NCBI RefSeq assembly: GCF_000719265.1
Contig: NZ_JOFL01000004.1
Span: 124,001-188,000, forward strand
DNA length: 64,000 nt
Reading direction: 5' to 3'
Source of the DNA: Streptomyces roseoverticillatus
GTDB taxonomy: Bacteria > Actinomycetota > Actinomycetes > Streptomycetales > Streptomycetaceae
Below the pieces are notes generated by a model, which worked only from the letters and a program-made list of their open reading frames with translations, had not been told where the DNA came from and did not search any database. Positions 1 through 64,000 of the stretch are shown here, piece by piece. Position 1 is the stretch's first letter. The number at the start of each line of letters is the position of its first letter. A program made the position numbers and the translations under genes.

Positions 1-2
1 AG

Positions 3-518
3 GAATGGGCGCGGCAGGCGCTCGTCGCGGCCGAGTCCGTCGCCGACGACGTCATCGCCGTGGCGCGGCGCGACGCCAAGCAGCGGCGCGAGGACGCCGC
101 CGCGGCGCTCGCGGAGATGCGCGAGCGGACGGCCGCGGCACTCGCCGAGCAGGAGAAGGACCACGCGGAGCGGTGGGAGACGGCGGGGCGCGAGATCGCC
201 GAGCGCGAGGCCGCGCTCGACACGCGCATCGCCGCGATGGAGGAGTACGCCCGCAACGCCCTGGCGGAGGCGCAGCGCCGCTACGCGGAGGCGGAGGAGG
301 CCGCCCGGCACGGGCAGGAGGACGCGGAGGCGCAGGGCGCCGCTCTCATCGCGCAGGCGCGGGTCCGCGAGGAGCGGGTCGTGCGGGACATGGAGCGCAA
401 CCTCCGCGAGCACGAGGAGCGCCGCGAGGAGCTCCGCGCCCACATGGCCCACGTCCGCCACAGCCTGGCCGCCCTCACGGGCAAGCCGGTGGCGGAGGAC
501 CTGGGGGCGGGGGACTGA
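3..518 (+). CDS. Coiled-coil protein, C-terminal part (5' end outside the window)
   Basis: The reading frame is open from the first bases of the window and ends at TGA 516-518, so about 171 C-terminal residues are visible. A GTG at 60 lies inside the open frame and is probably not the start. The visible part is almost entirely Ala/Glu/Arg-rich helix with heptad-like spacing (for example EIAEREAALDTRIAAMEEYA). There is no membrane segment or enzyme motif, and a short Gly/Asp tail (EDLGAGD) ends the protein. Streptomyces encode several long coiled-coil proteins of this kind, some labelled cellulose-binding protein or related to cytoskeletal Scy/FilP proteins. That assignment is inference from composition only. 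The gene converges on the transglycosylase gene across a repeat-filled gap. Confidence 0.7.
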   Translation, partial: EWARQALVAAESVADDVIAVARRDAKQRREDAAAALAEMRERTAAALAEQEKDHAERWETAGREIAEREAALDTRIAAMEEYARNALAEAQRRYAEAEEAARHGQEDAEAQGAALIAQARVREERVVRDMERNLREHEERREELRAHMAHVRHSLAALTGKPVAEDLGAGD

Positions 519-540
519 GTCCCCGCCCCGGACAGCCGGT

Positions 541-850
541 CATGGGGCCTCGCCCCTTGAGACCTCGCCGCCGGTGGAGGGGGCGGGCGCGCCGGGCCTG
601 CCCGCCTTGGACGGGGCTGGTCAAGGGGCCTCGCCCCTTGAATCCGCCGCCGCGGCGAGCAGCCACGATGGTGGATTTCGGCGGTGCCGTACGGGCTCAG
701 GCGGGTCCGGCACCGCCGATTGCCGCCGCTGTGGCCGATCGCCGTCGCGGCGGTCTCAAGGAAGCGGCTTCCTTGAGACCCTCCCGCCGCCGGGGCTGAT
801 CTCCCCCAGCTACCGCTGGGAGGTGCCCCCAGTCGCGGCGGGAGGGTCTG
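541..850. repeat. Large imperfect inverted-repeat element (copy A) between convergent genes
   Basis: No gene is seen in this 310-bp stretch. It holds two GGGGCCTCGCCCC-type hairpins (about 544-561 and 621-641). A long inverted repeat follows, with left arm 641-666 starting AATCCGCCGC and right arm about 731-756 containing GTGGCCGATCGCCGTCGC. Inner GGCGGTGCC/GGCACCGCC arms and another hairpin (TCAAGGAAGCGGCTTCCTTGA, about 756-776) complete it. A CTCCCCCAGCTACCGCTGGG motif at 801-820 recurs at 36736. Related copies lie at 18597-18690, 36706-36925 and 39541-39850. The hairpins may end transcription of both flanking convergent genes, but there is no T-tract. Confidence 0.7.
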
Positions 851-2638
851 CTACGCGGCAGGCGTTGGCTTCGTCGACGGTGTCGTCGGCGGGGGCGCCG
901 TGGGGGCCTTCACCAGCAGGCGGAGGGACAGGACCTTGCCGTCCCCCGTCGTCACGGTCAGCAGGTACTCGCCGGAGTGCCCGTCCGTCAGCAGCTGCGG
1001 GAGCGTCAGGACGCCGTCCTTGTCCGTCGTCCCGGCTTCCAGCCGCCACGTCCGCTTGCCGTCGGGTCCCTTGAAGCAGGGGCCCTCCTTGGCGGCGGGG
1101 GTCGTGCCGTCGAGCTTCGTGATCTTCGCGGTGACGGCCGAGCCGATGACGTCCTTGCCGTCCTTCGCCAGCACCTTGACCGTGATCCGGTCGGCGAACG
1201 CGCCGTTGGGGTCGGCCTTCAGGTCCGGCTCGCCGACGACGATGACCTTCTCCGCCGCCCGCACGGACACCGTGCCCGTGAACTCCACGGCCGGCACGTC
1301 ACGTTCGCGTCCGGCGACCGTCGCCGCCACCTTGACCTTGCCGATCTTGAGCCCGGCCACGACAGGCGGCGCCGTGGCCGTACCGTCCTTGCCCGTCGTG
1401 ACGGTCAGCTCCGTGGAGGCGTCCGCGAACGCGGCCCCGTCGCCGCTCACCACGAACCGTACGGGCGCTCCCGCCATCGGCTTCCCGGACTTGTCCTTGA
1501 CCAGGACCCGCGCCCGCTCCTTGAACGTCTCGCCGGCGGTCGTCTCCCAGGTCTTGCCGTCGCCGACCCGCTCCAGACGGCTCGCCTGTGTGGGCGGAGT
1601 GGGCGGAGTGGGCTTGTGCGGCTCTTCCGGCTTGGTCGGGGGCTTGGCCGGCGGCGTCGAAGGCTTGTTGCCGGGATCCGCCGGAGTGGGCTTGCCGGAC
1701 GACGGCGGCACGGGCTTCGAAGGCTGAGGCTTCGTCGAGGGGGCGTTCCCCGAAGGGGCGTTGCCCGACGGCATGTTGCCCGACGGTACGTTGCGCGAAG
1801 GCGCGTTCCCGGACGGCGTGTTGCCCGACGGCACCCCCGTACGGTCCGGCAGCGAGGGAACGTTGCCCTGCTGGTACGCGCGCATCCACTCCGTGACGGC
1901 GTTCACGTACGACCGCGAATTGTTGTAGCTGAGGATCGCCCGGTCGAGGTCCTCGGCCCGGTTCATGTCCTTGCCGCCCGCGCACAAGTACTTGGCGGTG
2001 CCGAGCGCGGCGTCGTAGATGTTGTTGGGGTTCTTCACCCCGTCGCCGTTGCCGTCGGCGCCGTACTGCGCCCATGTGGAGGGCAGGAACTGCGTGGGGC
2101 CGACGGCCTTGTCGTAGACGGTGTCGCCGTCCCACAGCCCCTGGTCGGTGTCCTTGACGGTGGCGAAGCCGTTGCCGTCCAGCTGCGGGCCGAGGATCGG
2201 CTTGTCGGTCGTGCCGTCGGCGGTCATGCGCGCGCCGTTGTACGTGGCGTGCTGCGTCTCCACCTGGCCGATGCCGGCTATGAGCTCCCACGGCATGTGG
2301 CAGCCCGGCATGTCGGCGGCGGCGCGCTGCGCGGCCTTGCGGTAGGCGTCCAGGGCCGTCGCGGGGATGCCCGTAGCGGCGTCCTTGGTGTCCTCCTTGC
2401 CGGGGCCGGAGGCGCCGGGCAGGCCGGGGCGGCCGTTCGGTCTGAGGTCGGGCAGCGTGAGGTTGGGGGTGCCGTGCGGCATCCCCTGGGGGTTCTTCGG
2501 GTCCTTCGCGGGGTCGTCCGCATCCGCCGTGTTGTGCGGGGGACCGGCGCCGACCGCGGCCGTCAGGCTGGCCACGAGCAGGGCCGTGCACAGACCCTGC
2601 CGGGAGACACTGGCAGCGCGCGTAGGGAGTATCTTCAC
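851..2638 (-). CDS. Secreted lytic murein transglycosylase with C-terminal Ig-like domains
   Basis: The product is 595 residues, starting at GTG 2638 behind GAAGGAAG; upstream in-frame codons lack an RBS. A signal peptide (hydrophobic LCTALLVASLTAAVGAG) is followed by a Pro-rich linker. A transglycosylase-like domain follows at about 95-265, with GIGQVETQHATYNG carrying the likely catalytic Glu, then VGPTQFLPSTWAQYG and ILSYNNS. Next come PSGN-x-P degenerate repeats, Pro/Lys/Thr spacers and two beta-rich Ig-like modules (one with AGAPVRFVVSGDGAAF). The family cleaves the glycan strand of peptidoglycan to leave 1,6-anhydro ends. The Ig-like modules and repeats suggest a wall-spanning stalk (inference). 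The gene is probably monocistronic, with its 5' side facing the divergent ABC exporter. Confidence 0.85.
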   Translation of the reverse strand: MKILPTRAASVSRQGLCTALLVASLTAAVGAGPPHNTADADDPAKDPKNPQGMPHGTPNLTLPDLRPNGRPGLPGASGPGKEDTKDAATGIPATALDAYRKAAQRAAADMPGCHMPWELIAGIGQVETQHATYNGARMTADGTTDKPILGPQLDGNGFATVKDTDQGLWDGDTVYDKAVGPTQFLPSTWAQYGADGNGDGVKNPNNIYDAALGTAKYLCAGGKDMNRAEDLDRAILSYNNSRSYVNAVTEWMRAYQQGNVPSLPDRTGVPSGNTPSGNAPSRNVPSGNMPSGNAPSGNAPSTKPQPSKPVPPSSGKPTPADPGNKPSTPPAKPPTKPEEPHKPTPPTPPTQASRLERVGDGKTWETTAGETFKERARVLVKDKSGKPMAGAPVRFVVSGDGAAFADASTELTVTTGKDGTATAPPVVAGLKIGKVKVAATVAGRERDVPAVEFTGTVSVRAAEKVIVVGEPDLKADPNGAFADRITVKVLAKDGKDVIGSAVTAKITKLDGTTPAAKEGPCFKGPDGKRTWRLEAGTTDKDGVLTLPQLLTDGHSGEYLLTVTTGDGKVLSLRLLVKAPTAPPPTTPSTKPTPAA

Positions 2639-3270
2639 GATGCTGCTTCCTTCGGAGACCTGCGGCCTGTGCGAAGGGGTGCACGACGTCCCCCCTCGAC
2701 CATGACACCGAACACTAATTCCCTGTGGCCTCAATTGTCTTGCCCGGTGGCCGCCTTCACGTATTATTCGCCCTTCGTTCCCCGGCAACTCCTTCCTCTT
2801 TGACCGTTTCCTGTTATTTGTCTGTGGCGGATTCGGTGCGCCTGGAAGGGAGTCCCGGGGCGTTCGGTTCCAGCAGCGGGACCCGGCAGTGCCGGACGGC
2901 CCCACCCGTCCCGTCCGTCCCGCCCCGAGATCGTTTCCCCTGGCACGCATCCGCCCGCCAGGGGCGTGTTTGCGCCTGACGTAACGGCAGGGTGCAGACT
3001 CGGGCCCCGGCGAACCCCGAGACCGGCGGGTCCGCCGGCCACGCAACCCCTAAGGGTCGTTCCTGGCTTTCTCCTGCTCGTACCGGCCGCCCGGTTCGTA
3101 CCGCAGGGGGAGGAGCGGGCGCGACCCGCTGCCTAGCCTTTTTGATGTCGGCCGGAGAGGCGCTGGTGGGGCTAGCCCCACCTCGGATACACGGACGAGC
3201 ACCATCGCCCCGGCCCCCGCACCCGGGCAGGCTGTGGACCGCACCGCAATGAGCACCTAGGAGATTTACC
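2639..3270. promoter_or_regulatory. Divergent promoter region with an 18-bp palindrome
   Basis: This 630-bp gap between the transglycosylase (leftward) and the ABC exporter (rightward) shows no convincing gene. A perfect palindrome, GGTGGGGCTAGCCCCACC, lies at 3165-3182 about 90 bp before the ABC start, just after a TAGCCT (3134-3139) that could be a -10 box. The palindrome could be an operator or a short hairpin in the leader. The part nearest the transglycosylase is AT-richer (about 2710-2830) and probably holds its promoter. I found no riboswitch signature here on either strand. Confidence 0.4.
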
Positions 3271-4059
3271 GTGACAACGGCTGTATCGATTCCCAAGACC
3301 GGGGGCAGTGGAGGGCGTACGGCCGTCGCCGCGAGGGCCCGCCAGGTCGTCAAGGCCTACGGGGCCGGCGAGACCCGCGTGACCGCCCTCGACCACGTGG
3401 ACGTGGACATCGCCCGCGGGCAGTTCACCGCCATCATGGGCCCCTCCGGCTCCGGCAAGTCGACCCTGATGCACTGCCTGGCCGGCCTGGACACCGTCAC
3501 GTCCGGGGAGATCTTCATCGACGAGACCGAGATAACCGGCCTCAAGGACAAGAAGCTCACCCGGCTCCGCCGCGACCGCATCGGCTTCATCTTCCAGGCG
3601 TTCAACCTGCTCCCGACGCTCAACGCGATCGAGAACATCACGCTCCCCATGGACATTGCCGGCCGCAAGCCGGACAAGGCCTGGCTGGACCGCGTCGTGG
3701 AGACCGTCGGCCTCGCCGGCCGCCTCAAGCACCGGCCGAACCAGCTCTCCGGCGGCCAGCAGCAGCGCGTCGCCGTGGCCCGCGCCCTCGCCGCCCGCCC
3801 CGAGATCATCTTCGGTGACGAGCCGACCGGAAACCTCGACTCGCGCGCCGGCGCCGAGGTCCTCGGCTTCCTGCGCCAGTCCGTGGACGAGCTGGGCCAG
3901 ACCATCGTCATGGTCACCCACGACCCCGTGGCCGCCTCCTACGCCGACCGCGTGCTCTACCTGGCCGACGGCCGGATCGTCGACGAGATGCACAGCCCGA
4001 CCGCCGACGCGGTCCTCGAGCGCATGAAGAACTTCGACGCCCGTGGACGGGTGTCGTGA
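3271..4059 (+). CDS. ABC transporter ATP-binding protein, MacB/LolD type
   Basis: The product is 262 residues, starting at GTG 3271 behind TAGGAG. Walker A GPSGSGKST is at residues 57-65, the Q-loop is in IFQAFNLLPTL, the signature is LSGGQQQR, Walker B is IIFGDEPTG and the switch His is in VMVTHDP. All catalytic elements are intact. The roughly 20-residue N-terminal tail is extra relative to the core. The gene overlaps the downstream permease by 4 bp (GTGA), indicating translational coupling. The family powers mechanotransmission or export by MacB/FtsX-type permeases; the substrate is unknown. It is a close paralog of the ATPase at 33579-34361, sharing long near-identical runs such as IMGPSGSGKSTLMHC. 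Confidence 0.93.
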   Translation: MTTAVSIPKTGGSGGRTAVAARARQVVKAYGAGETRVTALDHVDVDIARGQFTAIMGPSGSGKSTLMHCLAGLDTVTSGEIFIDETEITGLKDKKLTRLRRDRIGFIFQAFNLLPTLNAIENITLPMDIAGRKPDKAWLDRVVETVGLAGRLKHRPNQLSGGQQQRVAVARALAARPEIIFGDEPTGNLDSRAGAEVLGFLRQSVDELGQTIVMVTHDPVAASYADRVLYLADGRIVDEMHSPTADAVLERMKNFDARGRVS

Positions 4060-6629
4060 CCGTCCTCAAGACCTCGATGCGCAACTTCCTCGCGCACAAG
4101 GGCCGCATGGCGCTCTCCGCCGTCGCGGTCCTGCTGTCGGTGGCGTTCGTGTGCGGCACGCTCGTCTTCACCGACACCATGAACGCCACGTTCGACAAGC
4201 TCTTCGCGAACACCGCCTCCGACGTCTCCGTCGCCCCCAAGAAGGACGACGACGCCCAGGAGACCGGCAAGCCGCAGGCCCTGCCCGCCGCCCTGCAGGG
4301 GAAGCTGGCGAAGGTCGACGGGGTCGCCAAGGTCGAGCCGCACGTCACCAGCATGCAGCTGACCGTCGTGAACGGGAAGAACAAGAGCCTCAGCCCCACC
4401 TCCGGCGCCCCCACCGTGGGCACCAACTGGGACGAGAGCCAGAAGAAGTCCGTCGAGATCACCAGCGGCCATGCCCCGCACGGCCCGGCCGAGGCCGTCC
4501 TCGACTCCGACACCGCCGACAAGCACGGCGTGAAGACGGGCGACAAGCTCCGCGTCATCGCCGTCCCCGGCGACTTCACGGTGAGCGTCGTCGGCATCGC
4601 CACGTACAAGACCACCAACCCCGGCGCGGCCCTCCTCTACTTCGACACCGCGACCGCGCAGGCGAAGCTGCTCGGCAGCGCGGACGCCTTCAGCAGCTAC
4701 GGGCTGACCGCCGCCTCCGGCGTCAGCAACGAGCAGCTCAAGGAGCGCGTCACCACCGTCCTCGGCTCCTCCGCGGGCGACTACGCGGTGCGGACCGCCG
4801 CCGAGTCCAAGGAGGAGAACAAGAAGGACGTCGGCTCCTTCCTCGACGTCATGAAGTACGCGCTGCTGGGCTTCGCCGGCATCGCCGTCCTCGTGGGCAT
4901 CTTCCTCATCGTCAACACCTTCTCCATGCTGGTCGCCCAGCGCACCCGCGAGATCGGCCTGATGCGCGCCATCGGCTCCAGCCGGCGGCAGGTCCTCCGG
5001 TCGGTGCTGACCGAGGCGCTGCTGCTCGGCGTCGTCGGCTCGGTGCTCGGCATCGGCGGCGGCATCGCCCTCGCCGTGGGGCTGATGGAGCTCATGGGCT
5101 CCATGGGCATGAAGCTCGACCTGGGCGAGCTCACGATCAAGGCCTCGACACCGGTCGTGGGCCTGGCCATCGGCGTGATCGTCACCGTCCTGGCCGCCCT
5201 CCTGCCCGCCTTCAAGGCCACCCGCATCTCCCCGATGTCCGCCCTGCGCGACGCCGGCACCCCGGCGGACGGCAAGGCCGGCAAGGTGCGCGCCACGATC
5301 GGCGTGCTGCTCACCGCCCTGGGCGGGCTCGCGCTGGCCGCCGCCGCCAAGGCGGACGACGCCAAGGCCGGCTCGGGCATGCTCGGCCTCGGCGTCTTCC
5401 TGACCCTCGTCGGCTTCATCGTCGTCGGACCGCTGCTCGCCGGCTTCGTCGTCCGCGTGCTCAGCGCGATCGTGCTGCGGGTCTTCGGCCCCGTCGGCCG
5501 CCTCGCCGAGCGCAACGCGCTGCGCAACCCGCGGCGCACCGGCGCCACCGCCTCCGCGCTGATGATCGGCCTCGCGCTGGTCGCCGCGCTGTCGGTGGTC
5601 GGCTCCTCGATGGTCGCCTCGGCCACGGACCAGCTCGACAAGTCGGTGGGCGCGGACTTCATCATCCAGTCCGAGAACCAGCAGCCGCTGAGCCCGGCCG
5701 CGGTCAAGGCGGTCAAGGGCGCCGGCCACGTCGAGCACGTCACGGAATACACGATCGTCAACGCGAAGATCACCACCCCGGACGGCAAGACCGCCACCAA
5801 GCGGCTCTCCGCCGTCACCCCCACCTACGCCGACGACGTGCGCGCCGAGACCGTCAAGGGCAAGCTCAAGGACGCCTACGCCAAGGACGCCATGTCCGTG
5901 CCGGAGGGCTTCGCCAAGGACAACGGCGTCAAGCTCGGCGACCGGCTCAAGGTCGCCATGACCGGCGGCCGCACGGCCGAGCTGACGGTCAACGCCATCA
6001 CCTCGGACGACACCAGCATCGACCAGGGCGCGATGTACACCAACATCGCCACCGCGCGGAACTACCTCCCGGCCGACAAGATGCCGCTGGACTTCATGCT
6101 CCTCGCCAAGGCCGCCGACGGGCAGACGAAGGAGGCCGCGGCCGCCCTCAAGGCGTCCGTCGAGCAGTACCCGCAGATCAAGGTCCGCGACCAGTCCGAC
6201 TACAAGAAGCTCATCCAGGACCAGGTCGGCCAGCTCCTGAACATGATCTACGGCCTGCTCGCCCTCGCGATCATCGTCGCCGTCCTGGGCGTCGTGAACA
6301 CCCTCGCCCTGTCGGTCGTCGAGCGCACCCGGGAGATCGGCCTCCTGCGGGCCATCGGCCTCTCGCGCCGCCAGATGCGCCGCATGATCCGCCTGGAGTC
6401 GGTCGTCATCGCCCTCTTCGGCGCCCTTCTCGGCCTCGGCCTCGGCATGGCCTGGGGCACCACGTCCCAGAAGCTCCTGGCCCTCCAGGGCCTCGGCGTC
6501 CTGGACATCCCCTGGCCGACGATCACCGCGGTCTTCCTCGGCTCGGCGGTGGTGGGCCTGCTCGCCGCGCTCGTCCCGGCGTTCCGGGCGGGCCGGATGA
6601 ACGTCCTGAACGCCATCGCCACGGACTAG
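4056..6629 (+). CDS. MacB/FtsX-type ABC transporter permease
   Basis: The product is 857 residues, starting at GTG 4056 inside the stop of the ATPase gene. The first membrane helix near residue 20 (MALSAVAVLLSVAFVCGTLVF) is followed by a large extracytoplasmic MacB-like periplasmic core. A block of three FtsX-type helices follows (ALLGFAGIAVLVGIFLIVNTF, then QRTREIGLMRAIGSSRRQV). A second NPRRTGATASALMIGLAL helix, a second extracytoplasmic domain and a second FtsX block (VVERTREIGLLRAIGLSRRQ) complete it. The internal duplication is typical of actinobacterial two-FtsX permeases. The substrate is unknown. It is a paralog of the protein at 30988-33507. A strong bidirectional terminator follows. 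Confidence 0.92.
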   Translation: MTVLKTSMRNFLAHKGRMALSAVAVLLSVAFVCGTLVFTDTMNATFDKLFANTASDVSVAPKKDDDAQETGKPQALPAALQGKLAKVDGVAKVEPHVTSMQLTVVNGKNKSLSPTSGAPTVGTNWDESQKKSVEITSGHAPHGPAEAVLDSDTADKHGVKTGDKLRVIAVPGDFTVSVVGIATYKTTNPGAALLYFDTATAQAKLLGSADAFSSYGLTAASGVSNEQLKERVTTVLGSSAGDYAVRTAAESKEENKKDVGSFLDVMKYALLGFAGIAVLVGIFLIVNTFSMLVAQRTREIGLMRAIGSSRRQVLRSVLTEALLLGVVGSVLGIGGGIALAVGLMELMGSMGMKLDLGELTIKASTPVVGLAIGVIVTVLAALLPAFKATRISPMSALRDAGTPADGKAGKVRATIGVLLTALGGLALAAAAKADDAKAGSGMLGLGVFLTLVGFIVVGPLLAGFVVRVLSAIVLRVFGPVGRLAERNALRNPRRTGATASALMIGLALVAALSVVGSSMVASATDQLDKSVGADFIIQSENQQPLSPAAVKAVKGAGHVEHVTEYTIVNAKITTPDGKTATKRLSAVTPTYADDVRAETVKGKLKDAYAKDAMSVPEGFAKDNGVKLGDRLKVAMTGGRTAELTVNAITSDDTSIDQGAMYTNIATARNYLPADKMPLDFMLLAKAADGQTKEAAAALKASVEQYPQIKVRDQSDYKKLIQDQVGQLLNMIYGLLALAIIVAVLGVVNTLALSVVERTREIGLLRAIGLSRRQMRRMIRLESVVIALFGALLGLGLGMAWGTTSQKLLALQGLGVLDIPWPTITAVFLGSAVVGLLAALVPAFRAGRMNVLNAIATD

Positions 6630-6692
6630 CAGGCTGCTGCCCCTGCGAGGGGGCCGGTGCACGGGTTCTCGACCCGCCCCGGCCCCCGAACC

Positions 6693-6743
6693 AGGCCCGG
6701 CCCGGACGCGCCACGGGGGTGCGAGTCCGGGCCGGGCCTTTTA
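6693..6743. terminator. Bidirectional intrinsic terminator
   Basis: A perfect 15-bp inverted repeat (AGGCCCGGCCCGGAC 6693-6707, GTCCGGGCCGGGCCT 6725-6739) with a 17-nt loop is followed by TTT on the plus strand. It lies between the convergent permease and SseB-family genes and can serve both. Confidence 0.85.
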
Positions 6744-6760
6744 CCTGTCTTCTGTTGCTG

Positions 6761-7465
6761 TCAGGCGACGTAGAAAGGCTCGACGTTGTCCGTCATCCAC
6801 ACCGACGTCCGGTCCTTCGCATTTCCGAGGAAGACCGTGTCCACGGTGAAGGGCACCGGCTCCTCCGAGACGGCCTGCGAAACGGCTGCGAGTACGGCGT
6901 CACGCGATTCCCCGGCCGCGCCGTGGACCGTCACGCCGATCAGCAGCCCGGGGTGCTGGTTCCCCACCTGAACCAGAGCCCGCCTGGCGGACGAAACCGC
7001 GGGAACCGCGCCGAAGGCACGACGCAGCGCCGCGAGCAGCGCCTCGGGCTCTTCCGCAGGCTCCCCGAGCCGGATGCTCTCGCCGGGCTGCACGGTCCTC
7101 CGGTTTCCTCGTACGGTCTGGACACCGGCGGCGTGAATGGGCAGCCCGACGTCGCCGCCGGGGTTGAGCGCAAGTCCGAGCTCCTGCGGCAGTGAGTTGA
7201 TCAGCTCCCGAGCACCCATCACCGCGTGCGCCACGTCGCCCGCGTTCTGCTTGAGCTGCTCCACGGAGGTGTAAACGGCGACATGCGGCTGACCGTCGAT
7301 CGAAACGATCGGCAGGCGTGTTCCCTGTCCTTGGTCGCCGCCGGGGGTTTCCGGGAGAGGCATCCACAGTTCAGCCGTGGCGAGTGCCTTCAGAATGTCC
7401 TCAGCGGGAATCGAGCCGGCTTTTGCCGCGGCCAGTGTCTCTTCCAGCCTGTTGGCGGGGAACAT
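6761..7465 (-). CDS. SseB-family protein (enhanced serine sensitivity-like)
   Basis: The product is 234 residues, starting at ATG 7465. The N-terminal half resembles the SseB N-terminal domain (NRLEETLAAAKAGSIPAEDI, LWMPLPE, DGQPHVAVYTSVEQL) and the second half its C-terminal domain, ending in VFLGNAKDRTSVWMTDNVEPFYVA. There is no signal peptide or membrane segment, so the protein is probably cytosolic. In E. coli the name comes from a serine-sensitivity phenotype, and the biochemical role is unclear. Here it is the third gene of a leftward operon behind the putative toxin and immunity genes, with a 35-bp gap. It may be an accessory or second immunity factor; that is inference from position. 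Confidence 0.75.
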   Translation of the reverse strand: MFPANRLEETLAAAKAGSIPAEDILKALATAELWMPLPETPGGDQGQGTRLPIVSIDGQPHVAVYTSVEQLKQNAGDVAHAVMGARELINSLPQELGLALNPGGDVGLPIHAAGVQTVRGNRRTVQPGESIRLGEPAEEPEALLAALRRAFGAVPAVSSARRALVQVGNQHPGLLIGVTVHGAAGESRDAVLAAVSQAVSEEPVPFTVDTVFLGNAKDRTSVWMTDNVEPFYVA

Positions 7466-7500
7466 TTACGGGAACTCCGGTTCGTTCTTGGTTTGGTTGA

Positions 7501-7830
7501 TCATGAATCATGAATCATTGAACTGAGCTCGCTCACCAATTCGCTGAATCGCTGATTTTCGGCCGCCATCTGCTTCGGGTCGTCATGGTGGATATAGAAT
7601 TCGGAGAAGCCGCCACGCGGCGCCCCGTAAAGAAGCTTGAAACCATAGGCGGCATCCGCCAGTGCCGTCTCGGCATCACTCTCCGGGTCGGCAAGGACGT
7701 CGCGGATATCCAAAAGTATCAAGTAGTAGGGGGCGGAGCTTCGGCGGCCTTGCTTGTGTATGATCTCCGCGACTTGGGTGACGAGGGTGGTGGCCCGCCG
7801 GCGGCGCGACTCGGGTGTGCGTAGCGTCAT
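7501..7830 (-). CDS. Small protein, putative immunity partner of the upstream toxin-like gene
   Basis: I do not recognise a family. I place the start at ATG 7830 because it overlaps the TGA of the upstream gene as ATGA and has a GGAG-containing leader. A longer form from 7875 is possible but less likely. The product is 109 residues, soluble and mostly helical: a basic N-terminus (ESRRRRATTLVTQVAEIIHK), YYLILLDIRDVLADPESDAE, then LYGAPRGGFSEFYIHHDDPK and a C-terminal helix. Translational coupling to the toxin-like gene, small size and lower GC than its neighbours are what is expected of an immunity gene. The DNA at its 3' end has tandem ATGAATC repeats. The function is inference. Confidence 0.6.
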   Translation of the reverse strand: MTLRTPESRRRRATTLVTQVAEIIHKQGRRSSAPYYLILLDIRDVLADPESDAETALADAAYGFKLLYGAPRGGFSEFYIHHDDPKQMAAENQRFSELVSELSSMIHDS

Positions 7831-9290
7831 CGCAAAGGCTCCGATCCCAGGAGTTTTCTCCCTGGTATATTCCATGGTTCTGGAATGAATATCTGTTCAG
7901 CGCCGCCCACGTAGATGCCGCCCTGATTGGCGACGGGCCCCACGTAGACCTTGGTGCCGGCTGGGAACTCCATCCGGTACACCGTGTCGATCGGCGACGA
8001 TCCCTTTGATCCTCCAGTGGTCGGGTTAATCCAGTGGGGGAGCACTGCGGTGTCGATGCGAACATGGGCGACCGATGAGGGTGCCTCGCGGGTGAACCAT
8101 TTACCGAGCTCGTTGCCCTCGCCGTGCACGCCGCCGCGGTAGAAGACCGTCGGCTCGGTCAAAGTCACTTCATTGTATCGACCGCCTGCGAAATTAAGGG
8201 CCGGCGGGTCGTCTCCTTCGGCCAGAGGCCCTGGGTTCCGGACCATGTCGAATTCGTACAGTTCGTCCGCCGGTTCCTGCGGTTGCGTGGCGTCCGCGCT
8301 GTCGGAGGGCGGAGCCTCCCAGGGGTCGGGAGCCTCGTCACCCGAACCGTCGTTCGCAGGCCCGTCGCCGGACTCCGGGGCATCGGCCGGGTCTTCCGCC
8401 TCCGTGTCCCCGGCGCCCTCCGCAGCCGTCGGCTCCGGAGCGTCGTCCGACTGCTCGGCGCCCGCGTCGTGCGCGTCTACGGGGCCTGTTTCGGAGTCGG
8501 CGTCTTCCGCGTCCGTGGGTTCGGGGGCCTCGGCTTCGGCCTCCGGCTCCGGGGTGCCGGTTTCCTCTTCGGCTTCCGGTTCCGGGGCGTCGTCTGCCTG
8601 CTCTGCACCCGTTTCGTGTGCGTCTTCCGGGCCTGTTTCGGAATCTGCGTCCTCGGCACTCGCCGGTTCCGCGGCATCAGCGTCCGGCTGCTCGGTTTCC
8701 GGCTCCGGGGCGTCGTCCGCTTGCTCGGCACCCGTTTCCTGCGAGTCCTCCGCATCCGCCGGTTCCAGGGCGTCGGCGTCGGTCTGCTCGGACTCCGGTT
8801 CCGGGGCGTCGGTCTCTTCCGGTGCGCTGTCGGCTTCCTCTACGTCGGTCGGTTCCGGAGCGTCGTCCGTCTGCTCGGTGTCCGCGTCGCGTGCGTCCGT
8901 CGGTTCCGGGGCGTCCGCCGGGCTTGTGCCGGAGTCCGAACCTTCCGCGGTCTCCGGCTCCGGGGCGTCGGCTTCGGGCTGCTGCTCGGCCTTCGGTTCC
9001 GGGGCGTCGCTGTTCTCCGGTGCGTTGCCGGCTTCCCCTGCAGCCGTCGGCTCCGGAGCGTCGGTGTCCTCCGGCCTGTTGCCGGCCTCCTCCGCAGCCA
9101 TCGGCTCCGGGGCATCGTCCGCGTCCGCCTGCTCGGCGGACGCGTCGCGCGAGCCCGTGGGTTCCGGCGCATCCGCCGGGTCTGTGCTGGAGTCCGCATC
9201 CGCTGCCTGCGTCGGCTCCGGGGCGTCGACGGGCTCGGGAGGCGGGGCTTCCTGGGGCGGCGGGGGTTGCTCGGGCCGGCGATCGTCCAT
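7827..9290 (-). CDS. Acidic-repeat protein with C-terminal toxin-like (possibly ADP-ribosyltransferase-like) domain
   Basis: The product is 487 residues, starting at ATG 9290; no clear RBS is seen. Residues 1 to about 340 are low-complexity and extremely acidic, built on a DAPEP(T/E) motif repeated more than ten times with Asp/Glu/Ala spacers. The last 140 residues are compositionally normal: TVFYRGGVHGEGNELGKWFT, then VLPHWINPTTGGSKGSSPID, YRMEFPAGTKVYVGPVANQG and VGGAEQIFIPEPW. An early Arg in YRGG, a Ser/Thr-containing strand and a late EQ-rich strand recall NAD-using ADP-ribosyltransferase toxin tips of polymorphic toxins. The match is by pattern only and the catalytic residues are not proven. 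There is no signal peptide, WXG/LXG or RHS region. The gene is coupled to the small gene downstream. Confidence 0.6.
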   Translation of the reverse strand: MDDRRPEQPPPPQEAPPPEPVDAPEPTQAADADSSTDPADAPEPTGSRDASAEQADADDAPEPMAAEEAGNRPEDTDAPEPTAAGEAGNAPENSDAPEPKAEQQPEADAPEPETAEGSDSGTSPADAPEPTDARDADTEQTDDAPEPTDVEEADSAPEETDAPEPESEQTDADALEPADAEDSQETGAEQADDAPEPETEQPDADAAEPASAEDADSETGPEDAHETGAEQADDAPEPEAEEETGTPEPEAEAEAPEPTDAEDADSETGPVDAHDAGAEQSDDAPEPTAAEGAGDTEAEDPADAPESGDGPANDGSGDEAPDPWEAPPSDSADATQPQEPADELYEFDMVRNPGPLAEGDDPPALNFAGGRYNEVTLTEPTVFYRGGVHGEGNELGKWFTREAPSSVAHVRIDTAVLPHWINPTTGGSKGSSPIDTVYRMEFPAGTKVYVGPVANQGGIYVGGAEQIFIPEPWNIPGRKLLGSEPLR

Positions 9291-9402
9291 GATCGGAATT
9301 CTGACATTGCCACGTCAAAGCGCTTGAGTCGCAGTCACATGGGAGGCCGCTCAAGGGGCGGGGGTGCCTTCGAACCGTTCGGGGCTGTGCATGTGAGAAC
9401 CG

Positions 9403-9440
9403 GGCCCGGCCGCGGCGTGCGTCTCGGGGCCGGGCCTTTT
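9403..9440. terminator. Probable intrinsic terminator
   Basis: Arms GGCCCGGCC (9403-9411) and GGCCGGGCC (9428-9436) are followed by TTTT on the plus strand. It lies between the DUF397 gene and the start of the acidic-repeat gene, both leftward, so it separates the two transcription units. On the minus strand the T-tract is absent, so termination of the DUF397 transcript would rely on the stem alone. Confidence 0.5.
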
Positions 9441-9444
9441 GCGC

Positions 9445-9648
9445 TCACCGTTCGGCGTGGGGAGCCAGGCGGCCGTCCTTGGCGGCGCGGATGAGGGCGC
9501 GGAGCGCGGCGGGGGGCGCGGTGAGTATGAGATCGGGGGCGTCGCTCTCCCGGAGTCGTATGGTTCCGGCGGCGGTCCCCGGGGCGACGTAGAGGCAGTT
9601 GGCGGCGTTGCCGCTGTACGAGGACTTCTGCCAGCTGTGAATGGACAC
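9445..9648 (-). CDS. DUF397 domain protein
   Basis: The product is 67 residues. The DUF397 hallmark is present: WQKSSYSGNAANCLYVA, then a strand with IRLRESDAPD and a C-terminal helix (LRALIRAAKDGRLA). Proteins of this family are small regulators or partners encoded next to XRE/DUF5753 proteins in Streptomyces, as in whiJ-like and abaA-like loci. The gene starts 12 bp after the XRE gene stop, so the two are almost certainly co-transcribed. A role as antagonist or partner of the XRE protein is known for some relatives and inferred here. Confidence 0.9.
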   Translation of the reverse strand: MSIHSWQKSSYSGNAANCLYVAPGTAAGTIRLRESDAPDLILTAPPAALRALIRAAKDGRLAPHAER

Positions 9649-9660
9649 GGCGTTCCTTCG

Positions 9661-10515
9661 TCAGATGTCGCGTGCGATGCGGTGGATCGCGTCGCGTGAC
9701 GCTTCCGGCTTCAGGGTGAGGGATTCCAGCCGGTCCAGGGTGCTGCGGTATCTGGCCAGTTGCGGCTGAGTGTCCAGGAACTCGGAGCCGTGATCCGTGT
9801 CGAGCTGGACGGTGTCCATGTGCGGTACTTCCCCACCGAGGTAGACGACCGATTGCCCCGAGCTGGGCAAGGTGCCCGCCTCGAAGGGGATCACCAGCAC
9901 GGTGATGTGGTCCCGCTCGCTCATGGTGAGCATGTGCTGGAGCTGCGCGCGGGCCACGTTCCGGCCGCCGAAGTGCATGCGCAGCGCGGCCTCGTGGATG
10001 ATCGCGGTCAGTGGGGTCGGCCGCTCGCCGTAGATCACTGCCTGCCGCTTGATCCGGTACGAGACCCGGTGCTCCACCTCGTGCGGTGGCAGCGGGGGCT
10101 CGATGCTGCCGATGATCGCGTGGGCATGCTCCCGGGTCTGCAACAGCCCGGGCATGTGGATGATGCAGGCGATCCGCATGGACTGCGCGTGGTGCTCCAG
10201 CTCGGCCATGTCGAGCATGCTCGGTGGGAGGATCTCGCGGTACTCCTCCCACCAGCCGCGGGTCCGGCCGCCGGTCATTCCCGTGAGGGCGTCGATCAGC
10301 GGCTGATCCGAGCAGCCGTACGCGCGAGCCATGGCACGGACCTTGTCCGCACTGACCGCGTAGCCGCCGGACTCGACACTGCTGACGCGTGACTGGGACG
10401 AGCCGAGCAGCGCTCCGGCTTGGGTGGCGTTGAGATCCGCCTGCTCGCGCAGCCGGCGCAGCTCCGTGCCCAGTCGTCGTTGCCGGATAGTCGGCGGAAG
10501 CTTGATCCGGGCCAT
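9661..10515 (-). CDS. XRE-family regulator with DUF5753 ligand-sensing domain
   Basis: The product is 284 residues, starting at ATG 10515 behind AGGAGGGG; a longer form from 10566 lacks an RBS. An N-terminal helix-turn-helix at about 8-65 (LGTELRRLREQADLNATQAG, SSQSRVSSVESG) is followed by a DUF5753 domain. That domain contains WWEEYREILPPSMLDMAELE, QSMRIACIIHMPGLLQTREHA and IPFEAGTLPSSGQSVVYLGG. This is the WhiJ-like architecture of the many paralogous regulators of Streptomyces development. It forms a unit with the DUF397 gene and faces a divergent small gene across two palindromes, so autoregulation is likely (inference). Confidence 0.92.
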   Translation of the reverse strand: MARIKLPPTIRQRRLGTELRRLREQADLNATQAGALLGSSQSRVSSVESGGYAVSADKVRAMARAYGCSDQPLIDALTGMTGGRTRGWWEEYREILPPSMLDMAELEHHAQSMRIACIIHMPGLLQTREHAHAIIGSIEPPLPPHEVEHRVSYRIKRQAVIYGERPTPLTAIIHEAALRMHFGGRNVARAQLQHMLTMSERDHITVLVIPFEAGTLPSSGQSVVYLGGEVPHMDTVQLDTDHGSEFLDTQPQLARYRSTLDRLESLTLKPEASRDAIHRIARDI

Positions 10516-10537
10516 TGCGCGATCCCCTCCTGTCACC

Positions 10538-10582
10538 CACACGAGGTGTGTTATGACGTATCTCATCGAGAAAGCTCGATGA
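10538..10582. promoter_or_regulatory. Two candidate operators between divergent regulator and small acidic gene
   Basis: CACAC-GAG-GTGTG (10538-10550) and TCATCGAG-AAAG-CTCGATGA (10563-10582) are perfect inverted repeats with 5- and 8-bp arms. They are AT-richer than the surroundings and sit just upstream of the XRE start and about 100 bp upstream of the divergent gene. They are suitable binding sites for the adjacent XRE protein, but no binding data can be read from sequence. Confidence 0.5.
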
Positions 10583-10685
10583 ATCCTAACTGCTGGCTAT
10601 GGTGTAACTCAGGTGCCGGGCTGGGGTGTTGCCCCGCTGATCGCGGCATGCCCCCTGCTCGACTCCTCGGTGACAGGAGACTTCC

Positions 10686-11042
10686 ATGGCTGCTGAAACC
10701 CCGCAGGGCTCCGGCCCCGGCTCACTCGATCGTGACTTCGAATTCGACCTGGACGAAGAGATCTGCGCCCTCGTCCTCGACTCCGCGCCGCGGATGTTCG
10801 CGATCGTCCAGGAGACCGACCTGGCGGAAGGCGTCACGGACGCGGAGGTCGTCGCCTGGGGCATCGCCCACGAGGACGGCCCCGTGGACGTCATCGGCGC
10901 CAACGGCCACAACACCCTGCGGCTCCGCTCACCCGAGCGGGCCCTGTGGTGGTACGGCGAGAAATGCGGCGAGCGAGCCCGCCTCGTATGGCTCGGTCCC
11001 GCCGGGGCGGCCGCGCTCGACAACCCGGTTGCCGTGCGGTGA
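10686..11042 (+). CDS. Small acidic hypothetical protein
   Basis: The product is 118 residues, starting at ATG 10686 behind GACAGGAGAC. No family is recognised. The N-terminus is acidic and disordered (DRDFEFDLDEEI), followed by helices and strands including ALVLDSAPRMFAIVQETDLA, VVAWGIAHEDGPVDVIGANG and ERALWWYGEKCGERARLVWL. It is probably cytosolic. It is divergent from the XRE/DUF397 pair, an arrangement common for small Streptomyces proteins of unknown role that travel with WhiJ-like regulators, so it may be a target of that regulator (inference). Confidence 0.75.
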   Translation: MAAETPQGSGPGSLDRDFEFDLDEEICALVLDSAPRMFAIVQETDLAEGVTDAEVVAWGIAHEDGPVDVIGANGHNTLRLRSPERALWWYGEKCGERARLVWLGPAGAAALDNPVAVR

Positions 11043-11453
11043 TCGGGGCATCGCGCAGGTCGCGCCGTCCCGGCTGGCGGAGATGGCGACGGAGCGGGAG
11101 GTCATGGACACGGCCAGGGCGCAGGTCGCCGATGGGTGAATAGGGCTGGGAGTACGACCCCGACGCCCGGCACGTCATCGGCGGGGCCGGTCGCCCGGGT
11201 GCAGGAGGAAGTTCTCCCCGGAGGGATGCTCCAGTATCTGACCGTCGTGCGGCAGCAGTGCCTATACATCGTCCAGGTCATCGCCTGGCCACTCTGACCG
11301 GCGCCGGCGCGGGCGGGGGCGTCCCGGGCCCCGGAACCGTCGGGCCGCGGTTGTCGGCGCTCCGTCGTAGGCTGGGCTCACCCGGCCCGTGGACACGTGT
11401 CGGGCCGTTCGCGTTGTCCACCCCTCGCTCCACCCGGGACGGAAAAAGCCCTC
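11043..11453. other. Gap before mfd, possible degraded coding remnants
   Basis: No intact gene is visible. Short stretches read like protein (for example LAEMATEREVMDTARAQVAD ending at 11139, and a 32-residue frame from GTG 11199 to TGA 11295) but lack ribosome sites and family matches. They may be remnants of a gene lost next to the accessory block. A TAGGCTGGGCT at about 11369 could belong to the mfd promoter, about 75 bp before its ATG. Confidence 0.35.
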
Positions 11454-14400
11454 ATGAGCCTGCACGGTCTGCTCGACGCCGTCGTCTACGATCCGGCGCT
11501 CGCCGAAGCGGTGAAGGCCGCGGCCGACGGCAACCGCCCGCACGTCGACCTCGTTGGCCCGTCCGCCGCCCGGCCCTTCGCCGTCGCCGCGCTCGCCCGG
11601 GACGCCAAACGGCCCGTCCTGGCGGTGACCGCCACCGGCCGTGAGGCCGAGGATCTGGCGGCGGCGCTGCGTTCGCTGCTGCCGCCGGACGGCGTCGTGG
11701 AGTTCCCGGCCTGGGAGACGCTGCCCCACGAGCGCCTCTCGCCCCGCTCGGACACCGTCGGCCGCCGCCTGGCCGTGCTGCGCCGGCTCGCGCACCCGCG
11801 CAAGGACGATCCGGCGGCGGGGCCGGTCAGCGTGGTCGTCGCGCCGATCCGGTCCGTGCTGCAGCCGCAGGTGAAGGGGCTCGGCGACCTGGAGCCGGTC
11901 AGCCTGCGCTCGGGGCGGAGCGCCGACCTGGAGGAGATCGTGGAGGCGCTGGCGGCCGCCGCGTACTCCCGGGTCGAACTGGTGGAGAAGCGCGGCGAGT
12001 TCGCCGTCCGCGGCGGCATCCTGGACGTCTTCCCGCCGACCGAGGAGCACCCGCTCCGGGTCGAGTTCTGGGGCGACGAGGTCGAGGAGATCCGTTACTT
12101 CAAGGTCGCCGACCAGCGTTCGCTGGAGGTCGCCGAGCACGGCCTGTGGGCGCCGCCCTGCCGTGAGCTGCTGCTGACGGAGGACGTACGGCAGAGGGCG
12201 GCGGCCCTCGCCGAGGAGCACCCGGAGCTCGGCGAGCTGCTCTCCAAGATCGCCGAGGGCATCGCGGTGGAGGGCATGGAGTCCCTCGCCCCCGTCCTGG
12301 TGGACGAGATGGAGCTGCTGCTGGACGTGCTGCCGGCGGGCGCGATGACGGTCGTGTGCGACCCGGAGCGGGTGCGGACCCGCGCCGCGGACCTCGTGGC
12401 CACCAGCCAGGAGTTCCTGCAGGCGTCCTGGGCGGCGACGGCCGGCGGCGGCGAGGCCCCCATCGACGTGAACGCGGCCTCCCTGTGGGGCATCGCGGAC
12501 GTCCGCGACCGCGCCCGCGAGCTCGGCCAGATGTGGTGGTCGGTGAGCCCCTTCGCGGCCGACGAGGAGCCCGACGGCGACACGCTCAAGCTCGGCATGC
12601 ACGCTCCGGAGACGTACCGCGGCGACACCGCCCGCGCGCTCGCCGACACCAAGGGCTGGCTGGCCGACGGCTGGCGCACCGTCTTCGTCACGGAGGGCCA
12701 CGGCCCCGCGGCCCGTACGGTCGAGGTCCTCGGCGGCGAGGGCATCGCCGCCCGCCTGGACGCGGATGTCGACGGCCTGTCGCCGTCCGTCGTCCACGTC
12801 TCCTGCGGCAGCCTCGACAACGGCTTCGTGCACCCGGGCCTGAAGGTCGCCGTCCTGACCGAGACGGACCTGTCCGGGCAGAAGTCCGTCAGCAAGGACA
12901 TGGGCCGGATGCCGGCCCGCCGCCGCAAGACCATCGACCCGCTGACGCTGCAGGCGGGCGACTACATCGTCCACGAGCAGCACGGCGTCGGCCGCTACAT
13001 CGAGATGGTGCAGCGCACCGTCCAGGGCGCCACCCGCGAGTACCTGCTCGTGGAGTACGCGCCCGCCAAGCGCGGCCAGCCCGGCGACCGCCTCTACATC
13101 CCGACCGACCAGCTGGAGCAGGTCACCAAGTACGTCGGCGGCGAGGCCCCCACCCTGCACCGCCTCGGCGGCGCGGACTGGACGAAGACGAAGGCGCGCG
13201 CCAAGAAGGCCGTCAAGGAGATCGCCGCCGACCTGATCAAGCTGTACTCGGCGCGCATGGCCGCCCCCGGCCACACCTTCGGCCCCGACACCCCCTGGCA
13301 GCGGGAGCTGGAGGACGCCTTCCCGTACGCGGAGACGCCCGACCAGCTCACGACCATCGCCGAGGTCAAGGAGGACATGGAGAAGTCCGTCCCCATGGAC
13401 CGCCTGATCTGCGGCGACGTCGGCTATGGCAAGACGGAGATCGCGGTCCGCGCCGCGTTCAAGGCCGTGCAGGACGGCAAGCAGGTGGCGGTGCTCGTGC
13501 CGACCACGCTGCTGGTGCAGCAGCACTTCGGCACGTTCTCCGAGCGGTACGCGCAGTTCCCGGTGGTCACCAAGGCCCTGTCCCGCTTCCAGACGGACGC
13601 CGAGGCCAAGGCCGTGCTGGAGGGCCTGCGCGACGGCTCGGTCGACATCGTCATCGGCACGCACCGCCTGTTCTCGTCCGAGACGAAGTTCAAGGACCTG
13701 GGTCTCGTCATCGTCGACGAGGAGCAGCGCTTCGGCGTCGAGCACAAGGAACAGCTGAAGAAGCTGCGGGCCAACGTCGACGTCCTGACGATGTCCGCCA
13801 CCCCGATCCCGCGCACCCTGGAGATGGCGGTCACCGGCATCCGCGAGATGTCGACCATCACCACCCCGCCGGAGGAACGCCACCCGGTGCTGACCTTCGT
13901 GGGCCCGTACGACCAGAAGCAGATCGGCGCCGCGATCCGCCGCGAGCTGCTGCGCGAGGGCCAGGTCTTCTACATCCACAACCGGGTGGAGTCCATCGAC
14001 CGGGCGGCCGCGCGGCTGCGCGAGATCGTGCCGGAGGCGCGGATCCAGACCGCGCACGGGCAGATGGGCGAGAGCCGGCTGGAGCAGGTCGTCGTCGACT
14101 TCTGGGAGAAGAAGTTCGACGTGCTGGTCTCGACCACGATCGTCGAGTCCGGCATCGACATCTCCAACGCCAACACGCTGATCGTGGAGCGGGGCGACAA
14201 CTTCGGGCTGTCGCAGCTGCACCAGCTGCGCGGCCGCGTCGGCCGCAGCCGCGAGCGCGGCTACGCCTACTTCCTCTACCCGCCGGAGAAGCCGCTGACC
14301 GAGACCGCCCACGAGCGGCTCGCCACCATCGCCCAGCACACGGAGATGGGCGCCGGCATGTACGTGGCCATGAAGGACCTGGAGATCCGCGGCGCGGGCA

Positions 14401-14987
14401 ACCTCCTCGGCGGCGAGCAGTCCGGCCACATCGCGGGCGTCGGCTTCGACCTCTACATCCGGATGGTCGGCGAGGCCGTGGCGGACTACCGGGCGTCGGT
14501 CGAGGGCGGCGAGGAGCAGCCCGAGGCCCCCCTCGAAGTCAAGATCGAACTGCCGGTGGACGCGCACGTCCCGCACGACTACGCCCCCGGCGAGCGCCTG
14601 CGCCTGCAGGCCTACCGCGCGATCGCTTCCGCGAACAGCGAGGAGGACATCCGCGCCGTCCGCGAGGAGCTCACCGACCGCTACGGCAAGCTGCCGGAGC
14701 CCGTGGAGAACCTGCTGCTCGTCGCGGGCCTGCGCATGCTGGCCCGGGCGTGCGGCGTCTCCGACATCACCCTCCAGGGCTCCAATGTCCGCTTCGGCCC
14801 GGTGGAGCTGCGCGAGTCCCAGGAGCTGCGCCTCAAGCGGCTCTACCCGCGCACGGTCATGAAGCCGGCCACGAAGCAGATCCTGGTGCCCCGCCCGGCC
14901 ACCCGCCCGATCGGCGGCAAGCCCCTGGTCGGGCGGGAGCTGCTGGCGTGGACGGGCGAGTTCCTGACCACGATCCTGGGGTCGTAG
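11454..14987 (+). CDS. mfd: Transcription-repair coupling factor Mfd
   Basis: The product is 1177 residues, a normal length, starting at ATG 11454; a GTG at 11397 would add 19 unlikely residues. The UvrB-like N-terminal domain, RNA polymerase-interacting domain (DYIVHEQHGVGRYIEMVQRT) and SF2 translocase are all present. The translocase has motif I GDVGYGKTEIA near residue 655, LVPTTLLVQQHF, DEEQRFGV near 755, TMSATPIPRTLEMA, ESGIDISNANTLIVERGDNF and QLRGRVGR. The TRCF C-terminal domain follows. Mfd removes RNA polymerase stalled at lesions and recruits UvrA. It converges on the DUF2079 gene with only 31 bp between them. Confidence 0.98.
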   Translation: MSLHGLLDAVVYDPALAEAVKAAADGNRPHVDLVGPSAARPFAVAALARDAKRPVLAVTATGREAEDLAAALRSLLPPDGVVEFPAWETLPHERLSPRSDTVGRRLAVLRRLAHPRKDDPAAGPVSVVVAPIRSVLQPQVKGLGDLEPVSLRSGRSADLEEIVEALAAAAYSRVELVEKRGEFAVRGGILDVFPPTEEHPLRVEFWGDEVEEIRYFKVADQRSLEVAEHGLWAPPCRELLLTEDVRQRAAALAEEHPELGELLSKIAEGIAVEGMESLAPVLVDEMELLLDVLPAGAMTVVCDPERVRTRAADLVATSQEFLQASWAATAGGGEAPIDVNAASLWGIADVRDRARELGQMWWSVSPFAADEEPDGDTLKLGMHAPETYRGDTARALADTKGWLADGWRTVFVTEGHGPAARTVEVLGGEGIAARLDADVDGLSPSVVHVSCGSLDNGFVHPGLKVAVLTETDLSGQKSVSKDMGRMPARRRKTIDPLTLQAGDYIVHEQHGVGRYIEMVQRTVQGATREYLLVEYAPAKRGQPGDRLYIPTDQLEQVTKYVGGEAPTLHRLGGADWTKTKARAKKAVKEIAADLIKLYSARMAAPGHTFGPDTPWQRELEDAFPYAETPDQLTTIAEVKEDMEKSVPMDRLICGDVGYGKTEIAVRAAFKAVQDGKQVAVLVPTTLLVQQHFGTFSERYAQFPVVTKALSRFQTDAEAKAVLEGLRDGSVDIVIGTHRLFSSETKFKDLGLVIVDEEQRFGVEHKEQLKKLRANVDVLTMSATPIPRTLEMAVTGIREMSTITTPPEERHPVLTFVGPYDQKQIGAAIRRELLREGQVFYIHNRVESIDRAAARLREIVPEARIQTAHGQMGESRLEQVVVDFWEKKFDVLVSTTIVESGIDISNANTLIVERGDNFGLSQLHQLRGRVGRSRERGYAYFLYPPEKPLTETAHERLATIAQHTEMGAGMYVAMKDLEIRGAGNLLGGEQSGHIAGVGFDLYIRMVGEAVADYRASVEGGEEQPEAPLEVKIELPVDAHVPHDYAPGERLRLQAYRAIASANSEEDIRAVREELTDRYGKLPEPVENLLLVAGLRMLARACGVSDITLQGSNVRFGPVELRESQELRLKRLYPRTVMKPATKQILVPRPATRPIGGKPLVGRELLAWTGEFLTTILGS

Positions 14988-15018
14988 AGGCAGCCGGGGA
15001 CGGAGGGGGCGGCGGGGG

Positions 15019-16503
15019 TCAGGAGGCCCCTGCTTCCGCCTTCTTCAGCACCGCGTAACCCCCCTCGCCCCCGAGGAAGGCGTACCGCACCCCCGGATGC
15101 ATCCGCTCCCCGTCCGCGATGACGTCCTCCCGGCTCTTGCCGTCGCCGAGGCGCATGGCTATGTAGTCGGGGGTGATGCCGCGGGTGTCGCCGATCCAGA
15201 AGACCCGGCACCGGCCGGCGAGGCGGCTTATCGGGGCTATGTCGGACTCGACGGTCGCCCCGTCGGGGATGCGGTCCAGGAGCCGTTCGGTCGCGCGGAC
15301 GCTCTCCGGGACGCTGTACGTGGCGGACTCGGTCAGGGAGTACAGGGGCAGGGACGCGGTCAGGGCGAGGGACGCGGCGAGGACCGCGCCGGGCAGGTGG
15401 TGCGCGTAGGAGCGCAGGAGCGGGCGCCGGCTGTCGCGGCTCCGGGCCAGGGCGTCGGTGAGCGCGATGAGGACGACGGGCATCAGGACGGCGTTGTAGT
15501 GCCAGTCCGTGCTCCAGTAGTGGTCGTCGTGGGAGGCGAACCGCCAGGCCAGGGTCGGCACGGCGGCGATCAGGACGGGGGACCGCAGGGCCAGCAGGCC
15601 GGTGGTGGGCAGCAGGATCCACAGCAGGGTGCGTATCGCGGTGTCGGCGGGGATCGTGGCCGGGGATCCGTCGGCCCCGCCGCCGTCGAGCTTGTTCCAG
15701 TAGTCGTAGGCGCCGCTGGTGTTGAAGCCGGGGATGATCAGCCCGAAGGTGATCGCGGCCGCCGCCAGGCCGAAGGCCACCAGGCCGGTGGCCAGCGGGG
15801 CCGCTCCCCGGGGGACGCCCTCGCCGCGGGACTTCGCGCCGCGCAGCCGGATCAGGATGATCACGCCGATCGCGGCCGCCGTGATGCCCAGGTCCTCCTT
15901 GACCAGGACGAGGGGCACGGCCCACCAGACCGCGGCCCGCCAGCGCCCGCGCACCACCGCTTCGAGGGAGAAGGCGAGCATCGGCATCGCGAAGGCGATC
16001 TCGTGGAAGTCGAAGTCGACCGCGCGCTGGACGCCCCACGACAGGCCGTAGGCGATGCCGATGGCCAGCCCGCGCTTGCGGCCGAGCAGCCCGGCGGCGA
16101 GCCGGGCGACCGGTATCGCGGACAGGGCGAAGAGCGCGGCCTGGGCGACGAGCAGGGTGACCGGGGTGGGGAAGAGCCGGTAGAGGGGGGCGAGGAGCGC
16201 GGTGACCGGGCTGAAGTGGTCGCCGAGGATGTTGGTGCCCGGGCCCTTGAGGTCGGCTATGGGCGCCTGGAGGTGGGCGTAGCCGCGGACGGCCTGCTCG
16301 AAGATGCCCAGGTCCCAGGACATGGTGAGCATGCGGCGGTGCCGGCACAGGGACAGCGCGGTGTAGAGGACGAAGAGGACGCCCGCGAGCCAGTACGGAT
16401 CCCAGCGCGGGGTGCGCAGGGCCGTGGCGCGGGGCCGGGCGCCCGGGGCCGCCTCGGCCGCGGGCCCGCCCGGTGCCGGAACGGTGGCGGCGGCCGAGTC
16501 CAT
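15019..16503 (-). CDS. DUF2079 multispanning membrane protein
   Basis: The product is 494 residues, starting at ATG 16503 behind AAAGGA. Ten or more hydrophobic helices are visible (WLAGVLFVLYTALSL, VTLLVAQAALFALSAIPVA, LGITAAAIGVIILIRLRG, others). Family landmarks are WDLGIFEQAV in the first loop, GDHFSPVTALLAPLYRLFP, and DFHEIAFAMPMLAFSLEAVV, plus a soluble C-terminal part (LLDRIPDGATVESDIAPISR, YAFLGGEGGYAVL). DUF2079 proteins resemble GT-C glycosyltransferases of the lipid-linked sugar-using kind, but no reaction is established. The gene is monocistronic. It has a Pro/Ala-rich cytosolic N-terminal tail of about 35 residues. Confidence 0.88.
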   Translation of the reverse strand: MDSAAATVPAPGGPAAEAAPGARPRATALRTPRWDPYWLAGVLFVLYTALSLCRHRRMLTMSWDLGIFEQAVRGYAHLQAPIADLKGPGTNILGDHFSPVTALLAPLYRLFPTPVTLLVAQAALFALSAIPVARLAAGLLGRKRGLAIGIAYGLSWGVQRAVDFDFHEIAFAMPMLAFSLEAVVRGRWRAAVWWAVPLVLVKEDLGITAAAIGVIILIRLRGAKSRGEGVPRGAAPLATGLVAFGLAAAAITFGLIIPGFNTSGAYDYWNKLDGGGADGSPATIPADTAIRTLLWILLPTTGLLALRSPVLIAAVPTLAWRFASHDDHYWSTDWHYNAVLMPVVLIALTDALARSRDSRRPLLRSYAHHLPGAVLAASLALTASLPLYSLTESATYSVPESVRATERLLDRIPDGATVESDIAPISRLAGRCRVFWIGDTRGITPDYIAMRLGDGKSREDVIADGERMHPGVRYAFLGGEGGYAVLKKAEAGAS

Positions 16504-16873
16504 GGGGGAGTCCTTTGTTCCGGGAACGGTGGGATGACTACGGAATGACTGTCGGAAAAGATACGCGGAGCCTCGCCGGCGCCCGGCCCCCTTTCCGAGA
16601 GACGAGCGGTCCCCTGGGGCGGTTCGGCTGGAATCTGTCGTTCTTCTCTCAGAGCCCCGGCGTTCAGCCCGTCTTCTTCCGGTCCGCGCGGCCGTTGGTC
16701 TTGAAGCAGGCGTCGCCGGGGGCCCGCGGCCCGCGCCCCGGGCTTCCGCGGCGTCCCGCACATCCCGGCGCCCCGCGAATCGTTGGTCGAATCGGTGGCC
16801 CGGGCCACCCGGACTCCCTACCATCGATCAACGCAGGTCGATCACCGTCGCACGACCGCCGCCGGGAGGCTTC
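16504..16873. promoter_or_regulatory. Divergent intergenic region
   Basis: This 370-bp region lies between the DUF2079 gene (leftward) and the SurA-like lipoprotein gene (rightward). No gene is seen. A TACCAT at 16818-16823 is a plausible -10 element for the lipoprotein gene, about 50 bp before its ATG. The middle is GC-rich with short hairpins (for example CCGCGGCCCGCG) and no clear operator. Confidence 0.3.
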
Positions 16874-17500
16874 ATGATCCGCCGAAGGACCGCGCTCTCC
16901 GTCACCGCCGCCGCGCTGCTCGCGGCCCCGCTCCTCACCGCCTGCGGGCAGACCGCCCATCCGGGGGCCGCGGCCGTCGTGGGCGACGACCGGATCACCG
17001 TCTCCCAGCTGCAGCAGCAGGTCGCGGACGTCCGCGACGCGCAGCGCTCCTCCCCGCAGGGGGAGCAGCTCACGGCGAACAGTGCCCGCCTCGGCCAGGA
17101 CACCCTGGTCCGCCTCATCCAGTACCGGATCGTGGAACAGGCCGGCAAGGACAACGGCGTCGAGGTCACGCGGCGCGAGCTGCAGCGCCAGCGGGCCGAC
17201 GTCGAGGCGGCCAACGGAGGGGCCGCCGCGGTGCGCGCCCGGTTCCTCGCCCTCGGCATCGCGCCCGACCAGATCGACCGGGCCCTCTCCGTGGACCTCG
17301 TCCGCGCCAAGCTGGACGGCAAGTTCGGCACCGCCCGCACGAACGAGATCCTGATGCACACCTCCGACTCCCTTCACGTCGACGTGAACCCGCGCTACGG
17401 CGTGTGGGACGGCAAGCGCGGCACCGCCCAGACCGCGCTGGAGCCGTGGCTGCGGTCCGCGGCGGCCGCGGCGGCCGCGGCGGCCGATCGCCCGGCTTGA
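16874..17500 (+). CDS. SurA N-terminal domain-like lipoprotein
   Basis: The product is 208 residues, starting at ATG 16874 behind GGGAGG. A lipoprotein signal with lipobox LLTAC (Cys near residue 24) indicates membrane anchoring outside the cell. A SurA_N/chaperone-type region follows (AAVVGDDRITVSQLQQQVAD, DTLVRLIQYRIVEQAGKDNG, EVTRRELQRQ). There is no recognisable parvulin PPIase domain. A poly-Ala tail (nine Ala) and RPA end the protein. The likely role is folding or holding exported proteins (inference from family). The stop codon lies in the first of four tandem 18-bp repeats, which is unusual. Confidence 0.88.
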   Translation: MIRRRTALSVTAAALLAAPLLTACGQTAHPGAAAVVGDDRITVSQLQQQVADVRDAQRSSPQGEQLTANSARLGQDTLVRLIQYRIVEQAGKDNGVEVTRRELQRQRADVEAANGGAAAVRARFLALGIAPDQIDRALSVDLVRAKLDGKFGTARTNEILMHTSDSLHVDVNPRYGVWDGKRGTAQTALEPWLRSAAAAAAAAADRPA

Positions 17501-17560
17501 GCAGCCCGCCCGGCTTGAGCGGTGCGCTCGGCTTAAGCAGCGCGCCCGGCATAAGAGGTG
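17489..17560. repeat. Four tandem 18-bp repeats spanning a stop codon
   Basis: The units are 17489-17506, 17507-17524, 17525-17542 and 17543-17560, all variants of CGCCCGGCTTGAGCAGCC. Because 18 is divisible by three, each unit carries a stop codon (TGA, TGA, TAA, TAA) in the frame of the lipoprotein gene; the first is its actual stop. The array fills much of the gap to mazG. Confidence 0.85.
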
Positions 17561-17621
17561 CCCGCCGTGGGCTCTGCGCCCGGCACAGCCCTCCGTGGCC
17601 CGGTCGCCTAGGCTCGGCGGT

Positions 17622-18593
17622 GTGAACGACTCCGCCGACTCCGCACCTGGCCGCATCGTCCTGCTCACCACCAGCCACCGGGTCGCCCCGGGGCTGCTGT
17701 CCTGGCCCGCGTGGCAGGCGCTCCGCGCCGCCGACCGCGTGCTGTGCGCCGACGCCGGCCACCCGCAGCTGCCGTATCTGCGGGAGGCCGGCATCGAGGT
17801 CGAGCACGGCTCGGCCACGGCCCGCGAGCTCGTCGACTTCTGCGCGAGCGGACGGCGCAGCGCCGTCGTCATCACCTCCGCCGAGGGCGAGTCCACCCTC
17901 ACGGACGGGCTCGCCCGCCTCGCCGGCTCCGGCCGCGAGACGATGCCGGCGCTGGAGCTGCTGCCCGGTTCGTACGACCTGCCCGGCGCGCGGCTGCTGG
18001 ACCTGGTGCAGGTCATGGACAGGATCCGGGTCGCCTGCCCGTGGAGCGGGATCCGTACGCACGAGGACCTCGCGAAGTACGCGCTGGAGGAGACGTACGA
18101 GCTTCTCGAGGCGATCGAGACGGGGGACCGGGAGGCGCTGCGGGAGGAGCTGGGCGACGTCCTGCTGCAGGTCGTCTTCCACGCGCGGATCGCGCAGGAC
18201 GACCCCGGCGAGGCGTTCACCGTCGACGACGTCGCCGGCGTGATCGTCGACAAGCTCATCCACCGGCACCCGCACGTCTTCGGCGAGGAGTCCGCGGAGA
18301 CCCCGGAGGACGTGCGGGCCCACTGGATGCGGACGAAGGCGGAGGAGAAGGGGCGCGAGTCGGTGACCGAGGGCGTCCCGCTCGGCCAGCCGGCGCTCGC
18401 CCTCACGGCGAAGCTGGCCTCCCGGGTGCGGTCGCAGGGCCTCGACGTCGCCGTCCCCGCGGGCGACGGCATCGGCTACGAACTGCTCGCCCTGGCCGTA
18501 CGGGCGGAGGCGTCGGGCGTGGAACCGGAGACGGCGCTGCGGGCGGCGGCGCGCACGTACCGCGACGCGATTCGCTCCGCGGAAGGCTTTTAG
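17622..18593 (+). CDS. mazG: Nucleoside triphosphate pyrophosphohydrolase MazG
   Basis: The product is 323 residues, starting at GTG 17622. A TAGGCT at 17610-17615 just upstream and the absence of a clear RBS suggest a leaderless transcript. The N-terminal region (about 1-120) resembles the reduced methylase-like domain seen in actinobacterial MazG (RIVLLTTSHRVAPGLLSWPA). The MazG domain follows with CPWSGIRTHEDLAKYALEET, EELGDVLLQVVFHARIAQ and KLIHRHPHVFGEE. The EExxE/ExxD metal-binding helices are intact. It hydrolyses NTPs to NMP and pyrophosphate, acting in nucleotide-pool cleaning and possibly in (p)ppGpp-related control in some bacteria. Confidence 0.94.
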   Translation: MNDSADSAPGRIVLLTTSHRVAPGLLSWPAWQALRAADRVLCADAGHPQLPYLREAGIEVEHGSATARELVDFCASGRRSAVVITSAEGESTLTDGLARLAGSGRETMPALELLPGSYDLPGARLLDLVQVMDRIRVACPWSGIRTHEDLAKYALEETYELLEAIETGDREALREELGDVLLQVVFHARIAQDDPGEAFTVDDVAGVIVDKLIHRHPHVFGEESAETPEDVRAHWMRTKAEEKGRESVTEGVPLGQPALALTAKLASRVRSQGLDVAVPAGDGIGYELLALAVRAEASGVEPETALRAAARTYRDAIRSAEGF

Positions 18594-18596
18594 GGG

Positions 18597-18690
18597 GTAC
18601 GTACGGCTACGGCGGGTTCGGCACCGCCGGGTTCCGCCGCGGTGGCTGGTCGCCGTCGCGGCGGGATTTCCTGCCTGGCGGCAAGAAGCG
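18597..18690. repeat. Inverted-repeat element, short copy (copy B)
   Basis: The sequence TCCGCCGCGGTGGCTGGTCGCCGTCGCGGCGGGA, preceded by GGGTTCGGCACCGCCGGG, matches the right half of the elements at 541-850 and 39541-39850. It lies between the convergent mazG and lipoprotein genes. Confidence 0.65.
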
Positions 18691-18730
18691 CGGGGCGCCC
18701 GGCGATCCCCTGAGCGCCCCCGCGCCGCCC

Positions 18731-19492
18731 TCAGGCCGTCTTCGCCGCCGCCGCGGTCAGCTTTTCCGCCGCCTTGGTCAGGGCCTTGGCGAACGCGGCC
18801 TTGCCGCGGTCGCCGTGGTCGGAGTAGTTGTTCAGGACCGTCGTGATCGCGCCGTGGCTGCGGACCGTGCCGAGGTCGAAGTCCATCTGCATGTCGCCGA
18901 CGACGATGTTGACGGCGTACGAGACCGACTCGTCGCCGTACTTCTGCTGCTCCCCGGCGGGCTTCTTCACCTTCACCGTGGCCTTCTTGCCGTTCTGCTT
19001 GGCATCGAAGGCCGCGCACTTCTCGACCGCCGTCCGCAGCCCGGCCATGGCCTTCTCGGCCACCGCGCGCTCGTAGCCGCTGACGTCCTGGGCGACGGTC
19101 GTCTGGTCGCCCTTCTTGGTGAAGACCACCTGGGCGTTCGCCTTGTGGTCCTCCTCCAGCCGGCCCGTGTTGAGGACGGCCGTGATCGGCGCGCACTCGG
19201 GTCTGGAGCCGTTGACCAGCTCGTCCTCCCCGCCCTGCGACTTGTCCAGGCCCGTGTTCGGCTCCAGCTTCCAGCCGGCCGGCAGGTCCGTCAGGGCGAC
19301 GAGCGCCTGCTGGGCCTGGTCGGCGGTGATGGCGGCGGGGACGGAGGGCGCGCCCTTGTCCTTCTTGCTGCCGGAGTCCGACGCCTTGCCCGGACCGGAG
19401 GCGGAATCAGAGCCGCCGTCGCAGGCGGCGAGCAGCAGCGACGAGGCGGCGACCAGGGCCGCGAGGGCGACCCGGCGGGGGCGAACGTCCAC
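18731..19492 (-). CDS. Putative lipoprotein of unknown function
   Basis: The product is 253 residues, starting at GTG 19492 behind AAAGGA; a longer form from 19567 is unlikely. The signal peptide ends in lipobox LLLAAC (Cys near residue 20), followed by a Ser/Gly/Lys-rich linker. A globular domain of about 190 residues contains AQQALVALTDLPAGWKLEP, a Cys in RPECAPI and another in VEKCAAFDAK that could form a disulphide, and DMQMDFDLGTVRSHGAITTV near the end. The arrangement resembles PknH-sensor/LpqN-type extracytoplasmic domains of actinobacteria, but I cannot assign it firmly. It is exported and membrane-anchored. Confidence 0.85.
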   Translation of the reverse strand: MDVRPRRVALAALVAASSLLLAACDGGSDSASGPGKASDSGSKKDKGAPSVPAAITADQAQQALVALTDLPAGWKLEPNTGLDKSQGGEDELVNGSRPECAPITAVLNTGRLEEDHKANAQVVFTKKGDQTTVAQDVSGYERAVAEKAMAGLRTAVEKCAAFDAKQNGKKATVKVKKPAGEQQKYGDESVSYAVNIVVGDMQMDFDLGTVRSHGAITTVLNNYSDHGDRGKAAFAKALTKAAEKLTAAAAKTA

Positions 19493-19650
19493 AGGGGGTT
19501 CCTTTGCACAGAGGTACAGAGATAAGAGAACGATCAAAAAGACCAAAATTCGAACGCAAGTATGCACATGCCGGAGTCGCCCTCCCGCTCGGGCACCCGT
19601 TCGGCCTACGGACCGTCTTGTCCGGGCGGCGGGCGGGTACCCGGAATGTC

Positions 19651-20094
19651 ATGCGCACCCAGTACGTACACCTCGCCGACCTCGCCGCCCCGCACTGGGC
19701 CGGCGGGATCATCCAGTTCGTCGTCGGCCTCTTCGTCGTCGCCCTGCTGATCATGGCCGTGGTCAAGGGCTTCCGGAAGCGCGACGAGGAACCGCCCCCG
19801 CCCTCCCAGCCCCAGCGCCGGCAGGGCGCCTGGCAGACCAGGCAGGAGCACGACACCGGGCCCACCTCGCCCGACCACGGGCCGGGGCACAACGACGACG
19901 AGGAGAACAAGGTCGGGTACGTCACCGAGCACCGCGAGGCGGACGAGCTGCACCCCGAGGCGAACGGCGAGCGCGTCCTGCCGCACGAGATCCACAACCC
20001 CGGCAGCCACCCCGAGGAGCTCTCCGAGGAGAGGAAGAAGTGGAACCCGGGCGGCAGCGGCGGCTTCGGCAGCGGCGGCCCCGGCCACCACTGA
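19651..20094 (+). CDS. DUF6479-like single-pass membrane protein
   Basis: The product is 147 residues, starting at ATG 19651; there is no strong RBS and an upstream ATG at 19504 is less likely. One membrane helix lies near residues 20-40 (GGIIQFVVGLFVVALLIMAV). It is followed by a long hydrophilic charged tail with GAWQTRQEH, HNDDEENKVGYVTEH, PHEIHNPGSHPEELSEE and a Gly/Ser-rich His end. The composition matches the small Streptomyces-restricted DUF6479 family. The function is unknown. The gene lies 33 bp upstream of the P450 gene, so co-transcription is possible. Confidence 0.8.
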   Translation: MRTQYVHLADLAAPHWAGGIIQFVVGLFVVALLIMAVVKGFRKRDEEPPPPSQPQRRQGAWQTRQEHDTGPTSPDHGPGHNDDEENKVGYVTEHREADELHPEANGERVLPHEIHNPGSHPEELSEERKKWNPGGSGGFGSGGPGHH

Positions 20095-20127
20095 GCCGGA
20101 CCGCCTCCCCCCTAGTAGCGTCAAGGG

Positions 20128-21504
20128 GTGCACGACGCGAACGACTCGAATACCCCGCCCGCCCCCTCCCTCTTCACCTGGGAGTTCGCCTCCGACCCCT
20201 ACCCCGCGTACGCCTGGCTGCGCGAGCACGCCCCCGTGCACCGCACCGCCCTGCCCAGCGGCGTGGAGGCCTGGCTGGTCACCCGGTACGCCGACGCCCG
20301 TCAGGCGCTCGCCGACCAGCGCCTGTCGAAGAACCCCGTGCACCACTCCGAGTCGGCCCACGGCAAGGGCAAGGTCGGCATCCCGGGCGAGCGCAGCGCC
20401 AACCTGATGACGCACCTGCTCAACATCGACCCCCCGGACCACACCCGGCTGCGCCGCCTCGTCTCCAAGGCGTTCACCCCGCGCCGCGTCGCCGAGTTCG
20501 CGCCCCGGGTGCAGGAGCTGACCGACCGGCTCATCGACGGGTTCGCAAGTAAAGGGGAGGCGGACCTCATTCACGAGTTCGCGTTCCCGCTCCCCATCTA
20601 CGCCATCTGCGACATGCTCGGCGTCCCGCCCGAGGACCAGGACGACTTCCGGGACTGGGCCGGGATGATGATCCGCCACGGCGGCGGCCCCCGCGGCGGA
20701 GTGGCCCGTTCCGTGAAGAAGATGCGGACGTATCTCGCGGAACTGATCCACCGGAAGCGGGGGGCCCTGCAAGACATAGGGGATGAAGACCTGATCTCGG
20801 GACTCATCAGGGCAAGCGACCACGGCGAGCACCTCACCGAGAACGAGGCCGCGGCGATGGCCTTCATCCTGCTCTTCGCCGGTTTTGAAACAACTGTGAA
20901 CCTGATCGGTAACGGAACCCACGCGCTCCTGCGCCATCCCGAGCAGCGCGAGCGCCTCCAGCGGGCGCTCGCCGAGGGTGACGAGACCCTGCTCGCCACC
21001 GGCGTCGAGGAACTGCTGCGATACGACGGCCCGGTGGAGCTCGCGACCTGGCGGTTCGCCACACAGGACCTGACGATCGGCGGGCAGCGCATCGCCGAGG
21101 GCGACCCCGTCCTCGTCGTCCTCGCGGCCGCGGACCGCGACCCCGAGCGGTTCGCCGACCCCGACACCCTCGACCTCTCCCGGCGCGACAACCAGCACCT
21201 CGGATACGGGCACGGCATCCACTACTGCCTCGGCGCGCCGCTCGCGCGGCTGGAGGGCCGGACGGCCCTCGCGACGCTCCTGCGGCGCCTTCCCGACCTG
21301 CGGCTGAACGCCGAGCCGGAGGACCTGCGATGGCGCGGCGGGCTCATCATGCGCGGCCTGCGCACCCTCCCCGTGGCCTTCACGCCCGAGGGTCGTCCCG
21401 AGGGTCGTCCCGAGGGCGGGGACCAGGGCGGAGCCCCGGGCATTCCGGGCACAAGCCCCGACCCGCACCACGCCGCAAACCACCCGAAATCCGGGCCCGC
21501 CTGA
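20128..21504 (+). CDS. Cytochrome P450, CYP107 family (CYP107U-like)
   Basis: The product is 458 residues, starting at GTG 20128. The I-helix is LLFAGFETTVNLIGNG, the K-helix ExxR is EELLR, and the heme-binding loop is GYGHGIHYCLGAPLAR with Cys near residue 367. The usual first Phe of the loop is Tyr here. The body ends at about 425, and the C-terminal 30 residues are a low-complexity tail that begins with EGRPEGRPEGG from a 12-bp tandem DNA repeat. Position next to two rpf genes matches, from memory, CYP107U1 of S. coelicolor, which has been linked to sporulation; the natural substrate is unknown. No ferredoxin gene is adjacent. Confidence 0.93.
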   Translation: MHDANDSNTPPAPSLFTWEFASDPYPAYAWLREHAPVHRTALPSGVEAWLVTRYADARQALADQRLSKNPVHHSESAHGKGKVGIPGERSANLMTHLLNIDPPDHTRLRRLVSKAFTPRRVAEFAPRVQELTDRLIDGFASKGEADLIHEFAFPLPIYAICDMLGVPPEDQDDFRDWAGMMIRHGGGPRGGVARSVKKMRTYLAELIHRKRGALQDIGDEDLISGLIRASDHGEHLTENEAAAMAFILLFAGFETTVNLIGNGTHALLRHPEQRERLQRALAEGDETLLATGVEELLRYDGPVELATWRFATQDLTIGGQRIAEGDPVLVVLAAADRDPERFADPDTLDLSRRDNQHLGYGHGIHYCLGAPLARLEGRTALATLLRRLPDLRLNAEPEDLRWRGGLIMRGLRTLPVAFTPEGRPEGRPEGGDQGGAPGIPGTSPDPHHAANHPKSGPA

Positions 21505-21632
21505 CCTCTCGTCACCCGGCGTGACCTCGGCGTGACCTCCGCTACACCGGCTTGTGACTGCGGTGGGGCGTCGCTATGTTCAACCACCATTCCGAAAAGA
21601 CCGTTGCGACGCCACACGAGAGGCAACCGCCC

Positions 21633-22763
21633 ATGAGACCCGGAACCGGCCGACATCGCCGCCCCCGTCAGATACCCGCCATCGTGGTCGCCGCAGGGGT
21701 GACCGCCTCCGGAATCGCCATGCCGCTGCTCGCGGCCACCGGCGCGTCCGCCGCCGACGCCGGCACCTGGGACCGCGTGGCCCAGTGCGAGAGCGGAGGC
21801 CTGTGGAGTGCGAACTCCGGCAACGGGACCTACGGGGGACTGCAGCTGACCCAGGACCTCTGGGAGCGTTACGGCGGCCGGGAGTACGCCCCCCGGCCGG
21901 ACCTCGCCAGCCGTGCGCAGCAGATCGCCGTCGCCGATCAGATCCTCGAAAGCCGTGGCCACAGCACCTGGTCGAGCTGCGCCGCGAGCGCGGGCCTCAC
22001 CTCGGGCGGAGCCAAGGCCGACGTCAACCCGGGCGGCACGCACGCCCCCGCGAGCGACTCGACGCCATCACGCGCCCCGGAGCGCACCACTTCGCACTCC
22101 ACGCCGTCGGAGCCGGACAAGTCCGCCGAGCCGGAGAAGCCGTCCACGTCCCCCTCGCAGTCCGGGAAGCCGTCGACGGAGCCTTCCGCTCAGCCGTCGT
22201 CCGGCAAGCCCTCGCCGGACCGGCCGTCCGGCACTCCCTCCGGCACCCCCTCGGGCAAGCCCTCCGGCAGCCCGTCCCCCGACGCCTCGACGCCCAAGCC
22301 GGGAGACACGCAGCCGGGCGACGGCAAGCCCGGTGACGGCAAGGACGGTGACGGCAAGTCCGGCGAGCCCGGTGAAGGCCGGCACCGCAAGCCCTCGTCG
22401 TCCCCCACGGACGACCCGACCTCGATCCCCACGTCCCCCGCGACGCCGTCCCAGGGCACCCAGGACGGTTCCGGTTCCGCGGCGGGGCAGGCGTCCGACG
22501 GCGTCGAAGGCAGTACGGGCAAGCACCGTGCCGACCCGTCACGTTCGGACGACACTCGTTCATCGCGCGGCGGCAGCGAAGGCCGTACCGGCAGTCCCAC
22601 GGCCACCGACTACACCGTGCGCCCCGGTGACAACCTGTCAGTCATTGCCGAACAGCATGCGGTCAACGGTGGTTGGCAGTCTCTCTACCACCGCAATGAG
22701 AAAGCGGTCGGAACCGATCCCGACCTGATCCGTCCTGGTCAGAAGCTCGAGGTCGGTAAATAG
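21633..22763 (+). CDS. rpfC: Secreted resuscitation-promoting factor with LysM domain
   Basis: The product is 376 residues. I chose ATG 21633 (GAGAGG upstream) over 21576. The signal peptide ends near AAATGASA. The Rpf transglycosylase domain at about 43-120 has QCESGG (catalytic Glu53), SGNGTYGGLQLTQDLWERYGG and a Cys pair (C52 and the later WSSCAASAG). A linker of about 190 residues, very rich in Ser/Pro/Lys/Gly, follows. A C-terminal LysM (YTVRPGDNLSVIAEQHAVNG, LIRPGQKLEV) binds peptidoglycan. The family cleaves glycan strands during spore germination and outgrowth. The symbol is by synteny with S. coelicolor SCO3098, recalled from memory. Confidence 0.9.
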   Translation: MRPGTGRHRRPRQIPAIVVAAGVTASGIAMPLLAATGASAADAGTWDRVAQCESGGLWSANSGNGTYGGLQLTQDLWERYGGREYAPRPDLASRAQQIAVADQILESRGHSTWSSCAASAGLTSGGAKADVNPGGTHAPASDSTPSRAPERTTSHSTPSEPDKSAEPEKPSTSPSQSGKPSTEPSAQPSSGKPSPDRPSGTPSGTPSGKPSGSPSPDASTPKPGDTQPGDGKPGDGKDGDGKSGEPGEGRHRKPSSSPTDDPTSIPTSPATPSQGTQDGSGSAAGQASDGVEGSTGKHRADPSRSDDTRSSRGGSEGRTGSPTATDYTVRPGDNLSVIAEQHAVNGGWQSLYHRNEKAVGTDPDLIRPGQKLEVGK

Positions 22764-22817
22764 ACCGGCAGTTCGCGGCGAATGTCCGTTCCAGTCGAAA
22801 GTGAGACATGGGTCTCT

Positions 22818-22856
22818 TTGCCAGTTGGCGGAATGTCACCTTCCCCAACTTGGCAA
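22818..22856. repeat. Imperfect inverted repeat in the rpf intergenic region
   Basis: TTGCCAGTTGG (22818-22828) and CCAACTTGGCAA (22845-22856) pair except for one extra T. There is no T-tract, so it is either a weak terminator for the upstream rpf gene or an operator near the promoter of the riboswitch-controlled gene. Confidence 0.45.
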
Positions 22857-22989
22857 ACCCCCTCCTACCTGCGGAAATGCAGTGTTCCCCTGGGTAACCA
22901 CGGGCGACTGTGGCTGGAAAGAGGGGTTTGAACCCTTGCCTCGACTGTGTTTACCGTCGTGACCGCTCGCCACCGCGAGCACCACGGTC

Positions 22990-23966
<977 letters not shown>

Positions 23967-23976
23967 CCGAGCTGAC

Positions 23977-24018
23977 AGGGGCGGCCCACGCGAGTGGGCC
24001 GCCCCTCTTTGTCTTTTA
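23977..24018 (+). terminator. Strong intrinsic terminator
   Basis: A perfect 13-bp stem (AGGGGCGGCCCAC 23977-23989, GTGGGCCGCCCCT 23994-24006) with a GCGA tetraloop is followed by CTTTGTCTTTT. It ends the rpfA transcript. Confidence 0.95.
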
Positions 24019-24141
24019 CCGGAGAATTCCTCATGTGCGCGGCGCTCCCGGCATTTGAGCTGTTTTGTTGATTTTGCGGATTTTTCGGGTTTCCCGGCCC
24101 GGAAACACGGTCCAACGGCGAGGTGAGCCTCCGGCGCCCGT

Positions 24142-25511
<1,370 letters not shown>

Positions 25512-25625
25512 TGACACGGCCTCAGAACCGCAGCCTCACCACGTCCCCGGCCACGGTCCCGTACCGTGGCCGGGGACGTACGTTCGTAGCGGGGCTGCGG
25601 GCGACCAGGACCTCGGGGAGGCGAA

Positions 25626-26090
25626 GTGGCGGCGGACCGTTCCACCGCGACCAGGCTCAGGGCACTCGGCTCGGTGCTCGTCCAGGGCCCCACGGCCCGC
25701 GTCTACCGCGCCCGGGGCCCGCGCCGCAGCCGGCTGACGGGCCGCGCGGCGCTGCTGGCGCTCGTCGTGTGCTCGCTGGTCGTCGCCCTCGCCTACCCCA
25801 TGCGCCAGTGGGTCACCCAGCGCTCCGACATCGCCGACCAGCGCCGCCAGTCCGAGCGCGCCCGCGAGCAGGTGCAGCGGCTGGAGGACGAGAAGGCGCG
25901 GCTGGAGGACCCGGCGTACGTCGAGCAGCAGGCGCGCGAGCACCTGCACTACCTGCGCCCCGGGGAGACGGGCTACAGCGTGGTCGACGGCAGCGGCACC
26001 GCCCGGCGGCCCCGGGACCAGGGCGCCGCCGACCGCCCCTGGTACAGCAATCTGTGGGACGGTGTGGACGCCGCGGACACCCCGCGCTGA
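25626..26090 (+). CDS. divIC: Septum formation initiator, FtsB/DivIC family
   Basis: The product is 154 residues, starting at GTG 25626 with GGGAGGCGAA upstream. A basic cytosolic N-terminus of about 35 residues precedes one membrane helix (about 38-58, AALLALVVCSLVVALAYPM). A coiled coil follows at about 65-95 (RRQSERAREQVQRLEDEKAR), then the DivIC motif DPAYVEQQAREHLHYLRPGE. This is the divisome FtsB/DivIC architecture; the protein links FtsL and later septal proteins. The C-terminal tail is short and Asp-rich. It lies between enolase and DUF501, probably co-transcribed with the latter. Confidence 0.93.
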   Translation: MAADRSTATRLRALGSVLVQGPTARVYRARGPRRSRLTGRAALLALVVCSLVVALAYPMRQWVTQRSDIADQRRQSERAREQVQRLEDEKARLEDPAYVEQQAREHLHYLRPGETGYSVVDGSGTARRPRDQGAADRPWYSNLWDGVDAADTPR

Positions 26091-26171
26091 CGCCCCCGTA
26101 CCGCCCCTTCACGAACGCCGACAACGGCGAACCGGCCGACAACACCGAGCGAAGACGACACGAGCGAGCAC

Positions 26172-26714
26172 ATGGACACCCCTCCGCCCCAGACCGAGCC
26201 CACCGAGCCCACCGCCGCCGACATCGAGGCGTTCAAGGAGCAGCTGGGCCGCCCGCCGCGCGGGCTGCGCGCCATCGCCCACCGCTGCCCCTGCGGTCAG
26301 CCCGACGTGGTCGAGACCGCCCCCCGGCTGCCGGACGGCACGCCGTTCCCGACGACGTACTACCTGACGTGCCCGCGCGCCGCCTCCGCGATCGGCACGC
26401 TGGAGGGCTCGGGCCTGATGAAGGAGATGCAGGACCGGCTGGCGACCGATCCGGAGCTCGCCGCCGCCTACCGCGCCGCGCACGAGGACTACCTCCGCCG
26501 CCGCGACGCGATCGAGGTCCTGGAGGGCTTCCCGAGCGCGGGCGGCATGCCCGACCGCGTCAAGTGCCTGCACGTGCTGGTGGGTCACTCGCTGGTCGCG
26601 GGCCCGGGTGTGAACCCGTTCGGCGACGAGGCGCTGGCGTTGCTGCCGGAGTGGTGGGCCAAGGGCCCGTGCGTGACGGCGTGCGCCGCCCCGGACGGGG
26701 GCGACGAGAAGTGA
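26172..26714 (+). CDS. DUF501 family protein
   Basis: The product is 180 residues, starting at ATG 26172. It has the conserved DUF501 features: AFKEQLGRPPRGLRAIAHRC, PCGQPDVVETAPRLPDGTPF, PTTYYLTCPRAASAIGTLE, then a helical part and MPDRVKCLHVLVGHSLVAGP. The four spaced Cys (CPCG and CPR, C in VKCLH) may bind metal (inference). The function is unknown. The gene is conserved between divIC and ppx in actinobacteria. Its stop overlaps the ppx GTG as GTGA, so the two are translationally coupled. Confidence 0.9.
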   Translation: MDTPPPQTEPTEPTAADIEAFKEQLGRPPRGLRAIAHRCPCGQPDVVETAPRLPDGTPFPTTYYLTCPRAASAIGTLEGSGLMKEMQDRLATDPELAAAYRAAHEDYLRRRDAIEVLEGFPSAGGMPDRVKCLHVLVGHSLVAGPGVNPFGDEALALLPEWWAKGPCVTACAAPDGGDEK

Positions 26715-27652
26715 CCCGCGTCGCCGCCGTGGACTGCGGCACCAATTCCATCCGCCTGCTCGTCGCCGATCTCGACCCGGCGACCGGCGCGTTCACCGAG
26801 CTCGACCGCCGGATGACGATCGTCCGCCTGGGCCAGGGCGTGGACCGCACGGGCCGGCTGGCGGACGAGGCCCTGGAGCGGACGTTCGCGGCCTGCCGGG
26901 AGTTCGCGGAGGTCATCCGCGAGCTGAAGGCCGAGCGGGTGCGCTTCGTCGCCACCTCCGCCTCGCGCGACGCCGAGAACCGCGAGGACTTCGTGCGCGG
27001 CGTGGTGGACATCCTGGGCGTGGAGCCCGAGGTCATCAGCGGTGACCAGGAGGCCGAGTTCTCCTTCACCGGCGCCACCAAGGAGCTCTCCGGCCGGTCC
27101 GACCTGGCCAGGCCGTTCCTCGTCGTGGACATCGGCGGCGGCTCCACGGAGTTCGTCGTCGGCGAGGAGCACGTGCGGGCGGCGCGCAGCGTCGACGTCG
27201 GCTGCGTGCGCATGACGGAGCGCCACCTCGTCGCGGACGGCGCCGTCGTGGACCCGCCGACGCCGGAGCGCATCGCCGCGATACGCGAGGACGTCGAGGC
27301 CGCGCTGGACCTGGCCGAGGAGACCGTCCCGCTGGAGGAGGCCCGTACGCTCGTCGGCCTGGCCGGCTCGGTGACCACGGTCGCGGCCGTCGCGCTGGGC
27401 CTGACCGAGTACGACTGGACGCGTATCCACCACGCGCGGATCTCCCTGGAGCAGGTCCGGGAGATCACCGGCAAGCTGCTCGCCTCGACGCACGAGCAGC
27501 GTGCGGCGATCCCCGTGATCCACCCGGGCCGGGTCGACGTGATCTGCGCCGGTGCGCTCGTCCTGCAGGCGGTCATGGAGCGCGTGGGCGCCCATGAGGT
27601 CGTCGTGAGCGAACACGACATTCTGGATGGAATCGCCTGGTCCATCGCCTGA
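26711..27652 (+). CDS. ppx: Ppx/GppA family exopolyphosphatase
   Basis: The product is 313 residues, starting at GTG 26711 within the stop of DUF501. The ASKHA-fold motifs are present: VAAVDCGTNSIRLLVADLD at the N-terminus, FVATSASRDAENREDFV, the catalytic Glu region GDQEAEFSFTGAT, and VVDIGGGSTEFVVG. It lacks the C-terminal HD-type domain of long E. coli Ppx/GppA, matching the short actinobacterial Ppx1/Ppx2. It hydrolyses terminal phosphate from polyphosphate and may act on pppGpp; which substrate dominates cannot be told from sequence. Confidence 0.94.
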   Translation: MTRVAAVDCGTNSIRLLVADLDPATGAFTELDRRMTIVRLGQGVDRTGRLADEALERTFAACREFAEVIRELKAERVRFVATSASRDAENREDFVRGVVDILGVEPEVISGDQEAEFSFTGATKELSGRSDLARPFLVVDIGGGSTEFVVGEEHVRAARSVDVGCVRMTERHLVADGAVVDPPTPERIAAIREDVEAALDLAEETVPLEEARTLVGLAGSVTTVAAVALGLTEYDWTRIHHARISLEQVREITGKLLASTHEQRAAIPVIHPGRVDVICAGALVLQAVMERVGAHEVVVSEHDILDGIAWSIA

Positions 27653-27697
27653 GAAGGCGTCCCGCGACGGCCCCTCCGGGGGCCTCCGGGAGAAAGT

Positions 27698-27715
27698 TCG
27701 TGAAATCCTTCACAT
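27698..27715. promoter_or_regulatory. Rex-like operator (distal)
   Basis: TCGTGAA-ATCC-TTCACAT matches the Rex consensus TTGTGAA-N4-TTCACAA at 12 of 14 positions. It lies about 320 bp upstream of ndh, just after ppx, within an A-rich patch. Rex is the NADH/NAD-sensing repressor of actinobacterial respiratory genes. Confidence 0.65.
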
Positions 27716-27813
27716 GAAAAAAGGGAGCGTTGGCGGCGCGAAGGGGCCTGTTGGCCCCTTCCGGGGGCTCCGGAGGTCCCTGCGACGCGATGCCGTCCGG
27801 TTTCGGGCGGGTT

Positions 27814-27854
27814 AAAGGAGCGTTTATGTGATCGCCGTTGCAGCAGTGGTCTAG
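27814..27854 (+). promoter_or_regulatory. Possible minimal leader ORF in the ndh upstream region
   Basis: AAAGGAG (27814-27820) is followed by ATGTGA. One reading is a start-stop ATG-TGA at 27826-27831. Another is GTG 27828 with ideal 7-nt spacing encoding MIAVAAVV and a TAG stop at 27852-27854. If ndh is transcribed from near the distal Rex-like site, this would lie in a leader of roughly 300 nt. No terminator/antiterminator fold is obvious. Confidence 0.35.
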
Positions 27855-27981
27855 TCAACCTGACGCCCACAAGGCCAGTTCAACGGGGGTTCCCAACGCA
27901 TCCGGAGCCGAAGTGGTTCCCTTACGGCCGTATGGCATGGGTCACGGCGGCGGCGGAGTGTAGCAGATACCCTCAGGCCCC

Positions 27982-27999
27982 TTGTGAAGGGGCTCACGA
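27982..27999. promoter_or_regulatory. Rex-like operator (proximal) upstream of ndh
   Basis: TTGTGAA-GGGG-CTCACGA matches the Rex consensus at 12 of 14 positions, with a perfect left half. It lies 33 bp before the ndh ATG, where binding would block transcription. The 27653-28032 gap otherwise holds a hairpin (AAGGGGCC-TGTT-GGCCCCTT, 27741-27760) and no gene larger than the leader ORF. Confidence 0.75.
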
Positions 28000-28032
28000 G
28001 CATGCCTGCGGAGAGTGCTGGATACTCGAATC

Positions 28033-29424
28033 ATGAGCACCACGGAGCGTCCACGGATCCTCGTAGTAGGCGGTGGGTACGTCGGCCTGTACGCGGCGCG
28101 CCGCATCCTCAAGAAGATGCGGTACGGCGAGGCGACCGTCACGGTCGTCGACCCGCGTTCGTACATGACCTACCAGCCCTTCCTGCCCGAAGCAGCTGCC
28201 GGCAGCATCTCCCCCCGCCACGTCGTGGTGCCGCTGCGACGCGTGCTCCCCAAGGCGGAGGTCCTCACCGGCCGCGTCACCACCATCGACCAGGACCGTA
28301 AGGTCGCCACCGTCGCGCCGCTCGTCGGCGAGGCGTACGAGCTGCCCTTCGACTACCTGATCGTCACGCTCGGCGCCGTCTCCCGCACCTTCCCGATCCC
28401 CGGCCTCGCCGAGAACGGCATCGGCATGAAGGGCGTCGAGGAGGCCATCGGCCTGCGCAACCACGTCCTGGAGCAGCTCGACAAGGCCGACTCCACGACC
28501 GACGAGGAGATCCGCCGCAAGGCGCTGACCTTCGTCTTCATCGGCGGTGGCTTCGCGGGTGCGGAGACCATCGGCGAGGTCGAGGACATGGCGCGCGACG
28601 CCGCCAAGTACTACCCGAACGTCAAGCGCGAGGACATGCGGTTCGTCCTCGTCGACGCCGCCGACAAGATCCTCCCCGAGGTCGGCCCCAAGCTCGGCGC
28701 GTACGGCAAGGCGCACCTGGAGAGCCGCGGCATCGAGATCCACCTCTCGACGTCGATGGACTCCTGCATCGACGGCCACGTCGTGCTGAAGAACGGCCTC
28801 GAGGTCGACTCCAACACGATCGTGTGGACCGCGGGCGTCAAGCCCAACCCGGCGCTGGCCCGCTTCGGCCTGCCGCTCGGCCCGCGCGGCCACGTCGACA
28901 CCCTGCCGACCCTCCAGGTCAACGGCACCGACTACATCTGGGCCGCGGGCGACAACGCCCAGGTTCCGGACCTCGTCGGCCGCGCCGCGGGCAACGAGAA
29001 CGCCTGGTGCCCGCCGAACGCCCAGCACGCGCTGCGCCAGGCCAAGGTCCTCGGCGACAACGTCATCTCGGCGATGCGCGGCTTCGGTGCCGCCCAGACC
29101 GAGTACAAGCACGCCAACAAGGGTGCGGTGGCGGGCCTCGGCCTCCACAAGGGCGTGGCGATGATCGTCATGGGCAAGATGAAGATCAAGCTCAAGGGCC
29201 GTCTCGCCTGGTACATGCACCGTGGCTACCACGGTCTGGCCATGCCGACCTGGAACCGGAAGATCCGCGTCTTCGCGGACTGGACCCTCGGCATGTTCCT
29301 CAAGCGCGAGGTCGTCTCCCTGCGCGCCATGGAGAACCCCCGCGAGGAGTTCTACGAGGCCGCGAAGCCGGCCCCGCAGCCCAAGGCCGACTCCGTTCCC
29401 TCGGAGAAGGCGAAGGCCTCCTAA
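28033..29424 (+). CDS. ndh: Type II NADH dehydrogenase (NDH-2)
   Basis: The product is 463 residues, starting at ATG 28033. The FAD-binding motif is ILVVGGGYVGLYAARRIL near residue 10. FLPEAAAGSISPRHVVVPLR, VTLGAVSRTFPIPGLAE and the NAD-binding FVFIGGGFAGAETIGEVED near 175 follow, then WAAGDNAQVPD and a C-terminal amphipathic region for membrane attachment (YMHRGYHGLAMPTWNRKIR). It oxidises NADH and reduces menaquinone without pumping protons. Two Rex-like operators upstream imply induction when NADH/NAD rises. A Lys/Pro-rich C-terminal tail is probably disordered. Confidence 0.96.
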   Translation: MSTTERPRILVVGGGYVGLYAARRILKKMRYGEATVTVVDPRSYMTYQPFLPEAAAGSISPRHVVVPLRRVLPKAEVLTGRVTTIDQDRKVATVAPLVGEAYELPFDYLIVTLGAVSRTFPIPGLAENGIGMKGVEEAIGLRNHVLEQLDKADSTTDEEIRRKALTFVFIGGGFAGAETIGEVEDMARDAAKYYPNVKREDMRFVLVDAADKILPEVGPKLGAYGKAHLESRGIEIHLSTSMDSCIDGHVVLKNGLEVDSNTIVWTAGVKPNPALARFGLPLGPRGHVDTLPTLQVNGTDYIWAAGDNAQVPDLVGRAAGNENAWCPPNAQHALRQAKVLGDNVISAMRGFGAAQTEYKHANKGAVAGLGLHKGVAMIVMGKMKIKLKGRLAWYMHRGYHGLAMPTWNRKIRVFADWTLGMFLKREVVSLRAMENPREEFYEAAKPAPQPKADSVPSEKAKAS

Positions 29425-29618
29425 CGGCGGTCGCGGCTCGGCCGCGGTCAACCAGTCGGCAACGGCGTCCACCAATCCGTGGGGTGGGCGCCGTTGTCGT
29501 ATGTCCGGCCACCGTCAGTTGATCTAATCTGACTGAACGGGACTACCGTGCCGACTCTTGGTGTTTAGGTGTCAGTTGAACGTTTCTCCTGACTCAGCAT
29601 CATGGAGGTGTGTGCGAC

Positions 29619-30926
29619 ATGGCCGACGCCGCTCGACGGCTCACCGCGCTCGCGGAAGAGGTTCTGGGAGCTCCGCTCCCGCTCCGGATCCGCGCCTGGG
29701 ACCGCAGCGAGTACGGCCCTCCGGGTACGCCCGTCCTGGTGATCCGCCGCCGCCGCGCCCTGCGCCGGCTGCTGTGGAAGCCGGGCGAGCTGGGCCTCGC
29801 CCGGGCCTGGGTCGCGGGCGACATCGACGTCGAGGGCGATCTCTACGAGGCGCTCGACCTCCTGGCCGGCTCCCTCTGGGAGCGCGGCGAGGGCACGCCC
29901 CGCTCCGGCCTCGCCGCCCTCCTGGCGGCCGTGCGCGACCCGCGCCTGCGCGCCGCGGGCGGTGAGCTGATCAAGCTCGCCGGCCCCGGCCTGCCGCCCC
30001 GGCCGCCCCGCGAGGAGGCCCGCAGGACGAGCGGCCCGCTGCACACCCTGCGCCGCGACAAACAGTCCATCAGCCACCACTACGACGTCGGCAACGCCTT
30101 CTACGAGCGGGTCCTGGGCCCCTCGATGGTGTACTCCTGCGCGTACTGGGAGAGCCCGCAGTCCACTCTTGAGGACGCCCAGCGCGCGAAGCTGGACCTC
30201 GTCTGCCGCAAGCTCGCCCTCGAACCCGGGCAGCGCCTCCTCGACGTCGGCTGCGGCTGGGGCTCGATGGTGCTGCACGCGGCCCGCGAGTACGGGGTGA
30301 GCGCCGTCGGCATCACCCTCTCCGAGGAACAGGCCGCCTACGCCCGCAAGCGCATCGCCGAGGCCGGCCTCGCGGACCGCATCGAGATCCGGGTCCAGGA
30401 CTACCGCGAGATCTCCGACGGCCCCTTCGACGCCGTCTCCTCCATCGGCATGGCCGAGCACGTCGGCTCCGCCCGCTACGCCGAGTACGCCGCCGACGTC
30501 CACGCCCTCCTGAAGCCGGGCGGCCGGCTGCTCAACCACCAGATCGCCCGCCGCCCCCTGAAGAACGAGGAGGCGTACGAGGTCGACGAATTCATCGACC
30601 GCTACGTCTTCCCGGACGGCGAGCTCGCCCCCGTCGGCCGCACCGTCGCCCAGCTGGAGGAGGCCGGGTTCGAGGTGCGCGACGTGGAATCGCTGCGCGA
30701 GCACTACGCCCTGACGCTCCGCCAGTGGGTCGCCAACCTGCAGAAGCACTGGGCGGAGGCCGTGGACCTCACCTCGGCGGGCCGCGCCCGGGTCTGGCGC
30801 CTCTACATGGCCGCCTCGGCGCTGTCCTTCGAGCGCAACCGCATCGGCGTGAATCAGGTCCTCGCCGTCCGGACGCCCGGGTCGGGCGCTTCGAAGATGC
30901 CACTGCGCACGCGCGACTGGCGCTGA
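29619..30926 (+). CDS. Cyclopropane-fatty-acyl-phospholipid synthase-like methyltransferase
   Basis: The product is 435 residues. ATG 29619 is preferred because GGAGGT (29604-29609) lies 9 nt upstream; a GTG at 29610 would abut the RBS. The N-terminal lipid-binding part includes WKPGELGLARAWVAGDIDVE. SISHHYDVGNAFYERVLGPS, SCAYWESPQSTLEDAQ and the SAM motif LLDVGCGWGSMVLHAAREYG near residue 206 follow, then SIGMAEHVG and the C-terminal YALTLRQWVANLQKHW. The family adds methylene or methyl groups to unsaturated phospholipid acyl chains. Two GTCAGTTGA direct repeats (29514-29522, 29571-29579) lie upstream and may be regulatory. Confidence 0.93.
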   Translation: MADAARRLTALAEEVLGAPLPLRIRAWDRSEYGPPGTPVLVIRRRRALRRLLWKPGELGLARAWVAGDIDVEGDLYEALDLLAGSLWERGEGTPRSGLAALLAAVRDPRLRAAGGELIKLAGPGLPPRPPREEARRTSGPLHTLRRDKQSISHHYDVGNAFYERVLGPSMVYSCAYWESPQSTLEDAQRAKLDLVCRKLALEPGQRLLDVGCGWGSMVLHAAREYGVSAVGITLSEEQAAYARKRIAEAGLADRIEIRVQDYREISDGPFDAVSSIGMAEHVGSARYAEYAADVHALLKPGGRLLNHQIARRPLKNEEAYEVDEFIDRYVFPDGELAPVGRTVAQLEEAGFEVRDVESLREHYALTLRQWVANLQKHWAEAVDLTSAGRARVWRLYMAASALSFERNRIGVNQVLAVRTPGSGASKMPLRTRDWR

Positions 30927-30931
30927 AAGCG

Positions 30932-30967
30932 GCGCGGGGCCCGGTCCGTACGGACCGGGCCCCGCGC
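30932..30967. terminator. Bidirectional terminator hairpin
   Basis: A perfect 36-bp palindrome (left arm GCGCGGGGCCCGGTCCGT) lies between the convergent methyltransferase and ABC permease genes. There is no T-tract. Confidence 0.75.
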
Positions 30968-30987
30968 GTCGGTGGACGGGTGCCGGG

Positions 30988-33507
30988 CTACTCCGCCTTG
31001 ATGGCGGACAGCATGTTCAGCTTCGCCGCCCGGCGGGCCGGCCACAGCGCGGCCAGCACGCCGACCACGGCGGCGAGCAGCAGGAACAGGCCCATCCGGC
31101 CCCAGGGGAGCACGAGCTCGTACGTGTTCAGGGCCTTGCTGATGAGGTCGCCCGCGGCCCAGCCGAAGAAGACGCCGAGGCCCACGCCCATCACGCCGCC
31201 GAAGAGCGAGATGACCAGCGACTCCAGGCGGACCATCCGCTTGATGCCCTTGCGGTCCAGGCCGATGGCGCGCAGCATGCCGATCTCCTGCTGGCGCTCG
31301 AAGACGGACATCGCCAGGGTGTTGACGACACCGAGGACGGCGACGACCACGGCCATGGCCAGCAGGCCGTAGAGGATGTTCAGCAGCAGGTTGATGCCCT
31401 TGGCGATGCCGTTGGAGATGTCCTTCTTGGTCTGGATCTGGATGGCGGGGTTGTCACCCAGAGCCTTGCGGAGGGACTCCTTGACGGACTCGCCGGCACC
31501 GTTCTTGGTCTTGACCATGACCTGGCGGTCGCTGATCTCGCTCTGGTGCGGGGCGACGGTCTTGACGTCGACCATGATGCCGCGCATCAGGTCGTTGCCC
31601 TTGTAGACGCCGGAGACGGTCAGCTTGCCCTTCTTGCCGTCCTCGAAGGTGACGGGGAAGGAGGAGCCGAGCCCCCAGTGGTGGGTGCGGGCGGTGGCAT
31701 CGTCGATGACGACCTTGTCACCCGACAGCCCGGCGAACGAACCGGCCGTGAAGTCGAGCTTGGTCAGTTTCCCGATGGTGGCGCCGTTGACGCCCGTGAG
31801 GTTCTGGAAGTCGCCGTCGATGCGGGACGCGGACATGCGCAGCGGGCTGGTGGCCGTGACGTCGGGGTGCGCGGCCAGCTTCTTCTCCACGTCGGGGGAG
31901 AGCGAGGTCATGCTGGCCATGGAGACGACGTAGTCGGCCTTCATGGAGGACGTGGCCATCTTGTCGATGGCCTGCTGGACGCTGCCGGCGATCACGGTCA
32001 TGCCGGTGATCAGGGTGAGCCCGATCATCAGCGCGGAGGCGGTCGCGGCGGTGCGGCGCGGGTTGCGGACCGCGTTCTGCCGGGCGAGCTTGCCGGGCAT
32101 CCCGAACAGGCGCAGCACGGGCGCGGCGGCCGCGATCAGCGGGCGGGACAGCAGCGGGGTCAGCACGAAGACGCCGATGAGGACCACCCCGGCGCCCAGG
32201 CCCATGGTGTTGCTGGCCGAGGCGGTCAGCACGACGGCCGCACCGATCGCGGTGAGGGCACCGCCGATGGCGTTGCGCACGACCAGGGAGCGCGTGGTGG
32301 GCACGGCGTGGAGGCTGTTCATGGCGGCGACCGGCGGGATCTTCGCGGCGCGGCGGCCGGGCAGCCAGGCGGACAGCATGGTCACGAGGATGCCGACGGC
32401 GAGGGAGACCACGATCGTCGACGGTTCGACGACCAGCGGGCCGTCGGGGAGCGGCGCGCCGTTGCCCTTGAGCAGCGAGCGCAGGCCGACGCCGATGCCG
32501 ATGCCCGTGACGAGGCCGGCGACGCCGGCGACGGTGCCGATGAGGAACGCCTCGATGAGCACGGAGCGGGTGACCTGGCGGCGGCTCGCGCCGACCGCGC
32601 GCATCAGCGCCAGCTCCTTGGTGCGCTGGGCGACCAGCATGGTGAAGGTGTTGGCGATGATGAAGATGCCGACGAAGAGCGCGATGCCGGCGAAGGTCAG
32701 CAGGATGGTCCGCTGAGCGTCCTGGTCCTGCGCGATCATGCGGGCCTGCTCGTCGGCGAGCTGCTTGCCGGTGGTGGCCTCGGCGTCGGCGGGCAGGATC
32801 TTCTCGACGGCGGACTTGAGGGCGGCCTGGGAGGTGCCGGCCGCGGCCTTCACGTAGATCTCGCCGAACTCGCCGGGCTTGCCGTACAGCTTCTGCGCGG
32901 TGGCGGTGTCGAAGAGGGCGAGGCTGCCGCCCGCGGAGACGTTGCCGTCGTCGGTGGTGAAGATGCCGGCGAGCTTCTGCTGGAGCACCGGGCCGTCGAC
33001 GGAGACGCGGACGGTGTCGCCGGTCTTGTAGCCGCCGCGGTCGGCGGTCTTGGCGTCGAGGGCGATCTCGCCGGAGCCCTGGGGCGCGCGGCCGCTCTTG
33101 AGCGGGTAACGGGCGTCCTTGCCGCCGGTGCCGGGGTAGTAGTTGGAGCCGGTGGAGTTGAAGCCCTCGCCTATGAGCTCGCCGTGCTTGTCGGCGATGG
33201 CGGCGAAGCCGTTGACGGTGCCGGTGACACCGGCCGCGCCGGGCACCGCGGCGGCCTGGTCGAGCAGGCGCTGGGTGAGCTTGGGCGCGTCGCCGGGGTT
33301 GCCCTTGTCGCCGTCCTGCCGGTGCGGCTGGATGGCGACGTCGACGCCGGTGAAGCCCTTCTCGGAGCTCTTCTTCTGGGCGGCGGAGATGGTCGAGGTG
33401 AAGACCAGGGTGCCGGAGACGAAGGCCACGCCGAGCATCACGGCGAGGACGGTCATCAGCAGCCGGGCCTTATGCGCGAGGACGTTGCGCAAGGCGGTAC
33501 GGAACAT
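30988..33507 (-). CDS. MacB/FtsX-type ABC transporter permease (second system)
   Basis: The product is 839 residues, starting at ATG 33507 behind CCAGGA; the frame stays open upstream but has no suitable start before the ATPase gene. The architecture matches the 4056-6629 permease: N-terminal helix (ARLLMTVLAVMLGVAFVSGT), extracytoplasmic domain, first FtsX block (ILLTFAGIALFVGIFIIANT, QRTKELALMRAVGASRRQV), NPRRTAATASALMIGLTL, a second outside domain, and a second FtsX block (ERQQEIGMLRAIGLDRKGI). The substrate is unknown. It is transcribed after its ATPase with a 71-bp gap. Confidence 0.92.
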   Translation of the reverse strand: MFRTALRNVLAHKARLLMTVLAVMLGVAFVSGTLVFTSTISAAQKKSSEKGFTGVDVAIQPHRQDGDKGNPGDAPKLTQRLLDQAAAVPGAAGVTGTVNGFAAIADKHGELIGEGFNSTGSNYYPGTGGKDARYPLKSGRAPQGSGEIALDAKTADRGGYKTGDTVRVSVDGPVLQQKLAGIFTTDDGNVSAGGSLALFDTATAQKLYGKPGEFGEIYVKAAAGTSQAALKSAVEKILPADAEATTGKQLADEQARMIAQDQDAQRTILLTFAGIALFVGIFIIANTFTMLVAQRTKELALMRAVGASRRQVTRSVLIEAFLIGTVAGVAGLVTGIGIGVGLRSLLKGNGAPLPDGPLVVEPSTIVVSLAVGILVTMLSAWLPGRRAAKIPPVAAMNSLHAVPTTRSLVVRNAIGGALTAIGAAVVLTASASNTMGLGAGVVLIGVFVLTPLLSRPLIAAAAPVLRLFGMPGKLARQNAVRNPRRTAATASALMIGLTLITGMTVIAGSVQQAIDKMATSSMKADYVVSMASMTSLSPDVEKKLAAHPDVTATSPLRMSASRIDGDFQNLTGVNGATIGKLTKLDFTAGSFAGLSGDKVVIDDATARTHHWGLGSSFPVTFEDGKKGKLTVSGVYKGNDLMRGIMVDVKTVAPHQSEISDRQVMVKTKNGAGESVKESLRKALGDNPAIQIQTKKDISNGIAKGINLLLNILYGLLAMAVVVAVLGVVNTLAMSVFERQQEIGMLRAIGLDRKGIKRMVRLESLVISLFGGVMGVGLGVFFGWAAGDLISKALNTYELVLPWGRMGLFLLLAAVVGVLAALWPARRAAKLNMLSAIKAE

Positions 33508-33578
33508 GGTCTGTGTGTCCTGGGGGAGTGGGCCCGTGCCGGGCCGTCGTCGGAAGCGGGGGACGGCGGAGCCGTGCC

Positions 33579-34361
33579 TCAGCTGGTGCGGCCCTTGGCG
33601 TCGAAGCGCTTCATGCGGTCGAGGACCGCGTCCGCGGTGGGCTCGCGCATCTCGTCGACGATGCGGCCGTCGGCGAGGAAGACCACGCGGTCCGCGTAGG
33701 ACGCGGCCACGGGGTCGTGGGTGACCATGACGACGGTCTGGCCGAGCTCGCGCACCGAGTTCCGCAGGAAGCCCAGGACCTCCGCGCCGGAGCGCGAGTC
33801 GAGGTTTCCGGTGGGCTCGTCCGCGAACATGATCTCGGGCTTGCCGGCCAGGGCGCGGGCGACCGCCACGCGCTGCTGCTGGCCGCCGGAGAGCTGGTTG
33901 GGGCGGTGCTTGAGGCGCCCGGAGAGGCCGACGGTGTCGACGACCATGTCCAGCCACTGCCGGTCGGGCTTCCGGCCGGCGATGTCCATCGGCAGGGTGA
34001 TGTTCTCCAGGGCGGTCAGCGTCGGGAGGAGGTTGAACGCCTGGAAGATGAAGCCGATCTTGTCGCGCCGCAGCCGCGTGAGCTTCTTGTCGTTCAGCGT
34101 GGTCAGCTCGGTGTCGCCGATCGCGGCCGAGCCGCCGGAGACGCTGTCCAGGCCGGCCATGCAGTGCATCAGCGTGGACTTGCCGGAGCCCGAGGGGCCC
34201 ATGATCGCGGTGAACTCGGCCTGCCGGAACTCGACGGAAACCGCGTCCAGGGCGACCACCTGGGTCTCGCCCTGCCCGTAGACCTTGGTGAGGCCCGTGG
34301 CGCGGGCCGCCACTGCCGTGGGGCGGGCGGCGGTCTGGACGCCGTAGGGGGAGGTGGTCAC
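33579..34361 (-). CDS. ABC transporter ATP-binding protein (second MacB/LolD-type system)
   Basis: The product is 260 residues, starting at GTG 34361 with ACAGGAGCC upstream. Walker A GPSGSGKST is at 55-63, followed by IFQAFNLLPTLTALENITLP, signature LSGGQQQR, Walker B IMFADEPTGN and VMVTHDPVAASYADR. It is intact and about the same length as the 3271-4059 ATPase, with which it shares most of its core. The two exporters are evident paralogs about 30 kb apart. Such pairs often sit near cell-envelope stress regulators, but none is adjacent here. Confidence 0.93.
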   Translation of the reverse strand: MTTSPYGVQTAARPTAVAARATGLTKVYGQGETQVVALDAVSVEFRQAEFTAIMGPSGSGKSTLMHCMAGLDSVSGGSAAIGDTELTTLNDKKLTRLRRDKIGFIFQAFNLLPTLTALENITLPMDIAGRKPDRQWLDMVVDTVGLSGRLKHRPNQLSGGQQQRVAVARALAGKPEIMFADEPTGNLDSRSGAEVLGFLRNSVRELGQTVVMVTHDPVAASYADRVVFLADGRIVDEMREPTADAVLDRMKRFDAKGRTS

Positions 34362-34819
34362 GGTGGGGGGCTCCTGTCGGGACGACGGCTCGGGCTGACC
34401 ACTCCATCGTCGGCGCCGATCGGCCGCGCGGGATCAGACCCAGCTCCCGTTCCCGGGGCAGACCTCGGTCGGACCCGGGCCGCCGCTCCTCCTCCTTGGG
34501 TATGACACCGCCGGCGCCGCCGGGGGCGGTGCGCGCGGGGCGCCGGGGGCGGCCGGGCGCCGGTCGGAAGGCGGCGAGATTGCGACAATTCCCTACCCCG
34601 TCCGAGCCTCCCCGGTGAACGGGGGGTATCGGCCCGTGGCATGTGCCTTTGGCGTCGTTCCTGCACTGATGCACCCTCAGTTGCCAATAAAATAAGACAA
34701 CCTCGGGTCATCGTTCCGCTGTTTGGGGGGCGCTCCCCGGCTAGGCTCGTCCTGCTCTCCTCTTACCAGGGAGGCTCGCGCGCCTTTCCTGCCTGTACGC
34801 CTGTACACCCGAGAGCGCT
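34362..34819. promoter_or_regulatory. Region between ABC operon and bldA, with probable bldA promoter
   Basis: No gene is seen in these 458 bp. TAGGCT at 34742-34747 is a likely -10 box for bldA, with TGTTTG about 20 bp upstream as a weak -35. The implied primary transcript would have about 65 nt of 5' leader before the tRNA. The AT-rich tract around 34685-34700 (ATAAAATAAGAC) is unusual for this genome and may be part of the control region. Confidence 0.5.
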
Positions 34820-34902
34820 GCCCGGATGGTGGAATGCAGACACGGCGAGCTTAAACCTCGCTGGCCCTTCGGGCCGTGCCGGTTCAAGTCCGGCTCCGGG
34901 CA
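34820..34902 (+). tRNA. bldA: tRNA-Leu(UAA), bldA
   Basis: The acceptor stem is GCCCGGA with TCCGGGC at 34895-34901 and discriminator A 34902. The anticodon stem GCGAG/CTCGC encloses the loop CTTAAAC with anticodon TAA at 34852-34854. There is a long class II variable arm (GGCCC-TTCG-GGGC-like) and a T-arm with TTCAAGT. CCA is not encoded. It is the only tRNA able to read UUA efficiently in Streptomyces and controls development and antibiotic production through TTA-containing genes. I saw no in-frame TTA codon in any gene called in this window. Confidence 0.97.
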
Positions 34903-35080
34903 CTCACCTGCTCCGTGTCCCGCACTCTCCGTAGGGAACCGAGTGCCACCCGTTTGCGTTCTCCCCGTAGCGGCGGGGGAGTGTGCCGGAAAAGATCCTT
35001 CCCAAGCACGAGCGCATTCCTTTGCCTACCTATTACCCTGGGGCGCAAGGCCGCGCTCGGCGGCCATGGATGGAGTGAGG

Positions 35081-35953
35081 ATGAGGAGCAGCAACCCGGT
35101 CTTCTCGCGGCGGTTCCGCGGCAACAACGGCTACGCGGGCTTCAACGCGGCGCCGCAGGCCGGGACCGCGGCCCAGGGTGGCAACCCCTACGCGAGCAAT
35201 CCGTACGCGCAGCCCACCAACCCGTACGCCACCAACCCTTATGCCCAGGGCGGCCCGGATCTCCAGCAGGGGTATCCGCAGGCCCCCGCCACCACGGGCC
35301 GCATGACCATGGACGACGTGGTCATGCGCACGGGCATGACGCTGGGCACGGTCATCCTGGCCGCCGCCGCCGGCTGGGGGCTGAACGTCCCGGTCGGGAT
35401 CGGCTACGGCGCGGCCTTCGTGGCCATGCTGCTGGGCCTGGCCCAGTCCATGTTCCTGCGCAAGCCGGTCCCCGCCGTGATCCTGGCGTACGCCGCGTTC
35501 GAGGGCCTCTTCCTCGGCGTGGTCAGCAAGGCCTTCAACCACTACGCGCAGGGCGCCCCGGTCCAGGCCGTGCTCGGCACGATGCTCGTCTCGGTCGGCG
35601 TGCTCATCGCGTACAAGACCCGCCTGATCCGCGTCGACCGCCGCTTCGTCCGCTTCGTGACGGCCGCCCTGATCGGCTTCGTCCTGCTGACGATGGTGAA
35701 CCTGCTGTTCGCCGTGTTCGGCGGCGGTGACGGCCTCGGCCTGCGCACGGGCTGGCTCGGCATCCTCGTGGGCGTCGCCGGCGTGCTCATCGGCGCGGCG
35801 GTCCTCGCGATCGACTTCAAGCAGGTCGAGGACGGCATCCAGTACGGTGCGCCGCGCGAGGAGTCGTGGTTCGCGGCCTTCGGCCTCACGGTCTCGCTGG
35901 TGTGGATCTACATCCAGATGCTGCAGCTGGTCGGCGTCCTCAACGAGGACTGA
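35081..35953 (+). CDS. Bax inhibitor-1/YccA family membrane protein
   Basis: The product is 290 residues, starting at ATG 35081 with GGAGTGAGG upstream. The cytosolic N-terminal 80 residues are Asn/Pro/Tyr/Ala-rich with repeats of NPYA(S/T)NPYAQ. Seven membrane helices follow (GMTLGTVILAAAAGWGL, AAFVAMLLGLAQSMF, AVILAYAAFEGLFLGVV, VLGTMLVSVGVLIAYK, FVTAALIGFVLLTMVNLLFAV, GILVGVAGVLIGAAVLAIDF, FGLTVSLVWIYIQML). The DFKQVEDGI motif carries an acidic residue in the family's pH/calcium-gate position. Relatives are cation-leak or protease-modulating proteins; the role in Streptomyces is unknown. Confidence 0.92.
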   Translation: MRSSNPVFSRRFRGNNGYAGFNAAPQAGTAAQGGNPYASNPYAQPTNPYATNPYAQGGPDLQQGYPQAPATTGRMTMDDVVMRTGMTLGTVILAAAAGWGLNVPVGIGYGAAFVAMLLGLAQSMFLRKPVPAVILAYAAFEGLFLGVVSKAFNHYAQGAPVQAVLGTMLVSVGVLIAYKTRLIRVDRRFVRFVTAALIGFVLLTMVNLLFAVFGGGDGLGLRTGWLGILVGVAGVLIGAAVLAIDFKQVEDGIQYGAPREESWFAAFGLTVSLVWIYIQMLQLVGVLNED

Positions 35954-35974
35954 CCCGTCCTCGCGACCGCGTGA

Positions 35975-36008
35975 CGAAGGGCCCGGGAAGATCTTCCCGG
36001 GCCCTTCG
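35975..36008. terminator. Bidirectional terminator palindrome
   Basis: A perfect 34-bp palindrome (left arm CGAAGGGCCCGGGAAGA) lies between the convergent BI-1 and DUF4287 genes. There is no T-tract. Confidence 0.8.
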
Positions 36009-36055
36009 CCGTACGTGTACGCGTGCGCCATGGGGAGTGCGGGGGGCACTGCCCG

Positions 36056-36286
36056 TTACAGCAGCTTCCGAGCCGCCCGTCGGAGGTCGTACTCGTGGAC
36101 GATCGCCTTGGCGTGGCCATATGCGAGGTCGTGCTCTCCGCGCAGCCAGCTGACCTTCTCCTCGAAGCGGAAGAGGGAAGGGCCTTCTTCGACCGTGCGC
36201 AGCCAGTCCGCGACTTCACGGCCGGTGCAGTGGGGGATTCGGGAGAGCAGGTTCCGGTGGGTCTCGTCGGAGAAGACGTGGGACAT
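36056..36286 (-). CDS. DUF4287 domain protein
   Basis: The product is 76 residues, starting at ATG 36286 behind GGAGG. The family pattern is HRNLLSRIPHCTGREVADWL followed by VSWLRGEHDLAYGHAKAIVH. It is a small soluble helical protein. Members are widespread in actinobacteria and of unknown function. The gene is probably monocistronic and divergent from the gene at 36385. Confidence 0.85.
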   Translation of the reverse strand: MSHVFSDETHRNLLSRIPHCTGREVADWLRTVEEGPSLFRFEEKVSWLRGEHDLAYGHAKAIVHEYDLRRAARKLL

Positions 36287-36384
36287 CGGCGCCTCCGGAC
36301 GCGTCGAATGATGGTCCTTCATGTCACCGTGCCCGAGTGTGCAGACGTTGGCAACACTCCCGCAACGGCGCATAGGCTCGCGCT

Positions 36385-36705
36385 GTGGATGATGTGACGT
36401 CTCTTCTGGCCGCCGTGGACGCTTTCGCCGACCGGCTGCGTGCTCTGCCGCAGTCCCGTCTGAGCAGGGGGGCGGCCGCGGAGGCGCTGTCCCTGGCCCG
36501 GGAACTGGCGGCGCGGGCGCAGCGGATCGAGGAACCCGGGGCCGGGGTGCCCAGGGAAATGCCCGAGGCCGGAATGTTCGCGGTCGCCGACCAAGTGGCG
36601 GTGGCCGGTCACGATTTGGCCGAAGCGCTGACCGCCTCCGGCGGGGAGGGCGCGGGGGAGGCGGTGGCGCTGGTGGAGGCGGCGGCGCGGCGGTGCGGTT
36701 TGTAG
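36385..36705 (+). CDS. Small helical hypothetical protein
   Basis: The product is 106 residues, starting at GTG 36385. TAGGCT lies at 36373-36378 directly upstream with no RBS, so the mRNA is probably leaderless. It is almost wholly Ala/Leu/Arg helix (LLAAVDAFADRLRALPQSRL, AEALSLARELAARAQRIEE, ADQVAVAGHDLAEALTAS), suggesting a small helical bundle or coiled coil. No family is recognised. It is coding-like in codon use and ends just before the repeat element. Confidence 0.65.
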   Translation: MDDVTSLLAAVDAFADRLRALPQSRLSRGAAAEALSLARELAARAQRIEEPGAGVPREMPEAGMFAVADQVAVAGHDLAEALTASGGEGAGEAVALVEAAARRCGL

Positions 36706-36925
36706 GGGCCGTACGGGCCGGGGCGGCTTCGGCACCTCCCCCAGCTACCGCTGGGGGTACCCCCAGGTCCGCCGTTGCGGCTGATCGCCGCGGCGGCGGA
36801 TTCAAGGAGGCGAGCGCGCATCCTTAAGCTGCGCGGCAGGCATGGCGGTGAAGGGGGCACGCCCCTTCATTCCGCCGCCGCGGCGCGCAACCACAACCAA
36901 CGCATCCGGCGGTGCCGGACCGGCG
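36706..36925. repeat. Inverted-repeat element (copy C), rearranged
   Basis: It contains CTCCCCCAGCTACCGCTGGG (36736-36755, as at 801), a right-type arm with GCGGCTGATCGCCGCGGCGG (36777-36796), the hairpin AAGGGGGCACGCCCCTT (36851-36867), a left-type arm ATTCCGCCGCCGCGGCG (36869-36885) and GGCGGTGCC. Compared with copies A and D, the two arms are in swapped order. It lies between convergent genes. Confidence 0.65.
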
Positions 36926-36968
36926 CCAGGCCGTACGCCGTCAGGCCGCGCCGCCAGGCGTCATCGCG

Positions 36969-37856
36969 TCACAAGGACGCGATGACCCGGTCAGCCAGCA
37001 CATAGATCTTCTCCGTCCCGCAACCGAAGGTCAGCGCGTACGCGCCGGAGACCCCGGAGCCGCCCAGCAGGACCGGCTCCTCCCCGGCCCGCAGGGCGTC
37101 GGCGAGGTGTTCGGCGGTCTCGCGGTGACCGGGGGTCATGCAGACGGTGGTGCCGTCGGCGAAGACGTAGACGTCGAGCGTGCCGAGCGGGCCGGGGCGC
37201 ACGTCGGTCAGCGCGACGCGGGCCTGCGCGAGCTCGGTGAGCCGCTCCACGGTGGACTCGTGGTCGCCGGTGCGGGGCGCCGCGGGCGAGAAGTCGGGGT
37301 GGGAGGGGTGGCGGCGGCGCGCGGCGGCCAGCTCGGGGGAGTCCGCGGCCTCGGCCTCGGCCGCGGCGGCCTCGGAGTACTCGGCGAACTCCGCGAGCCC
37401 GGCGAGCTCCGTCAGCTCGGTCAGTTCGGCCGTCGGCTCCAGGCCCACCAGGTCGGCCTGGCGGGGCAGGTAGAGGCCGCCGTACGGGCCCTCGGCGAGG
37501 TCGTCGAGGCCGGCCAGGCCGCCCAGCAGGGAGGGGGAGTCCCCGGCTCCGCCGAGGTCGCGGGCCTCCTGCGCGGCCCAGAACGCGCGGGCCTCGGCGA
37601 GCTCCCGCTCGCGCTCCTCGGCGAGGGCGTCGGCGACGGCCGCCCGTATTTCCGCGAGCTCCGCACCGGGGGCGGTGCGCGCGGCGGGCACGGTGGCCTG
37701 CGCGGTGCGCTCGGCGGTGGCGGCCGTGGCGGCCGCGAGCTCGGCGCTCAGGGCGGAGATCTGGCGGCGCAGGCCGCGAGTGGCGTGCAGGGCGGCGGCG
37801 CCCGCGGCCGTCGCGGTGGCCGCGGCCAGCAGCAGGGCAAGGGACATGGCGCTCAC
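36969..37856 (-). CDS. Membrane-anchored coiled-coil protein of unknown function
   Basis: The product is 295 residues, starting at GTG 37856 behind GGGAG; ATG 37847 is an alternative. One N-terminal membrane helix (SLALLLAAATATAAGAAAL) is followed by a coiled coil (LRRQISALSAELAAATAATA, RAAVADALAEERERELAEAR). An acidic low-complexity section (ELTELTELAGLAEFAEYSEA) precedes a compact C-terminal domain of about 90 residues (TVERLTELAQARVALTDVRP, LDVYVFADGTTVCMTPGHRE, VYALADR-like end). No family is recognised. The N-terminal anchor has no signal cleavage site. Confidence 0.75.
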   Translation of the reverse strand: MSAMSLALLLAAATATAAGAAALHATRGLRRQISALSAELAAATAATAERTAQATVPAARTAPGAELAEIRAAVADALAEERERELAEARAFWAAQEARDLGGAGDSPSLLGGLAGLDDLAEGPYGGLYLPRQADLVGLEPTAELTELTELAGLAEFAEYSEAAAAEAEAADSPELAAARRRHPSHPDFSPAAPRTGDHESTVERLTELAQARVALTDVRPGPLGTLDVYVFADGTTVCMTPGHRETAEHLADALRAGEEPVLLGGSGVSGAYALTFGCGTEKIYVLADRVIASL

Positions 37857-38002
37857 TGACGTACTCCCGGTTGCTATGGATCCCCCAGATTCCTACCTCA
37901 GCTTGACGCCCTCTTTCTGGTGACCCCAGTGCAAAACGTCATGAAGCGGGCGGGACCTACGTCCCGGACGTTGTCCCTTCAACATCTCTGACCTGCGGAA
38001 AC

Positions 38003-38043
38003 GAATCGCCCCCGGGACGTTGGTCACATCCTGGGGGCGATTC
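38003..38043. terminator. Probable terminator downstream of the thiolase gene
   Basis: GAATCGCCCCC (38003-38013) and GGGGGCGATTC (38033-38043) form a perfect 11-bp stem with a 19-nt loop. The gap 37857-38222 otherwise holds promoter-like AT-rich sequence near 37890 and the repeat below. No gene is seen. Confidence 0.55.
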
Positions 38044-38118
38044 GGTCACGGTTGCGCAAGGTGCTCGGGAAGCCGTTCGCCGGCGGCGCGGTTGCTCGAC
38101 CGGCCCGGCTCAGGCGCT

Positions 38119-38238
38119 CGGCTCAGCTCAGCCGCTCGTGTTCGTGGTCGCGCTGAGCTTCGCCTTCGCTGCGGGCAGGTGCCGCCCTCGTGCCTCGGGC
38201 GACCCCTACCCTCCGCTGCGGCTCAGCTCAGCCGCTCG
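38119..38238. repeat. Direct repeat duplicating the thiolase stop region
   Basis: CGGCTCAGCTCAGCCGCTCG occurs at 38119-38138 and again at 38219-38238, exactly 100 bp apart. The second copy contains the last codons and TGA of the thiolase gene (minus strand ERLS-stop). Confidence 0.85.
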
Positions 38239-39443
38239 ATGACCATCGCCATGCCCTGGCCGCCACCCACGCACATCGTCTCCAGGCCGAACTGCTTGTC
38301 GTGCCACTGCAGCGAGTTGATGAGCGTGCCGGTGATGCGGGCGCCGGTCATGCCGAAGGGGTGGCCGACGGCGATGGCGCCGCCGTTGACGTTCAGGCGG
38401 TCGATGCCGATGCCGAGCGCCTGGTAGGCCGGGATGACCTGGGCCGCGAACGCCTCGTTGATCTCGACCAGGTCGATGTCGCCGATGCTCATGCCGGCCC
38501 GCGCCAGCGCCTGCTTGCTCGCCTCGACCGGGCCGAAGCCCATGATCTCGGGGGAGAGGGCGGAGACGCCGGTGGAGACGATCCGGGCCAGCGGGGTCAG
38601 GCCCAGCTCGCGCGCCTTCGTGTCCGACATGATCACCAGCGCGGCGGCGCCGTCGTTGAGCGGGCAGCAGTTGCCCGGGGTGACCAGGCCGTCCGCGCGG
38701 AACGACGGCTTCAGGCCCGCCACGCCCTCCAGGGTCACGCCCGCGCGCGGGCCGTCGTCCTTGCTGACGACCGTGCCGTCCGGAGTGGTGACCGGCGTGA
38801 TCTCGCGCTCCCAGAAGCCGGCCTTGATGGCCTCCTCGGCGAGGTTCTGCGAGCGGACGCCGAACTCGTCCATCTCCTCGCGCGAGATGCCCTTCAGACG
38901 GGCCAGGTTCTCGGCGGTCTGGCCCATCGCGATGTACGCGTCCGGGACCAGGCCGTCCTCGCGCGGGTCGTGCCACTCGTCGCTGCCCTGCTCGGCGCGG
39001 GCGGCGGTACGGGCCTCGGCCTCGGCGAAGAACGGGTTGTGGCTGCCTGGCATGCCGTCCGAGGAGCCGTTGACGGTGCGGGAGACCGTCTCCACTCCGG
39101 CGGAGATGAAGACGTCGCCCTCGCCGGCCTTGATGGCGTGCATCGCCATCCGGGACGTCTGCAGGGACGAGGAGCAGTAGCGGGTGATCGTGCAGCCCGG
39201 CAGGTGGTCCATGCCCATCTGCACGGCCACGATCCGGCCGAGGTTGTGGCCCTGCTCGCCACCGGGCAGGCCGCAGCCGAGCATCAGGTCGTCGATGTCG
39301 CGCGGGTCGAGCCCGGGGACCTTGTCGAGCGCGGCCTTGATGATCGTCGCGGTCAGGTCGTCGGCGCGCATCTCCTTCAGCGAGCCCTTGAAGGCGCGAC
39401 CGATGGGAGAACGGGCGGTTGAGACGATCACGGCTTCGGGCAT
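38223..39443 (-). CDS. Acetyl-CoA C-acyltransferase (thiolase)
   Basis: The product is 406 residues, starting at ATG 39443 (TGGAG 5 nt upstream; GTG 39446 possible). The nucleophilic Cys90 is in RYCSSSLQTS, NEAFAAQVIPAYQALGI, GGAIAVGHPFGMTGARI (catalytic His) and the second Cys in ETMCVGGGQGMAMVIE are intact. It shares the thiolase fold and normal length. It condenses or cleaves acyl-CoA with CoA, acting in fatty-acid degradation or acetoacetyl-CoA synthesis; the direction is not determinable. It is probably monocistronic. It carries the usual GGEQGHNLGR motif of the FadA/AtoB group. Confidence 0.95.
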   Translation of the reverse strand: MPEAVIVSTARSPIGRAFKGSLKEMRADDLTATIIKAALDKVPGLDPRDIDDLMLGCGLPGGEQGHNLGRIVAVQMGMDHLPGCTITRYCSSSLQTSRMAMHAIKAGEGDVFISAGVETVSRTVNGSSDGMPGSHNPFFAEAEARTAARAEQGSDEWHDPREDGLVPDAYIAMGQTAENLARLKGISREEMDEFGVRSQNLAEEAIKAGFWEREITPVTTPDGTVVSKDDGPRAGVTLEGVAGLKPSFRADGLVTPGNCCPLNDGAAALVIMSDTKARELGLTPLARIVSTGVSALSPEIMGFGPVEASKQALARAGMSIGDIDLVEINEAFAAQVIPAYQALGIGIDRLNVNGGAIAVGHPFGMTGARITGTLINSLQWHDKQFGLETMCVGGGQGMAMVIERLS

Positions 39444-39540
39444 CACGGCTCCAGGGCGTGAGAAAAGCAGGACTGGGTGGAAGTTACCCGTCCGTAGGGT
39501 GTTGGGTCACCGCTTGGTCACTGTGAGAGCGCTCACGGGC

Positions 39541-39850
39541 GTACGGCCCCGCTCGGTCAAGGATGCGCCCGCATCCTTGAATCCGCCGCGACGGCGATCA
39601 GCCACGACGGCGGAGTTCGGCGGTGCCGGGCCGGGTCGAGCCCGTAGGGCACCGCCGGATGCCACCGCTGTGGCTAGTCGCCGTCGCGGCGGATTGAAGG
39701 GGCCCGAGCCCCTTCACACCCGTGAGCCCGCCGGGCAGGACGTCGGCGCCCGGCGCCGAAGAGGCCCCCCGCACCGCCGGTGGCCGCCGCTGCGGCTGAT
39801 CGCCGTCGCGGCGGGATGAAGGGGCCGGAGCCCCTTCACGCCCGTGCGCC
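39541..39850. repeat. Large inverted-repeat element (copy D) with duplicated right half
   Basis: The left arm 39580-39605 (starts AATCCGCCGCGACGGCGATC) and right arm 39670-39695 pair at 24 of 26 positions. Flanking hairpins are GGATGC-GCCC-GCATCC (39561-39576) and TGAAGGGGCC-CGA-GCCCCTTCA (about 39695-39716). The right half recurs at about 39783-39838, again ending in a TGAAGGGGCC hairpin. It occupies the gap between the GDSL hydrolase and thiolase genes (tandem orientation). There is no gene in this 413-bp gap. Confidence 0.8.
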
Positions 39851-39856
39851 GACGCC

Positions 39857-40894
39857 TCAAGACCCCCGCGCCGCCCGTGACCACACGTGGTGCGGCGTCG
39901 GGTCCGTGTGGGCCGGGAGGCGCCGCCGCTTGCGGTGCTTGAGGAGCGCCCAGCGGCCCCGCGCCGCCGTGACCTCCGTGCCCGCCTCCGCCGCGGCCTC
40001 CGCCGCCGCCCGGGCCACCGGCAGGATGCCCTCGCGCCGGGCCGCGTCCGGCCGCTCCTCGTCCTCCGGCCAGAGGCCCAGCGCCGCGCACAGCGTCGGC
40101 AGGACGGCCATCGCGGCCGTCGCGTACCCCTCCGCGGAGGGGTGGAAGTTGTCCGGCCCGAACAGCTCCCGCGGGTTCGCCGCGAACTCCGGGCCGAGCA
40201 GGTCGCCCAGCGACACCGTGCGCCCGCCCGCCTCGATCACCGCTATCGTCTGCGCCGCGGCGAGCTGCCGGCTCAGCCGCCGGGCCACCCACCGCAGCGG
40301 CTGGTAGACGGGCTCGATCGTGCCGAGGTCGGGGCACGTGCCCACCACGACCTCGCTGCCCGCCTCCCGCAGCCGCCGCACCGCGTCCGACAGCAGCCGT
40401 ACGGAGCGCGCCGCCGGCATCCCGTGGGTGACGTCGTTCGCACCGATCATGATCACGCAGACGTCGGGCACCCGGTCCGTCTCGTCGATCAGGAGCGTGA
40501 CCTGCCGGTCCAGATCGTGCGAGCGCGCCCCGGACAGGGCGACGTTCCGCAGCTCCACGGGCCGCTCGGCGACCGCCGCGAGTCCGGAGGCGAGCAGCGC
40601 CCCCGGCGTCTGGCGGGGCCGGTGCACGCCCTGGCCCGCGGCCGTGGAGTCGCCGAGCAGGCCGAGCAGCAGCGGCTCGCGGCCGAGCCGGTGCACGAAC
40701 GCCGAGCCGTAGCGGCCGTCCGCGTGGGGCGGGGCGCCGTTGGAGCCGCCGACCACGCGGCGGGCCAGCCGCACCTCGGTGAGCAGGACGCCCGCCGCCG
40801 TGGCCCCGATCAGGCCGATCCCGCCGCCCCCGTAGGCAGCGGCCGCGGCGATCCGCCGGGCGACCCTCGCCCTCGACGTGGTGATGGGTGACAT
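39857..40894 (-). CDS. SGNH/GDSL-family hydrolase, membrane-anchored
   Basis: The product is 345 residues, starting at ATG 40894 behind GGAGGAGG. An N-terminal hydrophobic segment (AAAAYGGGGIGLIGATAAGV) is a signal anchor. SGNH blocks are LLGDSTAAGQGV (block I, nucleophile Ser), VALSGARSHD (block II-like), VIMIGANDVTHG (block III, Asn) and FHPSAEGYATAAMAVL (block V, His). A basic C-terminal tail of about 60 residues (KHRKRRRLPAH) is probably disordered. It is expected to cleave esters outside the membrane; the substrate is unknown. Confidence 0.92.
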   Translation of the reverse strand: MSPITTSRARVARRIAAAAAYGGGGIGLIGATAAGVLLTEVRLARRVVGGSNGAPPHADGRYGSAFVHRLGREPLLLGLLGDSTAAGQGVHRPRQTPGALLASGLAAVAERPVELRNVALSGARSHDLDRQVTLLIDETDRVPDVCVIMIGANDVTHGMPAARSVRLLSDAVRRLREAGSEVVVGTCPDLGTIEPVYQPLRWVARRLSRQLAAAQTIAVIEAGGRTVSLGDLLGPEFAANPRELFGPDNFHPSAEGYATAAMAVLPTLCAALGLWPEDEERPDAARREGILPVARAAAEAAAEAGTEVTAARGRWALLKHRKRRRLPAHTDPTPHHVWSRAARGS

Positions 40895-41070
40895 GGGCCG
40901 GACCTCCTCCGCAGCGCCGGTCACCGGGCTTCGCAGCACGGCCTCCGGGCCGCGTACGCGGTTTTACAAACACTTCATAAAAACACCGCACCCTTGCGAG
41001 GGCACGCTATGAGCAGGTTGCCCCGAGCGCCCGCTTCTGCAACGCGCCGTTGGAGCGGCCGGATGCGTTC

Positions 41071-41102
41071 TAGGCTGGCCGTATGGGTACGCGAGACCGC
41101 TA
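41071..41102 (+). promoter_or_regulatory. Promoter and possible leaderless mini-ORF before cystathionine beta-synthase
   Basis: TAGGCT at 41071-41076 is a -10 box. ATG 41082, at about the expected transcription start, opens a 6-codon frame (MGTRDR) ending with TAG 41100-41102 that abuts GTG 41103. A leaderless upstream ORF is a possible control device, but it has no Cys or Met run. Confidence 0.4.
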
Positions 41103-41126
41103 GTGCCCCCGACCGCGGAGATCACC

Positions 41127-42533
41127 GTGCAGTATCACGATTCGATGATTGAGCTCGTTGGCAACACCCCGCTCGTCAAGCTCAACAGCGTGACCGAAGG
41201 CATCAGGGCCACCGTTCTTGCCAAGGTCGAGTACTTCAACCCGGGCGGCTCCGTGAAGGACCGGATCGCCGTGCGCATGATCGAGGCTGCGGAGAAGTCC
41301 GGCGAGCTCAAGCCGGGCGGCACCATCGTGGAGCCGACCTCCGGCAACACGGGTGTCGGCCTCGCGATCGTGGCCCAGCAGAAGGGTTACAAGTGCATCT
41401 TCGTCTGCCCGGACAAGGTCTCCACTGACAAGATCAACGTACTGCGGGCGTACGGCGCCGAGGTCGTGGTCTGCCCGACCGCGGTCGACCCGGAGCACCC
41501 GGACTCGTACTACAACGTCTCGGACCGCCTCGTGCGCGAGACGCCCAATGCCTGGAAGCCCGACCAGTACAGCAACCCCAACAACCCCCTGTCGCACTAC
41601 TACTCCACCGGCCCGGAGATCTGGGAGCAGACGGAGGGGAAGATCACCCACTTCGTGGCGGGCGTCGGCACCGGCGGCACCATCAGCGGCACCGGGCGCT
41701 ACCTGAAGGAGATCAGCGACGGCCGCGTCAAGGTCATCGGCTCCGACCCGGAGGGCTCGGTCTACAGCGGCGGTTCGGGCCGTCCGTACCTGATCGAGGG
41801 CGTCGGCGAGGACTTCTGGCCCAGCGCTTACGACGGCACCGTCACGGACGAGATCATCGCGGTCTCCGACAAGGACGCCTTCCAGATGACGCGCCGCCTC
41901 GCCAAGGAAGAGGGCCTGCTGGTCGGCGGCTCCTGCGGCATGGCGGTCGTCAGCGCCCTGCGCGCCGCCGAGAGCCTCGGCCCGGACGACGTCGTGGTCG
42001 TCCTGCTGCCGGACAGCGGCCGCGGCTACCTGAGCAAGATCTTCAACGACGAGTGGATGGCGGACTACGGCTTCCTGGAGGAGGCCGGCGACGCCGCCCG
42101 CGTGGGCGACGTGCTGCGCCGCAAGGACGGCGGCCTGCCCTCCCTGGTGCACATGCACCCGGAGGAGACGGTCGGCGAGGCCATCGAGGTGCTCCGCGAG
42201 TACGGCGTCTCGCAGATGCCCATCGTCAAGCCGGGCGCGGGGCACCCCGATGTGATGGCCGCCGAGGTCATCGGCTCGGTCGTGGAGCGCGAGCTGCTGG
42301 ACGCCCTGTTCACCCAGCGCGCCTCCCTCTCCGACCCGCTGGAGAAGCACATGTCCGCGCCGCTGCCGCAGGTCGGCTCCGGCGAGCCCGTCGCCGACCT
42401 GATGGCCGTCCTGGGCGAGGCGGACGCGGCGATCGTGATCGTCGAGGGCAAGCCCAGCGGTGTGGTGAGCCGTCAGGACCTGCTGGCCTTCCTCGCGGAG
42501 GGCTCCGGCAAGGCCGGCAACGGCGCCAAGTAG
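41127..42533 (+). CDS. cbs: Cystathionine beta-synthase
   Basis: The product is 468 residues, starting at GTG 41127 with GGAG 6 nt upstream; GTG 41103 would add eight residues. The PLP Lys44 is in NPGGSVKDR, with EPTSGNTGVGLAIVAQQKGY, the phosphate loop GVGTGGTISGTG, and GSCGMAVVSALRAAE. A CBS-domain pair follows at about 330-460 (LVHMHPEETVGEAIEVLREY, IVEGKPSGVVSRQDLLAFL). Length and domain order fit cystathionine beta-synthase rather than plain cysteine synthase. It makes cystathionine from serine and homocysteine; the CBS pair may sense an adenosyl ligand. Confidence 0.94.
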   Translation: MQYHDSMIELVGNTPLVKLNSVTEGIRATVLAKVEYFNPGGSVKDRIAVRMIEAAEKSGELKPGGTIVEPTSGNTGVGLAIVAQQKGYKCIFVCPDKVSTDKINVLRAYGAEVVVCPTAVDPEHPDSYYNVSDRLVRETPNAWKPDQYSNPNNPLSHYYSTGPEIWEQTEGKITHFVAGVGTGGTISGTGRYLKEISDGRVKVIGSDPEGSVYSGGSGRPYLIEGVGEDFWPSAYDGTVTDEIIAVSDKDAFQMTRRLAKEEGLLVGGSCGMAVVSALRAAESLGPDDVVVVLLPDSGRGYLSKIFNDEWMADYGFLEEAGDAARVGDVLRRKDGGLPSLVHMHPEETVGEAIEVLREYGVSQMPIVKPGAGHPDVMAAEVIGSVVERELLDALFTQRASLSDPLEKHMSAPLPQVGSGEPVADLMAVLGEADAAIVIVEGKPSGVVSRQDLLAFLAEGSGKAGNGAK

Positions 42534-42837
42534 CACCGTCCGTGCCGGGGTTTCCCGGCCGCCGCGTGAACGGGGCGCGCACGGACGGGCCGTCAAAGGT
42601 ACGTATGCGTCACACGCCCGCAGTACCGGCTTAACAACGGTCCTGCATAGTGAGAGGTGCCGGCAGGGGCTCGCCCCGGGCCGGCACCGAAGCGGCGGCA
42701 GGACTTCCGGAGCGGCTCCCGGACTCCGCGGCCGCCCGGACGCGGCTCACCGGCCCTGACCCGGCCCGTGTCCTCGTGGGGGACCGCCGTCGTCCCGACC
42801 CCGGCCTCGGCCGGGGTGCGGCGGTCCCCTGCGCGTT
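42534..42837. terminator. Convergent gap with nested terminator hairpin
   Basis: The stem GGGGACCGCCG (42779-42789) with CGGCGGTCCCC (42819-42829) encloses a second stem ACCCCGGC/GCCGGGGT (42798-42805, 42810-42817). CCGTCCGTG near 42537 pairs with CGCACGGACGG near 42580, giving another hairpin just after the cbs stop. No gene is seen in these 304 bp. Confidence 0.6.
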
Positions 42838-43269
42838 TCACTCCCAGCCGGAGGCGCCGTCGTCCCGCTTCTGCCTGCCGCGCTGCCACGGGAACACCCC
42901 CGCCGCGTTCAGGGCGTTGACGCCCACGATCCCCGCCCAGCTCACCAGCAGCCCGGGCAGGTGCGCGTTCACCACGGCGATCGCGGACAGCGGGACGGCC
43001 AGCACCAGGGACGCCACGGCGAAGCCGAAACGCTCGCCGAAGCTCCCCGCGCCGGGACCGCCGGTGCGCGGCCGTCCCCCGCGGGCGACGGCCATCTGCG
43101 TCTCCGCCGCCTGCCGGCGCACCCGCCGGTCGATCGCGGCCTCCAGTTTCCGGTCGACCTTCTCCAGGAAGGCGTCGACCAGTTCGGCCTCGTACTCCGG
43201 GCCCAGTTCCTTCCGGGTCTCCAGGGTCGCGGCGAGATCCTTCTTCAGCTCATGGTCACGGGCCATCAT
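42838..43269 (-). CDS. Small two-helix membrane protein
   Basis: The product is 143 residues, starting at ATG 43269 (a second ATG follows at once). A charged cytosolic N-terminus of about 55 residues forms a helix (ELGPEYEAELVDAFLEKVDR, KLEAAIDRRVRRQAAE). Two membrane segments follow (FAVASLVLAVPLSAIAVV and LPGLLVSWAGIVGVNALNA), then a short basic tail. The family is unknown to me. Similar small proteins with N-terminal charged helices are common in Streptomyces. It is divergent from the acyl-CoA synthetase gene. Confidence 0.8.
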   Translation of the reverse strand: MMARDHELKKDLAATLETRKELGPEYEAELVDAFLEKVDRKLEAAIDRRVRRQAAETQMAVARGGRPRTGGPGAGSFGERFGFAVASLVLAVPLSAIAVVNAHLPGLLVSWAGIVGVNALNAAGVFPWQRGRQKRDDGASGWE

Positions 43270-43378
43270 GCTCAGGACGATACGGTCGGCAGGGCCCCGC
43301 GTCGCTGGGGCCAGCACCCGTATCCGCCGTAGGGGCAGCCCCGTCGCCGTGCCGGGGCGCCGCTGGAAGGAGCAGTCC

Positions 43379-44749
43379 GTGCCCGGACCGACCGAAGCTC
43401 TGCTCACCCACCTCGCTCCCGGAGCGGGAGAGGACCGGCCGGACGCCCTGAGCGTCGCCGGGCGGGCCTGCTCCCGCGAGCAACTGCTGGGCGCCGCCGC
43501 CGCGGTGGCGCACCGCATCGCGGGCGCCCCGGCCGTCGCCGTCCACGCCGACGCCTCCCTGGAGACCGTGGCGGCCGTCGTGGGCGGGCTGCTCGCGGGG
43601 GTGCCGGTGGTGCCGCTGCCGCCGGACGCGGGGCCCGCCGAGCGCGGCCACATCCTGCGTGACTCCGGCGCCGCCCTGGTGCTCGGCGGCGCCGACGGGC
43701 TGCCCTTGGACATCGGGGAGCGGGGCGACTGGTCCGGCGCCGAACCCGAGGCGGACAGCACCGCCCTGATCCTCTACACGTCCGGCACGACCGGTGCCCC
43801 CAAGGGCGCGCTGATTCCGCGCCGCGCGGTCGCCGCCGGCCTCGACGGGCTCGCCGAGGCGTGGCAGTGGACCGCCGAGGACACCCTCGTGCACGGCCTG
43901 CCGCTGTTCCACGTCCACGGCCTCGTCCTGGGCGTCCTGGGGGCGCTGCGCACGGGCTGCCGGCTCGTGCACACCGGGCGGCCGGCGCCGGAGGCGTACG
44001 CGGCGGCCGGCGGCAGCCTGTACTTCGGGGTGCCGACGGTCTGGTCCCGGGTGGTGCGCGAGCCGTCCGCGGCCCGGGAGCTGGCCAAGGCCCGGCTGCT
44101 GGTGTCGGGCAGCGCGGCCCTGCCCGCTCCCGTCTTCCGCGACCTGGAGGCCCTCACCGGGCAGCGCCCCGTCGAGCGCTACGGCATGACCGAGACGCTG
44201 ATCACCGTCTCCGCGCGGGCCGGCGGCGAGCGCCTGCCGGGCGCCGTGGGCACCCCGCTGCCGGGCGTCCGCACGCGCCTCGCGGCGGCCGAGGGCGGCA
44301 TCGGCGAGCTGGAGGTCTTTGGGCCGACGCTCTTCAGCGGCTACCTGGGCCGCCCGGAGGCCACGGAGGCCGCGCACACGGCCGACGGCTGGTTCCGCAC
44401 GGGCGACATCGCCGCGATCGAGGAGGACGGCACGCACCGCATCGTGGGCCGCGCCTCCACCGACCTGATCAAGTCCGGCGGCTACCGCGTCGGGGCGGGC
44501 GAGGTGGAGAACGCCCTCCTCGACCACCCGGCCGTCCGGGAGGCCGCCGTCGTCGGCGTCCCGCACGACGACCTCGGCCAGGAGATCGTGGCCTACGTGG
44601 TGGCCGACGGAGCGACGGAGAAGCAGCTGATCGACTTCGTGGCGGGGCACCTGTCCGTGCACAAACGGCCGCGCCGGGTCCGCTTCCTCGACGCCCTGCC
44701 GCGCAACGCCATGGGCAAGCCGCAGAAGAAACTCCTGCCCCCGCTGTAA
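43379..44749 (+). CDS. AMP-binding acyl-CoA synthetase
   Basis: The product is 456 residues, starting at GTG 43379 behind AAGGAG. ANL-family motifs are A3 LYTSGTTGAPKGALIP, A5 ERYGMTETLI, A7 GWFRTGDIAAIEEDG, A8 RASTDLIKSGGYRVGAGEVE and A10 PRNAMGKPQKKLL with the catalytic Lys. The short length (about 460) and GMTET resemble malonyl-CoA synthetase (MatB)-like members. It activates a carboxylic acid to its CoA thioester with ATP. The substrate is not determined. It sits alone before the MurR/RpiR regulator, separated by a hairpin. Confidence 0.92.
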   Translation: MPGPTEALLTHLAPGAGEDRPDALSVAGRACSREQLLGAAAAVAHRIAGAPAVAVHADASLETVAAVVGGLLAGVPVVPLPPDAGPAERGHILRDSGAALVLGGADGLPLDIGERGDWSGAEPEADSTALILYTSGTTGAPKGALIPRRAVAAGLDGLAEAWQWTAEDTLVHGLPLFHVHGLVLGVLGALRTGCRLVHTGRPAPEAYAAAGGSLYFGVPTVWSRVVREPSAARELAKARLLVSGSAALPAPVFRDLEALTGQRPVERYGMTETLITVSARAGGERLPGAVGTPLPGVRTRLAAAEGGIGELEVFGPTLFSGYLGRPEATEAAHTADGWFRTGDIAAIEEDGTHRIVGRASTDLIKSGGYRVGAGEVENALLDHPAVREAAVVGVPHDDLGQEIVAYVVADGATEKQLIDFVAGHLSVHKRPRRVRFLDALPRNAMGKPQKKLLPPL

Positions 44750-44772
44750 CGGAGAAATGGCTTCGGGGGGCT

Positions 44773-44806
44773 GCGCCGCCCTGCATAATTCCATGCAGGG
44801 CGGCGC
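44773..44806. terminator. Hairpin between synthetase and MurR/RpiR genes, terminator or operator
   Basis: A perfect 14-bp stem (GCGCCGCCCTGCAT 44773-44786, ATGCAGGGCGGCGC 44793-44806) has loop AATTCC. It lacks a T-tract. The core TGCATAATTCCATGCA, about 50 bp before the regulator start, could instead be an operator. Confidence 0.6.
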
Positions 44807-44856
44807 TGAGTGAATGACCACTGCCGCAGCGACCGCCGACGACCATGGAGGGCCCG

Positions 44857-45714
44857 ATGAGCGACACCGGCGGCGAACCGGAAGCCACCGCACGGCTGCA
44901 GAAGCTCTTCGAAGGGCACCGGCTGACGCCCACCCAGCGCCGCATCGCCCACTGCATGGTGCGCCGCGCCGCCGACGCGCCCTTCCTCTCCAGCGTCGAG
45001 CTCGCCGAGCTCGCCGGCGTCAGCCAGCCCTCCGTCACCCGCTTCGCGGTCGCCCTCGGCTTCGACGGCTACCCGGCGCTCCGCCGCCACCTGCGCGACG
45101 TCGTCCCCGCGGCGGACGCCCCGGCCGAGGGCGAGAGCGCGTACAACGAGTACCAGCAGGCCGTCCAGGTCGAGATCGACAACCTCCGCCACCTCTCCTC
45201 GGTCCTCGCCGACCCCGCCCCCGTCGCCCGCGCGGGCCGGCTCCTCGCCGCGTCCCGGCCGCTGCTCGTGCTCGGCCTGCGCGCCGCCACCGCCCAGGCC
45301 GCCGGCTTCGCCTACTTCGCCCGCAAGGTCCACCCCGACGTCCGTCTCCTGGACGAGGGCGGCACGCTCCTCGCCGACCGCATAGACGCGGCCGTACGGG
45401 CCGGGACGAGCACCCTCCTGTGCTTCGCCCTGCCCCGCCACCCGCGCGAGGTCGTCGAGGCGCTGGAGTACGCGCAGGGGCAGGGCCTGACCGTCGTCAC
45501 GGTCGCCGACTCCACGTTCGCCCCGGTGGCCCGCCACAGCGACCTCCTGCTCCCCGCCGCCGTCGGCACGGGCCTGGCCTTCGACACGGCCTGCGCGCCG
45601 ATGCTGCTGGGGCGCATGCTGCTGGAGGCCATGTGCGACGCCCTGCCGGACGCGCAGGCGCGCCTGGAGGAGTTCGACGCGAAGGCGGCCGCGCGGGGGC
45701 TGTTCGTGGAGTGA
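44857..45714 (+). CDS. MurR/RpiR family transcriptional regulator
   Basis: The product is 285 residues. ATG 44857 is used, with GGAGGG 4 nt upstream; ATG 44845 is possible. An N-terminal HTH_6 domain at about 15-85 (LTPTQRRIAHCMVRRAADAP, ELAELAGVSQPSVTRFAVAL) is followed by a SIS sugar-isomerase-like domain (LLVLGLRAATAQAAGFAYFA, TSTLLCFALPRHPREVVEAL, TVADSTFAPVARHSDLLLP). SIS domains usually bind phosphorylated sugars or amino sugars. Relatives near hut genes exist, and the hut operon lies about 5 kb away here. Control of hut, cell-wall sugar recycling or itself are the options; none is proven by sequence. Confidence 0.93.
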   Translation: MSDTGGEPEATARLQKLFEGHRLTPTQRRIAHCMVRRAADAPFLSSVELAELAGVSQPSVTRFAVALGFDGYPALRRHLRDVVPAADAPAEGESAYNEYQQAVQVEIDNLRHLSSVLADPAPVARAGRLLAASRPLLVLGLRAATAQAAGFAYFARKVHPDVRLLDEGGTLLADRIDAAVRAGTSTLLCFALPRHPREVVEALEYAQGQGLTVVTVADSTFAPVARHSDLLLPAAVGTGLAFDTACAPMLLGRMLLEAMCDALPDAQARLEEFDAKAAARGLFVE

Positions 45715-45795
45715 GGCGCCGTGAAGGGGCCGTTCTGGGACGGGAACGGGGCCGTTTGTGCGGTGGGACCGGCGCGATCGGTGGGGTCGGCGCGG

Positions 45796-47175
45796 TCAGG
45801 AGGCGGGCTTGCCCTGGAAGGCCATCTCCGGGAAGCGCGGCGACGGGCCGTCCAGCAGCCGCCCGTCCTGCTGCTTGAGGAAGCGGTCGAAGAACGCCAC
45901 CACGTACGCGTGCGTGGCCGCCACCGCCCGCTCCGGGCGGACCGTCCCGACGTCCTGACGGAGGTCCTCCTCCGACAGCGCTCCCCGGCGCGCGAACGCG
46001 GGCAGCAACGACACGGCGTCGGTGTACGTGCCGTGCTCCGCGCCCGCCATCGTCAGCTCGGCCTGCCAGCCGCGCGCGTGCTGCCGGAAGGACGCCCACG
46101 ACGCCCGGTTGTCGGCCGCGCCCGGCCCGTCGGAGCCCATCAGGAGGAACGGCCGGTCCACGCCCTCGCGCGCCACGCTGCTCAGCCTGCTGCCCGTGCT
46201 GTCGGGCAGGGGGAAGTCCATCTGCCCGTCCATGTTGATTCCCGCCTTGAGGCGGCGGTCGTCGTGCAGGGCCTGCGCCGCCGTGAAGCCGCCCGCGGAC
46301 TGCCCGGCCATGCCCACGCGCCGCAGGTCCACGGCGTCCCCCAGGCCGCGCGGCAGGCCCCGCCGCCACTGCGCCGAGCCGAGGGTGTCGAGGACGAACC
46401 GGGTGTCGTCCACCCGCGCCTTCATCGCCTTGCGGAGCGCGGCGTCGACCTCGGGCCCGCTCGCGCCGGCGAGCGCCGGCAGTGCCGACTCCGCCAGTTC
46501 GCCGTCGGCCAGGCGCACCTCGGAGGAGTCGTGGGTGTGGTCGACGGTGACGACGACGTAGCCGCGGGAGGCCAGCTCCTCCACCAGGCCGGTGTTCCAG
46601 GTGCGCGGGTCGCCCAGACCGGCGGAGTAGAGCACGACCGGCAGCGCGCGGCTGCCCTGCGCCACGGGGGCGGCCACGCGCGCGTGCGTACGCGTGGCCG
46701 CCCAGCCGGCGGCGTCCGGGCGCACGTGGTAGTTGAAGGTGCCCGCGCCCCGGGCGGAGCCGAAGTGGGCGGCGGAGGCGGCGTCCATGTGGGGCGCGGT
46801 GCGGGGGCCGGTCTCCCGGCCGGCGGGGCGCTCCGGCTCGTGGCCGGCCGGGTAGAAGAGGCTGATCACGACCTGCCGGTCGCCCCGCTCCGGCTTCCAG
46901 GGGTCTTTGCGGGCGTGGTCCACCAGGTGGCGGGTGACCGTTCCGACGGCGTACGGGCCGGTGGGCGCGGGCAGCGCGGGCCGGGTGTCCCCGGCGGCCG
47001 TGGCCGCGTCGGCTCCCGTGGCCGTGGCCGTGGCCGCGGGCGTAGCCGGGGCGCCCGCCGCACGGGCCTCCGGCGCCGGTACGAGCGCGCTCAGCACCCC
47101 GGTCAGGGCCAGCGCCCCCGCGGCGGCGACGGCCCGCCGCCTGAGCCTGCCGTCCCCTCGTTCCTGAACCCGCAT
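45796..47175 (-). CDS. Secreted alpha/beta hydrolase (lipase/PAF-acetylhydrolase-like)
   Basis: The product is 459 residues, starting at ATG 47175 behind GGGGAGG. The signal peptide (RRRAVAAAGALALTGVLSAL, cleavage near PEARA-AG) is followed by an Ala/Thr linker. The hydrolase core has VVISLFYPAG, LPVVLYSAGLGDPRTWNTGL (oxyanion region), nucleophile elbow GMAGQSAGGFTAAQAL, INMDGQMDFP, LLMGSDGPG, and a late His in TMAGAEHGTYTDA as the likely catalytic His. This resembles Streptomyces exfoliatus-type extracellular lipases and PAF acetylhydrolases. It is predicted to cleave short-chain esters outside the cell. Confidence 0.9.
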   Translation of the reverse strand: MRVQERGDGRLRRRAVAAAGALALTGVLSALVPAPEARAAGAPATPAATATATGADAATAAGDTRPALPAPTGPYAVGTVTRHLVDHARKDPWKPERGDRQVVISLFYPAGHEPERPAGRETGPRTAPHMDAASAAHFGSARGAGTFNYHVRPDAAGWAATRTHARVAAPVAQGSRALPVVLYSAGLGDPRTWNTGLVEELASRGYVVVTVDHTHDSSEVRLADGELAESALPALAGASGPEVDAALRKAMKARVDDTRFVLDTLGSAQWRRGLPRGLGDAVDLRRVGMAGQSAGGFTAAQALHDDRRLKAGINMDGQMDFPLPDSTGSRLSSVAREGVDRPFLLMGSDGPGAADNRASWASFRQHARGWQAELTMAGAEHGTYTDAVSLLPAFARRGALSEEDLRQDVGTVRPERAVAATHAYVVAFFDRFLKQQDGRLLDGPSPRFPEMAFQGKPAS

Positions 47176-47346
47176 CTCCGGCCTCCCCCGCTCGTCTCTC
47201 CCCGACGGGACGACCATAGGGACCACACAAGTGCGCACACGTCATACGGCGGAGCCAAGTCCGGGCTGATACCGGGGTATGACCCCTGTGGGGTACACCC
47301 CGCGGGATTCTCAGCTCGCACTCAGATTCGTTGGCTAGCCTGCCGC

Positions 47347-47997
47347 GTGAGAGTCGGGATCGAGGGGATTTCAGAGGGAAAGGCGGGATTCGACGTGGGG
47401 CGCGGTTCGTATGCGCTGGCGCGGGTGGCGGTGATCGTCAGAGCGCCGGCGGGCTGGCTGGCGTGGGCGGGGCTGCTGAGCGCGGGCACCGGCGTCCTGG
47501 TGCCGGGGCTCACCGGGCGGCGGATCGGCGTGCTCGCCGGGGCGGCGCTGTTCCTGATCGTCGCCGGTGCGGTCTTCGCGGGCCGCCGCGGGCGCTACGC
47601 GGCGCTGGCGCGCGGTGCGTCGCGGGCGGGCCGGTCGGTCTTCCTCCAGGACCGCGCCGTGACCCTGCGGAACTGGCGGCGCGCCCGCCGCTGGTGGCTG
47701 CTCCTCGCCTTCCTCGCCGCCCTGGGCTCGTCCTTCGCGGTACCGGCCGCGGCCGGCATGGCCCTCGCCGGTGCGGCCGCCGGCCTGTGGGCGAAAGCCT
47801 TGTGGCTGGGCGGTCTGGAGCGCCGCGCCGGGTCGCTGCTGTGGGTCCGTACGGAGTGGGCGCAGGCGTCCCCCGCCGCCAAGCCCGTGCGCGGCTATCT
47901 GTCCACCGGGCTCGCCGCGGGCGACGCCGCGCCGGGCGGCGGCCGGCGCCGCTCCGGCCGGGTGGCGGCCGGGACGGCGGTCAGCGAAGCGCGCTGA
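47347..47997 (+). CDS. Hypothetical integral membrane protein
   Basis: The product is 216 residues. GTG 47347 follows TAGCCT (47335-47340) by 6 nt with no RBS, suggesting a leaderless mRNA; GTG 47396 is an alternative start. It has about four membrane helices (VAVIVRAPAGWLAWAGLLSA, IGVLAGAALFLIVAGAVFAG, WLLLAFLAALGSSFAVPAAA, MALAGAAAGLWAKALWLGG) with Arg-rich loops. No family is recognised. Its C-terminal coding sequence lies in a tandem repeat that runs on into the convergent neighbour. Confidence 0.7.
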   Translation: MRVGIEGISEGKAGFDVGRGSYALARVAVIVRAPAGWLAWAGLLSAGTGVLVPGLTGRRIGVLAGAALFLIVAGAVFAGRRGRYAALARGASRAGRSVFLQDRAVTLRNWRRARRWWLLLAFLAALGSSFAVPAAAGMALAGAAAGLWAKALWLGGLERRAGSLLWVRTEWAQASPAAKPVRGYLSTGLAAGDAAPGGGRRRSGRVAAGTAVSEAR

Positions 47998-48069
47998 GGC
48001 CCGGTCAGCGCAGGGTGCTGAGCCCTGGTCAGTGAAGCGCGTGAGTCGCGGTCAGCGAAGGGCGGTGAG
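47979..48069. repeat. Four degenerate tandem units across two convergent stop codons
   Basis: GGTCAGCGAAGCGCGCTGAG-like units lie at 47979-47998, 48003-48022, 48027-48045 and 48050-48069, spaced 23-24 bp. The first contains the stop of the rightward membrane-protein gene and the last contains the stop of the leftward decarboxylase gene, so both proteins end in repeat-encoded residues. Confidence 0.75.
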
Positions 48070-49398
48070 CTCCGCCGCGTAGGCGCCGCCGCTCTCGGCG
48101 ACGAGCTCGCTGAGGCTCTGCGGGGCCCGCACGGTCGCGAACCGCACACCGTCACTCTCCCCTTCTGCGCGCGCGTACCCGTAAACCCCGGGGCGGGGCA
48201 GAGTGTTGTACGCGAAGTGGTTCGAGAAGTAGTACGCGCCGGTGTCGAGGAGCGCCACGTGGTCGCCCGCCTCCAGCAGCGGCAGGGACCTGCCCGCCGC
48301 GACGACGTCACCGGCGAAGCAGCACGGGCCCGCGATGTCCTGGTCCACCGGCGGCCCGGTCTTCGGCCGCCCCTGCGCGTCGAAGACCGCGACCCGCAGC
48401 GGCCAGGACACGGGCGCGAACACCGTGCGGGTGGCCACCTGCGCGCCCGCGTGCGTCACGGCGATCCGCCGCCCGCCCGCGGTCTTCGTGTACTCCACGC
48501 GCGCCAGCACCAGGCCGCTCTTCGCCAGCAGGGAGCGGCCGAACTCCGTCACCAGCCCGTAGCGCCCGTCGAACAGGCCGGGGGCGGCGTCCGCGAGCAG
48601 GCGGGCGTAGGCGCGGAAGGTCGGGGTCACGTCGTCCGACGCGAAGTTCACGGGCAGCCCGCCGCCGATGTCCAGCGTGGTCACCTGCCGGCGCCCCACC
48701 GTCCGGTTGATCTCCTCCGCCAGTTCGTACGCGGCCCGTACGCCCGCCGCCATCAGCTCCAGGGGGCAGCCCTGGGAGCCCACGTGGGCGTGCAGCCGGG
48801 TGAGCCACGGGCGCTCGGCGAAGGCGCGGACGAGCCAGGCGCGCGCCCCGTCGTCCCGGAGCGCCACTCCGAACTTCGACGTGTCCGTGGCGGTGCTCAG
48901 CGCGTCGATGCTGCCGCCGCCCACCTGGGGGTTGACGCGGACGCCGAGCGGGGAGCGGGGCGGCCGGACGGCGTCCCGCAGCAGCCCGTCCAGGCGGGCG
49001 AGCTCCTCGCGGCTGTCGGCGTTGACCGCGACGCCCAGGGCGAGGGCCTCACGCAGCTCCGGGACGGTCTTCACGGGGGAGTCCAGGACGATCCGCCCGG
49101 GCGCCACTCCCGCCGCCCGCGCCAGGGCGAGCTCCCCGGGGCTGGCCACCTCGGCGCCCAGCCCCTCCGCGGCGAGCAGGCGCAGCACGGGCACCAGGGA
49201 CGCGGCCTTCACGGCGAACGCGTGCAGGGTCGTGCCGCGCGGCGCCCCGGCCTCCTCGAAGGCCTTCCGCAGCGCCGCCGCGGCCGTACGGATCCCCTGC
49301 ACGTCGAGCAGCCCGGCCACGGGCGCCCATGCGGGCAGCAGCCCTTGCCGGACCGCGGCCCGCACCACGGTGCCGAGGGGCACGGCACTGGACGACAT
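48052..49398 (-). CDS. Type III PLP-dependent decarboxylase (diaminopimelate/ornithine decarboxylase-like)
   Basis: The product is 448 residues, starting at ATG 49398 with GGTGGAG upstream. The alanine-racemase-like barrel has the PLP Lys64 in AFAVKAASLVP, HAHVGSQG, the phosphate-binding DIGGGLPVNF and EFGRSLLAKSG. The C-terminal sheet domain carries the second-subunit catalytic Cys in GPCCFAGD and the substrate Tyr/Asn region DTGAYYFSNHFAYN. The sequence is closest in style to LysA-like secondary-metabolism or amino-acid decarboxylases rather than the essential lysA. The substrate is unknown. It is monocistronic. Confidence 0.9.
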   Translation of the reverse strand: MSSSAVPLGTVVRAAVRQGLLPAWAPVAGLLDVQGIRTAAAALRKAFEEAGAPRGTTLHAFAVKAASLVPVLRLLAAEGLGAEVASPGELALARAAGVAPGRIVLDSPVKTVPELREALALGVAVNADSREELARLDGLLRDAVRPPRSPLGVRVNPQVGGGSIDALSTATDTSKFGVALRDDGARAWLVRAFAERPWLTRLHAHVGSQGCPLELMAAGVRAAYELAEEINRTVGRRQVTTLDIGGGLPVNFASDDVTPTFRAYARLLADAAPGLFDGRYGLVTEFGRSLLAKSGLVLARVEYTKTAGGRRIAVTHAGAQVATRTVFAPVSWPLRVAVFDAQGRPKTGPPVDQDIAGPCCFAGDVVAAGRSLPLLEAGDHVALLDTGAYYFSNHFAYNTLPRPGVYGYARAEGESDGVRFATVRAPQSLSELVAESGGAYAAELTALR

Positions 49399-49610
49399 GG
49401 AGCTACTCCACCACACGGGACCGCGAAAATCGCATGCGCTGCGGGCGGTTTCCGCACACGATGGGCCTGAGGGGCGGGCCGGGGTGCGAACCGGACCGGC
49501 CCGGATGCGGGACGAGCCGGCGCCTTGGGTGCCGCCCGGGGCGGCCGGCGCGCCCGCGCCGCACGACGCCTTCGACCGGCTCATCGGTGCCGGTCGATGG
49601 GCGTGCGGGC

Positions 49611-49985
49611 TCACGCCGCAGCCGTGGACACGGCCGCGGCCCCTTCCGTCGCGGTGAGCAGGCCGGCCAGTGCCGCCCGCGTCTCCTGCAGCTCCCCGAT
49701 GCGCGCGTCGAGCCCCTGCAGCTGCTCGCGCAGGTGCAGGGCGACGCATGGGTCGAACTCCGCCTCGCCCGCGCCCCGTACGCACGGCAGTACGTCCCGG
49801 ATGACGCGCGTGGGCAGGCCCGCCGCCAGCAGGACGCGGATGCGGCGGACCGTCTCCGGCGCGTCCTGCCCGTAGCGCCGGTGGCCGCTGGGCAGGCGGC
49901 GGGAGTCCAGCAGGCCCTGCTCCTCGTAGTAGCGCAGCAGCCGCACGCTCACTCCGGTCTCGCGCGCCAGATCACCGATCTTCAT
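49611..49985 (-). CDS. MerR family regulator
   Basis: The product is 124 residues, starting at ATG 49985. The N-terminal winged helix is MKIGDLARETGVSVRLLRYY followed by GLLDSRRLPSGHRRYGQDA. A dimerisation helix ends the protein (HLREQLQGLDARIGELQETR). Two Cys (LPCVRG and DPCVALH) are near the effector region, so a thiol- or metal-type signal is possible but unproven. It is divergent from the aldo/keto reductase with a MerR-type promoter between, so it most likely controls that gene and itself. Confidence 0.93.
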   Translation of the reverse strand: MKIGDLARETGVSVRLLRYYEEQGLLDSRRLPSGHRRYGQDAPETVRRIRVLLAAGLPTRVIRDVLPCVRGAGEAEFDPCVALHLREQLQGLDARIGELQETRAALAGLLTATEGAAAVSTAAA

Positions 49986-50005
49986 ATGAGCTGCCTCACA
50001 CGGGG

Positions 50006-50037
50006 TTGAATCTCACACGGATGTGAGAATTTAGCGT
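50006..50037 (+). promoter_or_regulatory. MerR-type promoter and operator
   Basis: The -35 is TTGAAT (50006-50011) and the -10 is TAGCGT (50032-50037), with a 20-bp spacer, longer than the usual 17-18 and typical of MerR activation. The spacer holds the perfect inverted repeat TCTCACA-CGGA-TGTGAGA (50011-50028). The expected start is at about 50044, coinciding with ATG 50045, so the reductase mRNA is probably leaderless. Confidence 0.8.
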
Positions 50038-50044
50038 TGCGGTC

Positions 50045-50959
50045 ATGACGAACACCGCGGCAGCCCCCGCTTCTTCCCCCGCCTTCCCGCCCGTCCACAG
50101 CATCGGCGGCGACCTGCCCGTCACCCGCATCGGCTACGGCGCGATGCGGCTGGCCGAGACCCCCGCCGGGCTCACCGACCCGATGCAGGCGCCCATCTGG
50201 CGCGCGCCCGAGGACCGCGGCAGTGCCGTCGCCCTGCTGCGGCGCGCGGTCGAGCTCGGCGTCGGCCTCATCGACACCGCGGACGCCTACTCGCTCGGCG
50301 AGAGCGAGGAGCTCATCGCGGAGGCCCTGCACCCGTACGACGGCGTCACGGTCGCCACCAAGGCCGGCGTCGTACGGCCCAGCCCTGCCGAGTGGGTGAC
50401 GCACGGTCACCCCGCCTACCTCCGCCAGCAGGCCGAACTGGCGCTGCGACGGCTGCGCGTGGAGCGCCTGGACCTCCTCCAGCTGCACCGCATTGACCCC
50501 GCCTACCCGCTCGCCGACCAGCTCGGCGCGCTCCGGCAGCTGCAGGACGAGGGCAAGGTGCGGCACATCGGCCTGTCCGAGGTGACCGTCGATGAGCTGC
50601 GGGCGGCGCAGGAGATCGCCCCCGTCGCCTCCGTGCAGAACGTGTACAACCTCTCCGAGCGCGGCCACGACGACGTCGTCGACTACGCCGCCGCGCACGA
50701 CATCACCTTCTTCGCCTACTTCCCGGTCGCCGTGGGCGCGCACGCCGCCCCGGGCGGACCGGTCGCGGAAGTGGCGCGCGAGGTCGGTGCGACGCCCGCG
50801 CAGACGGCGCTCGCCTGGCTGCTGCACCGCTCGCCCACGCTCGTCCCCCTCCCCGGCACGCGGTCGCTCGCGCACCTGGAGGAGAACACCGGCGCGCTGG
50901 GTGTCCGGCTGACGGACGCCCAGTACGAGCGGCTGGACGCGATCGGCCGGCAGGCCTGA
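50045..50959 (+). CDS. Aldo/keto reductase
   Basis: The product is 304 residues, starting at ATG 50045 with no RBS. The barrel motifs are GYGAMRLAETP, LIDTADAYSLGESEELIAEA (catalytic Asp and Tyr), VATKAGVVRPSPAEW (catalytic Lys), LDLLQLHRIDP (catalytic His), KVRHIGLSEVTVDELRAAQ and the NADPH-binding PLPGTRSLAHLEENTGAL. All four catalytic residues are visible. It reduces an aldehyde or ketone with NADPH; the substrate is unknown. Control by the adjacent MerR protein is inferred from the promoter. Confidence 0.95.
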   Translation: MTNTAAAPASSPAFPPVHSIGGDLPVTRIGYGAMRLAETPAGLTDPMQAPIWRAPEDRGSAVALLRRAVELGVGLIDTADAYSLGESEELIAEALHPYDGVTVATKAGVVRPSPAEWVTHGHPAYLRQQAELALRRLRVERLDLLQLHRIDPAYPLADQLGALRQLQDEGKVRHIGLSEVTVDELRAAQEIAPVASVQNVYNLSERGHDDVVDYAAAHDITFFAYFPVAVGAHAAPGGPVAEVAREVGATPAQTALAWLLHRSPTLVPLPGTRSLAHLEENTGALGVRLTDAQYERLDAIGRQA

Positions 50960-50986
50960 GCGCGCCGGCGGCGGCGGGAGCCCGCC

Positions 50987-52156
50987 TCAGGCTTCCCGCA
51001 CGCCCGCGCGCCAGACCGCCGAGACCAGCGGCACGCCCGGGCGGTACGCCAGGTGGACGTGCGACGGGGCGTCGAGGAGGGCGAGGTCGGCCCGCGTGCC
51101 CGGGGCGATGCGGCCCACGTCCGTACGGCGCAGGGCCGCCGCGCCGCCCGCCGTCGCGGACCGGACGGCCTCGTCCGGCGTCATCCCCATGTCCCGCACG
51201 GCCAGGGCGATGCAGAACGGCATGGAGCTGGTGAACGACGAGCCCGGGTTGCAGTCGGTGGACAGGGCGACCGTCGCCCCCGCGTCCAGGAGGCGGCGCG
51301 CGTCCGGCCACTGGGCGCGCGTCGAGAACTCCGCGCCGGGCAGGAGCGTCGCGACGGTCGTGCCGCTCGCCAGGGCGTCCACGTCCGCGTCGGTCAGGTG
51401 GGTGCAGTGGTCGGCCGAGGCCGCGCCGAGCTCGACGGCCAGCTGGACGCCGGGCCCGTAGGACAGCTGGTTGGCGTGCACGCGCGGGGTCAGGCCCCGG
51501 GCGGCACCGGCCTTGAGGATCGTGCGGGCCTGGTCGCCGTCGAACGCGCCCTGCTCGCAGAACACGTCGACCCAGCGGGCGTGCGGCGCGCAGGCGTCGA
51601 GCATCGGCCCGGTGACCAGGTCCACGTACGCGGCCGGGTCGTCCGCGTAGTCGGGGGAGACGATGTGGGCGCCGAGGTAGGTGACCTCGTCGGTGTGGGC
51701 CGCGGCGATGCGCAGCGCGCGGGCCTCGTCCTCGACGGTGAGGCCGTAGCCGGACTTGGTCTCCAGGACCGTGGTGCCCTGGCGCAGGGCCTCGCGCACG
51801 TAGCGGCGCACGTTGGCGTCCAGCGCCTCGTCGCTCGCGGCGCGCGTGGCCGCGACGGTGGTGCGGATGCCGCCGGCGCTGTAGCTCCGGCCGGACATGC
51901 GGGCGTTGAACTCGGCGGTCCGGTCGCCCGCGAAGACCAGGTGGGAGTGGGAGTCGACGAAGCCGGGCAGGGCCGCCCGGCCCTCGGCGTCGACGCGGTT
52001 GTCAGTGGCGGGTGCTTTGCTGGACGTGCCGACCCAGACGACGCGGTCGCCGTCGATGACGACCGCCGCGTCCTGGACCGTGCCGAGGGGGCCTTCGCCG
52101 AGGGAGGGGTCGTTCGTGACGAGACTGCTGATGTTGGTGATGACCGTCGTCGCCAT
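50987..52156 (-). CDS. hutI: Imidazolonepropionase HutI
   Basis: The product is 389 residues, starting at ATG 52156 with GGAG about 10 nt upstream. Metal ligands are in [15 protein letters not shown], substrate residues in [18 protein letters not shown], and [30 protein letters not shown] and [10 protein letters not shown] (catalytic Asp) follow. It opens the ring of 4-imidazolone-5-propionate to give formiminoglutamate. It is the last gene of the hut operon, with a 61-bp gap after hutF, and converges on the aldo/keto reductase. Confidence 0.97.
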
Positions 52157-52217
52157 GGGTGTGCGGCACTCCTCTGTGGTTGCTGTGGTGTCGGGCCTCG
52201 GCCGCCGGCGCCGGGCC

Positions 52218-53564
52218 CTAGTCGCGCAGGGCGGCGATCGTCCGTGCCAGTTCCACCGGCACGTCGGCGACGAGCTGGTGGTTCCCGTCGCGGACGATGT
52301 GCCGGCCGCCGACGACGGTGTCCCGGACGTCCGCGTTGGTCGCCGCGAACACGGCCGTCTCGGCGCCGAGCGCGGGCGGCGGGCCCGCGGTGCGCACGGA
52401 GTCCAGGGCGACGGTCGTGAAGTCGGCGAGCGCGCCGGCGGAGATGCGGCCGGCGTCGTCCCAGCCGAGGGCGGAGTGGCCGTCGGCGCTCGCGGCGCGC
52501 AGCAGGGCGGTCGCGCTCCAGTGGCCGCGGGTGCGGCTGTGCAGCCGCTCGTTCAGCTCCATGGCCCGCGCCTCCTCGAACAGGTCGATGACGGCGTGGC
52601 TGTCGCTGCCGAGGGAGAGCGGGGAGCCCGCCTCCTGAAGGGCCGGCGCGGGGCCGGTGCCGTCGGCCAGGTCGCGCTCGGTGGTGGGGCACATGCACAC
52701 GCCGGTGCCCGAGTGGCCGAGGAGACGGATGTCGCCCGGGGTGAGGTGCGTGGCGTGCACGGCGGTCGTGCGCGGACCGAGCACGCCGTGGTGGGCGAGG
52801 AGAGCGGTGGGCGTGAAGCCGTGCGCCTCCACGCAGGCGTCGTTCTCGGCGGTCTGCTCGGACAGGTGCACGTGCAGCGGCGCGTCGCGCTCCTGCGCCC
52901 ACGCTGCCACCGTGCCCAGCTGCTCCGCGGGCACCGCCCGCACGGAGTGGATCGCCGCGCCGATCCGCGTGTTGCCGTCGCCCTTGAGGGCGGAGACGCG
53001 CTCGGCCCAGCGCTCGGCGGTGCCGTCGCTGAAGCGGCGCTGGTGCTTGTCGGGCTCGGCGCCGAAGCCGGAGGAGAGGTAGCAGGTGTCGAGGAGGGTG
53101 ATGCGGATGCCGGCCTCGGCGGCGGCCGCGGTCAGGGCCTCGCCCATGGCGTTGGGGTTGTCGTAGCGGGCGCCGCCGGCGAGGTGGTGCACGTAGTGGA
53201 ACTCACCGACGGAAGTGATGCCGGCGAGCGCCATCTCGGCGTAGGCCGCACGGGCGAGCGCGAAGTAGTTGTCGGGGGTCAGGCGGTCGGCGGTGCGGTA
53301 CATGACCTGGCGCCAGGTCCAGAACGTGCCCTCGCCCGCCTGGGTGGCCCCGCGCAGGGCCCGGTGGAAGGCGTGGCTGTGGGCGTTGGCGAGGCCGGGC
53401 ATGGTGAGCCCGCGCAGGGACACCGCCCCGGGCGGCGGGGCCGGGGTCCCGCCGCGGACGGCCGTGATCCGGCCGTCCCCAGCGGTCTCGATGACCACGC
53501 CCGGCTCGACGCCGGTGTCGAGAAGGGCGTGCTCCGCCCAGTAGGTCTGTGCCGTCAGCGACAC
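52218..53564 (-). CDS. hutF: Formimidoylglutamate deiminase HutF
   Basis: The product is 448 residues, starting at GTG 53564 behind GGAGG. The amidohydrolase ligands are [61 protein letters not shown] and [12 protein letters not shown]. Together these are the HutF type rather than a general cytosine deaminase. It converts N-formimino-L-glutamate to N-formylglutamate and ammonia. Its start overlaps the stop of the M20 gene by 10 bp, implying coupling. Its presence means this organism uses the five-step formylglutamate route, which needs a deformylase. Confidence 0.95.
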
Positions 53565-54948
53565 GCCAGGCCCTCCAGTACGTCGGCGAGTGCGGTCACC
53601 CCGGCCAGGCAGTCGTCCTCGGAGGCCGTTTCGGCGGGTGAGTGGGAGACGCCTGTGGGGTTGCGTACGAACAGCATGGCGGTGGGGACGGCTCCGGAGA
53701 GGATTCCGGCGTCGTGTCCCGCCCCCGTACCGAGGACGGGGACGCTGCCGCCGCCCTCGCCCAGGATGCGGGCGAGCTCGTCGCGCAGGGCGTGCTCGAA
53801 CTCGATGACGGGCGTGAACGACTCCCGCGTGATCCGCACGTCGATGCCGTCGCGCTCGCCGCGCTCCACGGCCGCCTTCTCGATCTCGGCGACCACGAGG
53901 TCGAGGGTCTGCTGGTCAGCGGCGCGCGAGTCCAGCCAGCCGCGCACGAGGGAGGGGATCGCGTTCACGCCGTTCGGCTCGACGCTGACCTTCCCGAAGG
54001 TGGCCAGGGCACCGGCCAGCCGTGCCTTCTTGCGGGCGGCGAGGACGGTGTTGGCGTAGGTCAGCATCGGGTCCCGGCGGTCCTCGATGCGGGTCGTGCC
54101 GGCGTGGTTGGCCTCGCCGTGGAAGTCGAACCGCCAGCGGCCGTGCGGCCAGATGGCGGAGGCGATGCCGACGGCGTGGTCCGACAGGTCCAGGGCGCGG
54201 CCCTGCTCGACGTGCAGCTCGACGAAGGCGCCGATGCGGGCGAGGCGATCGGGATCCGGGCCGATGGCCTCCGGGTCGTAGCCCGCGCGCTCCATGGCCT
54301 GCGCGAGGGAGAGCCCCTCGGCGTCCCGGAGGGCGTGAGCCGCCTCGATGGAGAGCCGGCCGGCGGTCAGGCGCGAGCCCACGCAGGCCAGGCCGAAGCG
54401 GGCCCCCTCCTCGTCGCCGAAGTTGACGATCGCGAGGGGGCGGGACGGCTGCGCGCCGCGGCCGCGGAGCTCGTCGAGGGCGGCGAACGACGAGACGACG
54501 CCGAGCGGGCCGTCGAAGGCGCCGCCGTCCGGGACGGAGTCCAGGTGCGATCCGGTGACGACGGCGTCCCCGGCGTCGGGGTCGCCGAGCCAGGCCCACT
54601 GGTTGCCGTTCCGGTCGACCTCGTAGGCGAGCCCCCTGGCTTCCGCCTGGGTGCGGAACCAGGCGCGGCAGTCGGTGTCGGCGCCGGTCCAGGCGAGGCG
54701 GCGGTAGCCGCCGGTGTCTTTGTCACGGCCGATAGGGCGCAGATCGGCCCACATCTCGTGGAAGCTCGCCCCACTGGTCGTGGGCAGTCGTTCCGCAGGG
54801 CGGAACGGGTGGGCACGACCCGTCCACCGGCCCGCACCCGACTCGGATGCCTCCGGTGGGGCGGACGCGCCGTCGCCGGCTGCGGGTGCGGTTGTGCCCA
54901 CCCGTTCCGCCCCGGCGGAACGACTGCCCACAACCGGATCGGGCTCGC

Positions 54949-54952
<4 letters not shown>
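53555..54952 (-). CDS. M20 peptidase-family amidohydrolase (allantoate amidohydrolase-like) with inserted N-terminal extension
   Basis: The product is 465 residues from GTG 54952, which overlaps the hutU TGA as GTGA. The core begins near [15 protein letters not shown] at about residue 62, where relatives normally start. Metal and catalytic residues are in [31 protein letters not shown] and [11 protein letters not shown]; the dimerisation lid has [11 protein letters not shown], and [11 protein letters not shown] and [10 protein letters not shown] end the domain. The extra N-terminal residues are encoded by a palindromic repeat element. An ATG at the MWADL position is an alternative start. As no hutG is present in this window, it may deformylate formylglutamate (inference). 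Confidence 0.88.
54776..54935. mobile_element. 160-bp MITE-like element inserted in frame in the M20 gene
   Basis: The left end 54776-54820 (begins GGTCGTGGGCAGTCGTTCCG) and right end 54890-54935 (begins GGTTGTGCCCACCCGTTCCG) are 45- and 46-bp inverted copies of each other. Each also has an internal CGTTCCGC/GCGGAACG hairpin. The element encodes no protein of its own. On the minus strand it reads through without a stop and adds two related peptides ([15 protein letters not shown] and [14 protein letters not shown]) near the N-terminus. I recall similar GTTCCGC..GCGGAAC palindromes as intergenic repeats in Streptomyces. Confidence 0.8.
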
Positions 54953-56613
<1,661 letters not shown>

Positions 56614-56658
56614 GGGGCCCTGCCTCCCTGGCGGCTGCTCTCGCTGCTCTGCCCTGCT

Positions 56659-56695
56659 CTGAATAGAACACTGCACATCTTGGGTGGCTGAATAG
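56659..56695 (-). promoter_or_regulatory. hut operon promoter region with direct repeats
   Basis: Upstream of hutU the sequence is AT-richer. Two CTATTCAG copies (minus strand; plus-strand CTGAATAG at 56659-56666 and 56688-56695) are spaced 29 bp apart. TTGACT, reading leftward from about 56705, is a possible -35. The repeats are candidate binding sites for a hut regulator. Confidence 0.4.
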
Positions 56696-56701
56696 CTCTA
56701 G

Positions 56702-58216
56702 TCAACGGGTGTCGGGCGAAACCGGTGGATCGGACGTCACATCCCCGGCCCCGTCCGGCGGCCCCGCGAGGTCCCCGAGCCGCACCGGATGGGCCAGCGG
56801 CCTCCGGTCCATCGCATGCGGATCGGCGACGGGGGCGCCCAGGAACGCCGCGGCGAGCTCGGCCGTGTTCCGCCCGCACACCCGCCCCTGGCAGGCGCCC
56901 AGCCCGGCGCGGCACGCCAGCTTCAGCGCCCGCATCCCGTCCGCGCCGCGCGCTACGACAGCGTCCCGCAGCTCCCCGTACGACACCTCCTCGCACCGGC
57001 ACACCAGCGTGTCCTCGCGCAGCCAGCCGCGCCAGCCGCCCGGCACGGGGTGCGCCCGCGCGAGCGCCTGCCCGAACCGCTGCCCGGAGCGGACCCGCGC
57101 GGCGACGGCCGCGAGGCGGGCCGGAGGCGGGGGCGTGAGGCCCGCGCCGGGGGCCGTTCCTCCGGCTGCGGCCACCCATTGGCGCTCGGCCAGGTCCGCC
57201 ACCGCCGACAGACCCGCCAGCTCGCCCTCCGCCGCGGCGGCCGGCGCGCCCGCGATCCCGGTGAGCTCACCGGCCGCGTACACGCCCGGTACGGTCGTCG
57301 CCTGCCGCCCGTCGATGACCACGTGCCCGTCGCGCACGGCGCACCCCGCCGCCAGCGGCAGCTCCAGCTGCGGCGTGAACCCGTAGCCGACGCACACCGC
57401 GTCCACCGGCGCCAGGCGCTGCTCGCTGCCCGGGACCGGATGCCAGCCGGCGTCCAGGCGGGCGACGGTGACGGCCTCGACGCGGTCCCGGCCGTGCGCG
57501 GCGACGACCGCGTGCCGCGTCCGGTACGGGACGCGCCCGCGGGCCAGCCCGGCGGCGTACGAACCGAGCTCCGCGAGCCTGCCGGGGCCGCCGTCGCGCA
57601 GGGCGGCGGCGGGGCTGCGCAGCCAGCGCGCCGGGTTCCCCGCCTCGTACACGCCCAGGACGTGCGCCCCGACGTCCAGCAGGGACAGCGCCACCGGCAG
57701 CAGGAACGGGCCGGTCCCCGACACCACCGCCCGGGCGCCGACGGCCGTCCGCTGCCCCTCGGCGAGCGCCTGCGCCGCGCCCGCTGTGACCACGCCCGGC
57801 AGCTCCCAGCCGGGGAACGGCAGCGTGCGGTCGAAGGCGCCGGTGCACAGGACGAGCGCGTCGGCCGTGAGCGTGCGCACGGGGCGGCCGCGGTCGTCCG
57901 CGGGGCCCTGCTGCAGGTGGACGAGGTGCCGGCCGGGCGCCGGGCCGGGCTCCAGCGCCCAGACGGTGGCGCCGGCCAGGTGCTCGATACGGTGCTGGAC
58001 GGCGACGGCCACCTCCAGCGGGTGGGTGACGGAGGTGACCTCTCCGTCGGTGACGGCGGCGGGCCGCCGCCCGTACCGGCCGCCGACGCGCTCCGAGCTG
58101 TCGACGAGCACGACGCGCGCCCCGCACCGGGCGGCGCTCAGTGCGGCCCGCGAGCCGGCGGGGCCGGCGCCGACCACGACCACGAGGGGAGAAGGTATGA
58201 GGGAGGGGCCGCTCAT
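56702..58216 (-). CDS. HcnB-like FAD/NAD(P)-binding oxidoreductase subunit
   Basis: The product is 504 residues, starting at ATG 58216, overlapping the stop of the upstream gene as ATGA. It has VVVVGAGPAGSRAALSAARC for FAD, VVSGTGPFLLPVALSLLDVG for NAD(P), a flavin-linked AAGELTGIAGA, and a C-terminal BFD-like [2Fe-2S] domain with Cys in VCRCEEVSYGEL and ACQGRVCG. This is the architecture of the alpha subunit of hydrogen cyanide synthase, opine oxidase and D-hydroxyproline dehydrogenase complexes. It works with the two genes upstream. The substrate is unknown; an amino-acid or opine is likely. Confidence 0.9.
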   Translation of the reverse strand: MSGPSLIPSPLVVVVGAGPAGSRAALSAARCGARVVLVDSSERVGGRYGRRPAAVTDGEVTSVTHPLEVAVAVQHRIEHLAGATVWALEPGPAPGRHLVHLQQGPADDRGRPVRTLTADALVLCTGAFDRTLPFPGWELPGVVTAGAAQALAEGQRTAVGARAVVSGTGPFLLPVALSLLDVGAHVLGVYEAGNPARWLRSPAAALRDGGPGRLAELGSYAAGLARGRVPYRTRHAVVAAHGRDRVEAVTVARLDAGWHPVPGSEQRLAPVDAVCVGYGFTPQLELPLAAGCAVRDGHVVIDGRQATTVPGVYAAGELTGIAGAPAAAAEGELAGLSAVADLAERQWVAAAGGTAPGAGLTPPPPARLAAVAARVRSGQRFGQALARAHPVPGGWRGWLREDTLVCRCEEVSYGELRDAVVARGADGMRALKLACRAGLGACQGRVCGRNTAELAAAFLGAPVADPHAMDRRPLAHPVRLGDLAGPPDGAGDVTSDPPVSPDTR

Positions 58217-58560
58217 GCGACCTCGTCCGCCTCGTCCGCCTCATCCACTCCGTCCTTCTCACCCGTGTCGCGCACGGGCCGTACGGTCTCCGTGCCCGCG
58301 GGCAGGCGGGCACCGCGCAGGGTCTCCACCCGGTCGCCGTCGCGCAGTTCACGCAGGCAGGCCCGGACGTCCGGGAGGCCGTTGACGACGAGCAAGCAGT
58401 CGTAGCAGACGCCGACGCCGCAGAAGACGCCGCGCGGGCGGCCGCCGAGGCGGGTGGTGCGCCAGGACCGGCGGCCCGTCGCCAGCAGCAGGGCCGCCAC
58501 GGTCTGGCCGGGCAGGGCGCGGTGCCGCTCGCCGTCGACGTACACCGTCATCAGTGCCAT
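58213..58560 (-). CDS. HcnA-like (2Fe-2S)-binding subunit
   Basis: The product is 115 residues, starting at ATG 58560 behind AAGGAG. The plant-type [2Fe-2S] cluster site is FCGVGVCYDCLLVVNGLPDV followed by RACLREL, giving four Cys in the C-x4-C-x2-C-x(10-12)-C spacing of the family. It passes electrons between the two flavin subunits. The C-terminal tail is very acidic (EKDGVDEADEADEVA). It overlaps the downstream FAD subunit gene, and together the three genes form one operon. Confidence 0.92.
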   Translation of the reverse strand: MALMTVYVDGERHRALPGQTVAALLLATGRRSWRTTRLGGRPRGVFCGVGVCYDCLLVVNGLPDVRACLRELRDGDRVETLRGARLPAGTETVRPVRDTGEKDGVDEADEADEVA

Positions 58561-58600
58561 CCGTTCTCCTTCCGGATGCCGGGGGATGTGCAGGGGAGTG

Positions 58601-59815
58601 TCAGAAGGCCGCGGATGCGAAGCGGCCGGCCCGGAACGGCTCCGGGTCCACATGCGGCGGCTCACCCGCCCACAGCTCGGCGAGCAGCTCCCCGGTGGCG
58701 GCGGCCAGGCCGATGCCGGCGCCCTCGTGACCGGTCGCGTGCCACAGGCCGGGGCGGCGCGGGTCCTCGCCGACGACCGGCAGGTGATCGGGGGTGTACG
58801 GGCGGAAGCCGCCGTACGCCCGCATGACGGGCACGCCGCCGAGCACGGGGAAGAGGCGCGCCGCCCCGCGGGCCAGCGCGCGCAGCACGTCGGCGCGCAG
58901 CGTCGCGTCGAAGCCGGCGCGGCGGCTGGAGCCGATCAGGACCGTCCCGGCCTGCGTCGCCTCGACGACGGCCGCCACCTGCAGCGCCGCGTCCGCGTTG
59001 CCGACGGCGCGCACGTAGCCGGCGTCGTACACCTTGTGCCGCACCGTGCCGTGCGGGAGCGGCGCCGTGACAAGAACGGTGCCCTGACGGGGCAGGACGG
59101 GCAGGGGCGCGCCGGCGGCCGCGGCGAACTGCCCGGCCCACGGGCCGCAGGCGTTGACGACCGCGCCGCACGGAACGCGGCCCTCCGACGTCCGTACGCC
59201 CACGATCCGCTGCCCGTCCCGGCCGGTCTCCACACCGGTCACCTCCACGTCGGTACGGATCCGGCCGCCCCGCGCCCGCACGGCGGCCAGCAGCGACGTG
59301 GCCGCCAGGACCGGCTGCAGCTGCGCGTCCTCCGGATAGTGCACGGCGGCGCGCACGCCGGGCGTCAGATGCGGCTCGTACGCGGCCGCCTCGCCCTGCG
59401 CGAGCTCCCGCGCGTCCACGCCCGCGGCGCGCTGGGCCGCGGCGAACGCGCGCAGCGCGATGCCGGACGGGTCGTCGGTGGCGACCACGAGGCCGCCCTT
59501 CGCCTCGTACTCGCACTCCGCCCGCCCCGGACCGAGCTCCTCGCGGAGCGCGGCGAGGAGCCGGGGCCAGCGGCGCAGGGAGGCCTGGGCGAGGGCCAGT
59601 CCGGGGCCCGGGGCCCGGCCGGAGACGAGGAGGTTGCCCTCGCCGCACGCGGTCGTCCCGGCGGCCAGCGGGCCCCGGTCGAGCACAAGTACTTGTGCCC
59701 CGCGCCGCGTCAGCGACTCGGCGCACGCCGCGCCGACGATGCCGCTGCCGACCACGACGACGTCGGCGTCGGCCGCGCCGTTTATGTATTCCCGCTCTTT
59801 CCGCAGAACGCGCAC
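58601..59815 (-). CDS. HcnC/DadA-like FAD-dependent amine oxidoreductase
   Basis: The product is 404 residues, starting at GTG 59815 with no strong RBS. The DAO-fold has VVVVGSGIVGAACAESLTRR at about 20, TTACGEGNLLVSG, VVNACGPWAGQFAAAAG and the C-terminal GFRPYTPDHLPVVG and GHEGAGIGLAAATG. It is the catalytic subunit of an HcnABC/opine-oxidase/D-hydroxyproline dehydrogenase-type complex and the first gene of the leftward operon. A D-amino-acid, D-hydroxyproline, glycine or opine substrate is possible; sequence alone does not decide. Confidence 0.9.
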   Translation of the reverse strand: MRVLRKEREYINGAADADVVVVGSGIVGAACAESLTRRGAQVLVLDRGPLAAGTTACGEGNLLVSGRAPGPGLALAQASLRRWPRLLAALREELGPGRAECEYEAKGGLVVATDDPSGIALRAFAAAQRAAGVDARELAQGEAAAYEPHLTPGVRAAVHYPEDAQLQPVLAATSLLAAVRARGGRIRTDVEVTGVETGRDGQRIVGVRTSEGRVPCGAVVNACGPWAGQFAAAAGAPLPVLPRQGTVLVTAPLPHGTVRHKVYDAGYVRAVGNADAALQVAAVVEATQAGTVLIGSSRRAGFDATLRADVLRALARGAARLFPVLGGVPVMRAYGGFRPYTPDHLPVVGEDPRRPGLWHATGHEGAGIGLAAATGELLAELWAGEPPHVDPEPFRAGRFASAAF

Positions 59816-59945
59816 GCCAGTCGCACCGCCGTTCCCCCAGAGGCCGCCGCGACGCTATTCGCCCCGCGGCGGGCGGGTCAACACCCCTGGCGCGGTAAGG
59901 CCGCCCCATGTTCGTGCAGTGCCCCTCTTGTTTCGAGGGCTCTCG

Positions 59946-60179
59946 TCAGGGCTGCCGCCGCCGCTCGGCATTCACCTCGGCCACGCGGGCCCGCAGCCGC
60001 TCCGCGACGCCGACGGGCTCCACGTCCTCAAGGGCCGTGACCCACTCCCGCCCTCCGCCGAACGCACGCAGGTACACCCACGACGGCGTCGCGTCCATCA
60101 CCTCCCCGACACGGTCACGTCGCCTGTCCAGCACCATCGAGCCCACTGCGGGCACCGCTGCTTCTTCGTTCGTCTGCAT
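59946..60179 (-). CDS. Small conserved Streptomyces protein
   Basis: The product is 77 residues, starting at ATG 60179. An SH3-like small beta domain is suggested by VGSMVLDRRRDRVGEVMDAT and YLRAFGGGREWVTALEDVEP, followed by a C-terminal Arg-rich helix. Such small proteins are common beside regulators in Streptomyces and of unknown function. It lies 79 bp downstream of the XRE gene and is probably co-transcribed. Confidence 0.75.
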   Translation of the reverse strand: MQTNEEAAVPAVGSMVLDRRRDRVGEVMDATPSWVYLRAFGGGREWVTALEDVEPVGVAERLRARVAEVNAERRRQP

Positions 60180-60258
60180 GGCACATGACGTTAAGGACCA
60201 GGCGTTTTGCCCGGCAATGGCACTCTGCGGCGACGGCCGGGAGAAGTGCCACTGTGCG

Positions 60259-61440
60259 TCACATGGGGACGCCGATCGCGTCGGCCAGGGACCGCATGCC
60301 GGGCGTGAGGGTCCGCCTCCGGCTGATCACACGGCCGAGGATGTCGTGTGCGTAGCGCTGGTTGGGCAGCCACTGGGGTGCCGCCGTCCGGATGCCCTGG
60401 AGGACATCGACCGCCTCCGCGTACTGACGTGAGCGCACATGGGCTTCGGCCACATCCAAGAGGTGGCGGTTGCGGTTGTTGGACGTGGGACGCATGCCGT
60501 GTACGGGCACGCGTTCGGCGAGCTGCAGGACAACGTCCGGCCGGTCGGCGATCATTGCGTTCTCGGCGCGCTTGAGGGCGACGGTCACGGGCCCGAAAGC
60601 GCGCAGGAAGTCCTTGTCAGGGGCGAACTCCCGGCCCATGGCCACGGCTGCGGCGTGCGCCAGCCTCAGGGAGTCCTCGGCCTCGCCGGGCCGGTTGTCC
60701 CTGATGGACGCGGCGGAGAGGCGCAGGAGCAGCCACCCCCATGCACTCAGCTCCGCGGCGGTGGCACGGGACATCCGCGGCTCCACCTCGTCGGCCCACT
60801 TGCTCGCGAGCTCGCGCGCGGCGGCCAGCCGGCCCTGCCGGAGGAGCAGCCAGCACTGGGTGCTCACAGTGGCCGCCCCGTGGAGCCCGTCCGGCGAGCC
60901 GGCCAGGGACCGGTCGAGAGCGGAGTGCGCTGCGGCGAACTGCCGCGTCTGGGTCAGCAGCCACCCGGTGAGCTGCAGGACGCGGGCGTGCACCGCCCTC
61001 CCCTCGGGGCCCGCCGCGGCCAGCGCCTCGGCGTCGCGGATCAGTGGCGGCAGCAGCGTGCTCAGTTCGGCGTACCGGTCACCGGAGAAGAGGGGAACGG
61101 CTGCGTCGAGGGTGCTGAGGACTCCGGCGGCCGTGGGCGGCTCTTCGGGCCCGCCCGGCGGCCCGTCGGAGTCGAGGGCCAGCCGCACGGCCTCCCACTG
61201 GTCCACGGCCGGGAGCTCGTCCCTTCCCTCTGGTTCCGCGAGGAGGGAGCTGGTCGGCACGCCCAGCGCGACGGCGAGCTGCCGGGCCGTCTCCAAGCGG
61301 GTGTCGTTCCGCTCGCCTTGTTCGAGTTTGCGGATCAGCGAGAGCGATACACCGGACTCAGCAGCGAGTTCCCGCTGGCTCAGACCCCGCCGCTTGCGTA
61401 CGTCCTGGAGCCGTTGGCCGATCGTGGCACCCATGGGCAT
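60259..61440 (-). CDS. XRE-family regulator with TPR-like C-terminal domain
   Basis: The product is 393 residues, starting at ATG 61440 (MPM); ATG 61434 is possible. TACGCT, reading leftward just upstream, with no RBS suggests a leaderless mRNA. The HTH at about 5-60 includes RLQDVRKRRGLSQRELAAES, GVSLSLIRKLEQGERNDTRL. A helical TPR-like domain follows (LRQGRLAAARELASKWADEV, GWLLLRLSAASIRDNRPGEA, LDVAEAHVRSRQYAEAVDVL). This architecture resembles Streptomyces regulators that respond to signalling ligands. The target is unknown; it is separated from the sigma operon by two hairpins. Confidence 0.9.
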   Translation of the reverse strand: MPMGATIGQRLQDVRKRRGLSQRELAAESGVSLSLIRKLEQGERNDTRLETARQLAVALGVPTSSLLAEPEGRDELPAVDQWEAVRLALDSDGPPGGPEEPPTAAGVLSTLDAAVPLFSGDRYAELSTLLPPLIRDAEALAAAGPEGRAVHARVLQLTGWLLTQTRQFAAAHSALDRSLAGSPDGLHGAATVSTQCWLLLRQGRLAAARELASKWADEVEPRMSRATAAELSAWGWLLLRLSAASIRDNRPGEAEDSLRLAHAAAVAMGREFAPDKDFLRAFGPVTVALKRAENAMIADRPDVVLQLAERVPVHGMRPTSNNRNRHLLDVAEAHVRSRQYAEAVDVLQGIRTAAPQWLPNQRYAHDILGRVISRRRTLTPGMRSLADAIGVPM

Positions 61441-61490
61441 GGACCGAGCGTACGCCCTCCGCCCGTGGCGGATCCGGGCAACGAAACGCC

Positions 61491-61552
61491 GCGTGCCGCA
61501 CGGCAGTTCCCGTGCGGCACGCGGCAATGGTGAGTGAGGCCGAAGGCCTCAC
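61491..61552. terminator. Two successive terminator hairpins downstream of the sigma factor gene
   Basis: GTGAGGCC-GAA-GGCCTCAC (61534-61552) and GCGTGCCGCACGG-CAGTTC-CCGTGCGGCACGC (61491-61522) are perfect stems. They lie between the sigma gene stop (61555) and the XRE start (61440), both leftward. They probably insulate the two units. Confidence 0.7.
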
Positions 61553-61554
61553 CC

Positions 61555-62463
61555 TCACTCCTCGGTGAGCAGGCCTCTCCGGAGGCGACGCAGCGTGCGC
61601 GACAGGAGGCGTGAGACGTGCATCTGGGAGATGCCCAGTTCCTCGCCGATCTCCGACTGGGTCATGTTCGCCACGAACCGCAGGGACAGGATCTTCCGGT
61701 CCCGGTGCGGGAGTTCGGCGATCATCGGCTTGAGGGAGGCGACGTACTCGATGCCCTCCAGGTCGTGGTCCTCGTAGCCGATGCGCGCGGCGAGCGTGCT
61801 CTCGGCCTCCTCGTCCTGGGACTGGGCGGCGGCGTCCAGGGAGCTCGCCGAGTAGGCGTTGCTCGCGGCCATGCCCTCGACGACCTCGTCCTCGGACAGG
61901 CCCAGGCGTTCGGCGAGTTCGCCGACGGTGGGGGCGCGGTCCAGGGTCTGGGCGAGTTCGTCGCCGGCCTTGGCCAGGTCGATGCGGAGCTCCTGGAGCC
62001 GGCGCGGCACGCGCACGGACCAGCTGGTGTCGCGGAAGAACCGCTTGATCTCACCGATGATCGTCGGCATCGCGAACGTCGGGAACTCGACGCCCCGGCT
62101 GAGCTCGAAGCGGTCGATGGCCTTGATGAGGCCGATCGTGCCGACCTGGACGATGTCCTCCATCGGCTCGCTGCGGGTGCGGAACCTGGCGGCGGCGAAC
62201 CGCACGAGCGCGAGGTTCAGCTCGACCAGGGTGTTCCGTACGTAGGCGTATTCGTGGGTGCCCTCTTCGAGCGCTTCGAGGCGGGCGAAGAGCGTCTTGG
62301 ACAGGGCCCGGGCGTCGTGCGGGGCCAGTTCGCCGGGGGGCGTGGGGCCGAGGTCGCCGATGGCGTCGTAGCCGGCCGGGGACTCGGGGGGCGGGGGTGC
62401 CGACGACGCCGTACGGGTAGCCGTACGCGTATCCGTATGCGTTTCGTCGAGCCGGGGTGACAT
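61555..62463 (-). CDS. sigI: SigB/SigF-type RNA polymerase sigma factor
   Basis: The product is 302 residues, starting at ATG 62463 with GGAGGA upstream; the frame is open further up. A disordered N-terminal 45 residues is followed by region 2 (EDIVQVGTIGLIKAIDRFEL, SRGVEFPTFAMPTIIGEIKR, SWSVRVPRRLQELRIDL), region 3 (RAPTVGELAERLGLSEDEVV) and region 4 (LSLRFVANMTQSEIGEELGI, MHVSRLLSRTLRRLRRGL). This is the B-type stress sigma group. It is divergent from STAS and HATPase genes. The symbol follows S. coelicolor sigI by synteny, recalled from memory. Confidence 0.93.
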   Translation of the reverse strand: MSPRLDETHTDTRTATRTASSAPPPPESPAGYDAIGDLGPTPPGELAPHDARALSKTLFARLEALEEGTHEYAYVRNTLVELNLALVRFAAARFRTRSEPMEDIVQVGTIGLIKAIDRFELSRGVEFPTFAMPTIIGEIKRFFRDTSWSVRVPRRLQELRIDLAKAGDELAQTLDRAPTVGELAERLGLSEDEVVEGMAASNAYSASSLDAAAQSQDEEAESTLAARIGYEDHDLEGIEYVASLKPMIAELPHRDRKILSLRFVANMTQSEIGEELGISQMHVSRLLSRTLRRLRRGLLTEE

Positions 62464-62704
62464 GGTCTCCTCCATCATTCTCGGCATATGGCTGCCGATG
62501 CCGTCGCGTCGTGCTGCGGTGAGCGGCGCCTCCAAAGCCGTTCGTGGTGGATGTCGTCCTACTAGCCCTACCTGCCCTCGCCCTCGCACCGCAAGTGCGT
62601 GATGTCCGTATATGTGCATAATGCCGGACCTTCCGCTTCCGGAGGGCGTAGGGAAGGCGTAGTGTTCTCGGAGCGCCACGCAGGCACACCGAGAAGGGAT
62701 GCGC

Positions 62705-63079
62705 ATGGATCGCGGGATGGTCGGCAGCGCGAGGGGCCGGCTGAATGTAGCCGTCCGGCGGGACAGGGCGAGCGCGATCGTGACGCCGGTGGGCGAGCTC
62801 GATCACCACACGGCGGATGTGCTCCGCGAGCCGCTCGAAGCGGCCATCGCCGACGGCGGCGTCCGGGTCGTTCTGGACTGCTCCCGGCTGGACTTCTGCG
62901 ACTCCACCGGTCTCAACGTGCTCCTCGGCGCCCGGCTCCAGGCCGAGGCCGGCGGCGGCGGGATCCACCTCGCCGCGATGCAGCCCGTGGTCGCCCGCGT
63001 CTTCGAGATCACCGGCGCGGAAGCCGTCTTCACCGTGCACGAGACGCTCGACGCAGCGCTCGCCGGACTCGCCGGCTGA
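62705..63079 (+). CDS. STAS-domain anti-anti-sigma factor
   Basis: The product is 124 residues. ATG 62705 fits GAGAAGG spacing; ATG 62699 is possible. STAS fold: SAIVTPVGELDHHTADVLRE, VRVVLDCSRLDFCDSTGLNV with the phosphorylatable Ser67, and LAAMQPVVARVFEITGAEAV. When unphosphorylated, such proteins bind the anti-sigma kinase and free the sigma factor. It pairs with the HATPase at 63314 and the sigma factor opposite. It corresponds to the arsI-type gene by position (from memory). Confidence 0.94.
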   Translation: MDRGMVGSARGRLNVAVRRDRASAIVTPVGELDHHTADVLREPLEAAIADGGVRVVLDCSRLDFCDSTGLNVLLGARLQAEAGGGGIHLAAMQPVVARVFEITGAEAVFTVHETLDAALAGLAG

Positions 63080-63313
63080 CCCCTGGCGCCCGCGCCCTTC
63101 GCGCGCTTTCCTGTGTGTTATTCAACCGTTACGCGGATCCGGCCTGGAACCGTATCCCGCAGTTGTATGCATCACAGGATCCATGCCGAAGAAGTGGGTG
63201 TTCTCACGAATCGGTCGGGCAGGAGTCTGCTGAATCCGCTCCGTCGGGTCCGTTCCGTCCATACGTTCGTTACGTTCCGTTCTGAATCGGTGAATCGGTG
63301 AGGTGAAGCGCTG
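63080..63313. promoter_or_regulatory. Intergenic region between anti-anti-sigma and anti-sigma genes
   Basis: This 234-bp stretch has no gene. A tandem GAATCGGT pair lies at about 63284-63299, just before the RBS of the next gene. Repeated CGTTC/ACGTT motifs at about 63252-63280 suggest a control region, so the anti-sigma gene may have its own promoter. Confidence 0.35.
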
Positions 63314-63853
63314 ATGAGCACCACCCGGCCGTGCCCTCCGCCGGGCGACCCCGGTCCGGGGGCGGACGGCGCCGCCTCGTCCGGCTCGCCCGGTACGCCG
63401 TCCGGTATGCCGTCGCCGGAGGCGCCCTCGTCGTACGCGCCCCCCGGCGGAGTGCGCCGGCTGCACCTCGTCGGCGTCAGCGGCGCCGTACCGATGTCCC
63501 GTGACTTCGCCCGGCAGGCGCTCTACGACTGGGGCTGGCTGCCCGCCACCGGCGCCGACCACCGCGCCGCCGCGGAAGACGTCCTCCTCGTCGTCTCCGA
63601 GCTCGTCACCAACGCCTGCCTGCACGCCGATGGGCCGGAGGAGCTGCGCGTCAGCTGCGCCGGCAAGGTGCTGCGCCTGGAGGTCGTCGACCTCGGCACC
63701 GGCACCCCCGCCCCGCGCACCCCGCACCGGGCCGGGCGGCCCGGCGGCCACGGGATGTTCATCGTGCAGCGGCTCTGCCTGGACTGGGGGGTCGTGCGGA
63801 ACGAGAGCGGGGCCGGGAAGACGGTGTGGGCGGAGCTGGCCGCGCCGGGCTAG
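63314..63853 (+). CDS. Anti-sigma factor, HATPase-type serine kinase (RsbW-like)
   Basis: The product is 179 residues, starting at ATG 63314 with GAGGTGAAG upstream. A Pro/Gly/Ser-rich N-terminal 45 residues precedes a GHKL domain: N-box EDVLLVVSELVTNACLHADG, G1-like VVDLGTGTPAPR, and G2 GGHGMFIVQRLCLDWGVV. It binds ATP, holds the sigma factor and phosphorylates the STAS partner. Position and family match the prsI-type anti-sigma of the sigI locus (from memory). It is followed by a pyrimidine-rich, gene-free tail. Confidence 0.92.
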   Translation: MSTTRPCPPPGDPGPGADGAASSGSPGTPSGMPSPEAPSSYAPPGGVRRLHLVGVSGAVPMSRDFARQALYDWGWLPATGADHRAAAEDVLLVVSELVTNACLHADGPEELRVSCAGKVLRLEVVDLGTGTPAPRTPHRAGRPGGHGMFIVQRLCLDWGVVRNESGAGKTVWAELAAPG

Positions 63854-64000
63854 GTCGTTTCCGCCGCCTTCCGCCGCCCTCTGCTGTCCCGCCCGTCCCT
63901 TTCGTCGCTTTCTTGTACGGCTTCTTTCTTCGTTCTCTTCCTTCCTCAAGGTCCCCGGCGTACTGTCTGCGCCCGATCTGATGTGCCGTCAGTAGTTTTC

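Follow-up and report, generated by a model that had tools for sequence, protein, structure and literature searches.

How does a palindromic repeat come to lie in frame near the beginning of an enzyme gene, and is it then translated as part of the protein? The question is raised by a stretch of 64,000 nucleotides from Streptomyces roseoverticillatus (hereafter the window), in which the M20 gene of a hut operon carries such an element just behind its start codon. An earlier note on this DNA had described the element as captured in frame, so that it either extended the N-terminus of the enzyme or forced a later start. Frequent protein-coding mobile palindromes are best known from Rickettsia. To place the element we examined its structure, the corresponding junction in other genomes, and the copies of its arms in the window's genus and in a scan of named genomes.

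Results

The element and its gene

The hut genes lie on the minus strand in the order hutU, M20 amidohydrolase, hutF and hutI. Urocanate hydratase, the upstream coupled gene hutU, occupies 54949..56676 as an open reading frame, but its family match starts at residue 27 and the true start is probably further inside. The M20 gene (53555..54952) matches the profile NF006770 ("allantoate amidohydrolase") from residue 63, and its relatives in structure and sequence are allantoate amidohydrolase and L-carbamoylase. It is overlapped downstream by hutF, formimidoylglutamate deiminase (52218..53564), which is followed by hutI, imidazolonepropionase (50987..52156). As the earlier note had it, the M20 frame starts at the GTG of a GTGA motif (54949..54952, minus strand) shared with the hutU stop, an overlap that suggests translational coupling, and it stays open across the element.

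The element, which we call F1, spans 160 bp (54776..54935, minus strand) and codes for M20 residues 6-59. It consists of two inverted hairpin arms and an interior: the first arm in gene sense is a near-palindrome of 46 bp (54890..54935, minus strand), the second one of 45 bp (54776..54820, plus strand), and the interior between them has 69 bp (54821..54889, minus strand). The arms are inverted repeats of each other and each is itself able to form a hairpin. Both lie within the M20 frame, so that the earlier description of a palindromic element with two translated repeats agrees with the reading frame. The 176 nt around the element have a predicted folding energy of -139 kcal/mol, where shuffles average -91.6 (z -9.4) and none of 200 does as well, and Rfam gave no match to a described RNA family up to E 1 over 54600-55100. 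The element is also free of stops in all six frames, but the same holds for 111 of 1000 dinucleotide shuffles of it and for 64 of 2000 random 160-mers of the window; six-frame openness is therefore weak evidence by itself and was rejected as a special feature.

The F1 block separates the hutU stop from the enzyme's first helix. In an AlphaFold2 model built from 28 sequences (mean pLDDT 79.9) the fold begins with helix 64-71, while pLDDT falls below 50 at residues 1-59 and 141-146. The conserved core runs from the motif SFHEMW onwards (53558..54766, minus strand), and the tail before it is predicted to be disordered and outside the fold.

A variable slot that keeps the reading frame

We compared the hutU|M20 junction in 118 distinct rows, 110 of them from Streptomyces (29 of the 30 in a first set, 71 of 196 matching genus genomes, and 10 picked for F1) and 8 of 9 from outside it. 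Two loci with no adjacent hutU (L032, L214) and two duplicates (L128, L059) were left out before counting. The overlap start is in frame with the M20 core at all 110 Streptomyces junctions, against one third expected under random spacing, and no in-frame stop occurs at any of them. The overlap is GTGA in 104, ATGA in three, TTGA in two and CTGA in one. Between the hutU stop and the core the insert takes 49 distinct lengths from 0 to 429 nt, every one a multiple of 3. Outside Streptomyces seven of the eight junctions are in frame, L212 being the sole out-of-frame row among the 118. Inserts of 0-9 nt were found at 31 of the 118 junctions.

The M20|hutF junction of the same operon served as a control. 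Its distances, extrapolated from alignment for 44 of 45 loci (three being repeats of one genome), lie between -18 and +45 nt in 43 of 44; the remaining locus reaches 168 nt, and no F1 occurs in the printed sequences of this set. The frame kept over 49 lengths at one junction, together with the near constancy of the other, argues that the M20 N-terminus is a hypervariable slot and that translation most likely begins at the overlap start and runs through the insert. Of the two outcomes that the earlier note had left side by side, an extension from the overlap start is thus favoured over a later start. The signal of frame selection comes from the orthologs as a group rather than from the window strain alone, and for the latter it suggests translation of the tail by analogy.

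What fills the slot

F1 or a remnant of it is present at 32 of the 110 Streptomyces junctions, that is, at all 10 picked for F1 and at 22 of the other 100, the window included; these 100 contain G146, where a copy was known nearby, and some genomes known beforehand as F1 carriers. A strict search found the palindrome close before the M20 motif in 9 of 392 genus genomes, including the window's own, besides one match at another gene (G009) and two control matches. Five of the 121 named F1 sites listed are at hutU|M20, in S. triculaminicus, S. violaceusniger, S. spinosisporus, S. hokutonensis and S. griseoincarnatus.

Four further repeat families, F2 to F5, occupy the same slot in other species, some of them nested in F1. 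F2 lies within F1 in L040, L045, L191, L205, L208 and L223, with the exact pattern in three; in eight genomes searched it has 32 copies in G152, 23 in G220, 4, 2 and 1 in three others and none in the remaining three. The six rows with F2 in F1 do not form one clade on the M20 tree. The exact F2 copies nested in slot F1 have a T variant that is otherwise seen in only 2 of 59 F2 copies. This pattern of F2 in F1 suggests junction exchange or repeated loss.

The exact F3 pattern occurs in the slot of L043 and L219, at five further loci, and directly ahead of M20 in L032, which has no hutU next to it; degenerate F3 was recognised by eye in L162 and L170. F4 fills the slot of L194 and, in the opposite orientation to the gene, that of L200, and is found in 207 copies in G127, 64 in G133, 63 in G117, seven in the window's genome and none in two others. 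F5 is nested in the F1 loop of L153, L154 (by eye) and L158, and its exact pattern recurs at three further loci. The 429-nt in-frame M20 tail of L061 (G108) is, judged by eye, largely a degenerate tandem repeat that apparently derives from an F1 arm end.

Relatives and history of the window site

The nearest relative examined (G084, M20 core 93% identical) has an insert of 30 nt and no F1, and the next nearest (G082, core 89%) has one decayed F1 arm. S. triculaminicus (L277, identical in sequence to L148) carries a full element at the same place. The interior of the window element matches this copy only as the reverse complement (73 inverted vs 19 direct, shuffle maximum 35), and the same is true of G018 (61 inverted vs 25 direct, shuffle maximum 32). 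Eight junctions that have diverged further give a less clear picture: the shuffle maximum is passed only in the inverted sense by five (L141, L142, L145, L057, L140), in both senses by L150, and in neither by L207 and L061. Two events would produce such an interior: the inverted arms may have recombined and turned it round, or a separate insertion may have occurred the opposite way.

A quick M20 tree, weakly supported inside (46 of 115 inner branches open) and not used to count independent F1 insertions, requires at least 21 changes to explain the distribution of F1, where 100 label shuffles need 28.6 on average and never fewer than 23. Since 21 is below every shuffle, the pattern is in part inherited, and the rest reflects repeated gain, loss or exchange. 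On the evidence of these alignments, F1 has occupied this hypervariable N-terminal slot either repeatedly or for a long time, and the site, compared by sequence across the genus, is seen empty, full, inverted, nested and decayed, always in frame. The idea of a lone capture has to be given up, as relatives of the element, decayed or inverted, lie in the same slot across many species. The same observation qualifies the expectation that distant Streptomyces would lack the extension: such relatives are widespread, and other species, the nearest relative included, are without the element.

Dispersal of the F1 arm family

The window's genome (G000) contains four F1 arms at three sites, two at M20, one at C6:76552 and one at C56:234, which supplies the additional copies that the earlier note had proposed to count. 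The 36-bp core of the first arm is identical to the core of the copy at C6:76557. Within the genus the F1 pattern matches in 46 of 199 genomes, with a maximum of 35 in one genome (G186), while a reversed-pattern control gave none. G186, G004 and G100 contain recurring units of about 205 bp that have a central stem, conserved ends and flanks that differ between copies. In the G186 units (L079-L092) the central stem is conserved and the loop of about 20 nt differs strongly between most copies. Streptomyces sp. CB02261 (L289:1194-1530) has two tandem F1 units with an arm spacing of 112 and a period of 188. The 80 named F1 stretches listed, out of at least 120, are all from Streptomyces bar one each labelled Actinacidiphila, Streptantibioticus and Microtetraspora, the last of which may belong to G100, itself assigned to the window's genus.

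To see whether these copies lie within genes we used a codon log-odds classifier trained on the window and the fetched loci, a rough substitute for a gene finder. It could be applied to 106 of the 121 distinct named F1 sites listed, the other 15 being less than 260 nt from the end of a stretch. Neither flank has a coding signal at 80 of the 106; one side has it at 24, and both sides, in one open frame, at two. Judged by these flanks, F1 is a dispersed Streptomyces repeat that elsewhere mostly stands without surrounding coding signal.

The pairing of the arm was followed in 83 distinct copies, where the counts lean on a search pattern that forces most inner positions and are informative only for pair 17 and for the outer pairs. 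Pairs 2-4, outer positions on which the pattern sets no condition, are standard in 96-98% and show at least three types each; pair 17 alternates mostly between T-A and C-G. As these pairs vary and yet stay paired, the F1 hairpin is kept through paired changes.

Other copies in open frames

Both other copies in the window's genome also lie in open frames. At C56 (L003:234-279) an arm is in frame within a StiP/TRSP tellurite-resistance-like protein. At the same site an F1 arm and a nested repeat can be recognised by eye in G084, and at least 7 of 16 orthologs (G018, G281, G035, G062, G075, G102, G109) have a short linker and no F1. The C6 copy (L002:1501-1546, C6:76552) is part of a single open frame in which a gluconate 2-dehydrogenase subunit 3 part is fused to a GMC oxidoreductase part; homologues were found in 2 of 18 genomes (G035, G018), where they are two genes in different frames.

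Some further cases were noticed in passing. In what looks by eye like the linker of a fused ABC-permease-like protein, an F1 arm occurs in G018 (L129:1481-1525) and in S. triculaminicus (L319) in different frames. G117 has further arms that seem to lie within open coding frames (L134, L135, L131, L136), including one pair. In G192 (L074) an arm falls between two frames of the StiP-operon region, possibly a split or frameshifted gene.

Discussion

The explanation that we consider probable is that a MITE-like F1 element occupies a tolerant, translationally coupled N-terminal slot, where it survives only in frame, flips and decays. A non-autonomous element would insert just after the GTG that overlaps the hutU stop, by means of a transposase acting in trans, a mode of mobility suggested by the dispersal of F1. 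Insertions that are out of frame or bear a stop would be purged because M20 would be translated from the overlapping start, and those in frame would persist, since the residues that they add make up a disordered tail ahead of the fold; a function of the tail is not required. Recombination between the inverted arms may then flip the interior, or the window may hold a new insertion that lies the opposite way. Deletions would afterwards reduce the element to a single arm, to a remnant or to nothing at all. Our searches identified no transposase, autonomous copy or target-site duplication for F1. Arm pairs 0.5-3 kb apart, as for an autonomous element, were not noticed among the matches listed, and no clear target-site duplication was seen in the window compared by eye with G084 or in the G186 flanks, where the element borders are uncertain.

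A bolder form of this explanation, which we hold only tentatively, takes hutU|M20 as a true landing slot. At least five palindrome families would be directed to, or retained at, the coupled start and would repeatedly build a disordered N-terminus, with an interior that flips between two coding orientations. If true, it would be a case of a bacterial protein terminus evolving through serial capture of mobile hairpins outside Rickettsia.

An alternative is that the hairpin right after the M20 start is a regulator, as RNA or DNA, of hutU-M20 coupling or of downstream hut mRNA stability, with translation incidental. The very strong fold does start 17 nt past the start codon, strong folds are also predicted in L148 (z -11.6) and in L043 (z -9.5), where the repeat is of another family, and paired changes preserve F1 arm hairpins generally. 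That pairing, however, belongs to the dispersed family and not to the M20 site, the nearest relative does without the element, and more than a quarter of the junctions have next to no insert. Compared with codon shuffles, only 12 of 63 tails of at least 60 nt reach a folding z of -2 or below, F1 tails contributing 6 of 32 and the others 6 of 31, and selection for a hairpin across all M20 tails was not supported as a general feature of the slot. We regard such a regulator as unlikely.

The slot might instead have been filled once in an ancestor, without any further insertion, and the present states would then result from vertical descent, deletions and point decay. This would fit the tree, which needs fewer changes than any shuffle, the F1 B-half remnants, which by eye have the same orientation and the same flanking tail in much of a 54-row clade, and the start of F1 about 9 nt after the first base of the start codon in L148, G018 and G189. 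It does not fit the unrelated F2, F3, F4 and F5 in the slot, which are present elsewhere too and in the case of F4 lie in two orientations, nor the window's element, the interior of which is inverted relative to L148/L277 and G018, and we think it very improbable. Least probable of all, by a shade, is an M20 start downstream of the element, at a GTG, TTG or ATG near SFHEMW, which would make the element an untranslated spacer and would suit a best family model that begins at residue 63 and a tail that lacks conservation, but a spacer of this kind should be out of frame in about two thirds of cases, whereas the upstream start is in frame and unbroken by stops at all 110 Streptomyces junctions.

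Comparison with known systems

The preferred reading, of an in-frame MITE-like occupant, can be set beside several kinds of repeat. F1 resembles MITEs in being short and non-autonomous, with terminal inverted repeats and many copies in unlike flanks, as the 205-bp units illustrate; it differs in that its ends are themselves hairpins and in that a parent transposase and target-site duplication were not found. With REP/BIME sequences and their RAYT transposases it shares imperfect palindromes of about 45 bp, inverted pairs and a position mostly outside genes. The associated domain Y1_Tnp (PF01797) occurs in 6 of 14 F1-carrying genomes searched (G204, G189, G155, G122, G147, G064) and in 2 of 6 genomes without F1, but is absent from G113, G186, G117, G006, G008, G004, G000 and G018. 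As these include the two richest in F1 (G186, G113) and the window's own, mobilisation by REP/RAYT was rejected.

Translation of both arms of an inverted repeat has a parallel in the mitochondria of Nematomorpha, according to PMC6649704. There the repeats are perfect and lie in conserved parts of proteins, unlike the dispersed repeats and disordered tail seen here. Single in-frame fusions by way of MITEs are described as not unusual in other bacteria in PMC10969869. For Streptomyces, no report of translated palindromes was found among the open-licence papers listed.

The closest likeness, which the earlier note had aptly drawn, is to the palindromic elements of Rickettsia (RPE). These measure about 150 bp, with ten families and 44 integrations in R. 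conorii, and according to PMC10969869 they are several families of short palindromes inserted in frame in coding regions and translated. They lose repeat identity over time, as PMC6649704 has it, just as the slot remnants do, and the reference list of that paper includes a 2002 title in which coding palindromes of Rickettsia are termed unique but recurrent. In-frame insertion that would be translated is what the Streptomyces junctions suggest here too. Unlike RPE, which are mostly inside open reading frames, F1 was placed within one at only 2 of 106 sites by the rough classifier; it fills one N-terminal slot in many species where RPE fill many genes in one genome, and its host is a GC-rich actinobacterium. 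Because of its position mostly outside reading frames, and because the likeness is one of behaviour, we do not file F1 as RPE, and would say by analogy that it works like one. The free-living, GC-rich genus offers a natural series at one orthologous site, all states of which keep the frame, and such a series lets one test directly how mobile hairpins become protein sequence and whether the resulting tails act.
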